Part shown: piece by piece, positions 1 through 64,000 of the stretch
How the letters are laid out: each line of letters begins with the position of its first letter
Numbering within the stretch: position 1 is the first letter of the stretch
Assembly (NCBI GenBank): GCA_013178295.1
Contig: JABLWW010000002.1
Location: forward strand, 186,001-250,000
Direction: 5' to 3'
From: Anaerolineae bacterium
GTDB taxonomy: Bacteria > Chloroflexota > Anaerolineae > Anaerolineales > Anaerolineaceae
DNA: 64,000 nucleotides
Made by a program: the position numbers and the translations under genes
The notes under the pieces: model-generated
Database searches by the model: none
What the model saw: the letters and a program-made list of their open reading frames with translations, nothing else
What the model was told of the DNA's origin: nothing

Positions 1-958
1 CGTTATTGTTGTTGGTGGGTTTATTCCAAAGACCTTTGACCGTGGGGAAGGGTGGGCGTGGGCGAGGTTCGCCGCGCTTACCTTCAATGGAAGCTATCAG
101 AGCTGTTTCTTCACCGCAAACAAACGCACCTGCACCCATGCGCACTTCAAGATCAAACGAAAAACCGCTGTTGAGAATATTTTCGCCCAAAAAGCCAAAC
201 TCTCTTGCCTGTTGAATGGCAATATTGAGGGTCTTGACAGCAATTGGGTATTCGGCACGGCAGTAGATGTAGCCGCGGCTGGCGCCAATGGCATAGGCAG
301 CAATGATCATTCCTTCGAGTACGCTGTGGGGGTCGCCTTCCAAAACGCGGCGGTTCATGAAGGCACCAGGATCGCCTTCATCAGCATTGCAGGTCAGGTA
401 TTTCGGGGTTTCCTGACTGGCGCGCGCCAGCTGCCATTTGTGACCCACCGGGAATCCAGCACCGCCTCGCCCGCGCAGACCGGAGCGTTTGATGTGCTCA
501 ATGACATCTTCGGGGCTCATTTCGGTCAGCACCTTTGCTAACGCAAGATAGCCGTCCTCTGAAATGTAATCTTCGATGTTGTTGGGGTCTATTTTGCCGC
601 AGTTACGTAGCACAACGCGCACTTCTTTGGGTTTTGGGGGTCCAAGTTCCTCATCGACGACGACTGGTTTTTGCTCAACAAATTTTTGGACGATGCGCCC
701 CTTAAGAAAATGTTCGTGCACCAGATAAGGGATGTCATTGGTTGTCAGATTGACGTAGTGAACACCCTCCGGGTATACCATGATGTCTGGGCCATAGGCA
801 TAGGGGTCACCAATGCGTGAGGTCTCAAGAACTTGCACTTCGTCTATCAAACCCTGTGCAACCAGTTCATCATGCAGGTGGTCAACAATGTCATGCGCGC
901 CCCGCTTCAGACATTCCGGGTCCACCGAAACCAGTATGTGAGATCTAAAAAATGCCAT
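1..958 (-). CDS. NuoF/HndC-like NADH-binding flavoprotein subunit of a bifurcating hydrogenase (3' end outside window)
   Basis: This is the NADH/FMN subunit of a multimeric [FeFe]-hydrogenase, which passes electrons between NADH, FMN and iron-sulfur clusters in the cytoplasm. 319 codons are visible from the ATG at 958 (upstream TAGGTG may be the RBS); the C-terminal cluster domain lies beyond base 1. Residues 1-90 form the thioredoxin-like N-terminal domain typical of HndC/HydB. It keeps only one Cys (C16); the second pair of expected ligands (around R48-P52) is absent, so this domain probably binds no [2Fe-2S] cluster. The catalytic body is intact: the NADH loop GRGGAGFP at residues 163-170, then NADEGDPGAF for FMN and CGEETALIASIEG. 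It is the last visible gene of the operon; the H-cluster subunit HydA would be expected just outside the window. Family assignment is certain; the hydrogenase role is inferred from the neighbours. Confidence 0.93.
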   Translation of the reverse strand, partial: MAFFRSHILVSVDPECLKRGAHDIVDHLHDELVAQGLIDEVQVLETSRIGDPYAYGPDIMVYPEGVHYVNLTTNDIPYLVHEHFLKGRIVQKFVEQKPVVVDEELGPPKPKEVRVVLRNCGKIDPNNIEDYISEDGYLALAKVLTEMSPEDVIEHIKRSGLRGRGGAGFPVGHKWQLARASQETPKYLTCNADEGDPGAFMNRRVLEGDPHSVLEGMIIAAYAIGASRGYIYCRAEYPIAVKTLNIAIQQAREFGFLGENILNSGFSFDLEVRMGAGAFVCGEETALIASIEGKRGEPRPRPPFPTVKGLWNKPTNNNN

Positions 959-972
959 GTTACACCTATCAT

Positions 973-988
973 ACGGCTCTTCAGCCGT
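973..988 (-). promoter_or_regulatory. Intercistronic hairpin just upstream of the nuoF ribosome binding site
   Basis: A perfect 6-bp stem (ACGGCT / AGCCGT on the minus strand) with a GAAG loop sits 15 bases before the nuoF ATG. A second hairpin, ATATTA-TTCG-TAATAT at 1037-1052, follows the stop of the upstream gene. No other intergenic space within the four-gene nuoE-to-nuoF segment is this long (99 bases). The hairpins could set mRNA processing or differential expression of NuoF. Structure is read directly; function is inference. Confidence 0.45.
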
Positions 989-1057
989 CTGTTACCTAAA
1001 AACAAGATTGTTCACACGAAGAAATATCAGCTGCTAATATTACGAATAATATCCAGA

Positions 1058-1423
1058 TCACTCAATTACGTACTCTTTGACAGCCTGCCCACCCTGAACA
1101 TGTTCTTTCATGATTCTACGTGCAATGTCAGGGGTTACTTTGCCATAGGTGACCTTTGGTGCTGAACCAATCACCACCTGAACGATAGGTTCCCATGAAT
1201 CCCAGCCAATGTTGCCCGTTTGCCGTACAATGATGTCGGTCAGATTCTCTTTTTCGATGTAGTCCAGAATAGCTTTCAGCGTTTCGCGTGCTCCTGCTGC
1301 AATTCCCACTGTTCCCATGCCTACAATAATTTCTTTTTGACCACCAGTGGTCTTTGCCTCGCGCTTTTGCAGGGCTTCTTCGCGGATGCGTTTCAGGTCT
1401 TCTAGTGATTTTACTTTATCCAT
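1058..1423 (-). CDS. HndB-like thioredoxin-fold subunit lacking all cysteines
   Basis: The 121-residue protein aligns by eye with the HndB-type [2Fe-2S] ferredoxin subunit of NADP-reducing and bifurcating hydrogenases: a charged N-terminal helix, the VGMGT-GIAAGAR motif at residues 34-46, the TG-x-IG-x motif at 69-75 and the APKVTY / VTPDIARRI tail. Known HndB proteins carry cluster-binding Cys in GTCGIAAGAR and in TGCxGxC. Here these are Val39, Asn71 and Asp75, and the whole protein contains no cysteine, so it cannot hold a cluster through thiolates. Start ATG at 1423 has CGGAG 8 bases upstream. It lies between the ATPase-domain gene and nuoF. It may be a structural subunit that keeps the fold. 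Family assignment is confident; the role is unknown. Confidence 0.85.
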   Translation of the reverse strand: MDKVKSLEDLKRIREEALQKREAKTTGGQKEIIVGMGTVGIAAGARETLKAILDYIEKENLTDIIVRQTGNIGWDSWEPIVQVVIGSAPKVTYGKVTPDIARRIMKEHVQGGQAVKEYVIE

Positions 1424-1462
1424 GGTGTGCTCCGTATTATAAATTTAGAATTTTTGATTGCT

Positions 1463-2011
1463 CTAGTTTTTACTTATAGCTTGCCGAATGCCTTCCTCAA
1501 GGTACTGGCGAATAAAACCCAGCACAGATGGCTCGGATAATGGAATTCCATCTAACTCAGCCTTGATAGGGGCATCATCAAAGACAAATTCATGATGATT
1601 ATGGGTGTATTTAAAAACCCAGTGAATTTCGGGAGAACCAATAACCAAACCAAGAAATGTACCCGTCAAATCCCCAAGCGGCATACGATCAATGTGGCTG
1701 TGCTGAAAACAAACTTCGACGCTGGTGCCTTTGCCTGGCTCGGATTTTATTGTCAGGTAGCCGTTACAGGCTTCCGCGGCGGCTTTAAGCAAGGGGATAC
1801 CTAGCCCCACTTTTCTGGTGGTGCGGCTGGTAACAAATGGATCCACTACTCTGGATACCATTTCCTGACTCATCCCTTTGCCATCATCTGTGATTATCAT
1901 TTTTAGATAGTCGGCAATTGTGTTTTCTTCAACAATGATTGTGATGTTTTTTGCATTGGCAGCAATGCTGTTTTCTGCAATATCTAAGAGGTGTAGCGCC
2001 AGCTCTTTCAA
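1463..2011 (-). CDS. Histidine-kinase-like ATPase domain protein of the hydrogenase cluster
   Basis: A 182-residue protein with a GHKL (HATPase_c) fold. Visible are the N box HLLDIAENSIAAN (residues 7-19), the G1 box DDGKGMS (41-47), the ATP-lid/G2 region GLGIPLLKAAAEACNG and GKGTSVEV. It has no phosphoacceptor histidine domain and no sensor domain, so it is not a standard sensor kinase. Similar stand-alone ATPases are known in operons of trimeric hydrogenases, where they are thought to act in regulation or assembly. The C-terminal 80 residues are family-specific. It begins 6 bases after the nuoE stop, so translation is probably coupled. The domain call is firm; the function is inferred from context only. 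Confidence 0.85.
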   Translation of the reverse strand: MKELALHLLDIAENSIAANAKNITIIVEENTIADYLKMIITDDGKGMSQEMVSRVVDPFVTSRTTRKVGLGIPLLKAAAEACNGYLTIKSEPGKGTSVEVCFQHSHIDRMPLGDLTGTFLGLVIGSPEIHWVFKYTHNHHEFVFDDAPIKAELDGIPLSEPSVLGFIRQYLEEGIRQAISKN

Positions 2012-2017
2012 GATTGC

Positions 2018-2539
2018 TTATCTCGCTTGATCCGCCTCCTGGATGGCGCGGATGATTTGAGGGAACTTGTTTGGGCGCACACGCCCATGGCTTTCTTCGT
2101 CCACAACAACAACTGGCGCTTGGCTGCAAGCTCCGACACAGCGGCACACCTCGAGGGTGATGCTCCCATCGGGGGTGGTTTGCCCTGGGTCAACACCCAG
2201 AATCTGCTTCGCTTTTTCGATAAGCTGAGGGGCGCCGCCGACATAGCAGGCTGTACCCATGCAGAACTTGATAGTATGACGTCCGCGTGGGTAGGTGGTA
2301 AAGAAAGAATAGAAGGAAACCACGCCATGCACAAGACTTTGTGGGACGCGCAGTTTCTTTGCCACATAAGCCTGCATGGGTTCGGATACATAACCGATTT
2401 TGCTCTGAAGTTCGTTGAGGATAACCATTGTTGCGCCTGGAAGGTCTTTATTCTCTTCCAGAATTTGGTCAATCATCTTTTTGGTCTCTGGCACCAGCAG
2501 AGGGTTATTTTTCTCAAGAGTTTCTGATTTGATTGCCAT
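2018..2539 (-). CDS. NuoE/HndA-like [2Fe-2S] thioredoxin-fold subunit
   Basis: The 173-residue protein is the 24-kDa-type subunit that feeds electrons through a [2Fe-2S] cluster in complex I and bifurcating hydrogenases. Both ligand pairs are present: FCMGTAC (C-x4-C) and, near residue 133, CRCVGAC. The first ~70 residues form the helical bundle usual in NuoE. This makes it the only thioredoxin-fold component in this operon that still looks competent for a cluster, in contrast to the HndB-like protein and the NuoF N-terminal domain. A palindrome and possible promoter lie 60-85 bases upstream (2600-2624), which would make nuoE the head of a second transcript inside the operon. Confidence 0.93.
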   Translation of the reverse strand: MAIKSETLEKNNPLLVPETKKMIDQILEENKDLPGATMVILNELQSKIGYVSEPMQAYVAKKLRVPQSLVHGVVSFYSFFTTYPRGRHTIKFCMGTACYVGGAPQLIEKAKQILGVDPGQTTPDGSITLEVCRCVGACSQAPVVVVDEESHGRVRPNKFPQIIRAIQEADQAR

Positions 2540-2599
2540 GTTGTCTGCCTATAAATAAGGTATGAATTGTAGAATTAGATTGTCTTTGCGTACAGTTTA

Positions 2600-2624
2600 A
2601 TTGACCTTTGGAGAACTGGTCAAT
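2600..2624. promoter_or_regulatory. Perfect inverted repeat, candidate operator upstream of nuoE
   Basis: ATTGACC and GGTCAAT are perfectly inverted around an 11-base spacer. On the minus strand the first arm supplies TTGACC, a good -35 element, and TTAAAC starts 17 bases later, so the palindrome would overlap the promoter of the structural half of the hydrogenase operon. It lies in the only long gap (132 bases) of the operon. The repeat does not match the Rex, FNR or LexA sites I know. The repeat is seen directly; the regulatory role is inference. Confidence 0.5.
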
Positions 2625-2671
2625 GTCCAAATGTCATGATTATAACAGCAAGTTGTCTGTTTTATCTTCTA

Positions 2672-3415
2672 TTACGGCTGTATAACGTGAATTTCTCTTC
2701 CTCCCTGTTTGTTAAATGCCATCCGCAATTCGCCGATTGTGGGGTTTTGGATATGGAATTCGTTTGCGCCAACGATTTCGTGCAAATAGTGGGCATCGCC
2801 TCCCTGGATGAGCGGCATCCCTTTGACGGGAGGGTATCTCGTGCATATCTCCTCAGGAGTGGTATGGCGGGATATTTCCATGGCATCAAAATGCACATCC
2901 TGTGGAAGCAGCCCCAAAACCGGCAAGAGACCGTATGCTTGGCGGTCAATGTGAGAGGGGATGAAGAGTCCTCCCAAAGACGCAACCAGTTCAGCGGCTT
3001 CTTTGAGCGTCAGACTGGAAGAGGCGGCCAGGAGTTGTGTTTCGGAGCGTATGTAGTCTCCTGTTTCATCCACAACGAATTGTTCGCCGAAAAAATCGGG
3101 ATTATTTTTTATGGGGGGTAAGGTTTCTGCAACAAGGGAATGCCATTTTTCAGCGCTTTCGATGTTATCAAACAGACAGAGGATGTGGACTTCCTCACGG
3201 GTTTGTAACTCCATCCCCGGCAGGACGTGCACGTTGCTGCCCTGTGCGGCTTTGATAACAGCCAGCGCATTGGCGGTGGAGTTGTGATCTGTAATAGCGA
3301 TCAGATTGATACCGTTGGCGATTGCCTGCTGGACAATCAGCGGCGGAATCATGGTGATATCCCCACATGGTGAAAGGACGGTATGGATGTGTAACTCAGC
3401 TTTGAAGATATCCAA
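2672..3415 (-). CDS. PHP-domain phosphoesterase of the hydrogenase regulatory block
   Basis: The 247-residue protein has the PHP metal-binding motifs: ELHIHTVLSPCGD (residues 7-19), TDHNST near 42-47, GMELQTREEVHIL around 66-78, PSHIDRQ and GGDAHYL. It should be a metal-dependent phosphoesterase of the polymerase and histidinol phosphatase superfamily. PHP proteins of this size are recurrent companions of DRTGG and CBS-HATPase genes in [FeFe]-hydrogenase operons of fermentative bacteria, where the substrate is not known. It follows the second DRTGG gene by 28 bases and precedes the gap with the palindrome. Family is confident, substrate unknown. Confidence 0.88.
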   Translation of the reverse strand: MDIFKAELHIHTVLSPCGDITMIPPLIVQQAIANGINLIAITDHNSTANALAVIKAAQGSNVHVLPGMELQTREEVHILCLFDNIESAEKWHSLVAETLPPIKNNPDFFGEQFVVDETGDYIRSETQLLAASSSLTLKEAAELVASLGGLFIPSHIDRQAYGLLPVLGLLPQDVHFDAMEISRHTTPEEICTRYPPVKGMPLIQGGDAHYLHEIVGANEFHIQNPTIGELRMAFNKQGGREIHVIQP

Positions 3416-3443
3416 AGAACGTTCTCTTACGAGGATGCGGAGG

Positions 3444-3791
3444 CTATCCGTTTTTAATGCCTAGTTCCCAGAGCTTTCCCACGATAGAAAAGGTGGGTTC
3501 AGGCGTAAGAAGGATAATAATATTTTCCTCACGCGCTTTTTGGGTGGTTTCGTCGTCTGGAATGGCGTTTTCTGTGATGACAATGGCGCAAAGGTCTAAC
3601 AGAGCTGCAACAGCTACGATGTTGGAGTGTGCCTGGAGCGTGACCCATATATTTTGTTGTTTCGCCCCAGCGATGACACAGCTTAGCAGGTCGGAAGCAT
3701 ATCCACCACTGGGTGTCATCTGTGAGAAATCTTTGCCGCCGTCTGTCAGAACTTTCAGGTTGAGTTTTTCGATGATTTGAGCAAGGTTCAT
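3444..3791 (-). CDS. DRTGG-domain protein (second copy)
   Basis: A 115-residue protein that is essentially one DRTGG domain: GGYASDLLSCVIAG near residues 30-43, WVTLQAHSNIVAVAAL, then the ITENAIPDDET segment and a TFSIVGKLWELGI end. DRTGG domains were first named from a segment between CBS pairs and phosphotransacetylase or pyrophosphatase domains and may bind a nucleotide. The ATG at 3791 was preferred over a start 42 bases further upstream because AAGGAG lies 10 bases before it and because the longer form would overlap the preceding gene. It is a divergent paralogue of the protein at 4807-5190. Role in hydrogenase regulation is inferred from its position. Confidence 0.85.
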   Translation of the reverse strand: MNLAQIIEKLNLKVLTDGGKDFSQMTPSGGYASDLLSCVIAGAKQQNIWVTLQAHSNIVAVAALLDLCAIVITENAIPDDETTQKAREENIIILLTPEPTFSIVGKLWELGIKNG

Positions 3792-3804
3792 TAAAGGCTT
3801 CTCC

Positions 3805-4797
3805 TTATGAAGTGGATGAACGTCCCTCACCAACGACTTCTTTTTCCTGAAGGAATAATTTCATGCTCAATCGTGTGCCCTTCCCCCAGGCAGATTCCAG
3901 TTTCATGTTGTCTACGCAGCGTGAAATGTTAACCAGCCCCATGCCCGCCCCAAATCCCAGTTCGCGGACTTTTTCGCTGGCAGTGGAATACCCCGGTTTT
4001 AGTGCCAATTCAATATCTTTAATACCAGGTCCATCATCATAAGCATCTATGGAAATTTTGTTGGGTTCTATCTCGGCGCGTATCACCCCGCCATTGGTGG
4101 TATGGATAATCAGATTCATCTCTGCCTCATAGACAGCGATACCGCATTTGCGAGCCAGTTGGGGGGATGCGCCCAGACGCAGAAGCGCCCGCTTGATATG
4201 GCTGGATGCCTGCCCGCCTCTGAGAAAATCGCCTTGTTTGATGTTGTAGCGCAGGATGAGACTTGTGCGATCGGATTCGATATCTTCAAAGAGATGGCTG
4301 GCGCGATAGGTGCGTAGCTCCTCAGCTTGAATCTCTCTTTGCAGGGCTTTTAACAGCCCGCGGGTAATATCGCCTTTGGTGATGATCCCCACCATTTTGG
4401 CGTCATTATCAACTACCACCAGACGCCCCAGACCAGTACTGACAAAAATCTTTAATGCTTCCACCACCTGATCGGAATCCCGCACTGTGATGGGTTTGGT
4501 GGACATATATTTTCCTACCGGGGATTCCATATCTGAGTGGATGAGAGCATGTATCAGGTCTTCGATACTAAGGACACCCACCAGGCTGCCATTCGAAATG
4601 ACGGGAGCGCCTGATATTCTGTCCTGTCTAAAGAAGTCAAGCACTTCGCCCATTTTCATTTCGGGAGAGAGTGACTTGACGTTCTTTGTCATCACCTCGC
4701 CGACTTTAAGCTCGTAGGATAGTTCCTCGACGCGGGTGATGTTTTCTGCTACCTGATCATCAATGATGATGCCCTTGACTGCACTGTTCTCAGACAT
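3805..4797 (-). CDS. CBS-pair / anti-sigma-type HATPase fusion regulator
   Basis: The 330-residue protein has two CBS motifs (about residues 30-85 and 93-150: VGEVMTKNVKSLSP, APVISNGSLVGVLSIEDL, VGKYMSTKPITV, VVDNDAKMVGIITKGD) followed by an RsbW/SpoIIAB-like ATPase domain (about 190-320: YEAEMNLIIHTTNGG, YDDGPGIKDIE, GFGAGMGLVNI, GKGTRLSM). CBS pairs sense adenine nucleotides, and this ATPase class typically phosphorylates a serine on a partner protein. It lies between the two DRTGG genes with 9- and 13-base gaps, so the three are surely co-expressed. It is the most likely energy or redox signalling element of the hydrogenase operon. Domains are clear, partner unknown. Confidence 0.9.
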   Translation of the reverse strand: MSENSAVKGIIIDDQVAENITRVEELSYELKVGEVMTKNVKSLSPEMKMGEVLDFFRQDRISGAPVISNGSLVGVLSIEDLIHALIHSDMESPVGKYMSTKPITVRDSDQVVEALKIFVSTGLGRLVVVDNDAKMVGIITKGDITRGLLKALQREIQAEELRTYRASHLFEDIESDRTSLILRYNIKQGDFLRGGQASSHIKRALLRLGASPQLARKCGIAVYEAEMNLIIHTTNGGVIRAEIEPNKISIDAYDDGPGIKDIELALKPGYSTASEKVRELGFGAGMGLVNISRCVDNMKLESAWGKGTRLSMKLFLQEKEVVGEGRSSTS

Positions 4798-4806
4798 ATT
4801 GTACGT

Positions 4807-5190
4807 TTATCGCTCGCAATCGCATGGGGATTGATCGGACATTGGGCGTTCCAGGCTGTTCAGTCCTGCCTGAAAGAGGCGCCCGCAAAGCTCAAACATT
4901 CCATAGGGAGACGAAATGAGCGGAATACATTCTTCGGTTGCCAGTTCAATAGTTTCCTCAGGAGGAATTTTCCCTCTGACGAGGACAATGGCGGCTACGT
5001 CTGCCATCTGTGCTGTGCGCACAACTTGAGGGTTACACAGCCCGGTCAGCAGGACAGCTTCGGGTTGGATTGAGGCAAGCACGTCGCTCATTAAGTCCGC
5101 GCCGCATCCCCCTTTTACCTCTCGGCCGAGATCAACGCATTTGCTGAGCAGGTTACCTTCGACAATGCTTATGATTTCATTGACTTTCAT
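4807..5190 (-). CDS. DRTGG-domain protein (first copy), first gene of the hydrogenase operon
   Basis: A 127-residue DRTGG-domain protein: GGCGADLMSDVLASI (residues 27-41), LLTGLCNPQVVRTAQMADVAAIVLVRG, PPEETIELATEECIPLI and an ending FELCGRLFQAGL. It differs from the second copy in being rich in cysteine, including a C-terminal C-D-C, which could give it redox sensitivity (inference). It is the promoter-proximal gene of the minus-strand operon and is divergent from hisS, with 106 bases between the two start codons. Confidence 0.85.
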   Translation of the reverse strand: MKVNEIISIVEGNLLSKCVDLGREVKGGCGADLMSDVLASIQPEAVLLTGLCNPQVVRTAQMADVAAIVLVRGKIPPEETIELATEECIPLISSPYGMFELCGRLFQAGLNSLERPMSDQSPCDCER

Positions 5191-5296
5191 GATTTTATGC
5201 CCGCTTGATATAAGATTTATTCAGCGAGATACGCTGCTGATATATTGTACCTTGTTTTTTATGTTAAAATGGGACTTATTTTGCTATGGTGAACCA

Positions 5297-6580
5297 ATGA
5301 AAACAACGATACAACCGGTCAAAGGGACACGGGATTTTTACCCCGAAAAGATGGCTGTTCGCACATGGCTGTATGCAAAAGCTCGCCAGGTTTCAGAGTT
5401 ATATGGCTATCAGGAGTGGGAAGGGCCTTTTTTAGAGCGTATTGACCTTTACGCTGCCAAATCGGGTGAAGAGCTTGTCAAAGAACAGGCTTTTGTCTTT
5501 ACCGATCGGGGCGGTGATTTTATCACACTGCGCCCGGAGTTGACTCCTACGCTTGCCAGGATGGTGGCGCAGCGGCAAAGGGATCTGATATATCCGTTGC
5601 GCTGGTGGTCGTTTGGTCCCTTCTGGCGCTATGAGCGTCCGCAGAAAGGACGCACGCGCGAGTTTTTTCAGTGGAACATTGACCTGATAGGGGTTGATAC
5701 TCCTGAAGCAGATGCAGAGCTGATTGCTGTGGCTGCCAGCTTTTTGGAGAGCGTGGGGCTGACGCCCGATCAGGTTCACATTCTGGTGAACAACCGCCGT
5801 CTGGTGGATGCCTTTTTGGGTGAGCTTGGCATTCCTGAAGACATGCGCCGCAAGGTGTTTCAATTGATTGATCGACAAGACAAGCTTGCTGCGGACGAAT
5901 GGGCTGATTATGCGCGAGAGATTGGCTTGACCGATGCACAGTTGATGGAGATGAAGCGGATTCTCTCCAATCAGGACGGCTGGAAACTTTCCGAAGAACT
6001 GCTGCGGGTGTTTGCGGTTTTGGATGCCATGAATCTTTCTGGTTATGTGCGCTATGACCCAAAAATTGTGCGGGGACTGGACTATTATACGGGCACTGTG
6101 TTTGAGGCGCGTTCGGTTGGTCAAGAGGGACGCGCTGTGTTGGGGGGCGGGCGCTATGATAATCTGGTGGCTGACGTGGGCGGCGAACCGCTTTCGGGTG
6201 TCGGTTTTGCGATGGGGGATGTGATGATTGGTGTTGTTCTTGAAAGTGAAGGGCTTTTGCCAGCCAATCTGTTAGTGCCAGCACCTGTTCTGGTGACGGT
6301 TTTTGATGAGACGCAGATTGCCGATTCATTCTCACTGGCGGCTGAACTACGCCGTCAGGGGATGAAAGTTATTTGTTATCCTGAAGCTGCAAAATTACCG
6401 AAGCAGTTGAAATACGCCGACCGTGTTGGTTGCAGATTTGTCGTTATCGTAGGGCCTGACGAGAAAGCGAATGGACAAATAACAGTCAAGGACTTGTTTG
6501 AAAGGTCGCAGATTACGCTGAATCTGGCAGAGGCGGGGGATCACATCCGCCGGAAACTTGCCAGCGTTGCTGCAGTGTGA
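5297..6580 (+). CDS. hisS: Histidyl-tRNA synthetase
   Basis: The 427-residue enzyme charges tRNA-His with histidine using ATP. It begins MKTTIQPVKGTRDF, the usual HisRS N-terminus. Class II motif 2 is seen in WRYERPQKGRTREFFQW, the histidine-specific motifs in VRGLDYYTGTVFE and GGGRYDNL, and motif 3 in GVGFAMG. The C-terminal anticodon-binding domain follows (PVLVTVF, CYPEAAKLPKQLKYA). The ATG at 5297 is used although the frame is open 52 codons further upstream: the extra stretch is not HisRS-like and covers the divergent promoter region. The cognate tRNA-His gene starts 17 bases after the stop, so both may be on one transcript. Confidence 0.97.
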   Translation: MKTTIQPVKGTRDFYPEKMAVRTWLYAKARQVSELYGYQEWEGPFLERIDLYAAKSGEELVKEQAFVFTDRGGDFITLRPELTPTLARMVAQRQRDLIYPLRWWSFGPFWRYERPQKGRTREFFQWNIDLIGVDTPEADAELIAVAASFLESVGLTPDQVHILVNNRRLVDAFLGELGIPEDMRRKVFQLIDRQDKLAADEWADYAREIGLTDAQLMEMKRILSNQDGWKLSEELLRVFAVLDAMNLSGYVRYDPKIVRGLDYYTGTVFEARSVGQEGRAVLGGGRYDNLVADVGGEPLSGVGFAMGDVMIGVVLESEGLLPANLLVPAPVLVTVFDETQIADSFSLAAELRRQGMKVICYPEAAKLPKQLKYADRVGCRFVVIVGPDEKANGQITVKDLFERSQITLNLAEAGDHIRRKLASVAAV

Positions 6581-6597
6581 TACAATTTTGCCTGCAC

Positions 6598-6670
6598 GGT
6601 GGCTGTAGCTCAATGGCAGAGCACTTGACTGTGGATCAAGTGGTTGTGGGTTCGACCCCCATCAGCCACC
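6598..6670 (+). tRNA. tRNA-His (anticodon GTG)
   Basis: A full cloverleaf can be folded: acceptor GTGGCTG (6599-6605) with CAGCCAC (6663-6669), D arm GCTC..GAGC, anticodon stem CTTGA/TCAAG around CTGTGGA with anticodon GTG, and T arm GTGGG-TTCGACC-CCCAT. A G at 6598 can serve as the tRNA-His-specific G-1, opposite discriminator C at 6670. The 3' CCA is not encoded completely (CAG follows). It lies directly behind hisS and ahead of a terminator. Confidence 0.96.
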
Positions 6671-6673
6671 CAG

Positions 6674-6710
6674 AAATGGATTGTGTATCCCCATCAATCC
6701 ATTTTTCTTT
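6674..6710 (+). terminator. Rho-independent terminator after hisS-tRNA-His
   Basis: A 10-bp perfect stem (AAATGGATTG / CAATCCATTT) with an 11-base loop is followed by a T-rich tail. It starts 4 bases after the tRNA, which supports a shared hisS-tRNA transcript ending here. A perfect 12-base palindrome, GCTTGTACAAGC, follows at 6714-6725. Confidence 0.8.
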
Positions 6711-6802
6711 TAAGCTTGTACAAGCGTTATTTTTGGAGGGGGGTTTCTGATATACTTTTCTTATAAAAATCATCAAAAATATCAGTGTGAGTGGGAGTTA
6801 TT

Positions 6803-7639
6803 ATGCCAGTCAGAGTGGTTACAGACAGCACGTGTGATTTGCCCAAAGAAGTGATTGAAAAGCTTGGGGTGACGGTTGTTCCGTGTTATATCAACATGGA
6901 TAATGTCAGCTATGAGGATGGGGTAAATATTACCCGAAAAGAATTTTACGAGAGACTGCCACATTGTAAAACATTTCCCACCACCTCTGCACCGGGGATT
7001 GATACCTTTGTTCAGACATACCGCCGTCTGTTAGTGGAGGAAGGCAGTGAGGTTGTCTCAATTCACATTGCCAACGCGCTGAGCAATGTGGGAAATATCG
7101 CCCGTCTGGCGGCTCAAAGCGATGAGAAGCTCAAAGTTTCTGTGGTTGATTCTGGGCAGATTACGTTGGGGGTCGGTCTGATTGTTGAAGCTGCCGCTAT
7201 CGCAGCCAGGGCTGGAGAAACGTTAAAAGGTATTTTGAGTCTGGTTCAAGAGAAGATAAAAAAAGTATATTCGTATGCTTCGCTGGACACACTTGAATTT
7301 TTACGCCGCGGCGGGCGCATGTCTCATGTGCAGTACCACATCACTTCTCTTTTGGATATCAAGCCTATTCTTACGATGCATGCCGGGCACAGCGGTATGG
7401 AGCTTGCCAGGACTCGAAAACGTTCCTGGGAGAAAATGATGGGCATGGTAAAAGCTCTTGGGCAGTTGAGCAGGCTCGAGATGGTGCATACCAACGCGCC
7501 TGATACGGCAAAATCTCTGTATCAGGCGGCAAGCCACCTTTTTCCGGGAAGCGCTACCCCCATATTTGCAGAGGTTTCTCCGGTGATTGGTGCGCATGTT
7601 GGTCCTGGTGCGGTTGGTTTTGTGTGTGAGGTTAAATAG
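6803..7639 (+). CDS. DegV family fatty-acid-binding protein
   Basis: The 278-residue protein belongs to the DegV family, which binds a fatty acid and, as FakB in some bacteria, presents it to fatty acid kinase. Diagnostic are VTDSTCDLP (residues 5-13), the TFPTTSAPGIDTF loop, SIHIANALSNVGN, VVDSGQITLGVG, LDTLEFLRRGGRMS and the GAHVGPGAVGF end. The ATG at 6803 was chosen because the in-frame GTG 12 bases earlier sits inside the GGGAG ribosome binding site. Two small membrane proteins follow at 26 and 1 base. No fatty acid kinase A gene is nearby, so the lipid role is family-based. Confidence 0.92.
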   Translation: MPVRVVTDSTCDLPKEVIEKLGVTVVPCYINMDNVSYEDGVNITRKEFYERLPHCKTFPTTSAPGIDTFVQTYRRLLVEEGSEVVSIHIANALSNVGNIARLAAQSDEKLKVSVVDSGQITLGVGLIVEAAAIAARAGETLKGILSLVQEKIKKVYSYASLDTLEFLRRGGRMSHVQYHITSLLDIKPILTMHAGHSGMELARTRKRSWEKMMGMVKALGQLSRLEMVHTNAPDTAKSLYQAASHLFPGSATPIFAEVSPVIGAHVGPGAVGFVCEVK

Positions 7640-7665
7640 CTATGACTTTTTCGGAGGTACACAAC

Positions 7666-8007
7666 ATGAAACTTGCAAAAACGATTGCACTGCTTGGGAC
7701 ATTGCTGATGGGGGCGGTCATTTTATATGCGTTTGTGGTGGGTGATTTTTCGGCAGAGGGTGCCAGGCTGCTCTCTATGCCGTGGGGAGTTGTCTCTCTT
7801 GTCGACCTCTATGTGGGGTTTGTTCTGTTTTCTATCTGGATTGTTTTTCGCGAAAACTCTTTGTGGCGTTCGGTTGTTTGGGTGGTTTTGATGATGACGC
7901 TTGGGTTTTTTGCGGGCAGTCTGTATACGTTTCTGGCTTTACAACAAAGTGGCGGAGATTGGCGCAAGTTCTGGCTTGGAAAACGCTGGTCGTCATTGGG
8001 AGGATGA
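7666..8007 (+). CDS. Small integral membrane protein, DUF1475-like
   Basis: A 113-residue protein with three predicted membrane segments (about residues 5-24, 40-60 and 70-92) and a short basic cytoplasmic-looking tail. The pattern SMPWGVVSLVDLYVGFVLFSIWIVFRE resembles the DUF1475 family, whose function is unknown. The ATG at 7666 follows CGGAGG by 8 bases; an in-frame ATG at 7642 lacks such a site. It is followed after one base by another small membrane protein, and the two are probably co-translated. Confidence 0.7.
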   Translation: MKLAKTIALLGTLLMGAVILYAFVVGDFSAEGARLLSMPWGVVSLVDLYVGFVLFSIWIVFRENSLWRSVVWVVLMMTLGFFAGSLYTFLALQQSGGDWRKFWLGKRWSSLGG

Positions 8008-8008
8008 C

Positions 8009-8350
8009 ATGGTTTTGCAAATATTGAAAGTGGTAGCGGCCGTTGGGACAATTGCCACGGGGATATATGCAATTGTGCGCCCCTCTGCGGCGCAGCAATT
8101 TACTGGCTTGTTTTACACATCTGGTAGAGGGGTTACAGAGATCCGATCTGTTTTAGGAGGGTTGTTTGTCGCGCTTGGTGTGGTGCCCGTGGTTATGAAT
8201 CAACCCGCTATGTACCTGATGTTGGGGATAGCATATCTTGCGATTGCTGCGGTTCGTCTGGTCTCAATGTTTGTGGATAAATCGGTGGTGCAATCAAACG
8301 TTATCAGCCTGGCAGTGGAGATCGTGTTTGGGGTGATTCTGGTGTTATAG
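8009..8350 (+). CDS. Small four-helix membrane protein, DUF4345-like
   Basis: The 113-residue protein has four hydrophobic segments with the feature EIRSVLGGLFVALGVVPVV in the middle, a pattern seen in DUF4345-type small membrane proteins. GGGAGG lies 5 bases before the ATG at 8009. An upstream in-frame start would run through the preceding gene and was rejected. The last 6 bases overlap the convergent ADP-ribosylglycohydrolase gene. Function is unknown. Confidence 0.68.
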   Translation: MVLQILKVVAAVGTIATGIYAIVRPSAAQQFTGLFYTSGRGVTEIRSVLGGLFVALGVVPVVMNQPAMYLMLGIAYLAIAAVRLVSMFVDKSVVQSNVISLAVEIVFGVILVL

Positions 8351-9415
8351 GCAGACATTGCTGAAAGCGACGCTTGCTAATTGTGTTGCCAGGACGGCGA
8401 AGTCAACCCGATTTGCCTGATTGACTTGCTCAACAAGCGGGGCGGGGAGAGCTTGATTGCCATTCAAAGCACCAGCCAGCGCAGCAGCCATTGCGGCGAT
8501 GGTATCGGTGTCGTTGCCGATGTTGGTGCCGCCTATGGCGCACTGTAGTGCATTGCCAGAGGTGAAGGCAAAGATGCCAATTGCTGCAGGGACAGATTCG
8601 ACCATATAGACTGAGTTGCCCACACTGGCTTCAAGGCGGCGCAGGGCGTCTTCTAGTGAATGGGCAAGCTGAACTTCTTGCAGGGCAATTTCAATACGGC
8701 GATATACGCTTGGTCCAGCTACCCGGCGCCCTTGCTGGCTTCCAAGAGCTTCGCCTAACTTTGCACCTTCCAGGCAGGCATCAAGCACTTTTGCGACGTC
8801 AGCATTGGGGAGGAGCGCTGCGGCGCAACCAGCCGCAATCGCGCCAGCGCCAGCCGCAGCGATGTGCGTATCGTGTGTGGGTTGACAGGTTACCCAAGCA
8901 GTTTGAACGGCAGCTTCGATATCGCCGGGGTGGATTAGCCCGGCAGGCGCAACACGCATGGCGGCGCCGTTGGTAACCCCCATACTGGTCATTTTACGAT
9001 TGGATTTTCCTACTACGCCGATGTGGTCAATGCTCTCGCCGCGGGCAATAGCCTCCAACAACGGGCGGGTGGTGGGTCCCATCTGATCGCGGTAAAAGGA
9101 GTGTGTTGCCCAGTCAAGTAGCCGATTGACCCATCCCTTGACAGTTATCTTCCCTTGTGTGGCAATCAACTCTTCGGCAAGCGCAATCATTTGGCTGGTA
9201 TCGTCCGTGAAATACCCGGCGACGCCATCCCCGCGGTAAGAGAAGGTGTCTATGGGCGGCGGAATGAGGTGATCAAGCAGCCCGCCATGTTCGGCGATGA
9301 TTTCGTCAATCTGGTGCTGCTCAGTGGCAGAACCCATCGCGTCTCCAATGGCGGCTGCCAGCAGACTGCCGAGGATGCGATCTTTGAGGAGGCTGAGTGA
9401 TATGGAGTTATTCAT
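8345..9415 (-). CDS. ADP-ribosylglycohydrolase family protein
   Basis: A 356-residue protein of the DraG/ARH fold, which removes ADP-ribose from proteins or nucleic acids using two Mg ions. The metal-binding motifs are present: GDAMGSATE (residues 24-32), FTDDTSQM near 69-76 and the C-terminal GNDTDTIAAM. The middle contains GVTNGAAMRVAPAG, also typical. It is monocistronic on the minus strand and overlaps the plus-strand membrane protein by 6 bases at the 3' ends. The substrate cannot be told from sequence; no ADP-ribosyltransferase or nitrogenase gene is nearby. Confidence 0.92.
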   Translation of the reverse strand: MNNSISLSLLKDRILGSLLAAAIGDAMGSATEQHQIDEIIAEHGGLLDHLIPPPIDTFSYRGDGVAGYFTDDTSQMIALAEELIATQGKITVKGWVNRLLDWATHSFYRDQMGPTTRPLLEAIARGESIDHIGVVGKSNRKMTSMGVTNGAAMRVAPAGLIHPGDIEAAVQTAWVTCQPTHDTHIAAAGAGAIAAGCAAALLPNADVAKVLDACLEGAKLGEALGSQQGRRVAGPSVYRRIEIALQEVQLAHSLEDALRRLEASVGNSVYMVESVPAAIGIFAFTSGNALQCAIGGTNIGNDTDTIAAMAAALAGALNGNQALPAPLVEQVNQANRVDFAVLATQLASVAFSNVCL

Positions 9416-9474
9416 AGAGAGTGGTCTCCTTTGAAAAAGATTGGTTAGAAATAACGGGAGTATAAGAGCTTGGG

Positions 9475-10857
9475 TTACAGGGAGAGACCGCTGAACACAT
9501 CCGATAGCGCCGCGCTCAGGGTTGGACGGGCATGAATGCAGCGCTGAATGTCATCAACAGCATGTCCGTATGTCTGGGCAAAGACCATCTCTGGCAACAA
9601 CTCGGAGACATCTTTGCCGATGAGATGGGCTCCGAGGATCTTTCCACTGTGGGCATCGGAAATGATCTTGACAAACCCCTCATCTTCGCCAAGCGTAACA
9701 GCTTTGCTGTTGAAAGCCAGGTTCATCTTTGAAACTTTGATGGTGTGCCCACGTTCCCGTGCTTGGCGTTCGGTCATACCAAACGATGCAATTTGGGGCA
9801 GGCAGTATGTGGCTTTGGGCAGCATTTCGTAATCCAGAGGAGAGGGCGTTTCTCCGCAGATCGCTTTGGCACAGATATTACCCATTGCGGTAGCAGAAGC
9901 AGCAAGCATGAGCTTTCCATTGACATCTCCCACTGCCCAGATATGCGGAATATTGCTCTCGAATCTTTCATCGGTTTGGATGGCGCCGTTTTCATTCAGA
10001 CAAATGCCGATTTCTTCCAGTCCGATTGAGCGGCTGTTGTGCTCAAAACTGACGGCTTCCAAGACCTGGTCAACGGTAATTCGTGTCTGTTGACCATTGC
10101 GGGATAACAATACTTCGATTTCATTGGGTTTTTTGATAATCTGTTGGACAGTGCTTTCTGTGAAGATCTGCATCCCGTTGCGGGTGAAAGCAGATGTCAG
10201 CGCTGCACTAATTTCTTCATCCTCATAAGGTACAAGACGTGATAGCATTTCGACAATGGTAACCTCGACACCATAGGCATTCCACAACGAGGCGATTTCA
10301 ACCCCCAGTGCTCCACCACCAACAATGAGCGCGCGTCTGGGCAGAACCGGCTGGAGCACGGCTTCGCGGTAGGTAATAATTTGTTTGGCATCAGTCTCGA
10401 TTCCCGGAACATTCTTGGGACTGGCACCGGTGGCGATAACGATGTCTACAGCTTTCACCTCGATTTTATTCCCTTGCCAGCTTTGAATCTGGATAATATT
10501 TTTAGAGAGCAGGAAAGCAACACCTGGCAAGATGGTAATATGGTGGTTCTTGAGCAGTGTTTGGAGGTTGGCTGAAAGTTGGTTGGCAACCTGTCGGCTG
10601 TGCTTAACTGCCATTGCAAAACTGAAGTCAATACAGTCAGCGCGGATGCCGAGTTGTTCGCGGTGATGGCGTAGAATAAGGGCTATTTCGGCGTTGCGCA
10701 GGAGTGCTTTTGTTGGTATGGCGCCCATATTGATGTATATTCCGCCAAGTGCTTCGCGCTCAACGATGGCAACCCTTTTGCCTAACCGCGAACAATGCAA
10801 CGCTGCGGACACCCCGCCAGGACCTGAGCCAATTACCACGATGTCGTAACTTTGCAT
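9475..10857 (-). CDS. Dihydrolipoamide-dehydrogenase-like flavoprotein without redox-active cysteines
   Basis: The 460-residue protein has the full architecture of the two-dinucleotide-binding-domain flavoproteins: FAD motif GSGPGGVSAA (residues 10-19), NAD(P) motif GGGALGVEIAS, the second FAD motif IWAVGDVNG, and the dimerisation domain. But the catalytic disulfide motif GGxCxNxGCIP reads GGIYINMGAIP, with Tyr41 and Ala46 in place of the two cysteines. The C-terminal HPT-x-x-E dyad reads RPTLSA, with Arg444 and Ala449 in place of His and Glu. It cannot be a dihydrolipoamide dehydrogenase. A diaphorase role passing electrons from NAD(P)H to the nearby ETF or OYE-type enzyme is plausible but not shown. 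Confidence 0.93.
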   Translation of the reverse strand: MQSYDIVVIGSGPGGVSAALHCSRLGKRVAIVEREALGGIYINMGAIPTKALLRNAEIALILRHHREQLGIRADCIDFSFAMAVKHSRQVANQLSANLQTLLKNHHITILPGVAFLLSKNIIQIQSWQGNKIEVKAVDIVIATGASPKNVPGIETDAKQIITYREAVLQPVLPRRALIVGGGALGVEIASLWNAYGVEVTIVEMLSRLVPYEDEEISAALTSAFTRNGMQIFTESTVQQIIKKPNEIEVLLSRNGQQTRITVDQVLEAVSFEHNSRSIGLEEIGICLNENGAIQTDERFESNIPHIWAVGDVNGKLMLAASATAMGNICAKAICGETPSPLDYEMLPKATYCLPQIASFGMTERQARERGHTIKVSKMNLAFNSKAVTLGEDEGFVKIISDAHSGKILGAHLIGKDVSELLPEMVFAQTYGHAVDDIQRCIHARPTLSAALSDVFSGLSL

Positions 10858-10970
10858 GGTGCCTCTTTTGAACAGGATTTTAATGCGTTCTATGGGTGAA
10901 TGGGCATCATTCTTGCATCTAGTTATACCAGCTTTTGCTGAGAAATTTTTAAGGAAAGTAGAGAGATGCC

Positions 10971-11765
10971 ATGAAAAAATCTGCTTATCTTCTTTGTGCG
11001 GTTTTTATGTTGTTTGTGGCGGTAACGGCTGGTTGTACGCGCACCGCGTCCAAAACGCCTATTGCCTCTGAGATACCGCCTTCAATTCCTACCGCGACTT
11101 TTGAGATTCCGAAAGTTGTCATCAGCACGCAGACGCCTGTTGTGCCGCATTCGGCTCCGACGATTGCTGAATTGCCAACTGCAACCCATGAGGCAGAACA
11201 TGCGCAGGGAACACCGGAAGGGGAACAAGCGGAGGTAACACTGGAAGCAGAACATGCGACGGAAGAAACGCATGGTCAGGGAACAGATACCCCCACACAA
11301 GAGGGTGAGACGCCTGATCTGGAAAAGACGGTGGATAGCATGATGCATCAGGCAACGCCGACCTGGGCTTTGACGCCTATGGTGACACAGACTGTGACAG
11401 CGGCGCCAGGCTCACCGGCTGCTTCCACGCCGGGGAGTGTGCCGACATTTACCCCCCCGCCGGCATTTCAGGGGGTGCCTGGTATGGCAACGATAGGCAT
11501 TGTTGCGGTCAAGCGAGATGAATCTGTCACCGTTCAGGCAAATGAATTCCCAGCAAACCAGCAATATATAGTGTTTATGGGGTATCAGGGAACGCGCGGT
11601 GTGAATGGTATCAGCGTAGGCACATTCAACACAGGCGCGGGCGGCACGTTTACCGAGACTTTCAAAATACCGGTGTCGCTCAAGGGCAACGCGGTGATTG
11701 ATATACGGGTTGTGTTTGAAGACGGCAAATATGCCTATAACTTCTTCTATAACACGTCCACGTAG
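10971..11765 (+). CDS. Lipoprotein with Pro/Thr/Glu-rich linker
   Basis: A 264-residue secreted lipoprotein. Residues 1-22 are a signal peptide ending in the lipobox VTAGC. Residues 25-165 are a low-complexity Pro/Thr/Glu/Ala linker with repeats such as EAEHA. Residues 170-264 form a compact beta-rich domain (ATIGIVAVKRDESVTV, GTRGVNGISVGTFN) with no family I recognise. It sits alone on the plus strand between two minus-strand genes of the flavoprotein set. The linker style matches other exported proteins in this window (45265-45906 and 47540-48724). Confidence 0.8.
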   Translation: MKKSAYLLCAVFMLFVAVTAGCTRTASKTPIASEIPPSIPTATFEIPKVVISTQTPVVPHSAPTIAELPTATHEAEHAQGTPEGEQAEVTLEAEHATEETHGQGTDTPTQEGETPDLEKTVDSMMHQATPTWALTPMVTQTVTAAPGSPAASTPGSVPTFTPPPAFQGVPGMATIGIVAVKRDESVTVQANEFPANQQYIVFMGYQGTRGVNGISVGTFNTGAGGTFTETFKIPVSLKGNAVIDIRVVFEDGKYAYNFFYNTST

Positions 11766-11770
11766 AACAG

Positions 11771-12649
11771 CTATTGCTTTGATATTATACCGGTCTCTTC
11801 GAGGAAGGCGATAACTTTCTGTGCCAAAACAGCAGTGTCGCCTTCATGTATTGTTAAGTCGCTTTGCTTTTTTGTCTGACCACCCTGAATCAGGGATTTG
11901 AGACGTTCGGAAGCGGATAGATTTTTTTCAGGTGGAGGCTGGTACTTTACGCGTGGTCGGGGGTAGCCAATCATGGAAATTTGTGTCAGCGCGGAGGGGA
12001 TAGCTTTCTCGTCAACGGGGATGGTCTTGATGGAAGCGTCTGTGACATGCAGGCGCTTTTTCATGGCAACATACTGTGGTTGCTGGGCGAATCTGGCAAT
12101 GGTGATCAACGCTGGGCATGGGCATGTTATCAATTCGCGATCTCCATGATCACATACGCTTCTGGCTTGTATCGTGTCATTATGAATTTCAACATGTTCT
12201 GCTCGAGTGATTTGAGGCAGGCCAAGGTGTTCAGCAAGAAAAGGGCCAAAAGAACGGTCCATGATGTCTTGCCAGATTTCGCCGCAAAGGATGAGGCTGA
12301 AGCTGATTTGTTTGAGCTGTTCGGCGATGAGCAGGCTGGTGTTCCAGGTATCAAGGCGGTCTTCTTCAGATACCAGAAGGTGAATGGCATTGGTTGCCCC
12401 GCGTGCCACGCAATACCTCAAGTCGTCTTTTGCTGCGGCGCTTGCAGCACAAATGACCGTAAGGGTTGTTTGGTGTGTCTTTTGTAGCTGTAGGGCAATT
12501 TCGAGGGCAGCTAAATCGGAAGGCTCTATGGTGAGCAGATGCTCCTCATCAGCCTGCGGACAAACGGCTTTTTCATTTGCAGACAGTTGTAGAGACGCTA
12601 GCGGGTCAAAAACTTGATGAATACAGACGATGATATTGCGCATAGCCAT
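11771..12649 (-). CDS. etfB: Electron transfer flavoprotein beta subunit
   Basis: The 292-residue protein is the AMP/FAD-binding beta subunit of an ETF, which shuttles electrons between acyl-CoA-type dehydrogenases or reductases and a quinone, NADH or ferredoxin partner. Seen are NIIVCIHQVFDP at the start, PSDLAALEIALQL, VARGATNAIHLLV, and the LAEHLGLPQITRAEHVEI segment, then the C-terminal arm IPSALTQISMIGYPRPRVK. About 30 residues longer than classical EtfB. It follows etfA by 17 bases. Whether it is the bifurcating type cannot be settled by eye. Confidence 0.92.
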   Translation of the reverse strand: MAMRNIIVCIHQVFDPLASLQLSANEKAVCPQADEEHLLTIEPSDLAALEIALQLQKTHQTTLTVICAASAAAKDDLRYCVARGATNAIHLLVSEEDRLDTWNTSLLIAEQLKQISFSLILCGEIWQDIMDRSFGPFLAEHLGLPQITRAEHVEIHNDTIQARSVCDHGDRELITCPCPALITIARFAQQPQYVAMKKRLHVTDASIKTIPVDEKAIPSALTQISMIGYPRPRVKYQPPPEKNLSASERLKSLIQGGQTKKQSDLTIHEGDTAVLAQKVIAFLEETGIISKQ

Positions 12650-12666
12650 TATATCTTTATCTTTTA

Positions 12667-13662
12667 TTAATCTCTTTTCAGCTTTTGAAGGCGGTCGATT
12701 ATCTCAGGCAGAATCTGACGCAAGTCTCCCACAATTCCCAATTTGCTATGGGTAAAAATGGGGGCTTTACGGTCGATATTGACGGCAACAATTGTGCTGG
12801 CTGGGTTGATCCCCTGTATATGGTAATATGCTCCTGATATACCCAATGCAATATAGACATCTGGTTTAACGTTTTTGCCGGTTTGCCCGATGACACGCTC
12901 GCGCCGAACCAAGCCCTGATCCAATAACGGGCGTGTACCGGCGATGGGGGCTTGCAGAAGGTCAGCAAGGCTCTCCACCGTTTGCCAGCAGTCGGATTCT
13001 GCTACACCTCTTCCAGCGCCAATGATCACACTGGCTTCGCGAATATCTATGCTGCGTGGATCTCCCTTGGTTCTTTCCAGCATGGATGTACGAATATCAT
13101 CAGGGCTGATATGCGGGGTAAAGGTCTTCACCTGGATAGGGCTATATTCAGAAGGCGGTTGGATTCCGATTGCGCCTGGAAGCAGCATGGCAAAAGCAGG
13201 GGTTTGTTCGCAGGCGAAGGTCGTATAAAACTGTCCATAGTGAGTCGGTTTGACAAAAACAAACCCTCGTTGGTTATCGCCCAGACTGATTCTGACGCAG
13301 TTACTTACCAGCGGGGCTTTGAGACGGGCACACAAGCGGGGGATGAAGTCCTGGCTGGTTAAGGTGGCGCTGGCAATAAACAGAGAAGGCATATATTGTT
13401 CAATGAGCTGCGAGAGCGCGATGACGTAGCCGTCTGTTGAGAAAGTTGTCAAAAGAGGATGTTCAACTGAGATGAGGCTTTGAATGGGCTGTTTTTCAAG
13501 TACCGCGTCTAAGTCGGCGCAGGGTGTGCCGATGGTGATGACTACAAGATTGCTTGCTGTTTGTCTGGCGACCCGTGCCCCTTCCTGGATGGCTTCCAGC
13601 GAGCCATCCAGCCAGCGGTTTGTGGTATATTCAGCAAAAACGAAGATGTCTCCAAGTGTCAA
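12667..13662 (-). CDS. etfA: Electron transfer flavoprotein alpha subunit
   Basis: The 331-residue protein carries the C-terminal FAD domain of EtfA: VIIGAGRGVAES, the GTRPLLDQG segment, IGQTGKNVKPDVYIALGIS, and IVAVNIDRKAPIFTHS followed by GIVGD. The N-terminal half is the alpha/beta domain that packs against EtfB. I place the start at TTG 13662 because GGAG lies 6 bases before it and the protein then begins directly with the fold (TLGDIFVFAEY). An in-frame ATG at 13770 would add 36 unlike residues and overlap the upstream gene. It is the middle gene of an OYE-etfA-etfB operon. Confidence 0.9.
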   Translation of the reverse strand: MTLGDIFVFAEYTTNRWLDGSLEAIQEGARVARQTASNLVVITIGTPCADLDAVLEKQPIQSLISVEHPLLTTFSTDGYVIALSQLIEQYMPSLFIASATLTSQDFIPRLCARLKAPLVSNCVRISLGDNQRGFVFVKPTHYGQFYTTFACEQTPAFAMLLPGAIGIQPPSEYSPIQVKTFTPHISPDDIRTSMLERTKGDPRSIDIREASVIIGAGRGVAESDCWQTVESLADLLQAPIAGTRPLLDQGLVRRERVIGQTGKNVKPDVYIALGISGAYYHIQGINPASTIVAVNIDRKAPIFTHSKLGIVGDLRQILPEIIDRLQKLKRD

Positions 13663-13696
13663 CTTTTGCTCCAGTACGGTGATTGAGTAAGAAAGA

Positions 13697-15730
13697 TTAT
13701 ATTTCTCTTGAAACCCGCCCGGCGTCTGCCATGGCGTCCAGTGCTTTGCGCGGCTCGAGGCAGTCACCAATCAGGTGAATGGAAGGAATTACACCCTCCA
13801 GCCCATGCATCCACTCACGGACAGGTTGCATGCGGAGATGAACAATGACATTATCAACTTCAAGGAATTTATCTTCCAATTCACCAATGCGCACGGAGGT
13901 TGTACAGGGATGTTGTTCTCCAGTTTTGCTGATCACAACGCCGTTTTCCTCAATGGATTTCAGCATCTGAAAGGGTAGAAATTCTATTTTGTCGCGGGCA
14001 AAACTCATCAAGACGTAGCGACCGGTGAAGCTGTTCTTGTCCTGGGCAATTGCAGACCAGGGGTCTTCCCAAGCCTGGGTTTGTGCGCCAGAGATGAGAT
14101 ACACCTTCTTGTCCTGATCAGCCAGCCATTCGGCGCATTCAATGGTCTGGGTGTCGTTTCCTACCAGCAGTACGCGATGACCGGTTTGTGTTTTTCCTGA
14201 GAGTGTGTCATAAACATTGCTGACAATGGGGCGGCTGTAGCCGTTGAGGTGTTTTGGTATTTCAGGGAAAGCACCGGTGGCGGCGATCAGAACATCTGGG
14301 GCAAATTGCCGGACGGCCTCCGAACTGGCTGGCTGGTTAAGGGAGACCCGCACACCTACTTTTGGCAGTTGTGTTATCAACCAACGGATAAAGTCGCCAA
14401 ATTCCTCGCGACGGGGTGGTAAAGCGGCAAGCAGCGCTGCACCGCCCAGGCGATCGCTTTTTTCCCATAGGGTCACTTCATGTCCACGCAACGCAGCAAT
14501 ACGTGCAGCTTCCATACCGGCAGGGCCGCCTCCGACCACCAGAACACGTTTTTTGCGAGGGGGAGGGGTAAGCTTTGCCCAGAATCTTTCCCTGCCGGCA
14601 ACCGGGTTAACCAGGCAGGTCAAGTCGAGCTGCGACCAGGTACGGTCAGTGCATCCCTGCATACAGGCGATGCAGGGGCGGATATCTTCCAATCTGTTTT
14701 GCATGACCTTATTAGGTAAATCTGGGTCTGCCATAAGAGCGCGGGTCATAATACAGAAATCGGCACTGCCGCGCTGTAGAATGCCTTCCGCATGCAGTGG
14801 GTCTTTGATACGTCCTACTATGAATATGGGGGTGTTCTTCACTGCCGAACGTATGCCTGCCCCTAGATGCTCTAGAAATCCCATGGGCATTGCCATAGGG
14901 GCTACCATGGCTGCAACGCCTTCAGGGGAATGTAGCCCGGCAGAGACGCTGATGTAATCGGCGAAATGGCAGTCTTCGATACTTTGAGCTACTTTTTGAT
15001 AATCCTCAAGTGTATACCCCCCATCCATCAGATCGTCGCCATTGATACGGATGCCAACGGGGTAGTCGGGCCCAACTTTGGCGCGTACGGCTTCGAGTAC
15101 TTCAAGGACGATGCGTGTGCGGTTTTCAAAGCTGCCGCCGTACTGGTCATTTCTCTGGTTGCTAAATGGGGAGAGAAATTGCCCCAGCAGGTATCCATGA
15201 GCCGCATGTATCTCGACCAGATCGAACCCCGCCTCCTTGCTGCGCCTGGCGGCTTCAGCAAATTCGTCTATCACTTCATGGATTCTTTTGACGCTCATCT
15301 CTTCGGGCACATCCTTGATATACCCTGTAGGCAAGGTGCCGACAATTGGGCTAGGGGCTTCGGGCTGGTAGCCTGTGGTATCACGGGTTGTCTGACGACC
15401 TGCATGGCACAGTTGGGCGCCTATCTTACCTTCTGGGGCGGCCTGATGGAAGGCATCGGTCAGGCGGCGCATGGAGGGTATGTTGCGGTCATCGGCTGTA
15501 CTCATTTGGTACTTGCCCGCTCTGCCGCGCTGACAGATAAAGCTGTAGCCGGTGTTGACAATTCCTGCACCGCCGCGCCCGCGCTCGGTGTAGTATGCGA
15601 TCATTTGCTCCGTAACACTGCCATCCGGCGCTGCCATGTTGGTGATGGCACTAGACATGACGATGCGATTGCGGGTAACCATGTTGTTGATTTTGCCCGG
15701 CTGCTTGAGTAGAAAGATTTCTTCAGACAT
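13697..15730 (-). CDS. NADH:flavin oxidoreductase, 2,4-dienoyl-CoA/2-enoate reductase type
   Basis: A 677-residue flavo-iron-sulfur enzyme. Residues 1-340 are an Old Yellow Enzyme TIM barrel with FMN (NRIVMSSAITNMA, GAQLCHAGRQ, DLVEIHAAHGYLLGQFLSP, GGSFENRTR). A [4Fe-4S] site follows with the spacing C-x2-C-x3-C-x11-C (CIACMQGC .. TC), then an FAD/NAD(P) module beginning VLVVGGGPAGMEAARIAA near residue 395. This is the layout of FadH, 2-enoate reductase and TMA dehydrogenase. With EtfAB encoded 34 bases downstream it most likely reduces or oxidises an unsaturated acid or its CoA ester with ETF as partner. The exact substrate is unknown. Confidence 0.92.
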   Translation of the reverse strand: MSEEIFLLKQPGKINNMVTRNRIVMSSAITNMAAPDGSVTEQMIAYYTERGRGGAGIVNTGYSFICQRGRAGKYQMSTADDRNIPSMRRLTDAFHQAAPEGKIGAQLCHAGRQTTRDTTGYQPEAPSPIVGTLPTGYIKDVPEEMSVKRIHEVIDEFAEAARRSKEAGFDLVEIHAAHGYLLGQFLSPFSNQRNDQYGGSFENRTRIVLEVLEAVRAKVGPDYPVGIRINGDDLMDGGYTLEDYQKVAQSIEDCHFADYISVSAGLHSPEGVAAMVAPMAMPMGFLEHLGAGIRSAVKNTPIFIVGRIKDPLHAEGILQRGSADFCIMTRALMADPDLPNKVMQNRLEDIRPCIACMQGCTDRTWSQLDLTCLVNPVAGRERFWAKLTPPPRKKRVLVVGGGPAGMEAARIAALRGHEVTLWEKSDRLGGAALLAALPPRREEFGDFIRWLITQLPKVGVRVSLNQPASSEAVRQFAPDVLIAATGAFPEIPKHLNGYSRPIVSNVYDTLSGKTQTGHRVLLVGNDTQTIECAEWLADQDKKVYLISGAQTQAWEDPWSAIAQDKNSFTGRYVLMSFARDKIEFLPFQMLKSIEENGVVISKTGEQHPCTTSVRIGELEDKFLEVDNVIVHLRMQPVREWMHGLEGVIPSIHLIGDCLEPRKALDAMADAGRVSREI

Positions 15731-15761
15731 GTTTTATTCTCCTTTGGATACAAAAGGTGCT

Positions 15762-16760
15762 TTATCTTACTTCATAAATCAACAGTGTGCGGCGGGAAGA
15801 GTCGGCAATTAGCCAGAAAATGTTCAGGCTTTCTGTAACTTTTCCGTCTTTGTACGTATAACGAAGTGCCACATTCAATCTGGCAGGGTTGGCATTATAT
15901 TCCTGCAGATATGCGGACAGAACTTCCACTTTCTCCACGCGACTCCACCAGCTTTTATAGACAATAAAAGGGTCATTCCCGCCAACTTCGCAGCAGTTAC
16001 GCTGGAAGTGAATGGAAAGCATTGACCAGGCTTTTTCGTAGTCGCGTTTGTTGAGGGCATCGTAATATTCGTAAACGAATTGTTCAGGATTGGGATATTC
16101 ATAAGGGGGAAACGGCGTGAATGTAGCGGTCTTGTCTGGTATGGGTGATAAAGAAAGGGTGTCAAAAGGTGCTTTTACAGCAAATGCAGAGGTGCTGGTG
16201 AGAGTTGGCTGTGCAAGGCTGGTATGGGTTAACCCCACGATCACTGTTTCTGCTCCGTATGTGTAGAGGAGATCTATCTGGGTGGTCTGCGAGGGTGCTG
16301 GCTTGCGCGGTACGACAAGCACATAAAGCAGTGCAGCAATGACAATAACTAACAATACTGGCAGGAGAATATATTTCCAGGGCAGTGAAACTTGCTCTCC
16401 AGGTTTCATGCTGCCAATTTCAAAACTGCCACCAATGGAAAAGTCGCCATGATTTGTGCTGATGAGCACCAAGTCAGAATAGGAATATTTTTTGAGATTA
16501 AGGGGTGTCGGCGTTCCTGTGCTGAGTTGAATGCTATGGGTGCTGGTTGCGCCTTGCTCACAGGTAAATTTAACAGGCGAAATGATCAACCAGCTCATTC
16601 GAGAGAGCAGCTGTCCTGTAAGGATGTCTTCTCCGGCATTTGTGATTTTGAGTTGCACGCTTGGAAGCTGCGTGAGCGGCGCATTGGGGTCAAATTTGCC
16701 GAAATCCAGAAAATATGGCTCAATCTGGATGGTTTCAGGCGGCTGGTTTGTGTTTTGCAT
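15762..16760 (-). CDS. Single-pass membrane protein with N-terminal Ig-like and C-terminal NTF2-like regions
   Basis: A 332-residue protein. Residues 10-115 look like a beta-sandwich of the type in YLDFGKFDPNAP / VQLKITNAGEDILTG. A membrane helix lies near residues 127-150 (YILLPVLLVIVIAALLYVL), followed by a Thr/Ser-rich stretch. The last ~110 residues (FVYEYYDALNKRDYEKAWSML) resemble NTF2-like domains. The ATG at 16760 was preferred to an in-frame TTG 24 bases upstream; neither has a good ribosome binding site. It lies just upstream of the OYE operon on the same strand with a 31-base gap. Function unknown. Confidence 0.7.
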   Translation of the reverse strand: MQNTNQPPETIQIEPYFLDFGKFDPNAPLTQLPSVQLKITNAGEDILTGQLLSRMSWLIISPVKFTCEQGATSTHSIQLSTGTPTPLNLKKYSYSDLVLISTNHGDFSIGGSFEIGSMKPGEQVSLPWKYILLPVLLVIVIAALLYVLVVPRKPAPSQTTQIDLLYTYGAETVIVGLTHTSLAQPTLTSTSAFAVKAPFDTLSLSPIPDKTATFTPFPPYEYPNPEQFVYEYYDALNKRDYEKAWSMLSIHFQRNCCEVGGNDPFIVYKSWWSRVEKVEVLSAYLQEYNANPARLNVALRYTYKDGKVTESLNIFWLIADSSRRTLLIYEVR

Positions 16761-16806
16761 GGTTATATTTGACGTGAAAAACAAGGAAAGAATTCACTCA
16801 TCCACA

Positions 16807-16842
16807 TTGTCCAGACTATGAAACGATAATATTATAATATTA
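16807..16842 (+). promoter_or_regulatory. Promoter with palindrome over the -10 box, for the AOR gene
   Basis: TTGTCC (16807-16812) and TATTAT (16830-16835) are separated by 17 bases. The -10 box lies within a perfect 16-base palindrome, two abutting TAATATTA units at 16827-16842. This is a good place for a repressor. The AOR start is 84 bases downstream of the -10 box. Confidence 0.6.
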
Positions 16843-16918
16843 CCGTCAGTCTTCTGCATTTACTGTTGTGGTTGTTTTGAATTTTGTTTTCATTTCACCT
16901 TTTGGGAGAGCAGTCAAG

Positions 16919-19084
16919 ATGGAATATACAATTGAGCAAATCAAAGAGGCGCACAAGATTTTGCAGGAGTTCAGATATGAATTGCAGCCGGTAGTTAGAG
17001 GGTATGCAAATCGGACGCTTTATATCAATCTAGGTGATCACACAATCCTCAGCAAGCCTGTTACTCAGCAGATGAAGGATTTATTTACCGGCGGCAGGGG
17101 GTTTTGTATGTGGCTGCTGTGGAATGCTGTCAAGGATACCACGCGCTGGAATGATCCCGAAAATGAGCTGGTGATTGCTGGCGGTCCGATTGGCGGGATA
17201 ACGGCATATCCTGGCAGTGGCAAATTGACGGCAGTTACCATATCACCATTGACGCACTCTGTCATTGACAGCAATGCGGGGGGATATTTTGGTCCATACC
17301 TGAAGTTCGCAGGGTGGGATGCGCTGGAAGTACAGGGAAAGGCGGACAAAGATGTTGTCATCTTTATCAACGGTGACGAGGGGTATGTTCAAATCATCGA
17401 GGCCCCGCTTGAGGCGGTGGATACACATATTGTCAATCGCCAGCTGACTGAGATGTTTGCAGCCAACGAAAGGGAAAAACGCAGTATCTCGGTGATCTCG
17501 GCGGGGCAGGCGGCTGAATATGTTGCCATGTGCGGGCTGAATGTCAGCTATTATGACCCGCGTCGTGAGGAAGTGCGCATCAAACAGGCGGCGCGCGGCG
17601 GCGCAGGGAGGGTTTTACGCGATAAGCGCATCAAAGCCATTGTGGTTAAGTACAGTAATATTGGCCCGAACAGCAACGGTGTGGCGGATATGGCTCTGGT
17701 GCAAAAAGCGGGGAAGAGGATTAACAAAGAGATTGCCGATTTTGATGCTGTTCAAAATGATATGCGCGGGACAGGAACGCCTTATTTGGTGGAGATCATG
17801 AATAAGTTTGATCTGTTACCGGTGCAGAACTATCGTTTTGGGGCAGATGCGAAAGCGAGTCAAATTGCGGGCGAAAAATGGAAGGCAATGTTTGACAAAC
17901 GCGGTCCTGATGGCTGCTGGTATGGATGTTCATTGTCCTGCGCACACGCTGTCCCACATTATCACCTGCGCACGGGACCGTATGCAGGGCAGGCGGTGAT
18001 GGTGGATGGGCCAGAATACGAAACGCTGGGTGGTTTAGGCTCCAACTGTGGTATCTTTGAACCAGAAGATATTCTGGAATTGAATTTCTACTGTGACACG
18101 TACGGGATAGATACCATATCGCTTGCAAATTCAATTGCCTTTGTCATGGAATGCTACGAAGCAGGTATTCTCAATCGGGAGCGGACAGGAGGATTGGATT
18201 TTAGCTGGGGGAATGCGGATGCGGCGCTTGAACTGGTGCATCAAATGGCGCGTGGTGAGGGTTTTGGAATGACAGTTGGACAGGGCGTCCGCGCCATGAA
18301 GAAGATATTTGCGGAAAAGTATGGCGCCGATCGGGCGTTCCTTGAGGATATTGGGATGGAAGTAAAAGGCATGGAGATTTCCGAGTATCTGACCAAGGAA
18401 TCGCTGGCGCAGCAGGGCGGCTATGCGATGACACTCAAGGGCGGTCAGCACGATGAAGCCTGGCTGATTTTTATGGACATGGTGCACAAACAGTTGCCCA
18501 CATTTGAGGATAAGGCGGAAGCGCTGTATTATTTTCCGATGTGGCGCACCTGGTTCAGCCTGCATGGGCTGTGTAAGCTGCCGTGGAATGATATTATTCC
18601 CGAAAGCAACAAAACGGCAAAGGAACCTGCGAAAGTGCCGGAGCATGTGGAAAATTACACCTGGCTCTATGAAGGCGTTGTTGGCAAAAAAGCAACTTCA
18701 GAAGATTTGATTTTACAGTCTGAGCGCGTTTATCAGTTTCAGCGGGTGTTTATTTTGCGTTTGGGCGTTTATGGGACGCGCAAGGATGATTACGCGCCAT
18801 ATCGGGCGATGGGTCCTGTGACCGAGGTAGAGTACGAGTCGCGCCGGGAGCGTTATGATAGCCAGCTAAAGGATTTGCTGGGACTTGAACCGCAAAAGAT
18901 GACAACCAAGGAGAAGGTAGCCGCCCTGCGCGCTTATCGCATGGAACAATACGAAAAACTGTTGGATGCCGTGTATAAAAGACGCGGATGGACGGCGGAC
19001 GGTGTGCCCACAGTGGAGACTCTCAAACGGCTTGGTATAGACTTCCCAGATGTGGTTGAGGTGGTCAAGCGTCACGGCGGATAG
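16919..19084 (+). CDS. Aldehyde:ferredoxin oxidoreductase family tungstopterin enzyme
   Basis: The 721-residue protein belongs to the AOR family, which uses a bis-tungstopterin and one [4Fe-4S] cluster to interconvert aldehydes or related substrates and acids with ferredoxin. The N-terminal domain has LGDHTILSKPV, TGGRGF, and LVIAGGPIGG / NAGGYFGPYLKFAGWDALEVQGKA. The cluster motif GCWYGCSLSC (C-x3-C-x3-C) lies near residue 340, and the distal Cys is in HGLCKLPWND. It is about 100 residues longer than typical AOR, with a helical C-terminal extension. The ATG at 16919 follows GGGAG by 12 bases. No separate Fe-S subunit gene is adjacent. Substrate is not predictable. Confidence 0.93.
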   Translation: MEYTIEQIKEAHKILQEFRYELQPVVRGYANRTLYINLGDHTILSKPVTQQMKDLFTGGRGFCMWLLWNAVKDTTRWNDPENELVIAGGPIGGITAYPGSGKLTAVTISPLTHSVIDSNAGGYFGPYLKFAGWDALEVQGKADKDVVIFINGDEGYVQIIEAPLEAVDTHIVNRQLTEMFAANEREKRSISVISAGQAAEYVAMCGLNVSYYDPRREEVRIKQAARGGAGRVLRDKRIKAIVVKYSNIGPNSNGVADMALVQKAGKRINKEIADFDAVQNDMRGTGTPYLVEIMNKFDLLPVQNYRFGADAKASQIAGEKWKAMFDKRGPDGCWYGCSLSCAHAVPHYHLRTGPYAGQAVMVDGPEYETLGGLGSNCGIFEPEDILELNFYCDTYGIDTISLANSIAFVMECYEAGILNRERTGGLDFSWGNADAALELVHQMARGEGFGMTVGQGVRAMKKIFAEKYGADRAFLEDIGMEVKGMEISEYLTKESLAQQGGYAMTLKGGQHDEAWLIFMDMVHKQLPTFEDKAEALYYFPMWRTWFSLHGLCKLPWNDIIPESNKTAKEPAKVPEHVENYTWLYEGVVGKKATSEDLILQSERVYQFQRVFILRLGVYGTRKDDYAPYRAMGPVTEVEYESRRERYDSQLKDLLGLEPQKMTTKEKVAALRAYRMEQYEKLLDAVYKRRGWTADGVPTVETLKRLGIDFPDVVEVVKRHGG

Positions 19085-19090
19085 AAACCC

Positions 19091-19909
19091 TTGTTCTTTG
19101 TTCGTTTGCTCCGTAATGAGTTGGATTACCCGCTCCGCCAGCTGTTCCGCTGGAGGCGGCGGGGTTTACGTTTAACTAATGAGCCGAAAGATGATATTTT
19201 TGCAGAGCTAAAAGCCGAGCAACGGACGCAAGCTGAGTTTGCAGCTGCCAGACTATTACAGGAATACCGTCTCGATTACCTGTTGCATCACAGTACCCGG
19301 CGTAATTATCGTGAGAATCTGTATTATCTTGAGCTTATGGAAAAGGCTCTTGAGCGCGCTGGGGTTGTTTTACCGGATTCAATCTGTGTGGCGGATATTG
19401 GCGTTTCGCACTGGTTTTATGTGCAGGCTTACTGCGCTTTCTTGCGCTGGTGGCGTGCATCCCCTTCAGGAAGAAGTATACAGGTTTTGGGGTACGAGGT
19501 TGATCCTTACAGGGTGTATTTTGATTTTTTCTCACGTTATGATTACGCCATGGCGCACTTGCAAGGGCTGGAAGATGCCTCGTATATTCCTTGTCCATTT
19601 GACCGGCAAGCGGAACGGTTTGATTTGATCAGCCTATTTTTCCCATTTGTTTTCAAAGACGATCATTTGAAGTGGGGGCTGCCGAACCGCTTATTTCAGC
19701 CTGATAACCTGTTGGGGGATGTTTGGGATAGTCTCAAGCCTGGCGGCGTTCTTCTGGTAGTTAACCAGGGAGAAGCTGAACACCGCGAGCAGCGGAGGTT
19801 GTTTGAGCAGAGGGGAATTCGATCTGCGGCAGGGTTTCAGTTTGAGAGCCTTGTTTTTGAATACAAAATTCCCCGGTATGTTCTTGTGGCGGTTAAGGAA
19901 AATGGATGA
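19091..19909 (+). CDS. Class I methyltransferase-like protein
   Basis: A 272-residue protein beginning at TTG 19091, 6 bases after the AOR stop. A Rossmann-like core is suggested by SICVADIGVSHWF (residues 94-106), VLGYEVDPYR, a loop FDLISLFFPFVF and the late strand LKPGGVLLVVNQGEAEH, a pattern seen in SAM-dependent methyltransferases. The glycine-rich SAM loop is not canonical, so activity is uncertain. The first 60 residues are basic and rich in aromatic and Arg residues. The last 8 bases overlap the peptidase gene. It is probably in an operon with AOR, though no functional link is known. Confidence 0.65.
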   Translation: MFFVRLLRNELDYPLRQLFRWRRRGLRLTNEPKDDIFAELKAEQRTQAEFAAARLLQEYRLDYLLHHSTRRNYRENLYYLELMEKALERAGVVLPDSICVADIGVSHWFYVQAYCAFLRWWRASPSGRSIQVLGYEVDPYRVYFDFFSRYDYAMAHLQGLEDASYIPCPFDRQAERFDLISLFFPFVFKDDHLKWGLPNRLFQPDNLLGDVWDSLKPGGVLLVVNQGEAEHREQRRLFEQRGIRSAAGFQFESLVFEYKIPRYVLVAVKENG

Positions 19910-21083
19910 TCAAACGATTAGCAGTGCGTTACAACATGTTCAGGCAATTGTGGAGAAGATAGGACCGCGTCCTGCTGGCAGCGAAGCTGAGCGAAAGGCG
20001 ATTGACTATGTACGCGACCGCTTGATTTCTTGGGGGTATGCACCACAAGTACAGGAGGTATCTTTTGCCCCTCTGCCATTGTTTTATCCCCTCAATGTGC
20101 TGGTGGGGGTGTTGTTGGTGGTCTCTGCTTTTGCGCTGGAAGAGTTACCGCGTCTTACTATCTGGCTTCCGTTTATCTTTATGTTAATCCCGCGCGTGTC
20201 AAAATATCTCATTCGCAGTCGTCCCACAATAGCCAAATCTCAAAATTTGATTGCCTATACAAGCCAGGATGAAAGCGTGCCTTTGCTGGTTTTGTGTGCA
20301 CATGTTGATACTGCGAGGACAATAGTTTTGCGCAACAGGATGTTGCGGAAATTGTACTTCAGGGCGATGACAATTATTCAGCGCACTGCCTTTGTTGTTG
20401 CCTTTATGTCTTTTGTGATTGTGTTTGGTTTTACTTTTCCACCTGGTTTTATATGGGTTGTGCGGGCGATCGCCGTACTGGTTGGCGGGGCGTATATCCT
20501 GGCTGATTTACTTAATCAGTTCGCTCACAGGAATATTTACTCTCCTGGAGCCTATGATAATGCCTCTGGCGTTGGGGTGGTGCTTGAACTGGCGGAGTAT
20601 TTTAGTAACCTTCCGCCCAACAGGCTGCGCCTGGGTTTTTTGTTTACTGGTGCTGAAGAAACAGGACTTCATGGAGCGGATGTCTTTGCGCGCTATCTGG
20701 TGGAAAAAGGGATAGAAGCCGCGGTGCTTAATTTTGATATGGTGGGTGCCGGGCGATATTTGTATTATGTGGAACGCGAGGGTTCTATTTTCCCTCAGAG
20801 TACAAGCCGGGAGCTAAATCAGCTGTTGCGGACGGCAAACCCCGACATTAAACCATTTTGGTATACACTGCGTAGTGGGGATTTTTCACCTTTCTTGAGG
20901 TATAAGATACCAGCCACTTCGCTGCAAACGGGAGGGTCGGAAAGTGTTGAACTGGTTTACCATAATGTGGATGATACGCTGGCGGTTATTGAGGAGCATG
21001 TATTAGAAGCGGTGGTTGAAACCGTCAAAAAGTTTGTTGAACTGGTACAGTATAGCGATTGGGCAATCGCGGATAAAAGGTGA
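19902..21083 (+). CDS. M28-family metallopeptidase with two pairs of membrane helices
   Basis: The 393-residue protein has all zinc ligands of M28 peptidases: CAHVDT near residue 133, GAYDNASGVG, GAEETGLHG, NFDMVGAG and YHNVDDT at the end. Membrane segments interrupt the fold: two near residues 58-100, before the first zinc ligand, and two near 160-205, between the first His and the Asp ligand. The catalytic parts must therefore come together around a membrane hairpin. The ATG at 19902 has AAGGAA upstream and overlaps the previous gene. Aminopeptidase activity is a family inference; the substrate is unknown. Confidence 0.88.
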   Translation: MDDQTISSALQHVQAIVEKIGPRPAGSEAERKAIDYVRDRLISWGYAPQVQEVSFAPLPLFYPLNVLVGVLLVVSAFALEELPRLTIWLPFIFMLIPRVSKYLIRSRPTIAKSQNLIAYTSQDESVPLLVLCAHVDTARTIVLRNRMLRKLYFRAMTIIQRTAFVVAFMSFVIVFGFTFPPGFIWVVRAIAVLVGGAYILADLLNQFAHRNIYSPGAYDNASGVGVVLELAEYFSNLPPNRLRLGFLFTGAEETGLHGADVFARYLVEKGIEAAVLNFDMVGAGRYLYYVEREGSIFPQSTSRELNQLLRTANPDIKPFWYTLRSGDFSPFLRYKIPATSLQTGGSESVELVYHNVDDTLAVIEEHVLEAVVETVKKFVELVQYSDWAIADKR

Positions 21084-21170
21084 ATGGTTTAATCAGGTAT
21101 AATATCTTTGCCTGCTGATACGTTGTCTTGATTTGAGAGGAGGTGGTCGCGTTTTATAGAGATTGAGAAA

Positions 21171-21409
21171 GAAAAGCGCATGGCTTTTGCAGAGGGTGGG
21201 TGATGCAAAAGTGACGAGGATGAGGGTTCTTTACCGCAGGGTAAAGTTAACCGGTGTATGGCTGGGCAGCCAGCTGCTTGCCGGGAAAATCGAGAGATCA
21301 GCGGAAGCCCTCCAGGGTCTTTGGCTCTGTGTCTTTCTCAAAATCCCATACCCAAGAGATGAAATATATCTGCAACCAACTTCCTCAGACTTGGTGGGGA
21401 AGTTGGCAC
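21171..21409 (+). ncRNA. glmS ribozyme: glmS ribozyme (GlcN6P-activated self-cleaving riboswitch) with an extra insertion
   Basis: The 380-base leader before glmS shows the ribozyme signatures in order: AGCGC at 21175-21179 with the cleavage site predicted between A21175 and G21176; a P2 stem CTTTTGCA / TGCAAAAG; the core GACGAGGATGAGGGTT at 21213-21228; then ATCGA .. CAGCGGAAGCCCTC at 21290-21310, whose CCCTC pairs with GAGGG; and a P3-like stem CAGGGTC-TTT-GGCTCTG. A further hairpin CCAACTTCC / GGAAGTTGG lies at 21376-21406. Between GGGTT and ATCGA, normally contiguous, about 60 extra bases form two hairpins. It would cleave the glmS mRNA when glucosamine-6-phosphate is plentiful. Confidence 0.87.
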
Positions 21410-21465
21410 GTTGAGGCTTTGCCTTTTGGTGATGATGTGATTGATTTTGATATGGAGGAATATAT

Positions 21466-23307
21466 ATGTGTGGAATAGTCGGCTATATTGGCGAGAAGGA
21501 TGCCACCGAGATTATTCTCAATGGATTGAAACGTTTGGAGTATCGGGGATACGATTCGGCGGGGCTTGCGGTATTGCAGAACGGAAAAATAGAAATCCGC
21601 CGTGAACTTGGGAAGCTCTCGCGGTTGGCGGCGCTGGTTGCCGCCCAGCCAGTGGCGGGTAAAATTGGTATCGGGCATACGCGCTGGGCAACACATGGCG
21701 AACCTAGTGCCCGCAATGCACATCCCCATGTTGGAGCGACGGGCGAAGTGGTGGTTGTTCATAATGGTATTGTGGAAAATTACCTTGAACTACGCGAAGA
21801 ACTTGCCAGTGAGGGGGTATCCTTTAGCTCTGAGACGGATACAGAAACAATTGTTCATTTGATTGAGCGGTATCTATCAACGAGAATTACACTGGAGGAA
21901 GCGGTACGTAGGGCGTTGCAAAACCTGAAAGGGGCGCATGGCATCGTGGTCATGTCTTCACGCGAGCCGGATAAGATCATTGCGGCGCGCATTGGAAATG
22001 CGGGCGGGGTAGTGATTGGCATTGGTGAAAACGAGATGTACGTTGCCTCGGATGTTCCAGCAATTTTGGAGCATACCAGGCGCATGATATTTTTGGAATC
22101 ACACCAGATGGCGGTGGTAACGCAGCATGGGCTGATGGTGCAAACTCTGGAAAGCCAGCCAGTCAAACACCAGGTGCATGTTGTAGGCTGGGATCCAGTC
22201 TCTGCCGAAAAAGGTGAGTACCGGCATTTCATGCAGAAAGAGATACATGAGCAGGTACGCTCGCTTACGGACACCCTGGCGGGGAGGGTGGATTTTGACG
22301 CTGGAAGAATTCGTTTACCGCAGTTGAACCTTACCCCCGAACTGTCGAATCGCATTACCAAAATGTACATTACTGCTTGCGGAACAGCTTCACATGCTGG
22401 CATGGTGGGCAAGATATATATGGAGCGGATTGCTAAAATACCAACGGAAGTAAATATCGCTTCTGAATTTCGCTATCATGAGCCGATCATTGACCAAAAT
22501 ACTGTTGTGTTGGCGATTAGCCAATCAGGCGAGACGGCTGATACGCTGGCGGCAATGGAGAAAGCCAGAAAACAGGGCGCTGTTCTCTGGTCTATCGTTA
22601 ATGCAATTGGTTCACAAGCCATGCGTCTGGCAGATGGCTATATTTCCATGCAGACAGGTCCAGAAATTGGTGTCGCTTCGACGAAAGCGTTCACCGCCCC
22701 TTTGGTTGATTTGTATATGTTGGCGGTTTTGCTTGGTGACCAGCGGGGAGTGCTTGATGAGGAAAGTCGCAAGGCGCTGGTTGCAGATTTGCGTCTGATA
22801 CCTGATCTGGTGGGGCGTTGTCTGGATCGTGAAAACGACGTGCTTGCGGTGGCACAAAAGCTAAAAGATGCGCGTAATGCGCTGTATCTGGGCAGGGGTA
22901 TTAATATGCCAATAGCGTATGAAGGGGCTTTGAAGCTTAAGGAAATCTCGTATATTCATGCAGAAGGGTATCCGGCGGGGGAAATGAAACATGGCCCCAT
23001 TGCCTTGGTTGATGAGGACATGCCGGTGATTGCTCTGGCGCCAAAGGACCCATGGTACGAGAAGATGATCAGTCAGATCGAGCAGGCAAAGGCGCGCGGC
23101 GGCAGCGTTATCGTAGTTGCCACAGATGGCGATCAACGCATTCCATCTCTGGCAGACCATGTGCTTTGGGTCCCCGATACGCCGTGGCTGCTCAGCCCGG
23201 TTATTTCTGTGATCCCCTTACAGATTCTGGCATATCATATTGCTACGTTGAGGGGGCTGGATGTCGATCAGCCGAGAAATTTGGCAAAGTCAGTTACGGT
23301 TGAGTAG
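21466..23307 (+). CDS. glmS: Glutamine--fructose-6-phosphate aminotransferase (isomerizing)
   Basis: The 613-residue enzyme makes glucosamine-6-phosphate from fructose-6-phosphate and glutamine, the first step to UDP-GlcNAc. It starts MCGIVGYIG, with Cys2 as the N-terminal nucleophile of the glutaminase domain; GHTRWATHGEPS, HNGIVENY and SETDTE are present. Two SIS domains follow (TACGTASHAG, AISQSGETADT, GRGINMPIAYEGALKLKEISYIHAEG) and the end is PRNLAKSVTVE, as in the family. GGAGG lies 6 bases before the ATG. Expression is probably controlled by the ribozyme in its leader. Confidence 0.97.
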   Translation: MCGIVGYIGEKDATEIILNGLKRLEYRGYDSAGLAVLQNGKIEIRRELGKLSRLAALVAAQPVAGKIGIGHTRWATHGEPSARNAHPHVGATGEVVVVHNGIVENYLELREELASEGVSFSSETDTETIVHLIERYLSTRITLEEAVRRALQNLKGAHGIVVMSSREPDKIIAARIGNAGGVVIGIGENEMYVASDVPAILEHTRRMIFLESHQMAVVTQHGLMVQTLESQPVKHQVHVVGWDPVSAEKGEYRHFMQKEIHEQVRSLTDTLAGRVDFDAGRIRLPQLNLTPELSNRITKMYITACGTASHAGMVGKIYMERIAKIPTEVNIASEFRYHEPIIDQNTVVLAISQSGETADTLAAMEKARKQGAVLWSIVNAIGSQAMRLADGYISMQTGPEIGVASTKAFTAPLVDLYMLAVLLGDQRGVLDEESRKALVADLRLIPDLVGRCLDRENDVLAVAQKLKDARNALYLGRGINMPIAYEGALKLKEISYIHAEGYPAGEMKHGPIALVDEDMPVIALAPKDPWYEKMISQIEQAKARGGSVIVVATDGDQRIPSLADHVLWVPDTPWLLSPVISVIPLQILAYHIATLRGLDVDQPRNLAKSVTVE

Positions 23308-23455
23308 TGTTCTGTCGTGTACATAAGTCACTGAATCGGGTGACAAAATTCCTTTAATTCAAATAGGCGAGCTTTTTCTTGACGTTTTGGGATTAAAATG
23401 ATTGAAGTACCCCCGTTTGTATCAAAAGCTCATTTTTTGTCAAGGAGAGATTAAT

Positions 23456-24820
23456 ATGCCTCAAAATTTACAACATGCGCTGGATTATTCGAAGCGGTGG
23501 CTTGATATTATCAAGATGGATGATTCAAAGCTGACCACCGAGATGGCAAAGGAAATTATCGAGGAGTCGAAATACAACTTTGCTGAACACTTCAACAAAG
23601 GCTGGCTGGAATACCGCAAGTCGGTGACGGAAGCCGGGGATTGGGCGTGCGTTGAATGGAAAGGCTCAGGCGCCATCTTTAGGGATGTGCTGGGACGGGA
23701 ATATATTGACTGTCTGGGCGGTTATGGCTTGTTCGATTTGGGATGGAATCATCCCGAGGTGATCGAAGCCGTTCGGGCGCAGCTTGGTAGAACGCCTATG
23801 CCCAGCCAGGAATTGATTGACCCGCTGCGTGGTGTGCTTGCCCGTCTGGTGGCGGATATCACGCCTGGAGACATTAAGTACAGCTTTTTCTGCGCCAGCG
23901 GCACCGAGGCGATTGAAGGCGCCATTAAGCTTGCCAAAATGTACACCAAAAAGAACGGCTTTATTGTGGCAGTGAAGGCTTTTCACGGCAAGACGATGGG
24001 GTCGTTGAGCATGATGGGCAAGTCTGATTATCGCACGCCGCCGGGTGTGCTGTATGGGGGGCCTGTGTATCATGTACCCTATGGCGATGCCGACGCGGTG
24101 GAACGACAGTTAGAAATCTGTCATAAGGTGGGAATTGACATTGCCGCCGTGCTGATGGAACCTATTCAGGGTGAGGCTGGTGCAATTGTTCCCCCAGATG
24201 ACTTCTGGCCGCGCATACGTGAGGTTACGAAGCATTATGGAGTCCTGCTAATTGCTGATGAAGTCCAGACAGGCATGGGACGTACGGGAAAGCTATGGGG
24301 TGTTGAACATTGGAATGTTGTGCCGGATATTCTTTCGGTTGCCAAGTCATTTGGCGGCGGTGTAATGCCTATCAGCTGCTTCTGCTCCACGGAAGAAATC
24401 TGGCAGATTATGATGGAACCCAACCCGTTTATTCACACGACTACCACTGGCGGTGGTGCTTTGGCATGTTCTGCTGCCATTGCGGCGATCAATGTAACCC
24501 TGCGCGAAAAACTGTGGGAGCAGGCGGCGGAAAAGGGGAACTACATTATGCCCAAGCTACAAGCATTGGCGGCAAAGTACCCGCAGATTTACGACAGCAT
24601 TACCGGCAAAGGGTTGTTGATTGGTCAGCATTTTAAGGACGCTGAAGTTGGTTATAAGGTTGCGGCAGGGTTGTTCAAACGCGGGGTATTGGTGGCAGGC
24701 ACCCTGACCAGCGCTCATACTGTTCGCATTGAACCGGCACTGGTGATTACCAAAGAACAGCTTGATGAAGTGCTCAATCGCCTGTCTGATACGCTGGCGG
24801 AAATTAGCAAGACCTTGTAA
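23456..24820 (+). CDS. patA: Putrescine/ornithine-type class III aminotransferase
   Basis: The 454-residue PLP enzyme resembles putrescine aminotransferase (YgjG/PatA), which transfers the amino group of putrescine to 2-oxoglutarate. Seen are ECLGGYG-like YIDCLGGYGLFDLGWNHPEV, FFCASGTEAIEGAIKLA, KAFHGKTMGSLSM, MEPIQGEAGAI, LLIADEVQTGMGRTGKL and the PLP lysine in SVAKSFGGG. A short N-terminal helical extension matches the YgjG class and not plain ornithine aminotransferase. AAGGAG lies 8 bases before the ATG at 23456. A strong terminator follows. A PuuD-like amidase at 57498-58229 could act in the same catabolic area. Confidence 0.88.
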   Translation: MPQNLQHALDYSKRWLDIIKMDDSKLTTEMAKEIIEESKYNFAEHFNKGWLEYRKSVTEAGDWACVEWKGSGAIFRDVLGREYIDCLGGYGLFDLGWNHPEVIEAVRAQLGRTPMPSQELIDPLRGVLARLVADITPGDIKYSFFCASGTEAIEGAIKLAKMYTKKNGFIVAVKAFHGKTMGSLSMMGKSDYRTPPGVLYGGPVYHVPYGDADAVERQLEICHKVGIDIAAVLMEPIQGEAGAIVPPDDFWPRIREVTKHYGVLLIADEVQTGMGRTGKLWGVEHWNVVPDILSVAKSFGGGVMPISCFCSTEEIWQIMMEPNPFIHTTTTGGGALACSAAIAAINVTLREKLWEQAAEKGNYIMPKLQALAAKYPQIYDSITGKGLLIGQHFKDAEVGYKVAAGLFKRGVLVAGTLTSAHTVRIEPALVITKEQLDEVLNRLSDTLAEISKTL

Positions 24821-24837
24821 TACTCTGATCAACAAGT

Positions 24838-24875
24838 TGCCCGTGCCGATAATAGCAGGCACGGGCATGTTTTTT
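24838..24875 (+). terminator. Rho-independent terminator after patA
   Basis: A perfect 10-bp GC-rich stem (TGCCCGTGCC / GGCACGGGCA) with a 10-base loop is followed closely by six T residues. It lies between convergent genes and closes the glmS-patA region. Confidence 0.9.
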
Positions 24876-24923
24876 AATGGATGGCAAGAACTTTGTCGCC
24901 GCTGTATGGCGTCATGAATGCTT

Positions 24924-26213
24924 TTATATGGGGCGTAAGCAGGTCAGGCTTTGTTCTTCGGGCAGGAGCGCCTGACGCGCCCGATCGCGAATCTGGTTGA
25001 TACCAGAGAAAAATTCACGCATCATGACCACAGAGAAATAGCGGCCTGCCGCGGAGGGGATAATTTGCTCTTTGTTTTGACTTGAAAATCCGCCAAAAAG
25101 GCGCATGAAGGTCAGTTCTTTCCATAAAGCCTTTTCGAGGCTGATGTTGAAATCACGCTGGTATGACTTTTTGTCAATATGCAGCCCGAAGAGTTCCATC
25201 ATAAAGCGGTATTGTATTTGCTCGTATGGCGAGAATGCTTTTTTGCCCGCAACCGGCATTTTCCCTGAAGCGATTTTCTGTTGATATTCCTTGAGCGAGA
25301 AGGTGTTGATGTACAAATTCCCGTTCAGATAGCTGAAAGCACCTGAGCCTGCGCCTACGTAGTTTTCATATTCCACAATATACTCGTCAATCATGTGGTG
25401 TTTTCTACGCGAGAATGTCCATGCAGATGCTGGCTGGAATGCTGGCGCAAGATGCTGGCAAATTGACCAGTATAGCAGCGCTTCCTTACGGTGATTGATT
25501 TTCCCCATGGAGGCCCTCATTGAAGTTTCTACAGCGGGGGCGGTCATCAAGGGGTAAAAAGTAACCTGGTTGGCGCCGGAGGCGATGACTTTGTCAGTGT
25601 CCTTGATGACCATTTCTTGCGTTTGGCCCGGAAAATTAAAAATCATATCCAGATTTAGGGTGTGGAAGACATTGGAAATACTCTGGATTTGCGCTAATAT
25701 CGTTTCTCCGCTGCCGAATTTGTCAAAGCGGTTGATTTTCTTTAAGAGGGTATTGTCGAAGCTTTGAACGCCAACGGATAACCGTTGAACTCTGTCTTTA
25801 AGCTGAGGGATAACTTTTTCATTGAGGTGGTTGGGGTTGGTCTCGCAGGACACTTCACGGATGCCAAACAGGCTGCGACATAAGTCTATCGTCTCTACCA
25901 GCTCATCAATAAGAACCGTGGGTGTCCCCCCACCAATGTACATAGAAGGAAACTGATAGCCAAGGTTGGCGATCATGTTTAATTCTGTGCGCAGAGCGGC
26001 AAAATATGAACGGGCTACTTTTTCGTTGAGCAGGAAGCGGTTGAATGAGCAATATGGGCAAAGACTTTCACAAAATGGAATATGAACGTACAGCATATAG
26101 GGCTTATCTGTTTGCGGGGCAGGCAAATAAAAGTTTTCATAGGGCGCAAACTCTGCAAAATACTTTTTTGTTGTCAGGCGTAATACAGCAGTGAGCAAGC
26201 GTTCGGATAACAA
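24924..26213 (-). CDS. HemW-like radical SAM protein
   Basis: A 429-residue radical SAM enzyme of the coproporphyrinogen dehydrogenase/HemW class. The cluster motif is CESLCPYC (C-x3-C-x2-C) near residues 48-55 in the context LYVHIPFCE. Further family marks are MYIGGGTPT, CETNPNHL, RLSVGVQSFD and LDMIFNFPGQT. An extra N-terminal 35 residues precede the core. HemW proteins act as heme chaperones and some relatives are methyltransferases or heme-degrading enzymes, so the precise role is open. It is downstream of a SufR-like regulator with a 45-base gap, suggesting control by iron-sulfur or iron status. Confidence 0.85.
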   Translation of the reverse strand: MLSERLLTAVLRLTTKKYFAEFAPYENFYLPAPQTDKPYMLYVHIPFCESLCPYCSFNRFLLNEKVARSYFAALRTELNMIANLGYQFPSMYIGGGTPTVLIDELVETIDLCRSLFGIREVSCETNPNHLNEKVIPQLKDRVQRLSVGVQSFDNTLLKKINRFDKFGSGETILAQIQSISNVFHTLNLDMIFNFPGQTQEMVIKDTDKVIASGANQVTFYPLMTAPAVETSMRASMGKINHRKEALLYWSICQHLAPAFQPASAWTFSRRKHHMIDEYIVEYENYVGAGSGAFSYLNGNLYINTFSLKEYQQKIASGKMPVAGKKAFSPYEQIQYRFMMELFGLHIDKKSYQRDFNISLEKALWKELTFMRLFGGFSSQNKEQIIPSAAGRYFSVVMMREFFSGINQIRDRARQALLPEEQSLTCLRPI

Positions 26214-26258
26214 GGCGGCAACCTCATGAAGCTGGTGGTTTGGGTCTAAGACAGCTTA

Positions 26259-26903
26259 TTATACACTTGATTGTATGGGCTCAGGCTCAACAAGCGAGAA
26301 ACGACAAAACAGTGGGCGCGAGGGCGCCGCGCTCTGCTGATGGTCTTTCCTGAAAGGCATGCCGGTTAAGTTTTCAAGTACAAACTCATCTAATTTGCAC
26401 AGAAAAGGGTATTTATCAATAATCTCCGCGTATGGACAATTTTTGAAGATGATTTGCGCCCCTCGATAATGTGCTTCCCAGTGCGCCTGATACCCCCTGC
26501 TGTTTAAAGCGTGCATGGCAAAATTCAGGTTGGTAATGGGGTTTGTTGACACTGGCTTGCCGACAGCCAATCTTTTGGCGATTTTCTTGAGGGCTTGTTG
26601 CAAATTTTCCGGTTGGTGTGAGAGGGGGATAAGATATTGGTCGAGCAGGCAACTCGTCAACTGAGAGAGGTTGGAAGGACAGGCACCCATTGAACGACGG
26701 TAATATATGGTGGGTCTGCCTCTTTTGTAGGGTTTTGTGGCACCGATGGGCAGGGTTTCGATTTGACCAGCTATGAGAAGCTGTTTGATGTGATACTGAA
26801 TATTTGCTTTGGTCAGTCCCAGTGCATGGCTTAACTCCGCTGCGCAAGCTGAGCCGTTTTTTTCCAAGAATGAGGTGATCTTTTTCTGTGTCAGTGATAG
26901 CAT
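26259..26903 (-). CDS. SufR-like winged-helix regulator with three conserved cysteines
   Basis: The 214-residue regulator has an N-terminal DeoR/ArsR-type winged helix (residues 1-70: LTQKKITSFLEKNGSACAAELSHALGL is the recognition region, with the wing near KPYKRGRPTIYY). The C-terminal part contains KNCPYAEII, FLCKLD and LFCRF. The first two Cys are 13 residues apart, exactly as in cyanobacterial SufR, where three Cys bind a [4Fe-4S] cluster; the third is 31 residues further. It probably senses iron-sulfur status and controls itself and the radical SAM gene behind it. It is divergent from nuoB, so the shared 155-base region could also place nuoB under its control. Confidence 0.8.
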   Translation of the reverse strand: MLSLTQKKITSFLEKNGSACAAELSHALGLTKANIQYHIKQLLIAGQIETLPIGATKPYKRGRPTIYYRRSMGACPSNLSQLTSCLLDQYLIPLSHQPENLQQALKKIAKRLAVGKPVSTNPITNLNFAMHALNSRGYQAHWEAHYRGAQIIFKNCPYAEIIDKYPFLCKLDEFVLENLTGMPFRKDHQQSAAPSRPLFCRFSLVEPEPIQSSV

Positions 26904-26994
26904 GTATTTGGGGGCTTATCTATTTGGTATGGCATTTGCCGAATGAAGGCATTACCGTAATTAAATAAAAAATTTTTTGTTTTATTATATCATG

Positions 26995-27022
26995 TTGACG
27001 GTTGGATGTGTTGTGATACAAT
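26995..27022 (+). promoter_or_regulatory. Sigma-70-type promoter of the nuoB-CD-I operon
   Basis: TTGACG (26995-27000) and TACAAT (27017-27022) are separated by 16 bases, 36 bases upstream of the nuoB start. An AT-rich inverted repeat, AATAAAA .. TTTTATT, lies just upstream in the region shared with the SufR-like regulator gene. Confidence 0.6.
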
Positions 27023-27058
27023 GCAGCTAGAATATACTTTATGAAGCGAGGTAACCAA

Positions 27059-27730
27059 ATGGGTGTAGAGGATCTGAATCTTCCTGGTTATGAGATACCA
27101 TCCGCGATGAAAGGCAATATTGCCATTACGACGCTGGACAGGATATACAACTGGTGTCGGCAGAACTCCGTATGGCCTATGATGTTTGGTTTGGCGTGTT
27201 GCGCGTTTGAGATGATCTGCTCTGCAGCCAGCCGTTTCGATTTTTCCCGCTTTGGTATGGAGGTCATGCGTCCCAGCCCGCGCCAGGCTGATTTGATGCT
27301 GGTATCTGGAACGGTAACCAAGAAAATGATCCCACAGATTGTGCGGCTTTACAATCAAATGTCTGAGCCTAAGTATGTGTTGGCAATGGGTTCCTGCGCC
27401 TGTGGTGGGGGGCCTTTCAAGGAAGGATATTCTGTCGTTTCAGGCGTAGATAAGTTTATCCCTGTGGATGTTTATGTGCCGGGGTGTCCGCCTACGCCTC
27501 AGGCGTTGCTGCATGGCTTTGCAGTATTGCGCAAGAAAATAGAAAATGAATCAATACGCACGGTGCGCTGGTATCGCAAGGAGGCTGTGCCGGAGATACC
27601 TATTCCTGTGCTTGGACCAGACTTAATGGATCCAAGGCGTTATGCAGAAATAAAGGCCTATGCGGCAGAGAAAGCACAGCAGAGAGAGCAAGAAGCAGCG
27701 GGTAGTTTGAACGAAGGGGGGCAGGCATGA
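27059..27730 (+). CDS. nuoB: NADH-quinone oxidoreductase subunit B
   Basis: The 223-residue protein holds cluster N2 at the end of the electron chain of complex I and related membrane complexes. The ligands are visible in [20 protein letters not shown] and the [13 protein letters not shown] motif. The ATG at 27059 was preferred to one 18 bases upstream because GAGG is well spaced before it and the shorter start fits the family. The stop overlaps the nuoCD start (ATGA). No nuoA precedes it. Confidence 0.95.
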
Positions 27731-29469
27731 CACAGCAGGTACTGGCAAAACAGGTACAGGAAGTATTTGCTCGCTTTTCGGATGGGGTGGTTGAAGACCA
27801 ACGCGTGGGTTATCAGGGCTATATTGTTGCGCCTGAGCATTTGCTCGATTTTGCGCGCGCTTTGCGGGACGAATGTGGCTATGATTATTTGACCACGGTT
27901 ACAGGGGTGGATTATCTGGCTGATGGGAAAATGGAAGTGGTCTATCATGCGTTTAAGACGTTGGGAGGCCCTGCCCTGGAATTCAAAGTACAGACAAACC
28001 GCCAAAATCCTATTGTGCCGTCGCTGGCGTTGATTTACCCTTCGGCTGAGTTGCAGGAGAGGGAAATCTGGGATCTTTTTGGTATCCGTTTTGAAGGACA
28101 CCCGGACCTGAGGCGCATTTTGCTGTGGGAGGGCTTTTATGGTCATCCCTTACGCAAGGATTGGAAAGAGCCATATTTTGAAGAGGTTGCCAAGCCGTTC
28201 AAAAGCCGCTTTCCAGATGGCAAAGTCTATCGTGCGGAAGATAAACATCCGCTAAAGGATAATATAGACTTTCCTGAGGGTTTTGATCCTGCAAAGTGGG
28301 AAGCCGAAGGGGATGCTGCCTTGTACAAGGCATTGACAAACATCCCCGGCGCTGATGAGCCGGGGATAAAGACCGAGCAGATTATTCTTAATTTTGGTCC
28401 TCAGCATCCTTCGACGCATGGTGTTTTTCGGATGGCGGTGCTTTTAGATGGTGAGACGATCGTAAACCTAAAGCACGTTCTTGGGTATCTCCATCGCAAT
28501 CACGAGAAAATCGGCGAGCGAAATACCTATATCCAGAATATGCCATTCACTGATCGTTTGGATTACATTACTTCGATGAGCAACAATTTTGGCTATGCGG
28601 TGGCGGTTGAGAAACTGATGGGCATTCAGCCGCCGGAGCGCGCCGAGTATTTGCGGGTGATGATGGCAGAATTCACCAGAGTAATCAGCCACCTGATGTC
28701 CATAGGCTTTCTTTTAAATGATCTGGGTGCCTTCTTCACTCCCATGATGTATGCTCTTGAAGAACGTGAGATGATTCTGGATGTGTTTGAGGCTGTTTCC
28801 GGCTCTCGTATGATGTGTAATTACTTCCGTTTTGGCGGTGTGGCGCATGATGTGCCCGATTATATTTTTGATAAGATCAAGGGGCTTGTGTTTGAGCGCT
28901 TGCCGCGCAGGGTGGATGAAATAGATGCCTATCTAACCAAGAATGAAATCATTCGCGCACGCTGTGAGGGAGTTGGTGTGTTGACGCCTGAACAGGCGAT
29001 TGCTTTGGGTGTTTCGGGTCCTTTACTGAGGGGTTCTGGGGTCCCGTATGATATTCGGCGGGCTGAGCCATATAGCATTTATGATCGGTTGGATTTTGAT
29101 GTTGTTTTTACAGAGCATGGGGATGTATACGACCGCTATTTGGTGCGTTTGGAAGAGATTCGGCAGAGTATTCGCATCTTGCAGCAGGTAGTCAAGCAGA
29201 TGCCTGAAGGACCAATACAGATAGGAAAATCCACATATCAGGTCAAGGTGCCCCCTGGCGAAGCATACGGCAGGGTTGAAGCACCAAAAGGCGAACTAGG
29301 GTTTTATCTGGTATCTGATGGCAAGCCTAATCCTTATCGTTATCATGTGCGTTCACCATCGTTTGTGAACCTGGGCGCACTAGCGCCAATGTCAATAGGA
29401 TCAAAGGTGGCTGATGCGGTAGTGAACCTGGGTTCTATAGATATTGTTTTGGGTGAAGTGGATCGATAA
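27727..29469 (+). CDS. nuoCD: NADH-quinone oxidoreductase subunits C and D, fused
   Basis: The 580-residue protein is a natural fusion. Residues 1-190 are NuoC ([43 protein letters not shown]) and residues 210-580 are NuoD ([59 protein letters not shown]). NuoD forms the quinone pocket together with NuoB. The fusion also occurs in E. coli and other lineages. Its 4-base overlap with nuoB and 26-base gap to nuoI indicate one operon. Confidence 0.96.
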
Positions 29470-29495
29470 TAGATGAGGGTTTCCAGGAGGCTGTC

Positions 29496-30101
29496 ATGAC
29501 AGGATTGGCAATATTGCGTGGATTGTGGATTACGCTGAAACGTCTGATTATGACGTATGTTGAAGATTTTAAAGGTGGGAAGAACAGGTATTACACGTCG
29601 GAGGGTATTGAAGCCCGACGGGATTACCGTGTTCGGGGGGCAATCACCATACAGTATCCTGAGGAAAAGTTGCCTGTTCCTGAGAGGTTTCGTTACGTGC
29701 CGTTTCTGGTTTATGATGAAACGCCAGATGGGGAGCGGAAGTTGCGCTGCACTTCCTGCGGCATTTGTGCCAGGGTTTGCCCGCCGCAGTGTATCTGGAT
29801 TGTGCGTGGTACAGATGCAAATACAGGAAAACCCATTCCAACACCGTTAGCGTTCTACATTGACGTTGACGTTTGTATGAATTGCGGGATGTGTGCTGAA
29901 TTTTGTCCATTTGATTCTATCAAGATGGATCATGATTATGAGATAGCTACATACGATCGTTTTGCCCATCATATCTTTGATTTGGAGAAGCTTGCTAAGT
30001 CTGCTGCTTATTATGCCAAAATTCGCCCAACTGATTATGCGGCAGAGGAGGCGGTTAGAAGAGAAAAAGCGGCAAAAGCCGCTCAGAAGACCGAAGCATG
30101 A
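29496..30101 (+). CDS. nuoI: NADH-quinone oxidoreductase subunit I (2x[4Fe-4S])
   Basis: The 201-residue protein has the two ferredoxin motifs of NuoI: CTSCGICARVCPPQC and CMNCGMCAEFCPF. The N-terminal 25 residues (LRGLWITLKRLI) form the amphipathic helix that lies on the membrane arm. AGGAGG precedes the ATG. The C-terminal 35 residues are Ala/Lys/Glu-rich. The operon stops here: no NuoA, H, J-N or NuoE-G follows, so the membrane arm must be encoded elsewhere or these subunits serve another complex. Confidence 0.95.
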   Translation: MTGLAILRGLWITLKRLIMTYVEDFKGGKNRYYTSEGIEARRDYRVRGAITIQYPEEKLPVPERFRYVPFLVYDETPDGERKLRCTSCGICARVCPPQCIWIVRGTDANTGKPIPTPLAFYIDVDVCMNCGMCAEFCPFDSIKMDHDYEIATYDRFAHHIFDLEKLAKSAAYYAKIRPTDYAAEEAVRREKAAKAAQKTEA

Positions 30102-30125
30102 GATGGTGATGATATAGTGCATTAG

Positions 30126-30452
30126 ATGTATAATAAAGACACGGAGATGCTTTTTCCCCTGCGGGTAATGCCTTTTCTGCTGCGGTTGCGGGATGCGGAA
30201 TGGGATGCCCTTATCAGCAGGTTGATGTTACCGGATGTTTCGTTGTGCGAACAGCTGGCTTTTGTTCTTTTGATGGTGCGTCTGAGCGGCTGTGTGAACT
30301 GTAACATCGATTCGTATCGCGCGATGCGTGGTTGCACGCAGTGCGCCAAGCAAACTGTTCGCCGTTATAAGGCGAGCAGCAGGGACTTGATAGAAGAATA
30401 TGAGGCTTCCAAAAAGGAAGTAGAGTTATATTTGAAAAGTAGAAACGATTGA
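30126..30452 (+). CDS. Small four-Cys protein of unknown function
   Basis: A 108-residue protein, helical by composition, with a probable metal or Fe-S site: CVNC followed by CTQC (two C-x2-C pairs about ten residues apart, residues 56-73) and further Cys at 41. The C-terminal 40 residues are charged and could form a coiled coil. The start is uncertain: ATG 30126 has no ribosome binding site, and ATGs at 30147 and 30168 are alternatives; a TATAAT at 30129-30134 would favour a later start. Its stop overlaps the ricT start, so the two are co-translated. I do not recognise the family. Confidence 0.6.
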   Translation: MYNKDTEMLFPLRVMPFLLRLRDAEWDALISRLMLPDVSLCEQLAFVLLMVRLSGCVNCNIDSYRAMRGCTQCAKQTVRRYKASSRDLIEEYEASKKEVELYLKSRND

Positions 30453-31273
30453 AGGATATGTTATTAGCAGGAATCCGTTTTTCACCGGTTGGAAAAGTAT
30501 ATCATTTTGATGCCAGCGACATCCCCGATCTGGTGGTTGGCGACACTGTGGTGGTGGAAACAAGCCGCGGTTGCCAGATAGGGCATGTGGCACAGTTGGT
30601 GGACAGCTCGAAGGTATCCCAGGAAGGGGGCTGGAAAAAGGTTGACCGCCGAGCTACCCCGCGCGATCTTGCTCTACGAGCCGTATGGAAAAATAAAGAG
30701 GCTGAGGTTGTTGTTTACTGCCAGGAGCGGGTTAAAGCGCTGAACATTCCAGGCATTAAGGTCGTTGCTGCGGAATATAGCTTCGATGGGGCAAAGCTGC
30801 TGATAATGTTTTGCAGTGAAACCGAAGACAAGGTGGACTTAAAAACTTTGCGCCACGATTTGCAAAAGAAGTATGCCCCCTCGCAGATTGAAATTCGGCA
30901 GATTGGCCCGCGGGATGTTGCCAAAATGTTTTGTGGCATGGGTGCATGTGGGCTTGAGACGCGCTGCTGCTCAAAGTTTCTGACCGATTTTAGCTCCATT
31001 TCAATTCGCATGGCAAAGGAGCAGGGTATATCGCTGACGCCGACAGAAATCACGGGGATGTGTGGCCGGTTGCGCTGTTGTTTAATCTATGAGTATGAGC
31101 AATATGTGGAGGCGCGCAAACACTTGCCCAAGCGCAATAAGCGTGTTAAGACCCCTTTGGGAGAAGGCAGGGTTCTTGAGGTCTACCCGTTACAGGAAAC
31201 GATTCTGGTTGAATTACCGGAAGCCAAACAAAAAATTTTCAGAAAAGAAGAAATCGAATTTTCGCTGGACTGA
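30449..31273 (+). CDS. ricT: PSP1-domain protein RicT/YaaT
   Basis: The 274-residue protein belongs to the PSP1 family. Its Firmicutes member RicT (YaaT) forms, with RicA and RicF, a complex that carries Fe-S clusters and steers RNase Y mRNA processing. Family marks are HFDASDIPDLVVGDTVVVE, GHVAQLV, RHDLQKKY, IGPRDVAKMFCGMGACG, CCSKFL and GMCGRLRCCL. The cysteine-rich core is complete. The start is TTG 30449, overlapping the upstream stop by 4 bases; an ATG at 30458 is possible but has its AGG too close. No RicA/RicF homologue is adjacent; the four-Cys protein upstream may be its partner here (inference). Confidence 0.9.
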   Translation: MKDMLLAGIRFSPVGKVYHFDASDIPDLVVGDTVVVETSRGCQIGHVAQLVDSSKVSQEGGWKKVDRRATPRDLALRAVWKNKEAEVVVYCQERVKALNIPGIKVVAAEYSFDGAKLLIMFCSETEDKVDLKTLRHDLQKKYAPSQIEIRQIGPRDVAKMFCGMGACGLETRCCSKFLTDFSSISIRMAKEQGISLTPTEITGMCGRLRCCLIYEYEQYVEARKHLPKRNKRVKTPLGEGRVLEVYPLQETILVELPEAKQKIFRKEEIEFSLD

Positions 31274-31312
31274 CAGCTTTGTGGTAATTGATTTCTTGCG
31301 GGAAGTTGTTTG

Positions 31313-32038
31313 ATGATCGCGGCAGCAGAAGAGGGATGGGATAAAAAGCAGAAAATACTTCTCATCCTTGCTCACCCAGATGATCCAGAATTTTTCTGCG
31401 GTGCTACTGTTGCACGATGGGTTGAACTTGGTCATGAGGTGAGCTACTGTCTGCTGACAAAGGGGGACAAAGGCGGCGATGATTTTGATGTAACGCCGGG
31501 CACGCTGGCGGGAATACGAGAGGTTGAGCAGCGTCGTGCAGCGGCCGTTCTCGGGGTCAAAAAAATTCGCTATTTGGATTTTGAGGATGGCTATCTGGTG
31601 GCGGATATCCAAGCCAGAAGAGCCATAACCCGCGTGATTCGCGAGGAAAAACCAGATATTCTTGTCTCCTGTGACCCAACCAACTATATTCCCCGGGCAG
31701 GGTATCTAAATCACCCGGATCATCGTGCTGCCGGGCAGATGGTATGCGATGCCGTTTTTCCGTGTGCAGGAAATCCACATTACTTTCCGGAGCTACTGAA
31801 GGAAGGGCTGCTACCCCATAAAGTAAAAGAGCTTTGGTTTTCTTTGCCAGCTGTGGCTGATTTTATCCTGGATGTTACTCGCTACTGGGAAAGGAAAATC
31901 CAGGCGCTCTATGAGCATAAGAGTCAGATTGGTGATAAGGAAGCGTTCACAAAGCGAATGCGCGGGCGGCATACCCCAGATAGCAGTCCGGAATCGCCCC
32001 GCTATGAGGAGAGGTTCAGGAGGATTGTATTTTCATGA
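31313..32038 (+). CDS. LmbE/PIG-L family deacetylase
   Basis: The 241-residue protein is a zinc-dependent N-acetylglucosaminyl deacetylase-like enzyme (PIG-L, MshB, BshB family). The metal motif is AHPDDPEFFCG near residues 19-29, with the third ligand in NHPDHRAAG. The ATG at 31313 has GGGAAG upstream; the preceding TTG is a less likely start. Its stop overlaps the start of an M20 amidohydrolase (ATGA), which suggests that both act on one N-acyl or amide compound, though no thiol-cofactor genes are near. Confidence 0.88.
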   Translation: MIAAAEEGWDKKQKILLILAHPDDPEFFCGATVARWVELGHEVSYCLLTKGDKGGDDFDVTPGTLAGIREVEQRRAAAVLGVKKIRYLDFEDGYLVADIQARRAITRVIREEKPDILVSCDPTNYIPRAGYLNHPDHRAAGQMVCDAVFPCAGNPHYFPELLKEGLLPHKVKELWFSLPAVADFILDVTRYWERKIQALYEHKSQIGDKEAFTKRMRGRHTPDSSPESPRYEERFRRIVFS

Positions 32039-33225
32039 TACCGTACGAGAATTTGTTGAACGAAGCACAGCACCTGTTTAGCTACACCCGTCAGTTGCGT
32101 AGAGATATTCACCAACACCCGGAGCTTGGTTTCCAGGAGTTTAGAACGGCTGAGGTAGTTGCTAAGGAGTTGCGAGATTGCGGTATGATGGTAACCACAG
32201 GCGTTGCCACAACAGGGGTGGTTGGTCTGTTGGAGGGTACACGGTCTTCACCGGTGATTTTGCTGCGTTTTGATATGGATGCTTTGCCTATTCAGGAGGA
32301 AAACAATTGTGAATATGTCTCTAAAAACGCAGGCGTGATGCATGCTTGTGGGCATGATGGACATGTTGCGGTTGGGCTGACTGTGGCGCGTATCCTTGCG
32401 CAGCATCGTAGCGAATTTCCGGGTCAGGTTAAGTTTATTTTTCAACCGGCGGAGGAAGGCATTGGCGGTGCGGAGAAGATGATTGCGGAGGGGGTTTTGG
32501 AAAACCCTTCCCCAGACTTTGCTCTGGCTTTTCATGTGTGGAATCATGCGCCGCTGGGGTGGTTGGGGCTTGCTCCCGGCGCTGTGATGGCCGCTGTGGA
32601 TGATTTTAGTATCACCCTCACTGGCAAAGGGGGGCATGGGGCGATGCCTGAGCAGGCAATAGACCCGATCATTGCAGCGGCACACGTGATTGCGGCTTTG
32701 CAAACGGTGGTGGCGCGTAATGTCTCTCCACTGCTTCCGGCAGTGATTTCTGTTACTCAGATGCAGGCAGGAAGCGCGTTCAATGTGATACCGCAAAGCG
32801 CAGAGTTGCGCGGCACGATACGTACTTTTGAGCCTGATGTGCGGCAGACAGTTTTGAGGCGTTTTGAGGAGGTTGTGCGGGGGGTAGCAGGAGCTATGGG
32901 CTGTGGGTGTGAAATTCAGGTTCGGTCTCTAGCGCCTGCATTGGTGAATGCACCTGCTGTAACCGAGAAGGTAACAGGCATTGCGCGACAGCTTTTTACG
33001 GACGGGAAGATTGACAGCAGCTTTAGAACGATGGGCGCTGAAGATATGTCATTTTTTCTCGAACGCGTTCCTGGGTGTTTTGTATTTGTGGGTTCAGCCA
33101 GCGAGGAGAAAGGGTTACATCATCCGCATCATCACCCGCGCTTTGATTTTGATGAGCAGGCTTTGGTTGTAGGAACAGCAGTGCTGACGGCGTCTGCTCT
33201 TGAGCTGTTGAAGGAGGGTGGGTGA
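32035..33225 (+). CDS. M20-family amidohydrolase
   Basis: A 396-residue metal-dependent amidohydrolase of the hippurate hydrolase / N-acyl-amino-acid hydrolase group. Metal ligands lie in RFDMDALPI, MHACGHDGHVA and FQPAEEGIGGAEKM, with AFHVWNH and the C-terminal HHPHHHPRFDFDE. The dimerisation lid starts near AVDDFSITLTGKGGHGAMP. It may cleave an N-acyl amino acid or a related amide in the cytoplasm; it lacks a signal peptide. It is translationally coupled to the deacetylase gene upstream and followed at once by a metal-receptor-like gene. Confidence 0.9.
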   Translation: MIPYENLLNEAQHLFSYTRQLRRDIHQHPELGFQEFRTAEVVAKELRDCGMMVTTGVATTGVVGLLEGTRSSPVILLRFDMDALPIQEENNCEYVSKNAGVMHACGHDGHVAVGLTVARILAQHRSEFPGQVKFIFQPAEEGIGGAEKMIAEGVLENPSPDFALAFHVWNHAPLGWLGLAPGAVMAAVDDFSITLTGKGGHGAMPEQAIDPIIAAAHVIAALQTVVARNVSPLLPAVISVTQMQAGSAFNVIPQSAELRGTIRTFEPDVRQTVLRRFEEVVRGVAGAMGCGCEIQVRSLAPALVNAPAVTEKVTGIARQLFTDGKIDSSFRTMGAEDMSFFLERVPGCFVFVGSASEEKGLHHPHHHPRFDFDEQALVVGTAVLTASALELLKEGG

Positions 33226-33226
33226 G

Positions 33227-34084
33227 TTGGAACTTGAAAAGCCTCCCACGCGCGTTGTTTCGCTGGTGCCCTCGCTGACAGAAAGCTTTTTTGATCTGGG
33301 TTTAGGGCACCTGGTTGTTGGGATTACAGATTACTGTATTTATCCAGAAGAGCGCGTTAGGCTTTTGCCCAAGGTCGGCGGGCCAAAGAATGTGCGCCCG
33401 GAAACCGTGTTGAGCCTTAACCCTGATCTGGTTGTTGCAAATCAGGAGGAGAATACCCGTGAGGTGATTGAGGCGCTGCGCTCGGCTGGCGTCAGAGTTT
33501 GGGTGACGTTCCCCAAGACGGTTCGAGAAACCTTGCAGGATTTGTGGAGTGTCGTGCGGATGTGCCGTGCTGATTCTGCGGGGGAAATCCTGTTAAATTT
33601 AGAGAAAAGCCTTGAGTGGGCAGAGCTTGCGGCTGCTGATATGGTGACGCGGCGCTACTTTTGCCCAATATGGCAAGGAGAAACAGATAGCGGGCAGCAC
33701 TGGTGGATGACATTCAACAGCCAGACATATCCAGCGGACTTGCTGACGTTGTTTGGTTATCACAACATCTTCGCTGGGCGTATGCGCAGGTATCCGTTGG
33801 AGGCAGATTTGGGGCTGGCAGAAAGTGAAGTGACAGGAGAAAGGGATGTGCGTTACCCATGTGTAACGTTGGAAGAGGTGCTCGCGTTATCTCCCGAAGT
33901 GATTTTATTGCCTAACGAGCCGTATTGTTACAGCGTTGCCGATTTGAAGACTTTTTACAACCTTTTTGGGGCAACCCCAGCAGCAGTTCACCGCAAGGTT
34001 AAGCTCATAGACGGCACGTTGCTGATGTGGAGCGGAACACGGCTGGGGAAGGCTTTGGCTCTTCTGCCAGAGCTTTTGTCTTAG
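33227..34084 (+). CDS. Helical-backbone metal-receptor (BtuF-like) protein without signal peptide
   Basis: The 285-residue protein has the fold of ABC-type B12/iron-chelate binding proteins: TRVVSLVPSLTESFFDLGLG at the start, GITDYCIYPEE, VGGPKNVRPETVLSLNPDLV, and VTLEEVLALSPEVILLPNEPY later. It has no signal peptide or lipobox, so it is probably cytoplasmic, as in other signal-less members. The TTG at 33227 is chosen because AGGAGG lies 9 bases before it; the GTG at 33218 sits inside that site. No transporter genes are adjacent, so it is unlikely to serve uptake; a sensor or trafficking role is possible. Confidence 0.82.
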   Translation: MELEKPPTRVVSLVPSLTESFFDLGLGHLVVGITDYCIYPEERVRLLPKVGGPKNVRPETVLSLNPDLVVANQEENTREVIEALRSAGVRVWVTFPKTVRETLQDLWSVVRMCRADSAGEILLNLEKSLEWAELAAADMVTRRYFCPIWQGETDSGQHWWMTFNSQTYPADLLTLFGYHNIFAGRMRRYPLEADLGLAESEVTGERDVRYPCVTLEEVLALSPEVILLPNEPYCYSVADLKTFYNLFGATPAAVHRKVKLIDGTLLMWSGTRLGKALALLPELLS

Positions 34085-34165
34085 AAGGGGAATGCCAGTA
34101 ACACCAAAGCGAACCCTGTCCAGTTTGCGATTAAACTCACAAGTTTTATATGCGGGATGACAGGA

Positions 34166-34194
34166 TTGACTTGTTGATCAAAAGAGGGTATGAT
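34166..34194 (+). promoter_or_regulatory. Sigma-70-type promoter of the gntR-korAB operon
   Basis: TTGACT (34166-34171) and TATGAT (34189-34194) have the ideal 17-base spacing. Transcription would start near 34201, inside the palindrome at 34196-34223 and about 30 bases before the GntR start codon. Confidence 0.8.
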
Positions 34195-34195
34195 T

Positions 34196-34223
34196 TTATT
34201 AATCTGAATAATCTGATTAATAA
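34196..34223. promoter_or_regulatory. Operator-like palindrome at the gntR-korAB transcription start
   Basis: TTATTAATC and GATTAATAA are perfect 9-base inverted arms around a 10-base spacer that itself repeats part of AATCTGA. It begins 2 bases after the -10 box, the classic place for a repressor site. The adjacent GntR-family protein is the obvious binder, giving autoregulation of regulator and KorAB. Confidence 0.7.
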
Positions 34224-34231
34224 GATAAGAG

Positions 34232-34930
34232 ATGATGATACATCGTATTGAGAGCCGTTCTTCTCAGTTATTGGGATATCTTGTTCATATCATGAAAAAT
34301 GGCGGGGGGCGCATACCGCCTCTCACCGAACTGAGTAGCGAATTGGGTGTTAGTGTTGCCAGTCTGCGCGAACAGCTGGAATTGGCGCGCAGGTTGGGTT
34401 ATGTGGAAGTGCACCCCCGCAAAGGTATCCGGGTGTTGCCATATTCGTTTACGCCAGCAGTCAAACAGAGCCTCAGTTATGCGGTGGCTATCAATGCTGA
34501 GAATTTTGAGAAATATGCCAATCTGCGCAATCACATTGAAAAGGCTTACTGGTTTGAGGCAGCCAGCTTGTTGCTCCCCGAAGATCACGAGCGCTTGCGT
34601 GCGTTGATTGTGCGGGCTGAGGAAAAGCTACATACACGGCCAATCCAGATACCTCATCAGGAACATCGCGAACTGCACCTTTCGATTTACAGTCGTCTGG
34701 GGAATCCGTTTGTGATTGGGCTTTTGGAGGCTTACTGGGATATTTATGAGATTGTGGGGCTGAATTTATATGCTGATCTGTCATATCTGCAAAGTGTGTG
34801 GCAATCTCACCGCAAGATGGTCGAGTGTATCTGTACAGGGGATTTTGAAGCCGGATACAGTGTTTTTATGACTCACACAAATTTGCTCAGCAAACGGCCT
34901 GTCAATGGAGCCAATCAGAAATTTGAATAG
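34232..34930 (+). CDS. GntR-family regulator (FadR/FCD-like)
   Basis: The 232-residue protein has a GntR winged helix (residues 10-70: IPPLTELSSELGVSVASLREQLELARRLGYVEVHPRKG) and an all-helical ligand domain (80-220) with His residues in HQEHRELHLS, SHRKMVE and MTHTN that could bind a metal as in FCD domains. Such regulators commonly respond to small organic acids. It is the first gene of an operon with the KorA/KorB pair 11 bases downstream, so the effector may be a 2-oxoacid or related acid (inference). A second ATG at 34235 is equally possible. Confidence 0.85.
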   Translation: MMIHRIESRSSQLLGYLVHIMKNGGGRIPPLTELSSELGVSVASLREQLELARRLGYVEVHPRKGIRVLPYSFTPAVKQSLSYAVAINAENFEKYANLRNHIEKAYWFEAASLLLPEDHERLRALIVRAEEKLHTRPIQIPHQEHRELHLSIYSRLGNPFVIGLLEAYWDIYEIVGLNLYADLSYLQSVWQSHRKMVECICTGDFEAGYSVFMTHTNLLSKRPVNGANQKFE

Positions 34931-34941
34931 GAGATGATGTC

Positions 34942-36801
34942 ATGGAGGAATCGATCGCAAATGCTGGTGTAGCCACCTCGCTTGGATGTTCAGAGGTATC
35001 GAGGGAGGTGGTCAATGATTTCTCGATCACTTTCAGCACGATTAATGGCTCTGGAAGCGCAACAGCTAATCTGACCATTATGCGGGCGATTTTCAAAATG
35101 GGCATTCCTGTCTCAGGGAAGAATATCTTTCCTTCCAACATTAAAGGATTGCCAACCTGGTTCACCATCCGTCTGAGCAAGGATGGTTTTCTTGGATATA
35201 CGGAAAAGTCTGAGATTGTGGTGGTTATGAATCCACAGACTTTTGCCAGGGATTTGGCGACAGTGAAACCGGGGGGGGTGATATTCTATACAGATGAGTA
35301 TAAAGGGCCGATTGAGCGCGGAGATGTTGTTGCCTATCCTATGCCGGTTAAGAAGCTGGCAAAGGAAACAGATATACCGGCGAATCTGCGCGATTACATT
35401 GAGAATGTCGTTTATATTGGTATTCTGGCGCAAATGCTGGGCATTGATTTTGAAAGGATTTACCAGGCTTTTGAGACGCATTTTCAAGGTAAGAAAAAAG
35501 CAGTTGACTCAAACTTTGAGGTAGTTCGACGGGCAGCAAAATGGGCGGAAGAAAATTTGGAGAAACGCGATCCCTATCGGGTCGCGCCAATGAACTTGAC
35601 GGATGGGATGATACTGGGAAGCGGCAATGCTGCTGCGGCGCTGGGATCCATTTTTGGGGGCATTCAATTTTCGGCGTGGTACCCAATTACCCCCTCTTCA
35701 AGTATTGCCGAGTCGCTCAATGAGTATCTTCCCATGTTCCGCAAAGCGGCGGACGGAAAAGCCACTTATGCTGTTGTTCAAGCGGAGGACGAAATCTCGG
35801 CTGTTGGCATGACAGTGGGCGCAGGTTGGGCAGGGCTGCGTGCCATGACCGCTACCTCAGGCCCGGGATTAAGCCTGATGGCTGAGTACCTGGGGCTGGC
35901 ATATTATGCAGAAGTGCCGCTGGTTGTATGGAATGTGCAGCGTGTTGGCCCAAGCACCGGCTTGCCCACACGCACAGCACAGGGGGATGTCACATTCTCA
36001 TATTTCATCAGCCACGGAGACACAAAATATATTATTTTGATACCGTCAACGCTTAAAGAATGTTTTGAGTTTGGCTGGCAGTCGCTGGATATTGCTGAGC
36101 GTTTTCAAACACCGGTATTGGTGCTCAGTGATCTTGACTTGGGGATGAATTACTGGATTTCTGCCCCCTTTGAATACCCTGACCGCCCGATGGATCGTGG
36201 AAAAATCCTTTGGGAAGAAGACCTTGAGAAGATGATAGAACGTTGTCAAGGGAAATGGGGGCGATATCTGGATGTGGATGGCGATGGAATCCCTTACCGC
36301 ACAGTGATGGGCAACCGTCATCCGCGAAGCGGATACTTTGCTCGCGGCACAGGACATGACGATTTTGGCAAGTATACAGAACTTCCTGAAGACTGGGAAA
36401 AAGGGATGAAACGCCTGGCGTTAAAATTTGAAACTGCCAGGGCGGTGCTCCCTGAACCAGAGATTAGAACCCTGCAGGGCGCTCAGATTGGCATCATTGC
36501 CTATGGTACAACGCACGATGCGGTGGAAGAAGCTCGTTACTTGCTAAAAAAAGAAGGGATTCTGACAAATTACCTGCGTATACGGGCGCTGCCGTTTTCA
36601 AAAGAGGTATCTCAGTTTGTTGAGCGACATCAGCGTGTTTATGTGGTCGAGTTGAATTTCGATGGGCAGATGAAACAAGTGCTGTCGGCAGAGATGCCGA
36701 TGCTGGCGCATAAACTGCGTTCCGTCGCTAAAGTGGATGGTATGCCTTTTTCTGCAGAATGTATCGTGAGGATGCTGTTATCACAGGAGGAGAGACCATG
36801 A
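34942..36801 (+). CDS. korA: 2-oxoacid:ferredoxin oxidoreductase, fused gamma-alpha subunit
   Basis: The 619-residue protein joins the gamma domain (residues 25-205: INGSGSATANLTIMRAIF, NIKGLPTWFTIRLS, VVMNPQTFARDL) to the alpha domain (220-610: GNAAAALGSIFGGIQFSAWYP, TSGPGLSLMAEYLGLAYY, NVQRVGPSTGLPT). This is the layout of KorA in two-subunit 2-oxoglutarate- or 2-oxoacid:ferredoxin oxidoreductases. With KorB it decarboxylates a 2-oxoacid to its acyl-CoA and reduces ferredoxin. Its stop overlaps the korB start (ATGA). The substrate (2-oxoglutarate, pyruvate or branched) cannot be fixed by eye. Confidence 0.93.
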   Translation: MEESIANAGVATSLGCSEVSREVVNDFSITFSTINGSGSATANLTIMRAIFKMGIPVSGKNIFPSNIKGLPTWFTIRLSKDGFLGYTEKSEIVVVMNPQTFARDLATVKPGGVIFYTDEYKGPIERGDVVAYPMPVKKLAKETDIPANLRDYIENVVYIGILAQMLGIDFERIYQAFETHFQGKKKAVDSNFEVVRRAAKWAEENLEKRDPYRVAPMNLTDGMILGSGNAAAALGSIFGGIQFSAWYPITPSSSIAESLNEYLPMFRKAADGKATYAVVQAEDEISAVGMTVGAGWAGLRAMTATSGPGLSLMAEYLGLAYYAEVPLVVWNVQRVGPSTGLPTRTAQGDVTFSYFISHGDTKYIILIPSTLKECFEFGWQSLDIAERFQTPVLVLSDLDLGMNYWISAPFEYPDRPMDRGKILWEEDLEKMIERCQGKWGRYLDVDGDGIPYRTVMGNRHPRSGYFARGTGHDDFGKYTELPEDWEKGMKRLALKFETARAVLPEPEIRTLQGAQIGIIAYGTTHDAVEEARYLLKKEGILTNYLRIRALPFSKEVSQFVERHQRVYVVELNFDGQMKQVLSAEMPMLAHKLRSVAKVDGMPFSAECIVRMLLSQEERP

Positions 36802-37844
36802 TCGAGCATGTGGTCGACGGTGCAAAAGCTACTAATCAGATAGGGCTGACACGTGCTGATTATCGCGGGGTGCAGAGCACGCTATGTCCAGGCTGTGGGC
36901 ACATGTCTATTGCCAATCAAATTGTCAACGCCTGCTATGAGCTAAACCTTGTCCCAGAGCAAGTTGTCAAGTTTAGCGGGATTGGCTGTTCGAGCAAAAG
37001 CCCCACATATTTTTTGGGGCGGTCATTTGGGTTCAATGGTTTGCACGGCAGAATGCCTTCGCTTGCCACTGGTGCTTCTTTTGCTGATACCTCTGTGGAG
37101 ATTCTGGCTATTAGCGGTGATGGCGATACAGCTAGCATTGGGATGGGGCAGTTCAAGCATTGTATGAGGCGCAACACCCCGATGGTCTATATTGTGGAGA
37201 ATAATGGTGTATATGGCTTGACAAAGGGGCAGTATTCGGCAACGACTGAGCAGGGTATCCAGTTGCGTAAATATGGCAAAACTAAGTTTATGCCGGTGGA
37301 CATTTGCCTGGAAGCGCTGGCGTCAAATGCCACTTTTGTCGCTCGCTCCTTTGCTGGAGACCCCAAGCAGGTGAAGGAATTGATCAAGGCTGCTATTAAG
37401 CATAGCGGAGTTGCAGTTCTGGATATTATCAGTCCCTGTGTGACTTTTCACAATCTGGAAACTTCTCTACACTCCTATGTTGGAGGCAAAGGGCATGAGG
37501 TGCCGTTGCATGATATTGCTTATGTGCCATTGTTGGATGAGATCACTGTAGATGACTTTGAAACGGGCACCATTAAGGAAGTGGCACTGCACGATGGCGG
37601 TCATATTGTTCTGAAAAAGTTGGGGGAGGATTATGATCCTTTCAGCAGAGCCCAGGCATTTCACATCCTTGAGGAAGCACACCGCAAAAACTGGCTGGTT
37701 ACGGGGCTGATTTATGTTGACCCGGACGAAAAAAATCTGCATGATTTATTCAATTTGGTTGATACGCCTCTAAACAGATTGAAGGAGGAGCATCTCCGCC
37801 CGCCGTCAGATATGATTGATGTGGCAAATCAGCTCATGCAGTGA
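36798..37844 (+). CDS. korB: 2-oxoacid:ferredoxin oxidoreductase, beta subunit
   Basis: The 348-residue TPP-binding subunit. Cluster ligands are in TLCPGCGHMS (residues 28-37), GIGCSSKSP and the later SPCVTFHN. The TPP/Mg motif is AISGDGDTASIGMGQFKH through VENNGVYGLTKGQ. The start ATG 36798 overlaps the korA stop; an in-frame upstream ATG at 36759 lies within korA and was rejected. No separate delta (2x[4Fe-4S]) subunit follows, matching the two-subunit type. Confidence 0.94.
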   Translation: MIEHVVDGAKATNQIGLTRADYRGVQSTLCPGCGHMSIANQIVNACYELNLVPEQVVKFSGIGCSSKSPTYFLGRSFGFNGLHGRMPSLATGASFADTSVEILAISGDGDTASIGMGQFKHCMRRNTPMVYIVENNGVYGLTKGQYSATTEQGIQLRKYGKTKFMPVDICLEALASNATFVARSFAGDPKQVKELIKAAIKHSGVAVLDIISPCVTFHNLETSLHSYVGGKGHEVPLHDIAYVPLLDEITVDDFETGTIKEVALHDGGHIVLKKLGEDYDPFSRAQAFHILEEAHRKNWLVTGLIYVDPDEKNLHDLFNLVDTPLNRLKEEHLRPPSDMIDVANQLMQ

Positions 37845-37952
37845 GTGGAGATAGTTTCAAAACGGCAAGAGGTGCTTTTGCCAGAAAGCGGGGCAACAAA
37901 GAGACAAAGCACTGTTCTCTTCTCTGGGTTTTTACTTGCAGTGTAAAATTCG

Positions 37953-37961
37953 TGCTATACT
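37953..37961 (+). promoter_or_regulatory. Extended -10 promoter of the eight-gene membrane cluster
   Basis: TGCTATACT is an extended -10 element (TGn plus TATACT). No close -35 box is seen, as is usual for such promoters. It lies 24 bases before the TTG start at 37986 and about 110 bases after korB, separating the two operons. Confidence 0.5.
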
Positions 37962-37985
37962 TTAAAGGTGCAAGGAAAATCATTC

Positions 37986-38219
37986 TTGATTAACTGGGCA
38001 AAACACTTGCAGCGGTGGGGTTTGAGTGAACCGATGGCTGCTTTCCTTGAAGCCACAGGACCTTTGTCTGTTTTACTGGTGCAGTTTGTCTACTTTGCGC
38101 AACCTTTCTTGGTGGAGATGCTTTCTTTGCAACAGTGGAAAGCGGTGATTGGGATTTTTGAAGATACCGCAACAAGGGCTGAGTTTATTGATTGTTTGCG
38201 GCAGGAGAGACTCACGTGA
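37986..38219 (+). CDS. Small hydrophobic protein, first gene of the membrane cluster
   Basis: A 77-residue protein with one clear hydrophobic stretch (GPLSVLLVQFVYFAQPFLVEML, residues 26-47) between an N-terminal basic helix and an acidic C-terminus. The TTG at 37986 follows AAGGA by 9 bases; a GTG at 37968 would coincide with the predicted transcription start. Its stop overlaps the next gene's GTG start (GTGA). I do not recognise it; small genes of this type may be missed by gene callers. Confidence 0.55.
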   Translation: MINWAKHLQRWGLSEPMAAFLEATGPLSVLLVQFVYFAQPFLVEMLSLQQWKAVIGIFEDTATRAEFIDCLRQERLT

Positions 38220-38977
38220 ACAACCTCGATCTCATTCTTGGCTTTTTGTTATTGTTGATCGCGGCGATTTTTATGCTTTTTCGCATGCTTGTGCCTGGAA
38301 AGCAGACGGGGTCTTCGTTTCGCGTTATTCCCGCGCTGGAAAGTATGCGTAAGGCGGTATATCTTTCTGTAGAAGAAGGAAACCGTTTGCATCTTTCGTT
38401 GGGGAATTCTGCACTGGTCAGTCCTGCCTTCTCTTCGGCATTGGTGGGGTTTAACGCTGTAGAGCCAATGGCGCAGGTGAGTATGCTTGGTGATCGCCCT
38501 CCGGTAATAACAAGCGGCGATGGCGGACTGGCGATTTTGAGCCGTGACAGGCTGGCGTCGGTTTTCCGCGCTGGCGCTGCGGCACAGCATGATCCTCTGC
38601 GCAGCAGGCTTTGTGGAGTTACCCCGACAGGGTATGTCCTGGGTGCTATACCGATTCTGCGTAATGAAAAAGTATCCACCAACATTTTGATGGGACATTT
38701 TGGCGCTGAGGTAGCTGTGTTGGGCGAGGTTGCAGACCGAAGCGAAAGTTATATGCTGGGTGCCAGTGATTCTCCGATGGCGCAGGCGGTGATGTATGCA
38801 ACAACAAAAGATGTTTTGATTGGTGAAGAACTGTATGCGTTGCCAGCTTATCTTCAATCTGGCAGGGCTTTTGTTGCCAGTGTCCGCACGCAGGACATTT
38901 TACGCTGGATCTTGATCGTGGTGATGGTGGGGGGTGCCTTTGCCAGACTGATTCTTTCGCTGGTGGGGTTGCAATGA
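38216..38977 (+). CDS. Membrane protein of unknown function, DUF6754-like
   Basis: The 253-residue protein has membrane helices at both ends (residues 3-24, and 228-250 in ILRWILIVVMVGGAFARLILSLVGL) and a soluble core between. The core has a conserved-looking pattern, AVYLSVEEGNRLHLSLGNSAL, PPVITSGDGGLAILSRD, MGHFGAEVAVLGE, SDSPMAQAVMYATT, IGEELYALPAYL. I associate it with DUF6754, known mainly from Chloroflexota, but without certainty. GTG 38216 has AGGAG upstream. It overlaps both neighbours by 4 bases, so the first three genes of the cluster are translationally coupled. Confidence 0.7.
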   Translation: MNNLDLILGFLLLLIAAIFMLFRMLVPGKQTGSSFRVIPALESMRKAVYLSVEEGNRLHLSLGNSALVSPAFSSALVGFNAVEPMAQVSMLGDRPPVITSGDGGLAILSRDRLASVFRAGAAAQHDPLRSRLCGVTPTGYVLGAIPILRNEKVSTNILMGHFGAEVAVLGEVADRSESYMLGASDSPMAQAVMYATTKDVLIGEELYALPAYLQSGRAFVASVRTQDILRWILIVVMVGGAFARLILSLVGLQ

Positions 38978-39594
38978 GGGGTATCCCGGCAACGTTTGTG
39001 GCAGTACTTACCGCAGTTATGATCCTGCTGGGATATTTTGTCTCTTTGCCTGCGCTTGAGAGCGCTCGAACGTTGTTGCTGGGCTGGGCTGTTACTTTGG
39101 TGAGTGTAGCAGCCATTGTAGGGGTCTTTAACCTGGTCGCAGTGCATTGGAGGAAGCTATTCATCCCGGGTCGTGAGCGGGATGTTTACAGTGCTTTTTT
39201 TCTGCTGGCATTTTTCGTCACGCTGGTGGTAGGCTTATGGTTAAGCCCGAGTGACGCACAATATCAGCATATTGTCACTTCTATCCAGGCGCCTGTTGAA
39301 ATCAGCCTGATGGCGGTGGTTGCGGTGAGCCTGGCTTATGGTGTCTTGCGCATGTTGCAGCGCCGCAGAGATCTAATGACAATATTGTTTGTTCTGAGCG
39401 TGTTGTTTTTCCTTATTCTTGAAAGCGGGATACTTGCGCCTTTGGCTTATAACCCGCTTCTTAAACAGATTCTTCATTTGGTCAACCGTATTCCTCTGGC
39501 AGGGGCGCGTGGTATCCTCTTGGGGATTGCTTTGGGAAGCCTGACAACCGGATTGCGGGTTCTGTTTGGCAGTGATCGACCATATCGTGGGTAG
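38974..39594 (+). CDS. Six-helix membrane protein of unknown function
   Basis: The 206-residue protein is almost wholly membrane-embedded, with about six hydrophobic segments (residues 6-26, 33-55, 70-90, 100-122, 132-152, 175-197). The loops are short; IPGRERD and QRRRD are basic cytoplasmic turns under the positive-inside rule. No family motif is recognised. It overlaps the preceding gene by 4 bases and precedes the zinc-ribbon protein by 2, so it is likely part of one membrane complex with them. Confidence 0.65.
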   Translation: MRGIPATFVAVLTAVMILLGYFVSLPALESARTLLLGWAVTLVSVAAIVGVFNLVAVHWRKLFIPGRERDVYSAFFLLAFFVTLVVGLWLSPSDAQYQHIVTSIQAPVEISLMAVVAVSLAYGVLRMLQRRRDLMTILFVLSVLFFLILESGILAPLAYNPLLKQILHLVNRIPLAGARGILLGIALGSLTTGLRVLFGSDRPYRG

Positions 39595-39596
39595 AG

Positions 39597-41705
39597 ATGG
39601 CAGATATTCTTTGTCCCTTTTGCAGTAAACCCAACCCGAGCGAGGCGGAGATATGTCAGTTTTGTGAGGCAAGGTTAAAGCCTCAAATGCCCTTCCAAGA
39701 GGGAGTGGCGGTGTCTCCTTCTGCAGAAGGGGATGAACTGGACTGGCTGCGCAGCCTGCGGGCGGATGCTGGTGAAGGGGAGATTGCTGGAGGGGGTGGG
39801 CAGGATGAGGGGATGAGCTTTTTGCCTGAACAGGAGGCAGAAGAAGGTGAGCCAGACTGGCTTAGCCGTCTTAATCTTGGTGCGGATGAGACTGCTGGTG
39901 AACAGATGGGCGGGGGGCAACGTTTTGAAGATCAGCAGCTAGAACAGGGAGAGGAATGGCTGCAACGTCACAAGCCTTTTGATCTTGATCAAAGTGGTTT
40001 GGCTCAAGAAGAAGGAGGGACTGTTATACCGGCTGATGGCGAAATGACAGAGCGGCTTGAGGAACAGGAGAATCTGGGGAATTGGTTTTCAGCAGAACCT
40101 GCTTCACAAGATGGGGCAGCGGGTATTTCTCATGAACAGCCTGATTGGCTCAGCAACATTGAGATAGAGCAGCCAGCGGCAGCCGATGCGGAGTCTTTTG
40201 GCGATGAACCACAACTTTTCGGGGGCGCCGATGTCTCCGGGAAAGATCATCATGAGGGAGATTGGCTTGCTGATGTTGAGCAGTATGATGAAGCAGTTGA
40301 AAAGCCCGTTGTTTCGACGTCAGGTGTCAAGCCGTTTTTAGAGGAAGATTTACCTGATTGGCTGGCGAATTATTCTGTGGCGGATGAAAGTGTGTCTGCG
40401 GGCGGCGTGTCTCAGGAGGGCGAACAACCGTCAGTTCCGTTTGAGGAAGGCAGTTTTTCAAACTGGTTGGCTGAATCTTCCGATGTAGAAGAAGCAGCAC
40501 CTGAAGTGCACACAGAGGAGCCATCAGAGTTGTCGGGAATAGCAGAAGCGCAGTTGCCAGCATGGCTACAAGCGATGCGTCCTGTCGAAGGGTTGCCAGC
40601 GAAACCGCTTGAAGGTGGTGTTGTTGAAACAGCGGGACCTCTCGCGGGGTTGCCCGCTGTGATACCGACGGACAGCCTGGCAGCTTATTACCGCAAGCCG
40701 CCAGTATATTCGTCAAAACTCCGCATGTCCCAAAGGCAGCAGCAACAGGTTGAGCTTCTGGAAAAGATGTTGGAGGAAGGAGCTAAACCCCTTGAGGTTG
40801 CGCCAAAGAAAAGATATCCTTATTCGCAGCGGATTATTCGATTAATTGTTGGGCTTGGTTTGATACTGGTTGTTGCTTTAATTTATCTGATAACGCCGCC
40901 AGGTATGTTGGTGGGAAGTTTATCACCGGGTGAGGGGATGGAAAACTTCAGCGCTGTTGTTGAAAGTCTGCCAGCTGATGCGTTGGTATTGGTGGCGATG
41001 GATTTTGACCCTGGTTTGGGTGGAGAAATGGGGCTGGCAGCAATCCCTGTTCTCCAACGTCTGATTGAAAAGAAAGCGAGGGTAGCGCTAGTTTCTTCTT
41101 CGGCGGGGGGGGTTATTATGGGAGAAGACTTGGTTCGGCGCGCTTATGAAGAACTGGGAGCGCTGGATGCAGAACGTGTGGGCGGTTATGACCTTGAGAA
41201 GAAAGTTGTTAACCTAGGCTATCTTGCTGGACAGACTGTGTCGCTACAGGAATTTGTCACACACCCCATGCGGGCAGCTCGTTTTGGGTTGTATGGGTTG
41301 CGTGACCAGAAGCAGGTTTGGGATTACCCGGCGTTGCAGGGACATTTGAGCTTGACGGATTTTCAGGCTGTTATTGTGGTCGTTGATAACATGGAGGCAG
41401 GGCGTGTATGGGTTGAGCAGGTTCAACCCAAGATGCAGGGTGTGCCCTTTTTGATGGTGAGCAGCGCACAGGCTGCGCCGCTGTTGTTGCCTTATTACGA
41501 GAGCGCCCAGGTGCAGGGCATGCTGGTTGGTATGCGAGATGGCTTGTTCTATGGACAGAAGTGGCTGATGCCGGGCAACCGTGCTGGGTTTTGGGGGGCA
41601 TTTCAATCAGGTATGCTGATTACGATTGTGTTGCTGCTACTGGGTGCAATTGTCCAGTTGGCAGGGGCGCTATTTACTCGGAATAAGACCAGGCAGGAGG
41701 GGTAG
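39597..41705 (+). CDS. Zinc-ribbon membrane protein with repeated Trp-Leu motifs
   Basis: The 702-residue protein has five parts: a zinc ribbon (CPFC .. CQFC, residues 6-23); an acidic low-complexity region (40-350) with nine similar motifs, among them LDWLRSL, PDWLSRL, EEWLQRH, GNWFSAE, PDWLSNI, GDWLADV, PDWLANY, SNWLAES and PAWLQAM; a membrane helix near 412-433; an extracytoplasmic alpha/beta domain (445-660: ADALVLVAMDFDPGLGGEMG, KARVALVSSSAGGVIMGE, QAVIVVVDNMEAGRVWVEQV); and a C-terminal helix (675-695). The motifs look like repeated docking peptides for one partner on the cytoplasmic side. Function unknown. Confidence 0.75.
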   Translation: MADILCPFCSKPNPSEAEICQFCEARLKPQMPFQEGVAVSPSAEGDELDWLRSLRADAGEGEIAGGGGQDEGMSFLPEQEAEEGEPDWLSRLNLGADETAGEQMGGGQRFEDQQLEQGEEWLQRHKPFDLDQSGLAQEEGGTVIPADGEMTERLEEQENLGNWFSAEPASQDGAAGISHEQPDWLSNIEIEQPAAADAESFGDEPQLFGGADVSGKDHHEGDWLADVEQYDEAVEKPVVSTSGVKPFLEEDLPDWLANYSVADESVSAGGVSQEGEQPSVPFEEGSFSNWLAESSDVEEAAPEVHTEEPSELSGIAEAQLPAWLQAMRPVEGLPAKPLEGGVVETAGPLAGLPAVIPTDSLAAYYRKPPVYSSKLRMSQRQQQQVELLEKMLEEGAKPLEVAPKKRYPYSQRIIRLIVGLGLILVVALIYLITPPGMLVGSLSPGEGMENFSAVVESLPADALVLVAMDFDPGLGGEMGLAAIPVLQRLIEKKARVALVSSSAGGVIMGEDLVRRAYEELGALDAERVGGYDLEKKVVNLGYLAGQTVSLQEFVTHPMRAARFGLYGLRDQKQVWDYPALQGHLSLTDFQAVIVVVDNMEAGRVWVEQVQPKMQGVPFLMVSSAQAAPLLLPYYESAQVQGMLVGMRDGLFYGQKWLMPGNRAGFWGAFQSGMLITIVLLLLGAIVQLAGALFTRNKTRQEG

Positions 41706-41710
41706 AGCAG

Positions 41711-42397
41711 ATGGCATCGTCCATTGATCTTGTCTGGGTGTTTGTAGGGTTTCTCTTTACCGTGCTCATTTTGAGTTATGTTCTGGGCGACAACCCGTTC
41801 TTTCGTCTTGCCTCTTATGTTTTTGTGGGCATATCGTCGGCATATCTTGTTGTCCTTTTGATTTATCAGGTTATCCTGCCGCGCCTGGTGCAGCCATTTT
41901 TTGAGACAAGCTCGAGCCAGCTTGTTTTGCATCTGGTGCTATTTGTGATGTGCCTGTTGTTGCTGACGAAACTGAGCCCTCGCCTTGCCAGATTTGGAAA
42001 TATCCCTATGGCGTATCTGGTAGGCGCAGGGACAGCGGTAGTGATTGGCGGGGCAGTGCTGGGAACCATCATCACGCAGGTAAAAGCGACGGTGGCTTAC
42101 CGATCAGCCTCTGCAGAGATCATGCCGGGTATTCGGGTGCTTGAGGGACTGGTCATCTTGCTTGGCACAGTGGTTACGCTGGCGTATTTTCACTTTGGTG
42201 CCAGGACAAAAACGGAGGGAGAAACACCATCTCGCCCGCTGTGGCTTGAGATGCTTTCGTATTTGGGACGCTTTTTCATTGCGGTTACTTTTGGGGCGTT
42301 GTTTGTTAGTGTTTACGTTTCTGCTTTGACTGCTTTGATTGAGCGGTTGAGTTTTATCATTCAATCTGTACCGATGTTGCTTAAGGGTCTTGGATAG
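41711..42397 (+). CDS. Multi-pass membrane protein of unknown function
   Basis: A 228-residue protein with about six membrane helices (residues 8-28, 33-57, 76-94, 103-125, 140-160, 190-215) and a basic loop KLSPRLARFG. The motif YVLGDNPFFRLASYVFVG near residues 24-41 is likely conserved among orthologues. It lies 5 bases after the zinc-ribbon protein and 6 before the ASKHA protein. No transporter family is recognised; it may form the membrane base of the complex. Confidence 0.65.
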   Translation: MASSIDLVWVFVGFLFTVLILSYVLGDNPFFRLASYVFVGISSAYLVVLLIYQVILPRLVQPFFETSSSQLVLHLVLFVMCLLLLTKLSPRLARFGNIPMAYLVGAGTAVVIGGAVLGTIITQVKATVAYRSASAEIMPGIRVLEGLVILLGTVVTLAYFHFGARTKTEGETPSRPLWLEMLSYLGRFFIAVTFGALFVSVYVSALTALIERLSFIIQSVPMLLKGLG

Positions 42398-42403
42398 AGG
42401 CAG

Positions 42404-44146
42404 ATGACTACCTCCATTGTTGATGCTGAATCGTTATTAGCGATTGATATAGGAACGATTAACACGCGCGCTTTGTTGTTTGACATTGTTGAGGGTCAAT
42501 ATCGCCACATTGCCACAGGGACAGCCCTGACAACGGCAGGGGTGCCATATCTTGACGTAGGGGAGGGTATCCATCGGGCAATACAGAATCTACAGGATTT
42601 GACGGGGCGGGTGATTATTGGTCCGTCTTCTGAGGTCATTTTGCCCATGGCGGCAAACGGAGCGGGGATAGATCAACTGGCAATTACGTACTCTGCTGGT
42701 CCCGAACTGCGAGTTGTAATTGCAGGGCTGTTGCCAGATGTTTCTATTTCCAGCGCGCAGCGTCTGGTTGCTACTGTCAACAGCCGGGTGGTAGAAACAA
42801 TCGGCATAACAGATCGCCGCCGCATGGAGGTGCAGCTAGATGCAATCGTCCATGCGAAGCCCGATCTGGTGATTATCTCTGGGGGGACAGATTATGGCGC
42901 AAACCGCTCGGTGCTTAAAGTAGTCGAATTGATATTACTGGCGTGCAAAGTTACTGCAAAGGGGCAAATACCAGAAGTCGTTTTTGCGGGTAATAAGGCT
43001 TTGGCAGATAGGGTGAAGGAGTTTTTGGGGAGGTATACACGGGTAACCCTGCTTTCCAATTTGAGACCAAGTGTTGATGTTGAAAACATTGACTCAAATC
43101 TGAACGCGTTTATAGAAGTGGTGAATCGTATTCGTGGTGAGCAGATAGGAGGGTTGGCTGCTTTTGCTGCTTTGGGCAATACATGTGTGATGCCAACACC
43201 GCTTGCTTTTGGGCGTATGATACGGTTTATTAGCTGTGTCAATAAAGAAAAAGGGGTCTTGGGAGTGGACTTGGGTGCCAGCGCAGCAACGGTAGCCATC
43301 GCGGTTGGCGGAAAACTTTCCCTGAACGTGTATCCTCTCAACATGGGAGCAGGACACCTATCACAAAGAGCTATCGAAGGCGTTATGCGCTGGCTTTCAG
43401 CAGATATACCAGAGGCGGTGGTGCGCGATTATCTCTGGCAAAAAACGCTCTTTCCAGCCAGCCTGCCGCTGACTCACCAAAGTCTGCTAATTGAGCAGGC
43501 TGCAGCGCGTTATATTTTGCAGACAGTAACCCAACTGGCCATGATGCGCGGGCAGTACGCCGGGCGTGGTTTTGAGCCAGTAATTGCTTCTGGGGCGGTG
43601 TTATCGTTCACCCCCCAGATAGAGCAAAGTTTATTGATGCTGTTGGATGGTTTGCAGCCGTCTGGTATCACTACGCTTATTCTTGACCCGAATGGTGTCA
43701 TGTCTGCTATGGGGGCTGCGGCAGGGCTCAATAGTGTCATCCCGGTACACATCCTTGAATCTGGTGCATTTTTGAATCTGGGTACAGTTATTGCGCCGTA
43801 TAGCCGGGCGCGTTATGGCAGCAAAGTTCTGCAGGTGCGGGTTGTGTATGAGCAGGGGGGGGATGCCCGTTATGAGATCAAACAGGGAACACTGGCTTTA
43901 CTGCCGTTGGAGAATGGTCAGGTGGCACGTTTGCATCTTTCGGCAATTAACGGAGCGACGTTGGATGCAACGGGGAAGGTGAGGAGTGCAAATTTCAAAG
44001 TGATTGGCGGAGTTTGCGGTATTGTGATTGATGCGCGCGGCCGCCCAATCGCTTTGCCTTCTGACAAAGCGAGAAGACGCGAGATGTTATGCAAATGGAG
44101 AGATGCACTGGGAATCAGCGATTCTGGCATAGAACTTGCACGGTGA
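42404..44146 (+). CDS. GlmL/MutL-family ASKHA ATPase-like protein
   Basis: The 580-residue protein resembles GlmL/MutL, the actin-like (ASKHA) companion of glutamate mutase. A first phosphate loop is LLAIDIGTINTRALLFD (residues 11-27). The central part has PDLVIISGGTDYGANRSVLKVVE and EVVFAGNKALADRVKEFL, typical of the family, and a second phosphate loop GVLGVDLGASAATVAIA lies near residue 287. A further ~110-residue C-terminal domain (IAPYSRARYGSKVLQVRVVYE onward) is not in the classic family. No glutamate mutase S or E gene is in the window. It is surrounded by membrane proteins, so it probably has a different client here. Confidence 0.85.
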   Translation: MTTSIVDAESLLAIDIGTINTRALLFDIVEGQYRHIATGTALTTAGVPYLDVGEGIHRAIQNLQDLTGRVIIGPSSEVILPMAANGAGIDQLAITYSAGPELRVVIAGLLPDVSISSAQRLVATVNSRVVETIGITDRRRMEVQLDAIVHAKPDLVIISGGTDYGANRSVLKVVELILLACKVTAKGQIPEVVFAGNKALADRVKEFLGRYTRVTLLSNLRPSVDVENIDSNLNAFIEVVNRIRGEQIGGLAAFAALGNTCVMPTPLAFGRMIRFISCVNKEKGVLGVDLGASAATVAIAVGGKLSLNVYPLNMGAGHLSQRAIEGVMRWLSADIPEAVVRDYLWQKTLFPASLPLTHQSLLIEQAAARYILQTVTQLAMMRGQYAGRGFEPVIASGAVLSFTPQIEQSLLMLLDGLQPSGITTLILDPNGVMSAMGAAAGLNSVIPVHILESGAFLNLGTVIAPYSRARYGSKVLQVRVVYEQGGDARYEIKQGTLALLPLENGQVARLHLSAINGATLDATGKVRSANFKVIGGVCGIVIDARGRPIALPSDKARRREMLCKWRDALGISDSGIELAR

Positions 44147-44153
44147 ACTTGTG

Positions 44154-45209
44154 ATGTCTATGATAGCACCTGTTACCCATTTTCTGCCTTTGACCAAAAT
44201 TCGCCGAGCGCGCCTGTTGCCTGTCAGCGGGCGGGTGGTTGTCCGTGTTGGGCAGAAAGTGTCCGCTGTTGATGTTGTTGCGGAATCGCTGGGCAGCGGT
44301 AAACATGTCATTGTGGATGTGTGGCAGGCGCTGGGTTTTTCAGCCACCAGCAGGTCTGAAAAGTGGGTTGGGCGTAAGGTTGGCGAGACGGTGCAGGTTG
44401 GGGATGTCATTGCTGAGACGGGCGGCTTGTTTCGCAAAGTCGTTCGAGCACCTGTTGAGGGTCAGATTATCGCAATTGGCGGCGGCCAGGTGCTCCTGGA
44501 GACGAAAGGGGAAGGCACGGCTGTTTTGGCTGGTTTTTCAGGTGTGGTGGAAGAACTGGTGCCTGAGCGGGGGGCAATTATTGAGGGGAGCGGCGCGCTG
44601 ATACAGGGGGTTTGGGGCAATCAGCGGATTGGCATGGGCACCTTGCAGGTGGTGGCATCTGCGCCTGATGAGGAGCTGCGTGCGGACAGGCTTGATGTCA
44701 GTTTGCGTGGAGCAATTTTGGTGTGCGGGTACTGTGCTGATGCAGGGGTGTTTGCGAAAGCGTCTGATTTACAGATACGGGGATTGATTCTTGCCAGCAT
44801 GGCGTCCAGCCTGATTCCTGCCGCCAGAAAGGTGGATTACCCGATTGTTCTTGTGGAGGGTTTTGGCAATTTGCCGTTCAACCAGGTTGCCTATAAAATT
44901 CTATCAACCAATGAAAAACGCGAAGTAGCTGTCAATGCCGCCCTGTGGGATATTTATCAGGGCGAAAGACCGGAGATTTTTATTCCACTTCCTGCAGAGG
45001 GTGAGATGGCTGCGGAAACAGACGAGTTTCACCCCGGGCAGATTGTCCGCATTCAGGGGGGGGATTTTCCTGAACGGACGGGGCGGATTGTTGAGGTGTA
45101 TCCCTATCCATGTCCGATTTCTAATGGATTGAAAGTGTTGGCTGCCAGAGTAGAGCTTGCTGACCGGGAGTCGGTCGTGCCTTTGGCTAATCTGGATGTG
45201 ATTGAGTGA
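44154..45209 (+). CDS. Protein with barrel-sandwich (lipoyl-like) and KOW-like domains
   Basis: A 351-residue cytoplasmic-type protein. Residues 10-40 and 75-130 look like a barrel-sandwich hybrid fold (VGRKVGETVQVGDVIAETGG, VVRAPVEGQIIAIGGGQVLLET) without a biotinyl/lipoyl Lys motif. A central alpha/beta part follows (GAILVCGYCADAGVFAKASDLQIRGLILASM, YPIVLVEGFGNLPFNQVAYKIL). The C-terminal 70 residues resemble a KOW/SH3-type module (HPGQIVRIQGGDFPERTGRIVEVYP). The ATG at 44154 is 7 bases after the upstream stop. It is likely a soluble partner of the ASKHA protein. No enzyme motif is recognised. Confidence 0.65.
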   Translation: MSMIAPVTHFLPLTKIRRARLLPVSGRVVVRVGQKVSAVDVVAESLGSGKHVIVDVWQALGFSATSRSEKWVGRKVGETVQVGDVIAETGGLFRKVVRAPVEGQIIAIGGGQVLLETKGEGTAVLAGFSGVVEELVPERGAIIEGSGALIQGVWGNQRIGMGTLQVVASAPDEELRADRLDVSLRGAILVCGYCADAGVFAKASDLQIRGLILASMASSLIPAARKVDYPIVLVEGFGNLPFNQVAYKILSTNEKREVAVNAALWDIYQGERPEIFIPLPAEGEMAAETDEFHPGQIVRIQGGDFPERTGRIVEVYPYPCPISNGLKVLAARVELADRESVVPLANLDVIE

Positions 45210-45264
45210 TCAAAAACGATGTGCGATGTTCTTTAAGAAATTCGCTAATTGAGGAGAAATTCTG

Positions 45265-45906
45265 ATGACCGATAATGATAACAGTTCTTATGACTATGAC
45301 TCCGAGGCTGACGATCTGGAACCACGGAGCAGCGGGGGCAGCAGCCGAACGTTCATCATAGCATTTGCCATTCTGGCGGTGGTGTTTTTGGTATTTTTGG
45401 CAGCTATGGTTATTTTGCTGCCGATGTTGAGATCGTCCAGCAATGCCCAGTACTTGCAGCAGGCGGCGCAAATTAATGCCCAGAATACTGCAACATCCCT
45501 TGCGGCGACCCAAATTGCCCTGACCATGGATGCGCAGCGTAAGATTACCCCCACTCCTTTGCCTACCACTCCGCCGCCACCTTCTCCTGTTCCGCCGACA
45601 TCCACACCGGTTGTCCTTGTAGCCACCGAGTCGGCTGAGGCGAAGGGAATGGAAGCAACGCCAGAGGCGACAGCAGGCGTGGGTGCGGCTGAAGAGGGTG
45701 GGGTTAACCGCACTGCGACGATCGCTGCGCTTTTCACACAAGCTGCTATGAGTTCCGGGGCGGAGGCGACAACATATCCTTTCAGTTCGACAGCTTTGCC
45801 AAATACCGGTTTTATGGACGAGTTTGGCTTGCCGGGCATGATTGGGGTTGCCATTGTACTGGTGGCGGTTGTGATTTTTGCACGGCGTTTGCGTACGCAG
45901 AGGTAA
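45265..45906 (+). CDS. Bitopic protein with Pro/Thr-rich region and C-terminal LPNTG anchor-like signal
   Basis: A 213-residue protein. A short acidic cytoplasmic head (1-28) is followed by a membrane helix (29-53), then an exposed region with Ala/Gln repeats (QYLQQAAQINAQNTATSLAA), a Pro/Thr/Ala-rich stretch (about 92-150), and at the end LPNTG, a hydrophobic helix and RRLRTQR. The tail has the three parts of a sortase sorting signal, but the N-terminal helix is not followed by a cleavage site, so the protein may span the membrane twice. It is the last gene of the cluster and is followed by a strong terminator. Confidence 0.7.
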   Translation: MTDNDNSSYDYDSEADDLEPRSSGGSSRTFIIAFAILAVVFLVFLAAMVILLPMLRSSSNAQYLQQAAQINAQNTATSLAATQIALTMDAQRKITPTPLPTTPPPPSPVPPTSTPVVLVATESAEAKGMEATPEATAGVGAAEEGGVNRTATIAALFTQAAMSSGAEATTYPFSSTALPNTGFMDEFGLPGMIGVAIVLVAVVIFARRLRTQR

Positions 45907-45933
45907 TAGCAACTTAATTAGGAATAAAATAGC

Positions 45934-45967
45934 ATCCCCTCTTCTTGAAATCTTTTGAAGAGGGGAT
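45934..45967. terminator. Bidirectional terminator between the membrane cluster and the phosphohexomutase gene
   Basis: A perfect 11-bp stem (ATCCCCTCTTC / GAAGAGGGGAT) with a 12-base loop. On the plus strand it is followed by AGTTGTTTT; on the minus strand by a GCTATTTTATT run. It separates two convergent operons. Confidence 0.85.
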
Positions 45968-46000
45968 AGTTGTTTTAAGTCAGCAGAGTGAGAAGGGTTT

Positions 46001-47461
46001 TTATGTAACGCTTGCTGCTACCTGTTTGCCATATTCTAACAATGCGCCAACCATGTCCTGCGAGCGACCTTCGGCGTATACCCTGAGAACAGGCTCGGTT
46101 CCGGAAGGGCGGATCAGAAGCCAGGAATCGTCGGCAAGGATATATTTGACTCCATCCAGTGCGCTGATGTCGGTGATGGTTTCGCCTCCAATAGATTGGG
46201 GGGCGTCATGCTGTAGCTTGTGAACCATTTTTTCCTTGGCAACCGGGAAACGCAGACGAAGGTCAGCGCGCTCGTAGAAAGCCGGTCCCACCTCTTTCAG
46301 CAGATTCTCAACCAGTTCATACAGGGTAGTTTTTGCACTGGCGACGATTTCAATGAGCAGCAAGCCGAGCAAAATGCCGTCACCCTCAGGGATGTGCCCT
46401 TTAAAAGAAATGCCACCCGATTCTTCGCCTCCAATGAGAACATCTTCCTTCATCATGTAGTCGGCAATATGATTAAAACCGACTGGTGTCTCATAACAGG
46501 GCAAACCATATTTGTTTGCCAGACGGTCAATCATGCGTGTGGTTGAAACTGTGCGGACAACAGCACCGCCGAGGTGGCGTTTTTCAACCAGATGCCGCAG
46601 CGCCAGTGCCATGATTTTGTGGGGATCGACAAAGTTACCGCGCTCGTCCATCGCGCCAATGCGGTCGGCATCGCCATCTGTGGCAATGCCAAAAGAACCC
46701 AGTCCTGTGCCAATTGCGCCTGCCAGGGCACCCAAATAGCGCCCAATGGGTTCCGGGTGTACGCCTCCGAAGCCGGGGTTCATTTCATTGCGGATTTCGG
46801 TTACCTCGCAGCCGGTGCCTTGCAAGATACCCCGTATCACGCCTCTTCCGGAGCCATACATTGAATCAACTACAATCCGCAAATCCCCATCTGCAATTGT
46901 GTTGAAATTGATCAGTTTTCTGAGATGCTCGTAATAAGCCGGGATGGGGTTAAAGCGGGTGATTAGCCCAAGCCGCAGTGCCTGCTCGTATTCCATCAGG
47001 TTTGGGCCGCGTCCCAGTTGCTCGTTATCGTTGAGATACACTTCAACACGGCGGCACTGTTCTGGGAGTGCTGAAGCGCCGTTGGAAGATTTAAGCTTGA
47101 CGCCGTTGTAACGCGGCGCATTGTGTGATGCTGTAATCATAATGCCCCCGATGGCATCCTGGTTGCAGACGGAATATGAGATTGCAGGTGTAGGAGCGTC
47201 GGACTGGCTCAGCTGCACGTGGTATCCATTGGCTGCCAGCACACGCGCAGCTTCGGCTGCATAGCGGTCAGAAAGAAAGCGCGTGTCGAAACCTACCACA
47301 ACTTTGCGTGACAAGCGCGGATTTGCCGGGGATATATTTTCATCCCAGTTGGAGTCGTTAAAAGCATCGGCAATTGCCTGGGTGATGAGGCGGAGGTTGC
47401 TGAAGGTAAACGTGTCTGAAATAACTGCGCGCCAGCCGTCCGTTCCAAAGTGAATAGTCAT
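46001..47461 (-). CDS. Phosphoglucomutase/phosphomannomutase family phosphohexomutase
   Basis: The 486-residue enzyme moves phosphate between C1 and C6 of a hexose phosphate. The four family loops are intact: the phosphoserine loop ITASHNAPRYNG, the metal loop ATDGDADRIG, the sugar loop GEESGGISF and the phosphate loop RPSGTEPVLRVY. It starts MTIHFGTDGWR, typical of the archaeal/bacterial group whose members act on glucose, mannose or glucosamine phosphates. The substrate cannot be fixed; a GlmM-like role would fit with glmS. AGGAG lies shortly before the ATG at 47461. Confidence 0.93.
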   Translation of the reverse strand: MTIHFGTDGWRAVISDTFTFSNLRLITQAIADAFNDSNWDENISPANPRLSRKVVVGFDTRFLSDRYAAEAARVLAANGYHVQLSQSDAPTPAISYSVCNQDAIGGIMITASHNAPRYNGVKLKSSNGASALPEQCRRVEVYLNDNEQLGRGPNLMEYEQALRLGLITRFNPIPAYYEHLRKLINFNTIADGDLRIVVDSMYGSGRGVIRGILQGTGCEVTEIRNEMNPGFGGVHPEPIGRYLGALAGAIGTGLGSFGIATDGDADRIGAMDERGNFVDPHKIMALALRHLVEKRHLGGAVVRTVSTTRMIDRLANKYGLPCYETPVGFNHIADYMMKEDVLIGGEESGGISFKGHIPEGDGILLGLLLIEIVASAKTTLYELVENLLKEVGPAFYERADLRLRFPVAKEKMVHKLQHDAPQSIGGETITDISALDGVKYILADDSWLLIRPSGTEPVLRVYAEGRSQDMVGALLEYGKQVAASVT

Positions 47462-47539
47462 AGATATCTCCTGGTAGGAAAAGGTAAATTTGTCTTTGAG
47501 ACTGTATGATAACTTGCAGAGTATGAAGTTTGCAGGGGG

Positions 47540-48724
47540 TTAGCCGGGCGGCGCGGCGGTGGCGGTAATGAGCAAGATACGGCGTATCCAGCCTGTTTCA
47601 CCGTCAGGCGCCCGCACATGCACCCAGATGCCCGATGAGTTCTTTTCAACCTCTGGCAGGATTTCAACAATTGATCCATTGGATAAGATTTTGACCGCCT
47701 GGGCATCGTTTCTTGGCTCACTGCGGATAAAAGCACCATCTCCTTCGTATGCGTTGATCTTTCCCCACACGGGGGTAGGTTGCGGGCTGAGCGTTTGGGT
47801 GGGTGTGCGTGTGGGTACCAATGTGTTGGTTGGTGTTGGGGTTATTGTAGGGGGGTTTGGAGTGTTGGAAAGTGTGGTAGAGGGAGAAGGGGAAAGGGTC
47901 ATTGTTGGCGGATGTGTTGGCATAGCTAACTCAGTTGACATCGCTGTTCCGATGCCGCTGATGGCAATCAAAGCGATCAGGCTGATGAGAAGCAGGGTGC
48001 TGCTAAGCGTATAACCAAATACCGTGTTTGGGCGTAGCCCGAGCAGAAAGAAGATAACAGTGCCGATCAATGCTGCCCAGGCAAGGTGGATGATGAATAC
48101 GATCAACCCGTCGGGGAACAGCCCGCTGATGCCGCTTGTTAACCCAAAGCCAGCAACTCCCAGGGGTAGAAACAGCTCGTAAGACAGAGCAATGCTGCTG
48201 ATAACAGGGCGTTGTGAGGGATGTTTGACAAGCAGAAAGACCGCAGAGATTGCGCCTCCTGACAGCACGATGAAATCTGCCAGGGAAAGATGGGCGTGGT
48301 AAAGAGCCTGCTGTACCTCTATGCTGGGAAAAAGGGTGTATCCCAATCCTACCAGCCCGCTGCCAAGGAAGACGAGTGCACTGCTGATGGCAATGCTCCC
48401 TAACATTTGCACAAAAAAGCGTCTGGAACCAAATACTGAGGCAAGGGATAGTCCTGTTACCGGCCCGAGGAATGGGCTGAGCAAGGCTGCCAGCACGAAA
48501 AGGGCAGGCAGATTTGTCAGACATGCTGCACCGATTATCAATCCACACAGCAGAGACAGTACAAAAAATTCGACGGAAGGTGTCGCCTGATAAGCCAATG
48601 AAGCCAGAAACTCTGCTCTTTCACCCTCTGCTTCTGGCATGATAAGCCGCTTTCTGCGGCGGCGGCGTGCTGGCGGCAGGTTGTGTTCCTCAGGTGGGAG
48701 TGGTTCGCTGGTTGGCAGGTTCAT
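47540..48724 (-). CDS. DUF389-like membrane protein with C-terminal SH3-type domain
   Basis: The 394-residue protein has a basic cytoplasmic N-terminus (RRRRRKRLIMP), then about six membrane helices (residues 52-260) including ALLSPFLGPVTGLSLASVFGSRRF, reminiscent of DUF389. A Thr/Pro/Ser-rich linker (about 265-318) leads to a bacterial SH3-like domain (325-385: GDGAFIRSEPRNDAQAVKILSNG, VHVRAPDGETGWIRR). SH3 domains of this type bind cell-wall or surface ligands, so the C-terminus is probably outside. Its start overlaps the end of the HAD gene by 4 bases (ATGA). The fusion of such a membrane part with an SH3 domain is unusual. Confidence 0.72.
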   Translation of the reverse strand: MNLPTSEPLPPEEHNLPPARRRRRKRLIMPEAEGERAEFLASLAYQATPSVEFFVLSLLCGLIIGAACLTNLPALFVLAALLSPFLGPVTGLSLASVFGSRRFFVQMLGSIAISSALVFLGSGLVGLGYTLFPSIEVQQALYHAHLSLADFIVLSGGAISAVFLLVKHPSQRPVISSIALSYELFLPLGVAGFGLTSGISGLFPDGLIVFIIHLAWAALIGTVIFFLLGLRPNTVFGYTLSSTLLLISLIALIAISGIGTAMSTELAMPTHPPTMTLSPSPSTTLSNTPNPPTITPTPTNTLVPTRTPTQTLSPQPTPVWGKINAYEGDGAFIRSEPRNDAQAVKILSNGSIVEILPEVEKNSSGIWVHVRAPDGETGWIRRILLITATAAPPG

Positions 48725-49191
48725 GTTCGTAAGGTTGCCACCAATCGAATGGGTTTGAGCAATAGTTCAAGCGCAGAAAGAATGTCTGGCATGACAATAT
48801 TGGCGGACGCAAGTGAGCTTGTCGCCAGCCCTTCTGGGGACAAAATGCATATCCCAATGGCAGCCTCAGCAAGCATGATATGATCATTGGCGCCCTGTCC
48901 TATAGCAATAACCCGTTCGGCGCCTAGCTGACGGACATAGTCTGCTTTTTGCTCTGCCTCGTTTCCGGGTTGGATTCTAACTGTAGAGAGATTGAGAACC
49001 TTACTGATGGACTCGATATGACCGTATGTGTCGGCGCTGATGATGTGAACCTGAAGCCGATCTTTAAGCGTTGTGATGGTGCGCATGACACCTTCAACCA
49101 GTTTGCCATCTACAGTGAGGGTTCCGCTTAAATCGCACACCAGATGATCTAGCTGGTAGACCCCTTTACCGGGAACATTTAACTCGATCAT
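48721..49191 (-). CDS. HAD-superfamily protein, P-type-ATPase-like
   Basis: A 156-residue cap-less HAD protein. Motif I is CDLSGTLTVDG, with Asp20 as nucleophile but Ser22 where phosphatases have the acid/base Asp; P-type ATPases have Thr there (DKTGT). Motif II is IISADTYG, and the final motif is IGQGANDHIML, near the GDGxND of P-type ATPases but with Gln for the first Asp. Slow turnover or a phosphate-sensing role is likely. It is the first gene of a two-gene operon with the DUF389-like/SH3 membrane protein. Confidence 0.82.
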   Translation of the reverse strand: MIELNVPGKGVYQLDHLVCDLSGTLTVDGKLVEGVMRTITTLKDRLQVHIISADTYGHIESISKVLNLSTVRIQPGNEAEQKADYVRQLGAERVIAIGQGANDHIMLAEAAIGICILSPEGLATSSLASANIVMPDILSALELLLKPIRLVATLRT

Positions 49192-49428
49192 ACGCTGGTA
49201 ATTATAATACAGACTCGGTTGAAAAGAGACTGTAGGTGATTATCCCTAAATTGGTGAAATCACAATCGGGTCATTGAGAAGTGGATACTGGGCGTTCTAA
49301 ACCTTTTGTGGCAGAATATATAGCAGGTTTCAAGTGTCTTTGCCAGAAATGGGCGGTTGCGTATGTGGCAGGCTCGCCAAAGTAGGGTAAAATAGGGTAC
49401 GTTTTCAAAAATTAAAGGTCGTGCCGGT

Positions 49429-50448
49429 ATGCGCGAAATAGCGTGTAAATTCTTTGCCATGTTTGCTGTTCTTGTTCTGATGTCCTGTGGGACAAGAATC
49501 AGCACACCCGAGGCGGGCATGCAATTGCCCACTGTCGAGGCTGTTCCCAGTGTGGCCGCTTCTTCCACACCAACGGCGCAGCCAGCAAAAGTGATTCTGG
49601 TTTCGCCACCTGGACGTGGGGATATTGAGCTTCTTCAGGCAACGATAACAGAGCTGGCTGAAGAGACAGGGATGGTGTTGACCATTGTACCCGCGCTTGA
49701 GGCGCAGCAGGTGACGCAGGATGTGAAGATTGTTATTTTGCTTTCTCCTATGCAAAATCTTCCAGATTTGTTGGCGGCAGCTCCCCAAACGCAGTTTGTC
49801 GTTCTCTCCTCTGTGGATCTGACGCAGGCAGGGAACTTGAACGTGATTCGCTTGCAGCCTGAAAAGCAAGGTTTTGTGGCTGGGTATTTATCAATGCTGG
49901 TTGCGTATGATTACCGTGCCGCAGCTCTTTTGCCGGTGGAAGAACCTTTGGGAACAACATTAGAGGATGCCTTTCGCAGCGGTTCGGGGTATTATTGCGG
50001 GATTTGTGCTTCGGTTAGCTCGCCGGTGATCAGGTTTCCTCTCATCGCACGGCTCTCCTCTGCCAGTGATGCGAGCGTTTGGCAACCGACGGTTGAGTCG
50101 CTGCGCGCAAATGTTGTCTATGCCATGTATATTTCTCCCGAGTCGGCTAACCCCGATATGGTCAGTGCACTTGCTCAGCAGGGTTATATTCTCATTGGTG
50201 GTCAAACACCTCCTCAGGAGGTCATGCCGCGTTGGGCGGCCACAGTAGAATATGACACGTTGGGCGCTTTGCAAGAAGCATGGCCCGCACTGGTTGCCGG
50301 TGATGGCGGACGAGTGATAAGCCCCTCGCTTCGCATCAACGATATCAACAGAAATATATTGAGTGCGGGAAGACAGCGGCTGGTGGAGGATGTGATGGCA
50401 AAGCTGGAAGCAGGCGCGGTTTATCCGTTTACTGTTCCCGCCCAGTAG
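49429..50448 (+). CDS. BMP/substrate-binding-like lipoprotein
   Basis: A 339-residue lipoprotein with signal peptide residues 1-19 and lipobox VLMSC. A Ser/Thr/Pro linker (25-50) leads to a periplasmic-binding-like fold: LVSPPGRGDIELLQATITELAEETG, NVIRLQPEKQGFVAGYLSMLVAYDYRAAALLPVEEP and VVYAMYISPESANPDMVSALAQQGYILIGG. The middle part recalls basic membrane proteins (BMP/Med), which bind nucleosides. No permease or ATPase genes are adjacent. Its last 20 bases overlap the convergent sugar transferase gene. Confidence 0.78.
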   Translation: MREIACKFFAMFAVLVLMSCGTRISTPEAGMQLPTVEAVPSVAASSTPTAQPAKVILVSPPGRGDIELLQATITELAEETGMVLTIVPALEAQQVTQDVKIVILLSPMQNLPDLLAAAPQTQFVVLSSVDLTQAGNLNVIRLQPEKQGFVAGYLSMLVAYDYRAAALLPVEEPLGTTLEDAFRSGSGYYCGICASVSSPVIRFPLIARLSSASDASVWQPTVESLRANVVYAMYISPESANPDMVSALAQQGYILIGGQTPPQEVMPRWAATVEYDTLGALQEAWPALVAGDGGRVISPSLRINDINRNILSAGRQRLVEDVMAKLEAGAVYPFTVPAQ

Positions 50449-51070
50449 GAGTGCCCTTAAACTCGCTGGCGGTTGCTTTGCCTGGCTGACTGATGCCTTC
50501 TCTTTTCAGCACTTTCCAGATAGTGATGATTAAGATCTTAATATCCAGCCATAGCGACCAATGGTCAACATACCAGATGTCATGCTGGAATTTTTCTTCC
50601 CACGAGAGAATGTTGCGCCCATGAATTTGAGCCCACCCAGTGATGCCGGGCAGGACATCATGACGGCGCATTTGCTCTGGGGAATAGCGCTCCAGATATT
50701 CCACAAGCAGTGGTCGCGGTCCGACCAGACTCATCTCTCCGCGCAGGATGTTGAATAGCTCGGGCAGTTCATCCAGGCTGGTTGCGCGGAGAAAGTTTCC
50801 CAACGGGAAGAGGCGTTTGTGATCGGGCAGCGGCTTCCCGCGACGGTTGAATGCTTCACGCATGGTGCGAAACTTCAGTAATGTAAAGACAGCCCCCTTA
50901 TAACCAGGTCGGGGTTGGCGGAACAATATGGGCGGTCCTTCAGCGATAAGCAGCATCAGTGCAATAACTGCCAAAAGCGGCGATAAAAGCAAAACCGCTG
51001 GGATGGTCAACAACAGGTCAAAAATTCGTTTGGCTGGCGGGATTCCGGGCGGGAAAATTTTAGTGGGCAT
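50429..51070 (-). CDS. Undecaprenyl-phosphate sugar-1-phosphate transferase (WcaJ/PglC type)
   Basis: The 213-residue enzyme transfers a sugar-1-phosphate to the lipid carrier as the first step of a surface polysaccharide. It has one membrane hairpin (KRIFDLLLTIPAVLLLSPLL, residues 13-32) and the catalytic segment FRQPRPGYKG, LLKFRTM, TSLDELPELFNILRGEMSLVGPRPLL and LPGITGWAQIHGR. The short, C-terminal-domain-only form is like PglC. ATG 51070 is preferred; the frame extends 225 bases further upstream, across the trpS promoter, without family similarity. No other polysaccharide genes are adjacent. Confidence 0.93.
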   Translation of the reverse strand: MPTKIFPPGIPPAKRIFDLLLTIPAVLLLSPLLAVIALMLLIAEGPPILFRQPRPGYKGAVFTLLKFRTMREAFNRRGKPLPDHKRLFPLGNFLRATSLDELPELFNILRGEMSLVGPRPLLVEYLERYSPEQMRRHDVLPGITGWAQIHGRNILSWEEKFQHDIWYVDHWSLWLDIKILIITIWKVLKREGISQPGKATASEFKGTPTGREQ

Positions 51071-51079
51071 TGTATGTAT

Positions 51080-51108
51080 TTTACCAAAGATTAAAAAGTT
51101 GATATAAT
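51080..51108 (+). promoter_or_regulatory. Sigma-70-type promoter of trpS
   Basis: TTTACC (51080-51085) and a consensus TATAAT (51103-51108) are separated by 17 bases. The leader to the trpS ATG is about 40 bases, too short for a T-box. Confidence 0.8.
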
Positions 51109-51154
51109 GCCTCTCTGTTGATGTGAAAAGCAAAGAATTGTAGCGAGGTACGTT

Positions 51155-52144
51155 ATGAAGCAAAAAAAAGGCAGGGTTTTTTCCGGCGCTCGCCCCACGG
51201 GGCGGCAACATTTGGGGAACTATCTGGGTGCGATTAAGAATTATGTCGCTCTGCAGGATGATTATGAGTGTGTATATTGTATTGTAGATATCCATGCATT
51301 AACGACAATGGAAACCACCCTTGCGTTGCGCCAGAACACGTATGAGATGGCGCTTGATTGGCTTGCTGCGGGTATCCGCCCAGATGAGACTATCATGTTT
51401 GTTCAATCGCATGTTCCGCAAGTAACCGAGCTGCACACTTATCTTTCGATGGTAACGCCTTTGGGCAAGCTGACGGATTTGCCTACATTCAAGGAGAAGG
51501 TTCGTCTTCAGCCACAAAATGTGAATTACGGGCTGGTTGGCTACCCGGTTTTGATGGCAGCCGATATTGTGCTGTATCGAACCAATCTTGTTCCGGTGGG
51601 GATTGATCAGGCACCGCATATTGAGTTCACCCGTGAGGTTGTGCGTTCTTTTAACTATCGCTATCAGACTGATGTGCTCATTGAGCCTGAAATGAAAGCC
51701 ACTGAAACCCCGAAAGTGATTGGCATTGACGGCCAGCAGAAAATGAGCAAAAGCCTTGACAACCATATTGAACTGGCGGCAACCCCTGAAGAGACGCTTC
51801 AGAGGGTGATGATGATGGTTACTGACCCACAGCGCATGCGCCGCACAGACCCGGGCAATCCAGATGTCTGTAATGTGTTTTCTTTTCACAAAATATTCTC
51901 TACGGCGGAAGAGGTGGAGATGGTCAACCTTGAGTGCCGCAGAGCTGGAATTGGCTGCGTGGATTGCAAGCGTTTGATGGCAAAGAACTTGAATGAATCA
52001 TTACAGCCATTCCGTGAACGCCGGTCTGAGCTGGCGCAGAACCCGGATCAGGTATGGGATGTGCTTCAGGAGGGGGCAAAGCGTGCCAGGGCAATTGCAG
52101 AGGAGACGATGCAGGGGGTGCGGCGCGCGATTGGCTTGCCCTGA
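51155..52144 (+). CDS. trpS: Tryptophanyl-tRNA synthetase
   Basis: The 329-residue class I synthetase charges tRNA-Trp. The HIGH-like motif is SGARPTGRQHLGNYLGA (residues 11-27) and the KMSKS motif is present in GQQKMSKSLDN. Further marks are QSHVPQVTELHTYLS, NYGLVGYPVLMAADI and VPVGIDQAPHIEFTREV. Length is normal. It is monocistronic with its own promoter and a terminator hairpin behind it. Confidence 0.97.
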   Translation: MKQKKGRVFSGARPTGRQHLGNYLGAIKNYVALQDDYECVYCIVDIHALTTMETTLALRQNTYEMALDWLAAGIRPDETIMFVQSHVPQVTELHTYLSMVTPLGKLTDLPTFKEKVRLQPQNVNYGLVGYPVLMAADIVLYRTNLVPVGIDQAPHIEFTREVVRSFNYRYQTDVLIEPEMKATETPKVIGIDGQQKMSKSLDNHIELAATPEETLQRVMMMVTDPQRMRRTDPGNPDVCNVFSFHKIFSTAEEVEMVNLECRRAGIGCVDCKRLMAKNLNESLQPFRERRSELAQNPDQVWDVLQEGAKRARAIAEETMQGVRRAIGLP

Positions 52145-52172
52145 GCAGTGCAACACGCGATAAAAAGAAAAT

Positions 52173-52201
52173 GCTCATCAGATTTTTCAGTTCTGATGAG
52201 C
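52173..52201. terminator. Bidirectional terminator between trpS and the HDOD gene
   Basis: A perfect 10-bp stem (GCTCATCAGA / TCTGATGAGC) with a 9-base loop. On the minus strand it is followed by ATTTTCTTTTTA, so it terminates the HDOD gene; on the plus strand the tail is TTGTTGGTTTT. Confidence 0.8.
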
Positions 52202-52227
52202 GTTGTTGGTTTTATCCTGTGGGCTGA

Positions 52228-53085
52228 TTAATATCCGAGTTTGAGGAAAGCTTCGGCTTCTTCGATGATTGGGATAACGCGGTTATAAAAGTTCTCGAAA
52301 TTATTATCTTTCCATTTTAGGATGGTGGGTGTCATCGGGTCCAGTTTGTATTGCAGAGAGTCACGCCCGATCCCTACGCCAAACATCATTAAAATGGCAT
52401 CCGCGGCATGGACGGCATAGCACAAGGTCTTGTGTTTATCCTGCGCCAGAGAAGGGGTATGATGATACAGGACGGCTTCGGCTAAGCGCTCGGGGAAGTT
52501 CCAGCGGCGCACGATACCGGCTCCAACGGCGGCGTGGTTAAAGCCAAACAAACCGACTTCCATCTCATCAAAGGAATGTTGTTCAAGGGCCCTTGGGTCT
52601 ACCGGGTTATAGCGTAAAAGGACATCGAAAGCCAGTTTGCCAACGTCGCAAAACAGCCCGGCGTAGTAGGCATCATCGTAAAGTTCTGGGTCAACGTCTT
52701 TGACAATCAGCTGGGCGCCAGCAGCCATACCAACGGAGCGTTTCCACAGCTCGCCTTTGTCGAGAAGATAGCCAGGGACAGGACGGTTCATAAAACTGGC
52801 GACAGATGCCGATAAGACCAGGTTTTGAACGGTGCGTTGACCAAGATAGCTAACAGCCTGTTCGATGGAGATTAATTTGTATCTCAGCGAATAGTAGCCA
52901 GAATTGACCCAGCGAAGGATCAGACTGGTCATTGCCTGATCCATTTTGATCACGTTGGCAAGATCCTTCATGCTGGAGTTGGGGTCTCGGATGATATGCA
53001 ATGCCTTCTGCACAACTTTGGGCATGGGCGGTAGATTGCCTACCTGGTCAATCAGCTGATCTATGGTGATGCGATTATCTGACAT
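52228..53085 (-). CDS. HDOD-domain protein
   Basis: The 285-residue protein is a single HDOD domain, a catalytically reduced relative of HD phosphohydrolases used in signalling. It shows LPPMPKVVQKALHIIRDPNSSMKDLANVIKMD at the start, ILRWVNSGYYSLRYKLISIEQAVSYLG, AGLFCDVGKLAFDVLL, FGFNHAAVGAGIVRRWNFPERLAEAVLYHHTP. The HD-type residues FCDVGK and NHAAVG are partly kept. ATG 53085 is preferred over one 27 bases upstream since GGAAAAG lies before it. No receiver or GGDEF domain is fused; its partner is unknown. Confidence 0.88.
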   Translation of the reverse strand: MSDNRITIDQLIDQVGNLPPMPKVVQKALHIIRDPNSSMKDLANVIKMDQAMTSLILRWVNSGYYSLRYKLISIEQAVSYLGQRTVQNLVLSASVASFMNRPVPGYLLDKGELWKRSVGMAAGAQLIVKDVDPELYDDAYYAGLFCDVGKLAFDVLLRYNPVDPRALEQHSFDEMEVGLFGFNHAAVGAGIVRRWNFPERLAEAVLYHHTPSLAQDKHKTLCYAVHAADAILMMFGVGIGRDSLQYKLDPMTPTILKWKDNNFENFYNRVIPIIEEAEAFLKLGY

Positions 53086-53254
53086 GTATCTTTTCCGAAT
53101 ACAATGAGCCAATATTGCTACTGTATTATTTTACACGCAAAACTTGATTTTTACATCAACAAATTTGTAATGTATCTGAATTGTTTTTACTGAATCTGCT
53201 GGCGGGATGGGTATAATGGCGCTATCACAGAGTCTAATTTTTGGAGGAGCTTTT

Positions 53255-53692
53255 ATGCGTGCAGTGATACAGCGGGTGCGGAGCGGGAGCGTGGTCGTCG
53301 AGGGACGTGTTGTCGCAGAGATTGGGGTGGGGCTGGTGATTCTTTTGGGCATTGGTCCAGATGATAATAGGGAAACAGCGGAGGCGATGGCGCGGAAAAT
53401 CTCGCTGTTGCGCATTTTTGCGGATGACCAGGAGAAAATGAACCTCTCAATAAAGGATGTGGGTGGTTCAGCCATTGTTGTATCACAATTCACGTTGTAC
53501 GCGGATACCCGCAAGGGCAACCGCCCCTCGTTTACGTTTGCCGCCGCCCCGGAACTTGCAAGCCCCCTGGTGGATTATTTTGTTGAGGTGATGAAAATGA
53601 ACGGTGTGCCGACCCAAAGCGGCGAGTTTGGGGCGCACATGCTGGTCAAGATCGAAAACGATGGACCTGTAACCATCTGGTTGGAAATGTGA
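53255..53692 (+). CDS. dtd: D-aminoacyl-tRNA deacylase
   Basis: The 145-residue enzyme removes D-amino acids from tRNA. It starts MRAVIQRVRSGSVVV and has the two active-site motifs SQFTLYADTRKGNRPSF and the Gly-cisPro motif NGVPTQSGEFGAHM. GGAGGAG is 5 bases before the ATG at 53255; an upstream in-frame ATG at 53207 overlaps the promoter, in which TATAAT lies at 53212-53217. Its stop is 1 base from the convergent folP stop. Confidence 0.95.
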   Translation: MRAVIQRVRSGSVVVEGRVVAEIGVGLVILLGIGPDDNRETAEAMARKISLLRIFADDQEKMNLSIKDVGGSAIVVSQFTLYADTRKGNRPSFTFAAAPELASPLVDYFVEVMKMNGVPTQSGEFGAHMLVKIENDGPVTIWLEM

Positions 53693-53693
53693 G

Positions 53694-54563
53694 CTAATCT
53701 TTTCCCCGCCGCACAATGGCGTCGCTCATTTTGATCACGCGCGACAGCGCGGCAACATCATGGACTCTAATGATATCTGCGCCTTTTGCGATGCTGATTG
53801 CCACCGCGGCTGCGGTGCCTTCCAGGCGGTCGTGTATGGGAAGGTTGAGCGTATAGCCGATAAAACCTTTACGCGATACGCCGACCAGAAGAGGGTAGCC
53901 CAGACTGCGGATTTCGGACAGCCAGTTGATGATCTCCAGGTTTTGCTCGACTGTTTTTCCAAAGCCAATGCCGGGGTCGAGAATGATATGATCATCCGCG
54001 ACACCAGCCGCGTGTGCTTTTTCAATGGAACTGAGCAGATCGGCTCTTATGGCAGCAATTAAATCCTGATAGTGGATGTTCACATATCTTCCGCCCAATT
54101 GACTGCTAACTTCGACGTTGGACGGTTGGCTGCGATTGTGCATCAGGATGATGGGGGCACGGTGACGGGCGGCAACAGAGGCAATGGATGGGTCGGCGCG
54201 CAGCCCCCATATATCGTTGATCCAGTGCGCACCAGCGTTAAGGGCGGCTTCGGCTACGCTGGATTTATAGGTATCAATGGACAGGACGCAGTCGAGGTTT
54301 TCTTGGATCAGGGCACGGATCACGGGGAGAACGCGTTGCAGTTCCTCTTCTGCGCTGATGGGGGTGGAGCCGGGGCGGGTGCTTTCGCCGCCGATGTCCA
54401 GGATGTCTGCTCCGGCGGCAACAAAGGCGTGCGCCTGTTGAATGGCTGCAGCAATGTAATTGCTTTGGTTGAGCAAGCCATCGCCGGAAAAACTGTCAGG
54501 GGTGATATTTAAAATGCCCATGATCAGGGTGCGTGTACCCCATGGGTATGGAAAAGGTATCAC
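53694..54563 (-). CDS. folP: Dihydropteroate synthase
   Basis: The 289-residue TIM-barrel enzyme joins p-aminobenzoate to the pterin diphosphate in folate synthesis. Loops 1 and 2 are MGILNITPDSFSGDG and DIGGESTRPGS; later motifs are SIDTYKSSVAEAAL, WINDIWGL, ILMHNR, LDPGIGFGKT, LVGVSRKGFI and IIRVHDV. It overlaps folK by 4 bases (ATGA), giving a folK-folP operon without folB or folE. Confidence 0.96.
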   Translation of the reverse strand: MIPFPYPWGTRTLIMGILNITPDSFSGDGLLNQSNYIAAAIQQAHAFVAAGADILDIGGESTRPGSTPISAEEELQRVLPVIRALIQENLDCVLSIDTYKSSVAEAALNAGAHWINDIWGLRADPSIASVAARHRAPIILMHNRSQPSNVEVSSQLGGRYVNIHYQDLIAAIRADLLSSIEKAHAAGVADDHIILDPGIGFGKTVEQNLEIINWLSEIRSLGYPLLVGVSRKGFIGYTLNLPIHDRLEGTAAAVAISIAKGADIIRVHDVAALSRVIKMSDAIVRRGKD

Positions 54564-55033
54564 AGCTTTGTTACCCCGCTGGTGTCAACGTTAGATAGCA
54601 TCTGCGTAATGGTAAGACCGCTGACGGGATGACGCAAATTGGGCGCCAGCGTCGCCAGAGGGACAAGCACAAAGGCGCGTGCGCTCATTTGTGGGTGGGG
54701 GATGGTCAGGTCTGGGGTGTCCAAGACGATGTCATCGTAGAAAAGGATGTCCAAATCAATGATGCGCGGTCCATATTTGAAAGTGGGCTCGCGTCCCATG
54801 GCAATTTCAATATCTTTGAGAAGCTGATGAAGGTCGTGTGGCGAAAGGTCGGTTTGTGCCTCGATGACCTGGTTGAGGTACATGGGCTGATCAAGATATC
54901 CCCATGGGACGGTTTCATATACCTCAGAGGCGCGCAAATCCTTCAGGGTTTTGGATAGGAAGCCAATGGCTTTTTGCAGGTTGGCAAAACGGTCTTTGAG
55001 ATTGCTGCCGAGAGCGATATAGGTCAGGGACAT
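54560..55033 (-). CDS. folK: 6-hydroxymethyl-7,8-dihydropterin pyrophosphokinase
   Basis: The 157-residue enzyme transfers diphosphate from ATP to hydroxymethyl-dihydropterin, just before the FolP step. Motifs are YIALGSNLKDRFANLQKAI at the start, MYLNQVIEAQT, and the signature GPRIIDLDILFYDD with IPHPQMSARAFVLVPL. It begins 5 bases after the homoserine dehydrogenase stop, so it may share its transcript, and overlaps folP. Confidence 0.96.
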   Translation of the reverse strand: MSLTYIALGSNLKDRFANLQKAIGFLSKTLKDLRASEVYETVPWGYLDQPMYLNQVIEAQTDLSPHDLHQLLKDIEIAMGREPTFKYGPRIIDLDILFYDDIVLDTPDLTIPHPQMSARAFVLVPLATLAPNLRHPVSGLTITQMLSNVDTSGVTKL

Positions 55034-55038
55034 GCAGC

Positions 55039-56067
55039 TTACACTCCCCGTATGGCGTTGATGATGTCTGTCAGCAGCCCAAAGGCAGTCGTTTCTGGAC
55101 CAGGGTTGGTTTCTACAATCCCCAGTCCTGGAAGCGTATCCAGATGGAACTGGATGTAGCTGCTGGTGCCGTTGATGGTATACAGAGGGGAATTGGCGGT
55201 TACTTTTTCTGGTTTGACGCTGGCATGGATTTGGCCGTTATTTCGGGCGGCGCGGCAGATCAGCTTCCAACGCTCGCCAGTCTGAGCGGCTTGGCGGATC
55301 ATCGCCGGGGTGATGGAGCGTATGCCATGACGGTCAACCTGCTGAGGCTTGAAAGGTGTGTCCATGAGCACAGTTAACAGGGCGGCGACTTTGATGGCGG
55401 CATCCCAACCGTCAATATCGCCGCTTGGGTCAGTCTCGGCAATGCCGATAGATTGCGCATAGGCAACAGATTCCTCAAAACTTTTACCGTTTTCCATGCA
55501 CTCGAGGATCAGGTTGGTGCACGAATTGAGAATACCCTCGAACCCGCTCAAAACGGCGGAAGGCAGCGCGGCGCGGAAGAGGGAGAAGATCGGCGCGCCA
55601 TCCATAACAGTCGACTCAAAAAGAAAACAGCGTCCTTTTGCCTTTGCCAAGGCCGTCAGTTCGTGATATGCGTGTACCACAGGCCCTTTGTTGGCGGTGA
55701 CAGCGTGCATCCCCAGTTCAAGCGCGGCACGCAGGTGGTCCACGGCGGGCTGCCCGCTTTCATAATTCACAGGCGAGTTCTCCAAAAGGACATCGGCGCG
55801 GGATTGCCGAATGACATCAAGCGTTGTATTGCATGCTTGCGTTGACAGTGTGTCAAGGTTTTGCCCGCTTTCGACGAGTGCAATAGCCTTTTCCAGGTTG
55901 ATTCCCTTTGGGTCAACAGCCATCCCGTGTCGTCCGGTGGCGATTGCGGTTACCGAAAATGTGATGCCGTACTGTTGTGAAAGAATCTGCTCTTTGTGCA
56001 GGATCAACCGGGCAAAAGCGCGCCCGACATTACCAAAACCGACAAGCGCAAGTGATACATGGGACAT
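55039..56067 (-). CDS. hom: Homoserine dehydrogenase (short form, no ACT domain)
   Basis: The 342-residue enzyme reduces aspartate semialdehyde to homoserine for threonine and methionine. The NAD(P) loop is LVGFGNVGRAFARL (residues 8-21); HAVTANKGPV carries the Lys that contacts the substrate path; the catalytic region is AETDPSGDIDGWDAAIKVAAL. It ends without an ACT domain, so feedback control by threonine through that domain is absent. It lies between the SCO1664-family gene and folK on the minus strand. Confidence 0.94.
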   Translation of the reverse strand: MSHVSLALVGFGNVGRAFARLILHKEQILSQQYGITFSVTAIATGRHGMAVDPKGINLEKAIALVESGQNLDTLSTQACNTTLDVIRQSRADVLLENSPVNYESGQPAVDHLRAALELGMHAVTANKGPVVHAYHELTALAKAKGRCFLFESTVMDGAPIFSLFRAALPSAVLSGFEGILNSCTNLILECMENGKSFEESVAYAQSIGIAETDPSGDIDGWDAAIKVAALLTVLMDTPFKPQQVDRHGIRSITPAMIRQAAQTGERWKLICRAARNNGQIHASVKPEKVTANSPLYTINGTSSYIQFHLDTLPGLGIVETNPGPETTAFGLLTDIINAIRGV

Positions 56068-56093
56068 TGGTGATACTCCAGGGAGAGAGGTGA

Positions 56094-56846
56094 TTATATG
56101 GGTGGCCAGGGGTAGTAACGGCGGTTGCTGCTGGGGTGTGGAAAGCGGCGCGTCTCAAGCATCTGGCTAGCACGGCGTTCGAGGGCGGAGATTTCTGCTT
56201 TGGAGAGCAGTGGTTTGAGCTGTTTGTTTAATGCGCTTTCACCAGTATTCAGCGCTGTTTTTAGCCGTTCGATGTCTTCCAGAATGGTTGAGGGGATTTC
56301 TTCTCCGGCGAAATCCCAGATGATGGTGCGCAGCTTGTTATCCACATGAAAACAGATGCCATGGTCAATCAGCCAGAAATGATCCTGCCAATCGCGCAGG
56401 ATATGGCTGCCCTTGCGGTCGGCATTGTTGATCAGCAGGTCAAAAGCCATAGCATGACGGAGACGGCCGCGGTCCTGGTCGTTGAAGGTGAAATAGTGGT
56501 CGTTGGGGTCATGGGGGATGAAAAGCTGGAGCGAGCCGGGCCCCAGCGGGGCTTTACGGCGGTAAACAGTCGGGGGAACCAGCTGCCAGCCAAGGCTTTC
56601 GCTGACGTGAAAAGCAGCTACTTCGCGTTTTGCCAGCGTGCCTGCCGGAAAATCCCACAGAGGCTGCTCGCCGCGTGAGGGCTTATAGACGGCTGTGATT
56701 TCTCTATCTTCGTATAAGAGATGAGCCAGAAAAGTGTAATTTGATCCAATGATAAACTGGCCTTTTAAATTCAACTGCCCGTGGAGCAGTCCTTCCAAAA
56801 TGAATGCTTTATCGGCGATTGGATCCAGGATATTGTTCTGTTCCAA
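56094..56846 (-). CDS. SCO1664-family phosphatidylinositol-kinase-like protein
   Basis: The 250-residue protein belongs to the SCO1664 family, a bacterial group with a kinase-like fold related to PI3/4 kinases. Visible motifs are EITAVYKPSRGEQPLWDFP (nucleotide-binding Lys), LAKREVAAFHVSESLGW, the catalytic-loop-like MAFDLLINNADRKGSHIL and WLIDHGICFHVDNKLRT (metal-binding Asp). The DRK and DHG motifs suggest it is catalytically competent. It is known to co-occur with DUF3090, encoded directly upstream here. The biological role of the pair is unknown. Confidence 0.88.
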   Translation of the reverse strand: MEQNNILDPIADKAFILEGLLHGQLNLKGQFIIGSNYTFLAHLLYEDREITAVYKPSRGEQPLWDFPAGTLAKREVAAFHVSESLGWQLVPPTVYRRKAPLGPGSLQLFIPHDPNDHYFTFNDQDRGRLRHAMAFDLLINNADRKGSHILRDWQDHFWLIDHGICFHVDNKLRTIIWDFAGEEIPSTILEDIERLKTALNTGESALNKQLKPLLSKAEISALERRASQMLETRRFPHPSSNRRYYPWPPI

Positions 56847-56884
56847 AGTATGCTCGTGGGTGAAAAGCCGTGAAAAAAGCTGGC

Positions 56885-57412
56885 TTAATGCTTGTGCCCG
56901 TTCTTTTTGGGGCAGAAGTGTCCTTCAGGCTCCATTGGCTCGCCGCATTGTGGGCAGATGGGGCGTCCGCGGTTGGCAACTTCAATCCCCCAGTGGCACA
57001 TGGCGCGTAATTGGGAGCGCGTGCACCACAGACGCAGGACATTGGCATTGCTTTCTTCAGCGCCTTCAGGGGTTGCTTCGCGCGCAATCAGGATGAGCAG
57101 GTCGCGCTCGATATCATAAGAAAGCCCCAATTCTCCGATGCGGAAGAGCGGGTCAACCGGCGGCTCAATGTGCATTTTGCTTTCGTCATACTCGCTGGAT
57201 GCTGGCGGCAGGTCGGGGTAGCGCGAGGCAATCTCGGCTAAAAATTGCTCGACGCCGATGGCAAGGGTCTGTATCTGTATCTTTTCCGCCAGGAGAGTGA
57301 TGACGCGATCGCCCTGACGCGCCTGGATGTAAAACACACGCTGACCGGGTTTGCCAATGGCATCGGTCGTGATGTGTGTGATCGGATACAAATCCATTTC
57401 GTTTTGCGCCAT
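56885..57412 (-). CDS. DUF3090-family protein with C-terminal zinc ribbon
   Basis: A 175-residue protein of the DUF3090 family: GQRVFYIQARQGDRVITLLAEKIQIQTLA near residues 23-51, DPLFRIGELGLSYD, and RLWCTRSQLRAMCHWGIEVANRGRPICPQCGEPMEP. The last part holds two Cys pairs (CPQC and further C/H in HFCPKKNGHKH) that suggest a zinc site. It is co-directional with the SCO1664-family gene 38 bases downstream, the usual arrangement for this pair; the histidine-phosphatase-like third member often found with them is not adjacent. Confidence 0.87.
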   Translation of the reverse strand: MAQNEMDLYPITHITTDAIGKPGQRVFYIQARQGDRVITLLAEKIQIQTLAIGVEQFLAEIASRYPDLPPASSEYDESKMHIEPPVDPLFRIGELGLSYDIERDLLILIAREATPEGAEESNANVLRLWCTRSQLRAMCHWGIEVANRGRPICPQCGEPMEPEGHFCPKKNGHKH

Positions 57413-57497
57413 CGTCTTTGTATGGCTCCTTTACAGGTTTCTTTTAGTATACCAGAAAGGACAGGCGGTTTGTAAGAGGGATTTTGACAGGCTGCGT

Positions 57498-58229
57498 TTA
57501 TGCACCATATCGGCGCGAGGAACTGGCGGCTTGGATGAACGCATTGAATAAAGCCCGCATAGGGAGGTGGGCTGTCAGTTCCTCTGGATGCCACTGAACG
57601 CCGATGGCAAAGGGATGCCCGCGCAGTTCCAGCGCTTCAACCAGTTGATCGGGCGAGAATGCGGAGGCAAGCAAGCCGGGGGCAACTTTGGCAACGCCCT
57701 GATGATGAAGGCTGTTGACCTCGAGCGTTTCGCTGCCCAGAATGCGGTACAGCTGGCTGTCTTTCTCTATCCGCACACGGTGCGAAAGACGGTCGCGGGC
57801 AAAATTGGGGTACCAGTCGTGGCGCAGGGCGTTTGGCAGCTGGTCAGCGATGTGGGTGTACAGCGTTCCCCCCAGCGCAACGTTCATCACCTGGATGCCG
57901 CGGCAAATTGCCAGCAAAGGGATGTTGTTTTGGGCGCACAGACGGGTCAGGGCAATTTCCATGCGGTCGCGGGCATGGTCAATGCCGTAAACTTCGGCGT
58001 GGGGCTGACCGCCAAAAAGGGCGGGGTCTATATCTGCCCCGCCGGTGAGAAGGAAGCCGTCCAGCGAGGAACACAGCGGCAGGAGGTGTTCTTCTGACAG
58101 CCCAACCGGGAGGATGAGCGGTGTGCCCCCCGCCTGGAGGAGCGCCTGGATGTATGTTTCGTTGACCTGAGCGCGCGGCAAGTCGCTTTTCGTCTCGCTG
58201 CGCGAAGCGGTAACACCGATAAGAGGCAT
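57498..58229 (-). CDS. Gamma-glutamyl-gamma-aminobutyrate hydrolase-like class I amidotransferase (PuuD type)
   Basis: The 243-residue protein is a peptidase C26 / class I glutamine amidotransferase. The nucleophile Cys lies in LLAICRGIQVMNVALGG, with the His-Glu pair in GVQWHPEELT; LTGGADIDPALFGG marks the PuuD group, which releases GABA or a related amine from its gamma-glutamyl form. The ATG at 58229 overlaps the rplS stop by one base, so it is translated from the ribosomal protein operon. A putrescine aminotransferase is encoded at 23456-24820, which fits polyamine use. Confidence 0.88.
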   Translation of the reverse strand: MPLIGVTASRSETKSDLPRAQVNETYIQALLQAGGTPLILPVGLSEEHLLPLCSSLDGFLLTGGADIDPALFGGQPHAEVYGIDHARDRMEIALTRLCAQNNIPLLAICRGIQVMNVALGGTLYTHIADQLPNALRHDWYPNFARDRLSHRVRIEKDSQLYRILGSETLEVNSLHHQGVAKVAPGLLASAFSPDQLVEALELRGHPFAIGVQWHPEELTAHLPMRALFNAFIQAASSSRRYGA

Positions 58230-58579
58230 TAATTAAATTTTTGTTTGAGGCGGGCGCTCTTGCCGGTGCGGGTGCGCAGGTAGTAGAGACGCGCACGGCG
58301 TATCTGGCTGTGTCGTTCGACTACCACTTTGTCGACGCGCGGCGAATTTCTCAGGAAGGTGCGCTCAACGCCAATGCCGTTGCTGGCGACGCGGCGCACG
58401 GTGAAGGTGGAATTGCTCCCTGCGTTGTGCATATACAGCACCGTTCCTTTGAATTCCTGAATGCGGACGCGGTCACCTTCTTTGATCTTGACATGCACGC
58501 TGACAGCATCCCCGGGCAGCAGATCGGGGATGTTAGGGTTTTCGGGTGTTTCGATTGCTTTTAATGTTTCCTGGTTCAT
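58229..58579 (-). CDS. rplS: 50S ribosomal protein L19
   Basis: The 116-residue protein has the L19 pattern: PGDAVSVHVKIKEGDRVRIQEFKGTVL, FTVRRVASNGIGVERTF, SPRVDKVVVERHSQIRRARLYYLR and a Lys/Arg-rich end. The ATG at 58579 gives the usual length and the start MNQ, with AAGGA 11 bases upstream; two in-frame ATGs lie up to 21 bases earlier. rimM and trmD, its usual neighbours, are not here; a PuuD-like amidase gene follows instead. Confidence 0.95.
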   Translation of the reverse strand: MNQETLKAIETPENPNIPDLLPGDAVSVHVKIKEGDRVRIQEFKGTVLYMHNAGSNSTFTVRRVASNGIGVERTFLRNSPRVDKVVVERHSQIRRARLYYLRTRTGKSARLKQKFN

Positions 58580-58744
58580 CTTGTGGATCATCCTTATCAT
58601 GTATTTCTTGACGCGGGGGCGAATTATACCACGTCGCGCCCAAAGCGTAAAGAAAAACGCTCAGGCAAACCGATTGTTTAGGATGTTAGGAATGGGCCAT
58701 GATCTAATAACGCAATTTTTGGGCACAGTTGATGAAAAATTTGT

Positions 58745-58998
58745 TATACTTTTACTTGATCTAAAGACAAATTAGCCCCGCAGCGTGTACTGCGGCGATG
58801 CTACAAAGAGTTACGCGGGTGAGCGCGTAGCGGCGAAATCTATCGTAGCAAATTTTTGCCGCCCGCGCAAGTTAACTGTGTTTGGATAAAGTGGAATTAT
58901 TTTGCGAGTGGTTTGCCAGAGGATGAGAAATACCCTTTTCTCTCAAGTTCCATCGATAGATACGCTCATGTTCAATTCCCGTGTAAAGAGGGACTTTT
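58745..58998 (+). promoter_or_regulatory. Extended -10 promoter and structured 5' leader of the ssp-like operon
   Basis: The 420-base gap between rplS and the DUF4007 gene holds TATACT at 58745-58750, preceded by TG one base away. The presumed transcript contains a hairpin CCGCAG-(6)-CTGCGG at 58778-58795 and a nested element: outer stem TGCTAC (58799-58804) with GTAGCA (58845-58850), inner stem TACGCG-GGTGAG-CGCGTA (58812-58829). The outer stem is followed by AATTTTT, as in an intrinsic terminator. The first 100 bases could thus be an attenuator or a small RNA; about 145 more bases lead to the DUF4007 ATG. It matches no riboswitch class I know. Confidence 0.5.
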
Positions 58999-59919
58999 AT
59001 GCTTTTATCAACACCAATACCATCCCGCCCTGCATTTGGCGGACATGAAAAGTTTGTTTTTCGGCAGGGCTGGCTGAAAAAGGCTATTGATGCAGCCCAG
59101 CAGGACCCAGCCGTTTTTTCCAAAGAAGATGCCTTTGTCCATTTAGGGGTTGGAAAAAACATGGCAGCTTCGATCCGCTACTGGGGATTAGCTACTGGTT
59201 TGCTGGAAAATGTACTCCATCAACGCGGTATTCGGACAGTAATCCCTAGTGCTTTGGGGCTGGCACTCTTGGGAGAGAATGGCTTTGATCCTTATTTAGA
59301 AGATATTGGATCACTATGGCTGATTCACTGGCAATTGGCAAGCAACCGCGAGAGAGGACTGGTTTGGCACCTGGTTTTTTCCAGGTATTACGATGTGGAA
59401 TTCCGCAAAGTGCAATTATTGCAATTTCTGAAGAAACAGATGACGCAACTAGCAGTTCAGACAACGGAGGGAATGATTGAACGTGAGATGGATGTATTCC
59501 TTCGCACGTATGTTGCTGCACAACCTAAAAAGGGGCTTGGCGAAGAGGAAAACCTTGATTGTCCGCTTGTCGACCTGCACTTATTGAGTCTTTCGCCCAG
59601 CGATAGCGTTTACCGTTTTCAGATTGGGAAAAAGCCCTCTCTGCCGACAGCAATCTTCGGTTATAGTTTGCTTGAGTATCTGAAAGAGAAAATTGCATCT
59701 CAGCGTACTGTAATGCTGGATGAATGTGTTTATCAGCCAGGTAGCCCAGGACAAATTTTCAAGCTAGACGAAAACAGCGTTATGGTATATCTTGAAGATC
59801 TGGAAGTTTTAACCAACGGGGCAATTCGGCTACAAGAGTCAGCTGGAATTCGACAGGTTTATCTTTATCAGAATTTTCCCGAACTTGGCATGAATCTATT
59901 ACAAGCATACTATGAATAG
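58999..59919 (+). CDS. sspB: DUF4007 protein, SspB-like component of a DNA phosphorothioation system
   Basis: The 306-residue protein has the DUF4007 pattern: PAFGGHEKFVFRQGWLKKA (residues 10-28), FSKEDAFVHLGVGKNMAASIRYWGLATGLL, DPYLEDIGSLWLIHWQLAS and a C-terminal region LEDLEVLTNGAIRLQESAGI. In the SspABCD system SspB is a DUF4007 protein reported to nick DNA so that one strand can be modified with sulfur. GAGGG lies shortly before the ATG. The gene overlaps the large ATPase gene by 8 bases. Family call is confident; the Ssp role rests on the three-gene order. Confidence 0.85.
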   Translation: MLLSTPIPSRPAFGGHEKFVFRQGWLKKAIDAAQQDPAVFSKEDAFVHLGVGKNMAASIRYWGLATGLLENVLHQRGIRTVIPSALGLALLGENGFDPYLEDIGSLWLIHWQLASNRERGLVWHLVFSRYYDVEFRKVQLLQFLKKQMTQLAVQTTEGMIEREMDVFLRTYVAAQPKKGLGEEENLDCPLVDLHLLSLSPSDSVYRFQIGKKPSLPTAIFGYSLLEYLKEKIASQRTVMLDECVYQPGSPGQIFKLDENSVMVYLEDLEVLTNGAIRLQESAGIRQVYLYQNFPELGMNLLQAYYE

Positions 59920-62900
59920 AACAACTCCTCTTACTTTGGGCGAAGCGATCCAGATTCGGCAAAGTAGCACGCGCTCCATCAACCTGGAATATGATCTGAG
60001 CCAAACAGATGTTGTTAAAGGATATCTGCTGTCCGCACAGGGGATAGCTTGTATTGCTCGAACTCTGGATGGCATTTCAGGTAAAGGCAGTAAAGCCTGG
60101 ACGTTAACTGGGCAATACGGTTCTGGCAAATCGTTTTTTGGTTTGTTTCTCGGCAACCTGTTAGGGGTTACACAGCCCAGTCACAAAGATGTTCTTGCAC
60201 AGCTAGAAGCAGTTGCCCCGCTGCTTAAAAAGCGAGTCTTAGAATTGATAAACGATAAAGGCTTTTTATCTGTTGCAGTTACCGGGATGCGCAGCCCTTT
60301 GATACAAAATCTTACACGCGGATTTCGAAGAGCGCTGCAAGGTCTGAATGGACAGGCACCGCCATCGTTACTAGATTCCCTTAATTGCGTGCATACTGTG
60401 GACAGCAGATCTTTTTTGGACTGGATTAATAATTTTCTTGAAGTAATAAGCGAGTTAAAGTACAGCGGTGTTTTAGTCATCTTCGATGAACTAGGAAAGT
60501 CACTCGAATATGCCAGCAATCACCCAAATCAGGATGATGTATATCTTTTACAGGAAATTGCGGAGCTTGCCAACCGCAGTCATAAGATACCGCTTGTTTT
60601 TATCGGAATCCTACATCAAGCTTTTGAGCAGTATGCTTCACTGTTGAATCGTACTACGCAGCGGGAATGGGCAAAAGTACAAGGACGTTTTGAGGATATT
60701 CCTTTTCAGGAGCCACCCTTTCAACAAATGCGTCTGATTGCCCGAGCGATCGAGCAATCAGTTTCTGCCAAAGACACTATCCTGGAAATTGTAAAAACAA
60801 CCCTGGAAAATGTCATCGAGGCTGGTTGGACCCCGGCGATGATGACGCCTGAGGAATTTGCTGAACTGGCAATCCAAGCATACCCTCTTCACCCGTCAAC
60901 GCTGGTAGCTTTGCCCTACATCTTCCGCCGCCTTGCCCAAAACGAACGCTCGCTCTTTGCTTATCTCACCTCACAAGAACCTTTTGGTTTTCAGGAATTT
61001 CTCTTCAAGCATCAAATGGGTGATTTTCTTCGTTTGCCAGATTTGTTTGACTACCTTGCGGTAAATTATGAGGGTCGTATTTACGCCTACGGGCGCGCCC
61101 GGCCGCTTACCGAAGCGCTAGAGCGTTTGTCAAGTTCATCACACTTAACGACAATCGAAGTGAATTTGATCAAGACCATTGGTTTGCTCAACTGGCTCAG
61201 CGAGATCAGTCCATTACAGACGACAGAGGCTAGAATACTCAGCGCACTTCGCTCGTCCACTTACAGCGAAAGCACTCTGCGTGCTGGATTGCAGTCCTTG
61301 CAGCGACAATCGCTGATTGTATATCGGCGTTTCAACCAGACATATACCGTCTGGCAAGGAAGTGATATAGATATTGAGGAGCGTTTGCAAACAGCTTTCT
61401 CAGCTATGGGAGGAAACATTAGTTTAGCGGATACCCTGCAGATTTATCTGCCACCGCGCCCACTGGTAGCAAGAAGACATAGTTACCAAAGCGGTGCATT
61501 ACGCTTCTTTGACACCCGCTATGTGGATTTGGGCAACATTGACAAGGTTTCTCTCGCTCCCACAGAAAATGCGAGCGGCGTTGTCCTCTTATGTCTACCG
61601 CGCACGCTTGCAGAAATCGAACATTTTGTGCGCTGGGCACAAGATCAAGTTCTAAAGTCAATGGATAACCTGGTGATTGGCATCGCTGGAAGAGCCATTC
61701 AAATCTCCGAGCTTGTACAAGAGCTGCGCGGTCTACACTGGATACAAGAGAATACACCCGAGTTACGCGACGACGCTGTGGCAAGGCGCGAATTGCGCGC
61801 CCGCCTTACTGGAATAGAACATCTGATTCGAAATGAATTAGAACAGGCTCTGAATTTGCACCAAGTATCTGCCCTATCAGGGTGTCAGTGGTGGTATCAG
61901 GGCATAGACATCTCCAAGCGCATCCACCGTGGGATCTCCTATTTGCTTTCGGATATATGCGATAGGTTATATAACGCTTCGCCGCGCATCCACAATGAAC
62001 TGATCAACCGCTGCGTATTGACTTCACAGGGCGCCGCAGCGCGCCGAACGCTGATTGAAGGAATACTCAGACGAAGTCATGAGCCATTGCTGGGCATCAA
62101 TGGATTCCCCCCGGAGCGAAGTATGTATGAGACAATCTTGCGCAAAGGGGGACTTCATCGTTACAAGGGCACGGGCTGGCAAATGACGCCTCCTGACGAG
62201 AACGAGCTTCAACTTTCGCCTGCCTGGCAGGCAATTTACGACTTTATTTTTTCAACACCGCCCGAGCCGCGCCCTGTGCTACAACTATATCAGCGGCTCA
62301 AGTCGCCCCCCTATGGCGTTACACAAGGTGTTGTACCTTTGCTTTTAGCCGCGTTTTATAAGTGCTACGAAAATGAGATCACGATGTACAAGGAAGGAAC
62401 ATTGCTGGTTGACCCAGATATTCCAGACTGGGAAGTCCTCTTACGACGCCCCGAGTTATTCTCAATAACGGGTTGCCGCGTGGCGGATTTCTACGCGACA
62501 ATCGTTGAGCGCTTGGCGCGCGGTCTTGAAACCTCCCCTTATGTCATACCAGTGGTGCGCTCTCTGATTTTGCGCCTAAAAGCCCTTCCAAAGTATTCCT
62601 GGCAGACTCAGCTTCTGCCTGAACATGCCAAAGCCTTGCGCCGTGCCGTCGAACACACTCGCTCCCCGGAACAGCTCCTCTTTTATGAATTACCGCAGGC
62701 GCTAGAGATGTCCCCGTTTTCGCAGGGGGAATTTGACCAGCAGCAGTTTGAGCTATTTTTTGCACGCCTCAACGCAGCATTGCAAGCGCTGGCAAACGCA
62801 ACTCCCCGCCTGCTGAACTGGGCGCGCGATACGTGGCTGAAAGCCTGCCGCCTGCCCGAAGGTGAAGCAGGCTGGCAGATGTTTTGTCAGCAGGCGCAAG

Positions 62901-63262
62901 TCCTCAGCCTCCGCGTAACACATGCCGCTTTGCTCCCGCTGCTCAAGCGCGCTGCCGAAACGCCAAATCCCAGCGCCGCGCTGGAGAGCGTGTTAGCCTT
63001 TATTGCCAACCGACCGCTGCATTCCTGGAGTGATGCTGACGCCGAGCGCTTCAGCGCTCAGGCGCAGTTTTTGGGCAGCCTGTTTCAACAAGAACAGGCA
63101 GGAGAAACTTTCCCCGCTCAGCTTGATCACGATCGGCACTTGCACGCCGAACGGATTGCCGCAGAATTACAAACCCGCCTCGATGCCCTGTCTCAAGACC
63201 CGCTTATCCGCCGAACCGCTTTGCACATTTTGCTGCAACGTCTGAAAAACGACTATAATTAG
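59912..63262 (+). CDS. sspC: Large P-loop ATPase, SspC-like component of a DNA phosphorothioation system
   Basis: The 1116-residue protein has a Walker A motif GQYGSGKS (residues 67-74) and a Walker B motif VLVIFDELGKSLEY near residues 186-199. The following part, LANRSHKIPLVFIGILHQAFEQYA, has the sensor-1-like strand of a STAND/AAA ATPase. The remaining 700 residues are helical and without recognised domains, ending in a Gln/Ala/Leu-rich region. In Ssp systems the SspC protein is a large ATPase encoded between SspB and SspD, as here. The GC-richer 3' third looks more like the host genes than the 5' part does. Confidence 0.83.
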   Translation: MNRTTPLTLGEAIQIRQSSTRSINLEYDLSQTDVVKGYLLSAQGIACIARTLDGISGKGSKAWTLTGQYGSGKSFFGLFLGNLLGVTQPSHKDVLAQLEAVAPLLKKRVLELINDKGFLSVAVTGMRSPLIQNLTRGFRRALQGLNGQAPPSLLDSLNCVHTVDSRSFLDWINNFLEVISELKYSGVLVIFDELGKSLEYASNHPNQDDVYLLQEIAELANRSHKIPLVFIGILHQAFEQYASLLNRTTQREWAKVQGRFEDIPFQEPPFQQMRLIARAIEQSVSAKDTILEIVKTTLENVIEAGWTPAMMTPEEFAELAIQAYPLHPSTLVALPYIFRRLAQNERSLFAYLTSQEPFGFQEFLFKHQMGDFLRLPDLFDYLAVNYEGRIYAYGRARPLTEALERLSSSSHLTTIEVNLIKTIGLLNWLSEISPLQTTEARILSALRSSTYSESTLRAGLQSLQRQSLIVYRRFNQTYTVWQGSDIDIEERLQTAFSAMGGNISLADTLQIYLPPRPLVARRHSYQSGALRFFDTRYVDLGNIDKVSLAPTENASGVVLLCLPRTLAEIEHFVRWAQDQVLKSMDNLVIGIAGRAIQISELVQELRGLHWIQENTPELRDDAVARRELRARLTGIEHLIRNELEQALNLHQVSALSGCQWWYQGIDISKRIHRGISYLLSDICDRLYNASPRIHNELINRCVLTSQGAAARRTLIEGILRRSHEPLLGINGFPPERSMYETILRKGGLHRYKGTGWQMTPPDENELQLSPAWQAIYDFIFSTPPEPRPVLQLYQRLKSPPYGVTQGVVPLLLAAFYKCYENEITMYKEGTLLVDPDIPDWEVLLRRPELFSITGCRVADFYATIVERLARGLETSPYVIPVVRSLILRLKALPKYSWQTQLLPEHAKALRRAVEHTRSPEQLLFYELPQALEMSPFSQGEFDQQQFELFFARLNAALQALANATPRLLNWARDTWLKACRLPEGEAGWQMFCQQAQVLSLRVTHAALLPLLKRAAETPNPSAALESVLAFIANRPLHSWSDADAERFSAQAQFLGSLFQQEQAGETFPAQLDHDRHLHAERIAAELQTRLDALSQDPLIRRTALHILLQRLKNDYN

Positions 63263-63287
63263 ATCAACCAGACAAGGAGAAAATGCA

Positions 63288-64000
63288 ATGATGGCAGATG
63301 GCAGGACGCGGCACATCGTTTCGCTTTCAGGGGGCAAGGACAGCACCGCGCTGGCAATTTATCTGCGCGACCGTATCCCCGAATTGGAATACGTCTTTTG
63401 CGATACTGGCGAAGAACTGCCGGAAACGTATGAGTATCTGGAAAAGCTGGAAGTCTTTTTGGGGAAAGAGATTAAAAAGCTCAAAGCGCGCCAATCGTTT
63501 GAAGACATGCTAAAAGCAAGGAGGGGATTTTTGCCATCAACGCAGGTTCGATGGTGTACGGAATATCTAAAAATCAAACCTTTTGAGGAAGAAATCGGAG
63601 ACAGCATTTGTCATAATTACATAGGAATTAGAGCAGATGAAAATCACCGAAAAGGGTATATTTCGACAAAACCCAATATTCTTGCTCACTATCCTTTTAT
63701 TGAAAATGGCATAACTAAGGAAGACGTCTTCCGAATTTTGGAAGAAAGTGGACTAGGTCTCCCAAAGTATTATTTGTGGCGCTCTCGTTCTGGCTGTTAC
63801 TTCTGCTTCTTCCAACAAAGAATTGAATGGTTGGGTTTGTTAGAGCACCATCAAGACTTGTTTGAGCGTGCAGAAAAGTTTGAAAAGGAAGACCCAATAA
63901 CCAATAAACGCTATACATGGTCACAAAGGGAAAGTCTGAAAGAATTGCGCTCTTATGAACGACAAAGAGAGATAAAAGACGAACACCAGCGCAGGTTAGA
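63288..64000 (+). CDS. sspD: PAPS-reductase-like PP-loop ATPase, SspD-like (3' end outside window)
   Basis: 237 codons are visible. The PP-loop SLSGGKDSTALA (residues 13-24) binds ATP, and CDTGEELPETY, RWCTEYLKIKP, YIGIRADENHRKGY and WRSRSGCYFCFFQQR are shared with SspD and DndC, which activate sulfur transfer to DNA. The paired Cys in GCYFC and the Cys in RWCT could bind an Fe-S cluster or carry persulfide. AAGGAG lies 8 bases before the ATG at 63288. Base composition becomes visibly AT-richer after about 63520. The gene continues past the window; sspE or another restriction gene would be expected next. Confidence 0.87.
   Translation, partial: MMADGRTRHIVSLSGGKDSTALAIYLRDRIPELEYVFCDTGEELPETYEYLEKLEVFLGKEIKKLKARQSFEDMLKARRGFLPSTQVRWCTEYLKIKPFEEEIGDSICHNYIGIRADENHRKGYISTKPNILAHYPFIENGITKEDVFRILEESGLGLPKYYLWRSRSGCYFCFFQQRIEWLGLLEHHQDLFERAEKFEKEDPITNKRYTWSQRESLKELRSYERQREIKDEHQRRL

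Follow-up and report, generated by a model that had tools for sequence, protein, structure and literature searches.

A candidate trans-envelope system of Chloroflexota encoded by a conserved gene cluster with an ASKHA protein and a DUF6754 protein

Background

ASKHA proteins of the PilM, FtsA and MreB type are known to dock to membrane machines, and the locus described here may resemble those systems in encoding a cytoplasmic ASKHA protein together with membrane and extracytoplasmic partners. It differs from them in that none of its eight proteins matches a PilN/PilO, FtsZ or RodZ family in Pfam or NCBIfam, and its ASKHA protein (g6) belongs to the PF13941 branch. The ASKHA domain of this protein is shared with the GlmL/MutL family (PF13941, with GlmL and GlmL-related models in NCBIfam). 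In GltJ of the Agl-Glt gliding machine of Myxococcus, a zinc ribbon and a disordered linker precede a transmembrane (TM) segment and an extracytoplasmic domain; the product of g4 has a similar layout, and an MglB-type regulator adjoins g7 in three families. The locus is distinguished from that machine by the PxWL array of g4, by the lack of the MglB link in the window's own genome and by the weakness of the GltJ row on g8. DUF6754-like proteins and proteins resembling the outside domain of g4 may also occur in other phyla.

MglA, MglB and RomR have been described as switching motility in Myxococcus. In the conservons of Actinomycetota, a histidine kinase (CvnA) and a roadblock protein (CvnB) are described (PMC13343842); kinase and MglB-type genes also lie side by side near g7, where, unlike in the conservons, the receiver is fused to the roadblock domain and linked to g7. 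DUF6754 (PF20539), of which g2 is a member, is named as a family of unknown function, and its gene context is described here. The literature searched mentions neither DUF6754 nor PF20539, in keeping with an earlier statement that no known pathway uses this gene set.

Results

Organisation of the locus

The window, that is the whole stretch of 64,000 nucleotides analysed, contains at 37986-45906 eight co-directional and tightly spaced open reading frames on the + strand (g1 to g8), as had been reported in the first-pass annotation. The gaps of -4 to 55 bases given there are about right; taken from its longest ORF, g7 would start within g6 and share 11 bases with it, and the ATG suggested by homologues, which probably is the true start (near 44154-44160), leaves 7-13 bases. 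An extended -10 promoter-like element (TGC TATACT, 37953..37961, +) with a weak -35 can be read upstream of g1, and a consensus promoter scan lists no site at 37953-37961. Between g8 and a convergent phosphoglucomutase gene lies a hairpin terminator (45925..45977, +; -26.8 kcal/mol, z -6.15) that was equalled in 0 of 200 shuffles; the consensus terminator scan, confined to loops of 3-8, does not list it. The terminator claimed earlier for the cluster is real, and its proposed promoter is the weaker of the two signals.

The first gene, g1 (37986..38219, +), has a TTG start with AAGGA upstream and encodes a small hydrophobic or amphipathic protein of 77 residues. It is followed by g2 (38216..38977, +; GTG start), in which a probably cytoplasmic domain lies between two TM segments. 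The DUF6754-like identity proposed for this protein is borne out by a PF20539 match above the curated cut-off (E 2.8e-16, 59.9 bits against 27, profile positions 141-246 of 257). The products of g3 (38974..39594, +) and g5 (41711..42397, +) are polytopic, with 5-6 and about 6 TM segments. Between them g4 (39597..41705, +) encodes a cytoplasmic zinc ribbon and disordered PxWL array, a TM segment, an extracytoplasmic domain (about residues 436-672) and a second TM segment. A positive-inside bias places the domain of g2 inside (33 proteins) and that of g4 outside (27 proteins). Searches of PDB sequence profiles gave none for g2 and nothing informative for g5 or for the g4 domain, for which WRAP-T proteins rank first with matches of 29 positions. 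Paralogy of the g2 and g4 domains (profile-comparison probability 3.1) and of g3 and g5 (0.5) is unsupported.

The ASKHA identity assigned to g6 (42404..44146, +) stands, since PF13941 matches residues 12-452 over nearly the full profile (E 1.8e-53); an additional conserved C-terminal domain follows at about residues 453-575. Nucleotide-site residues are largely retained among 47 g6-like rows, including the GlmL of locus L090 (D/E15 in 46, G17 in 43, D289 in 38, G291 in 41, G397 in 46), and g6 is predicted probably to bind ATP. PDB sequence profiles gave nothing informative for g6, and one scan of viral contigs gave no relative.

The barrel-sandwich and KOW signals claimed for g7 (44136..45209, +; real start probably near 44160) are both present and both below cut-off (RnfC_N E 6.7e-4, KOW E 0.054). 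Among PDB profiles, KOW domains and the barrel-sandwich of RNA polymerase match it weakly (E 0.02-0.04); a 'Lysozyme' chain that scores better (5i8l, 43 positions, E 5e-5) is not interpretable. AlphaFold models of the g4 domain (single sequence) and of g7 (two sequences), with mean pLDDT of 39.8 and 46.6, are of too low a quality to serve for fold searches. An Rnf/Nqr-like redox complex, considered on account of the RnfC_N match, has been rejected, since g3 and g5 match no Rnf/Nqr membrane subunit in Pfam or NCBIfam; the RnfC models score on g7 only below cut-off.

The last gene, g8 (45265..45906, +), encodes a protein with two TMs and a tail in which the LPNTG described earlier, a TM segment and a basic stretch can be read; its LPXTG_anchor score falls just short of the cut-off (15.7 against 15.9 bits). 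The window's genome has four sortase matches. A row of the NCBIfam GltJ model on g8 (E 0.0027, 16.8 bits against 450) is probably compositional. As g8 is present in only 14 of 35 loci (families f1, f2 and f17, and locus L066), with LPxTG in 11 of the 14, the surface protein, earlier counted as part of the machine, is accessory and does not belong to the core.

Conservation and co-inheritance

DUF6754 has been identified in 38 of the 151 Chloroflexota genomes sampled, representing 11 families. Besides the window's own, 37 genomes have DUF6754, and neighbourhoods were fetched for 34 of these; the remaining three, G034, G043 and G102, share a genus with the fetched G078 and G110. A family antisense to g5 (c122) was dropped from the comparison. 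In 26 of the 34 neighbourhoods, spread over 9 families, g1-g6 keep the same order and strand; contig ends interrupt 7, and one (f9) is split. Conservation of the gene order thus extends well past close relatives, and most of the flanking genes vary. In the split case g1-g4 share a contig, with an ORF on the reverse strand after them, and g5 and g6 lie 1.6 kb apart on another.

Co-inheritance in the 151 genomes is tight, g2 and g5 being both present in 38 and both absent from 111 (g5 alone 2, g2 alone 0), and g6 and g7 both present in 84 and both absent from 58 (g6 alone 6, g7 alone 3); p-values for these co-occurrences overstate independence because the genomes are related by descent. All 38 genomes with g2 have a g6 match, and of the three genomes counted as 'g7 alone', two carry a g6-like ORF adjoining g7 (L132, L133).

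The eight genes do not behave as the single unit originally proposed. In the current analysis we have identified, in at least 14 families, g6-g7 pairs devoid of the membrane genes; these apparently result from repeated loss of the block, and a g1 homologue adjoins g6-g7 alone in family f26. Conversely, g7 is unlinked to the cluster in three families (f18, f28 and f57), and locus L091 has g3-g6 with no match for g1, g2 or g7.

The PxWL array of g4

Another feature identified in the current analysis is that the N-terminal part of g4 usually consists of arrayed [DE]-[LV]-P-x-W-L motifs. In 39 of 42 N-parts of g4 or g4-like proteins, three f14 proteins with too short an N-part being left out, 467 PxW[LIM] motifs were seen against 10.8 expected, and the repeated Trp-Leu motif noticed earlier is therefore real. 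With the strict DNA pattern LP[DE]W[LF], the window's own genome gives 26 matches against 5 in the reversed control, and among its ORFs several motifs are found only in g4. In the window protein the zinc ribbon falls short of the cut-off (E 0.0065), and in the homologue of L032 it exceeds it (Zn_Ribbon_1, E 3.4e-12). Each of the two elements is dispensable, since three f14 proteins have no N-part, the f9, f22 and f43 proteins lack any PxWL motif, and CxxC pairs are missing from seven f18 N-parts.

Loci without a linked DUF6754 gene were also considered, 20 fetched from among the 90 genomes in which g6 has a match and 8 more from the g7 list. A Trp-motif protein lies just before g6 in 8 of the 20 (L074-L080 and L084; that of L075 was recognised by reading and not by profile), with a zinc ribbon in 7 of the 8. 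These proteins have no outside domain, and their C-terminus is a TM segment or a short stretch rich in basic residues; in both layouts, then, the scaffold seems to be kept at the membrane.

Discussion

A proposed two-module complex

We propose, with a probability of roughly 0.4, that the cluster encodes a trans-envelope complex of ancient origin in Chloroflexota, which consists of two modules and is driven or gated by g6. The cytoplasmic module would comprise g6, g7 as a barrel-sandwich/KOW adaptor and g1, with a macro-domain protein in some lineages; the membrane module would comprise g2 with its domain inside, the 6-TM proteins g3 and g5, and the TM-domain-TM part of g4 with its domain outside. 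The cytoplasmic part of g4, through its zinc ribbon, its multivalent [DE][LV]PxWL array or both, may serve as a membrane-anchored scaffold recruiting g6 and g7 or a shared partner; through a nucleotide-driven change, g6 would then drive or gate the membrane base. We infer such a physical complex, with its ATP hydrolysis, motif partner and direction of coupling, from gene order, co-inheritance, topology bias, motif enrichment and nucleotide-site residues. The ATPase-like core on a membrane base suggested earlier fits the topology bias and the motifs; hydrolysis, complex formation and function would follow by inference, and the surface protein is set apart from the core. Against the complex stand the poor predicted structures, the absence of a PDB-profile fold match for g2, g5 and the g4 domain, the dispensability of both scaffold features, the split in f9, the reduced locus L091 and the unlinked g7 of f18, f28 and f57.

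Alternative explanations

The cluster could instead be a sensor or transporter, in which the domains of g2 and g4 bind a small molecule, g3 and g5 form a channel or permease and g6 and g7 act as regulators. Such a role would suit the two 6-TM proteins, the histidine-kinase genes downstream of g8 in L066, L052 and L054, and a macro-domain gene that we have identified immediately ahead of g1 in loci belonging to five families (f9, f14, f22, f43 and f26; in L033 the match is split over two frames), which suggests a nucleotide or an ADP-ribose derivative as the ligand. We hold it to be somewhat unlikely, as the window has no macro-domain gene, only 2 of 5 f14 loci have one and no transporter family matches the window proteins above cut-off in Pfam or NCBIfam.

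A polarity or surface-motility machine, moving or positioning surface structures and switched in gliding Chloroflexia by a receiver-MglB protein and a hybrid kinase, is suggested by analogy with Myxococcus. In f18, f28 and f57, which presumably belong to Chloroflexia, we have identified a receiver-linker-Roadblock gene (a receiver-MglB fusion) following g7 in 11 of 12 loci, the exception, L127, running into a contig edge. A receiver-GAF-HisKA-HATPase-type kinase is present in 6 of these 12 loci. Structures of MglB are matched by the profile of the Roadblock domain (best E 2e-15), these families have the highest PxWL counts (10-63 per protein, with the low values coming from proteins truncated at contig ends), f28 includes G110, taken as the gliding Herpetosiphon aurantiacus, and Chloroflexi gliding genes are stated in PMC3368417 to be still unidentified. 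However, the membrane module is also found in genomes with no receiver-MglB match, including the window's own and the small-genome f14. PF00025 GTPases are matched in all 10 genomes compared and in 12 of the 14 controls as well, and MglA was not identified among the two compared, that of Herpetosiphon matching Arf and that of G118 mainly Rab among the matches listed (60 of 792). The Herpetosiphon genome paper reports no homologues of Myxococcus gliding genes, and for Chloroflexales it has been suggested that gliding depends on Tad pili as its organ (PMC7332563). Motility or polarity is thus an improbable role. The polarity or gliding link forms part of the boldest reading, an unrecognised trans-envelope machine in which g6 and g7 would be docked by the PxWL scaffold on a DUF6754 base and which in gliding Chloroflexia would be a receiver-MglB-switched motility or polarity machine; taken as a whole it must be rated a long shot.

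Membership of PF13941 would also allow g6 to be a GlmL serving as reactivase of glutamate mutase or a similar cobalamin enzyme. This reading is rejected as largely refuted and very improbable, because g6 scores 80.7 bits on the NCBIfam GlmL equivalog against a cut-off of 475, the window's genome (97.8% complete) has no mutase E gene (PF06368), and no mutase genes adjoin g6 in the loci examined. The single PF13941 protein found beside B12 mutase genes, the positive control L090, adjoins PF06368 and B12-binding genes, scores 567.5 bits with PF13941 and is shorter, without the C-terminal domain. From the GlmL/MutL family g6 is thus set apart by this domain, by scores far below the NCBIfam cut-offs and by its recurrent partners, g7 and the membrane genes, and the MutL annotation of the g6 family is misleading.

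A chance neighbourhood of genes with no joint function, to which the separable g7 and g8 and the split in f9 might point, is very unlikely for g1-g6, because their order stays the same in 26 loci from 9 families while most flanking genes change, and because they are tightly co-inherited.

Significance

The cluster represents a conserved and repeatedly remodelled system of a large phylum, built from families that are either without an assigned function (DUF6754) or annotated under a misleading name (MutL). It provides DUF6754 with a context and points to an array of linear motifs as a possible means of bringing an ASKHA protein to the membrane. Its genes may also be regarded as candidates for the question of the gliding genes of Chloroflexota, which is left open in PMC3368417.

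Organisation of the gene cluster

Reading of the open frames in the window reveals eight co-directional genes (g1-g8) on the plus strand at 37986-45906, as the first-pass annotation had claimed. The pairs g1/g2 and g2/g3 overlap by 4 bases and the remaining gaps are of 2 to 55 bases; the longest frame of g7 overlaps g6 by 11 bases, homologues suggesting a later start. The unit was also said to have its own terminator and promoter. A strong hairpin at 45925-45977 ends the unit and bears out the former, while the promoter is visible by eye as an extended -10 but is absent from the promoter scan. Pyruvate:ferredoxin oxidoreductase-type genes lie upstream, and convergent genes for phosphoglucomutase and a DUF389/SH3 protein lie downstream (46001-48724). 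A phosphoglucomutase gene is also found downstream in the f1 family locus and in 6 of 11 f2 loci. The genome (G000, 3.95 Mb), in which the window sits on contig C12, has four sortase-family matches (C12, C17, C3 and C14; loci L070-L073), one of them within an open frame of 2630 aa. A tRNA-His (6599-6671) is the only RNA gene found in the window by ARAGORN and by Rfam at the gathering threshold.

Conservation across Chloroflexota

DUF6754 (PF20539), the domain of g2, has been identified in 38 of the 151 sampled Chloroflexota genomes, representing 11 families, and in none of the 14 control genomes. Neighbourhoods were compared in 34 of the 37 other DUF6754 genomes and in locus L066 of Chloroflexi bacterium UBA11865. 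Iterated profiles reveal g1-g2-g3-g4-g5-g6 in the same order and strand in 26 loci, seven DUF6754 loci ending at a contig edge before the full set. The gene order is therefore conserved well past close relatives, with one true exception, family f9: in L033, the 471 bases after g4 hold no g5, and the second genome (G002) has a similar gap. The f9 cluster is split, g1-g4 lying on one contig and g5 and g6, 1.6 kb apart, on another (L092). Conservation extends to g7 as the next gene in 18 of 35 loci and to g8 in 14. Clustering of flanking frames has identified a macro-domain gene as the only other family common to more than three families.

Two modules within the cluster

Profile matches among the 151 genomes number 90 for g6 (including true GlmL-type proteins, as in G089), 87 for g7, 40 for g5 and 38 for g2. 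Both g6 and g7 occur in 84 genomes, neither in 58, g6 alone in 6 and g7 alone in 3; g2 and g5 occur together in 38, g5 alone in 2 and neither in 111, and g6 is matched wherever g2 occurs, these figures being counts and not proof since the sampled genomes share ancestry. Where g6 is present and DUF6754 is not linked, g7 directly adjoins g6 in 16 of 20 loci spanning 13 families; L074 (f23) adds a 14th family with g6 and without g2-g5 in the locus. A g6-like frame adjoins g7 in all eight further loci picked from the g7 list. In f26 (L089, L134) the order is macro-domain gene, g1, g6, g7, and g2-g5 are missing. The g6 tree of 47 rows, in which several long branches leave parts unsure, requires six switches between membrane-linked and unlinked states, at least three of them forced by well supported branches, against 14.6 in shuffles. 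We infer that this pattern is more readily accounted for by repeated block loss of g2-g5 than by their recurrent acquisition in one fixed order.

Features of the encoded proteins

The g6 product is an ASKHA protein (PF13941). Its nucleotide-site positions are largely retained in the 47 rows, which include the GlmL of L090: D/E15 in 46, G17 in 43, D289 in 38, G291 in 41 and G397 in 46. G535, D543, R545 and P548 of the C-terminal domain are invariant in the 17 rows of alignment A3. The L090 GlmL stops four residues beyond position 460 of the window's g6 protein and hence is without this domain. This canonical GlmL, from another Chloroflexota genome and used as positive control, adjoins B12-binding and methylaspartate mutase E (PF06368) genes (L090:9295-12663).

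Mean K+R of g2 is 0.45 before TM1 and 3.82 after it (33 proteins), and of g4 is 3.11 before and 0.81 after (27 proteins); by the positive-inside rule the g2 domain is predicted to lie inside and that of g4 outside. About six TMs are present in each of g3 and g5, and g7 gives barrel-sandwich and KOW signals, all weak. Sequence search of solved structures turned up no informative relative for g2, g5 or the domain of g4. No usable model came from structure prediction (g4 domain and g7).

The N-terminal part of g4 carries an array of P-x-W-[LIM] motifs (consensus [DE]-[LV]-P-[DA]-W-L-[RQK]), with 467 occurrences in 39 g4 and g4-like N-parts against 10.8 in composition-preserving shuffles. The g4 of the window has 4 motifs, f2 proteins 4-12, and those of f18, f28 and f57 10-63, the low end of the last range coming from contig-cut proteins. 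The motif is absent from the f9, f22, f43 and f50 (partial) proteins and from those of L091 and L093, the latter a zinc-ribbon protein. Three f14 g4 proteins are without the N-part, and the seven of f18 have the array and no CxxC pairs. In f28, the motif also occurs in the tails of two g6 proteins, and the g6 tails of f18, f28 and f57 often finish in a basic aromatic stretch. A Trp-motif protein without the g4 outside domain precedes g6 in 8 of the 20 loci with g6 and no linked DUF6754 (L074-L080, L084), seven of the eight having a zinc ribbon. The zinc-ribbon protein of L075 (6289-9843) is 1184 aa long, carries PxW[LIM] 15 times and ends in a basic tail, and its gene overlaps g6 by 4 bases. 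We take the g4 array to be a putative multivalent docking site.

Possible ligand and possible association with motility

A macro-domain (PF01661) gene directly precedes g1 in loci of five families, f9, f14, f22, f43 and f26 (L036:7111-7623, L060:12642-13166, L062:1015-1539, L065:4483-4986, L089:6995-7816 and L134:6585-7292), which points to a nucleotide-type ligand instead of a role in motility. However, this gene occurs in only 2 of 5 f14 loci, both with a 4-base overlap, and none precedes g1 in the window.

A hint of a tie to gliding motility comes from f18, f28 and f57, in which g7 is located elsewhere in the genome and is followed, in 11 of the 12 fetched loci (L120-L131, e.g. L129:2509-6536), by the gene for a protein whose receiver is N-terminal and whose MglB-like Roadblock domain is C-terminal; the twelfth, L127, stops at a contig edge. 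Six of the 12 also encode a related receiver-GAF-HisKA-HATPase hybrid kinase, three of them typed with Pfam, and the layout recalls RomR plus MglB. Profile A8 of the Roadblock domain finds MglB among solved structures (6hjm, E 2e-15), Pfam alone being weak; its strong matches (E below 1e-60) are confined to 15 of the 151 genomes, all of f18, f28 and f57, with shorter MglB-like proteins in f23, f39 and f41. Against this tie, the membrane module is present also in genomes without a receiver-MglB match, the window's own among them, no proven MglA was found (two GTPases typed), and Tad pili have been proposed for Chloroflexales (PMC7332563). The Herpetosiphon aurantiacus genome paper (PMC3368417) states that the genes behind gliding in Chloroflexi had yet to be identified, and reports finding no homologues of those known from Myxococcus or Flavobacterium; passages of a review (PMC13104615) touch on gliding in Chloroflexota only as something reported.

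Full-text search of openly licensed PubMed Central papers found no mention of DUF6754 or PF20539, and no description of the gene set appears in the listed matches and passages on Chloroflexota MutL, GlmL/ASKHA, GltJ, gliding and MglA/MglB. The cluster is a real, conserved and apparently hitherto undescribed envelope system. That its genes form a joint system is well supported, because of their gene order and co-inheritance, and it may plausibly be an ATPase machine.
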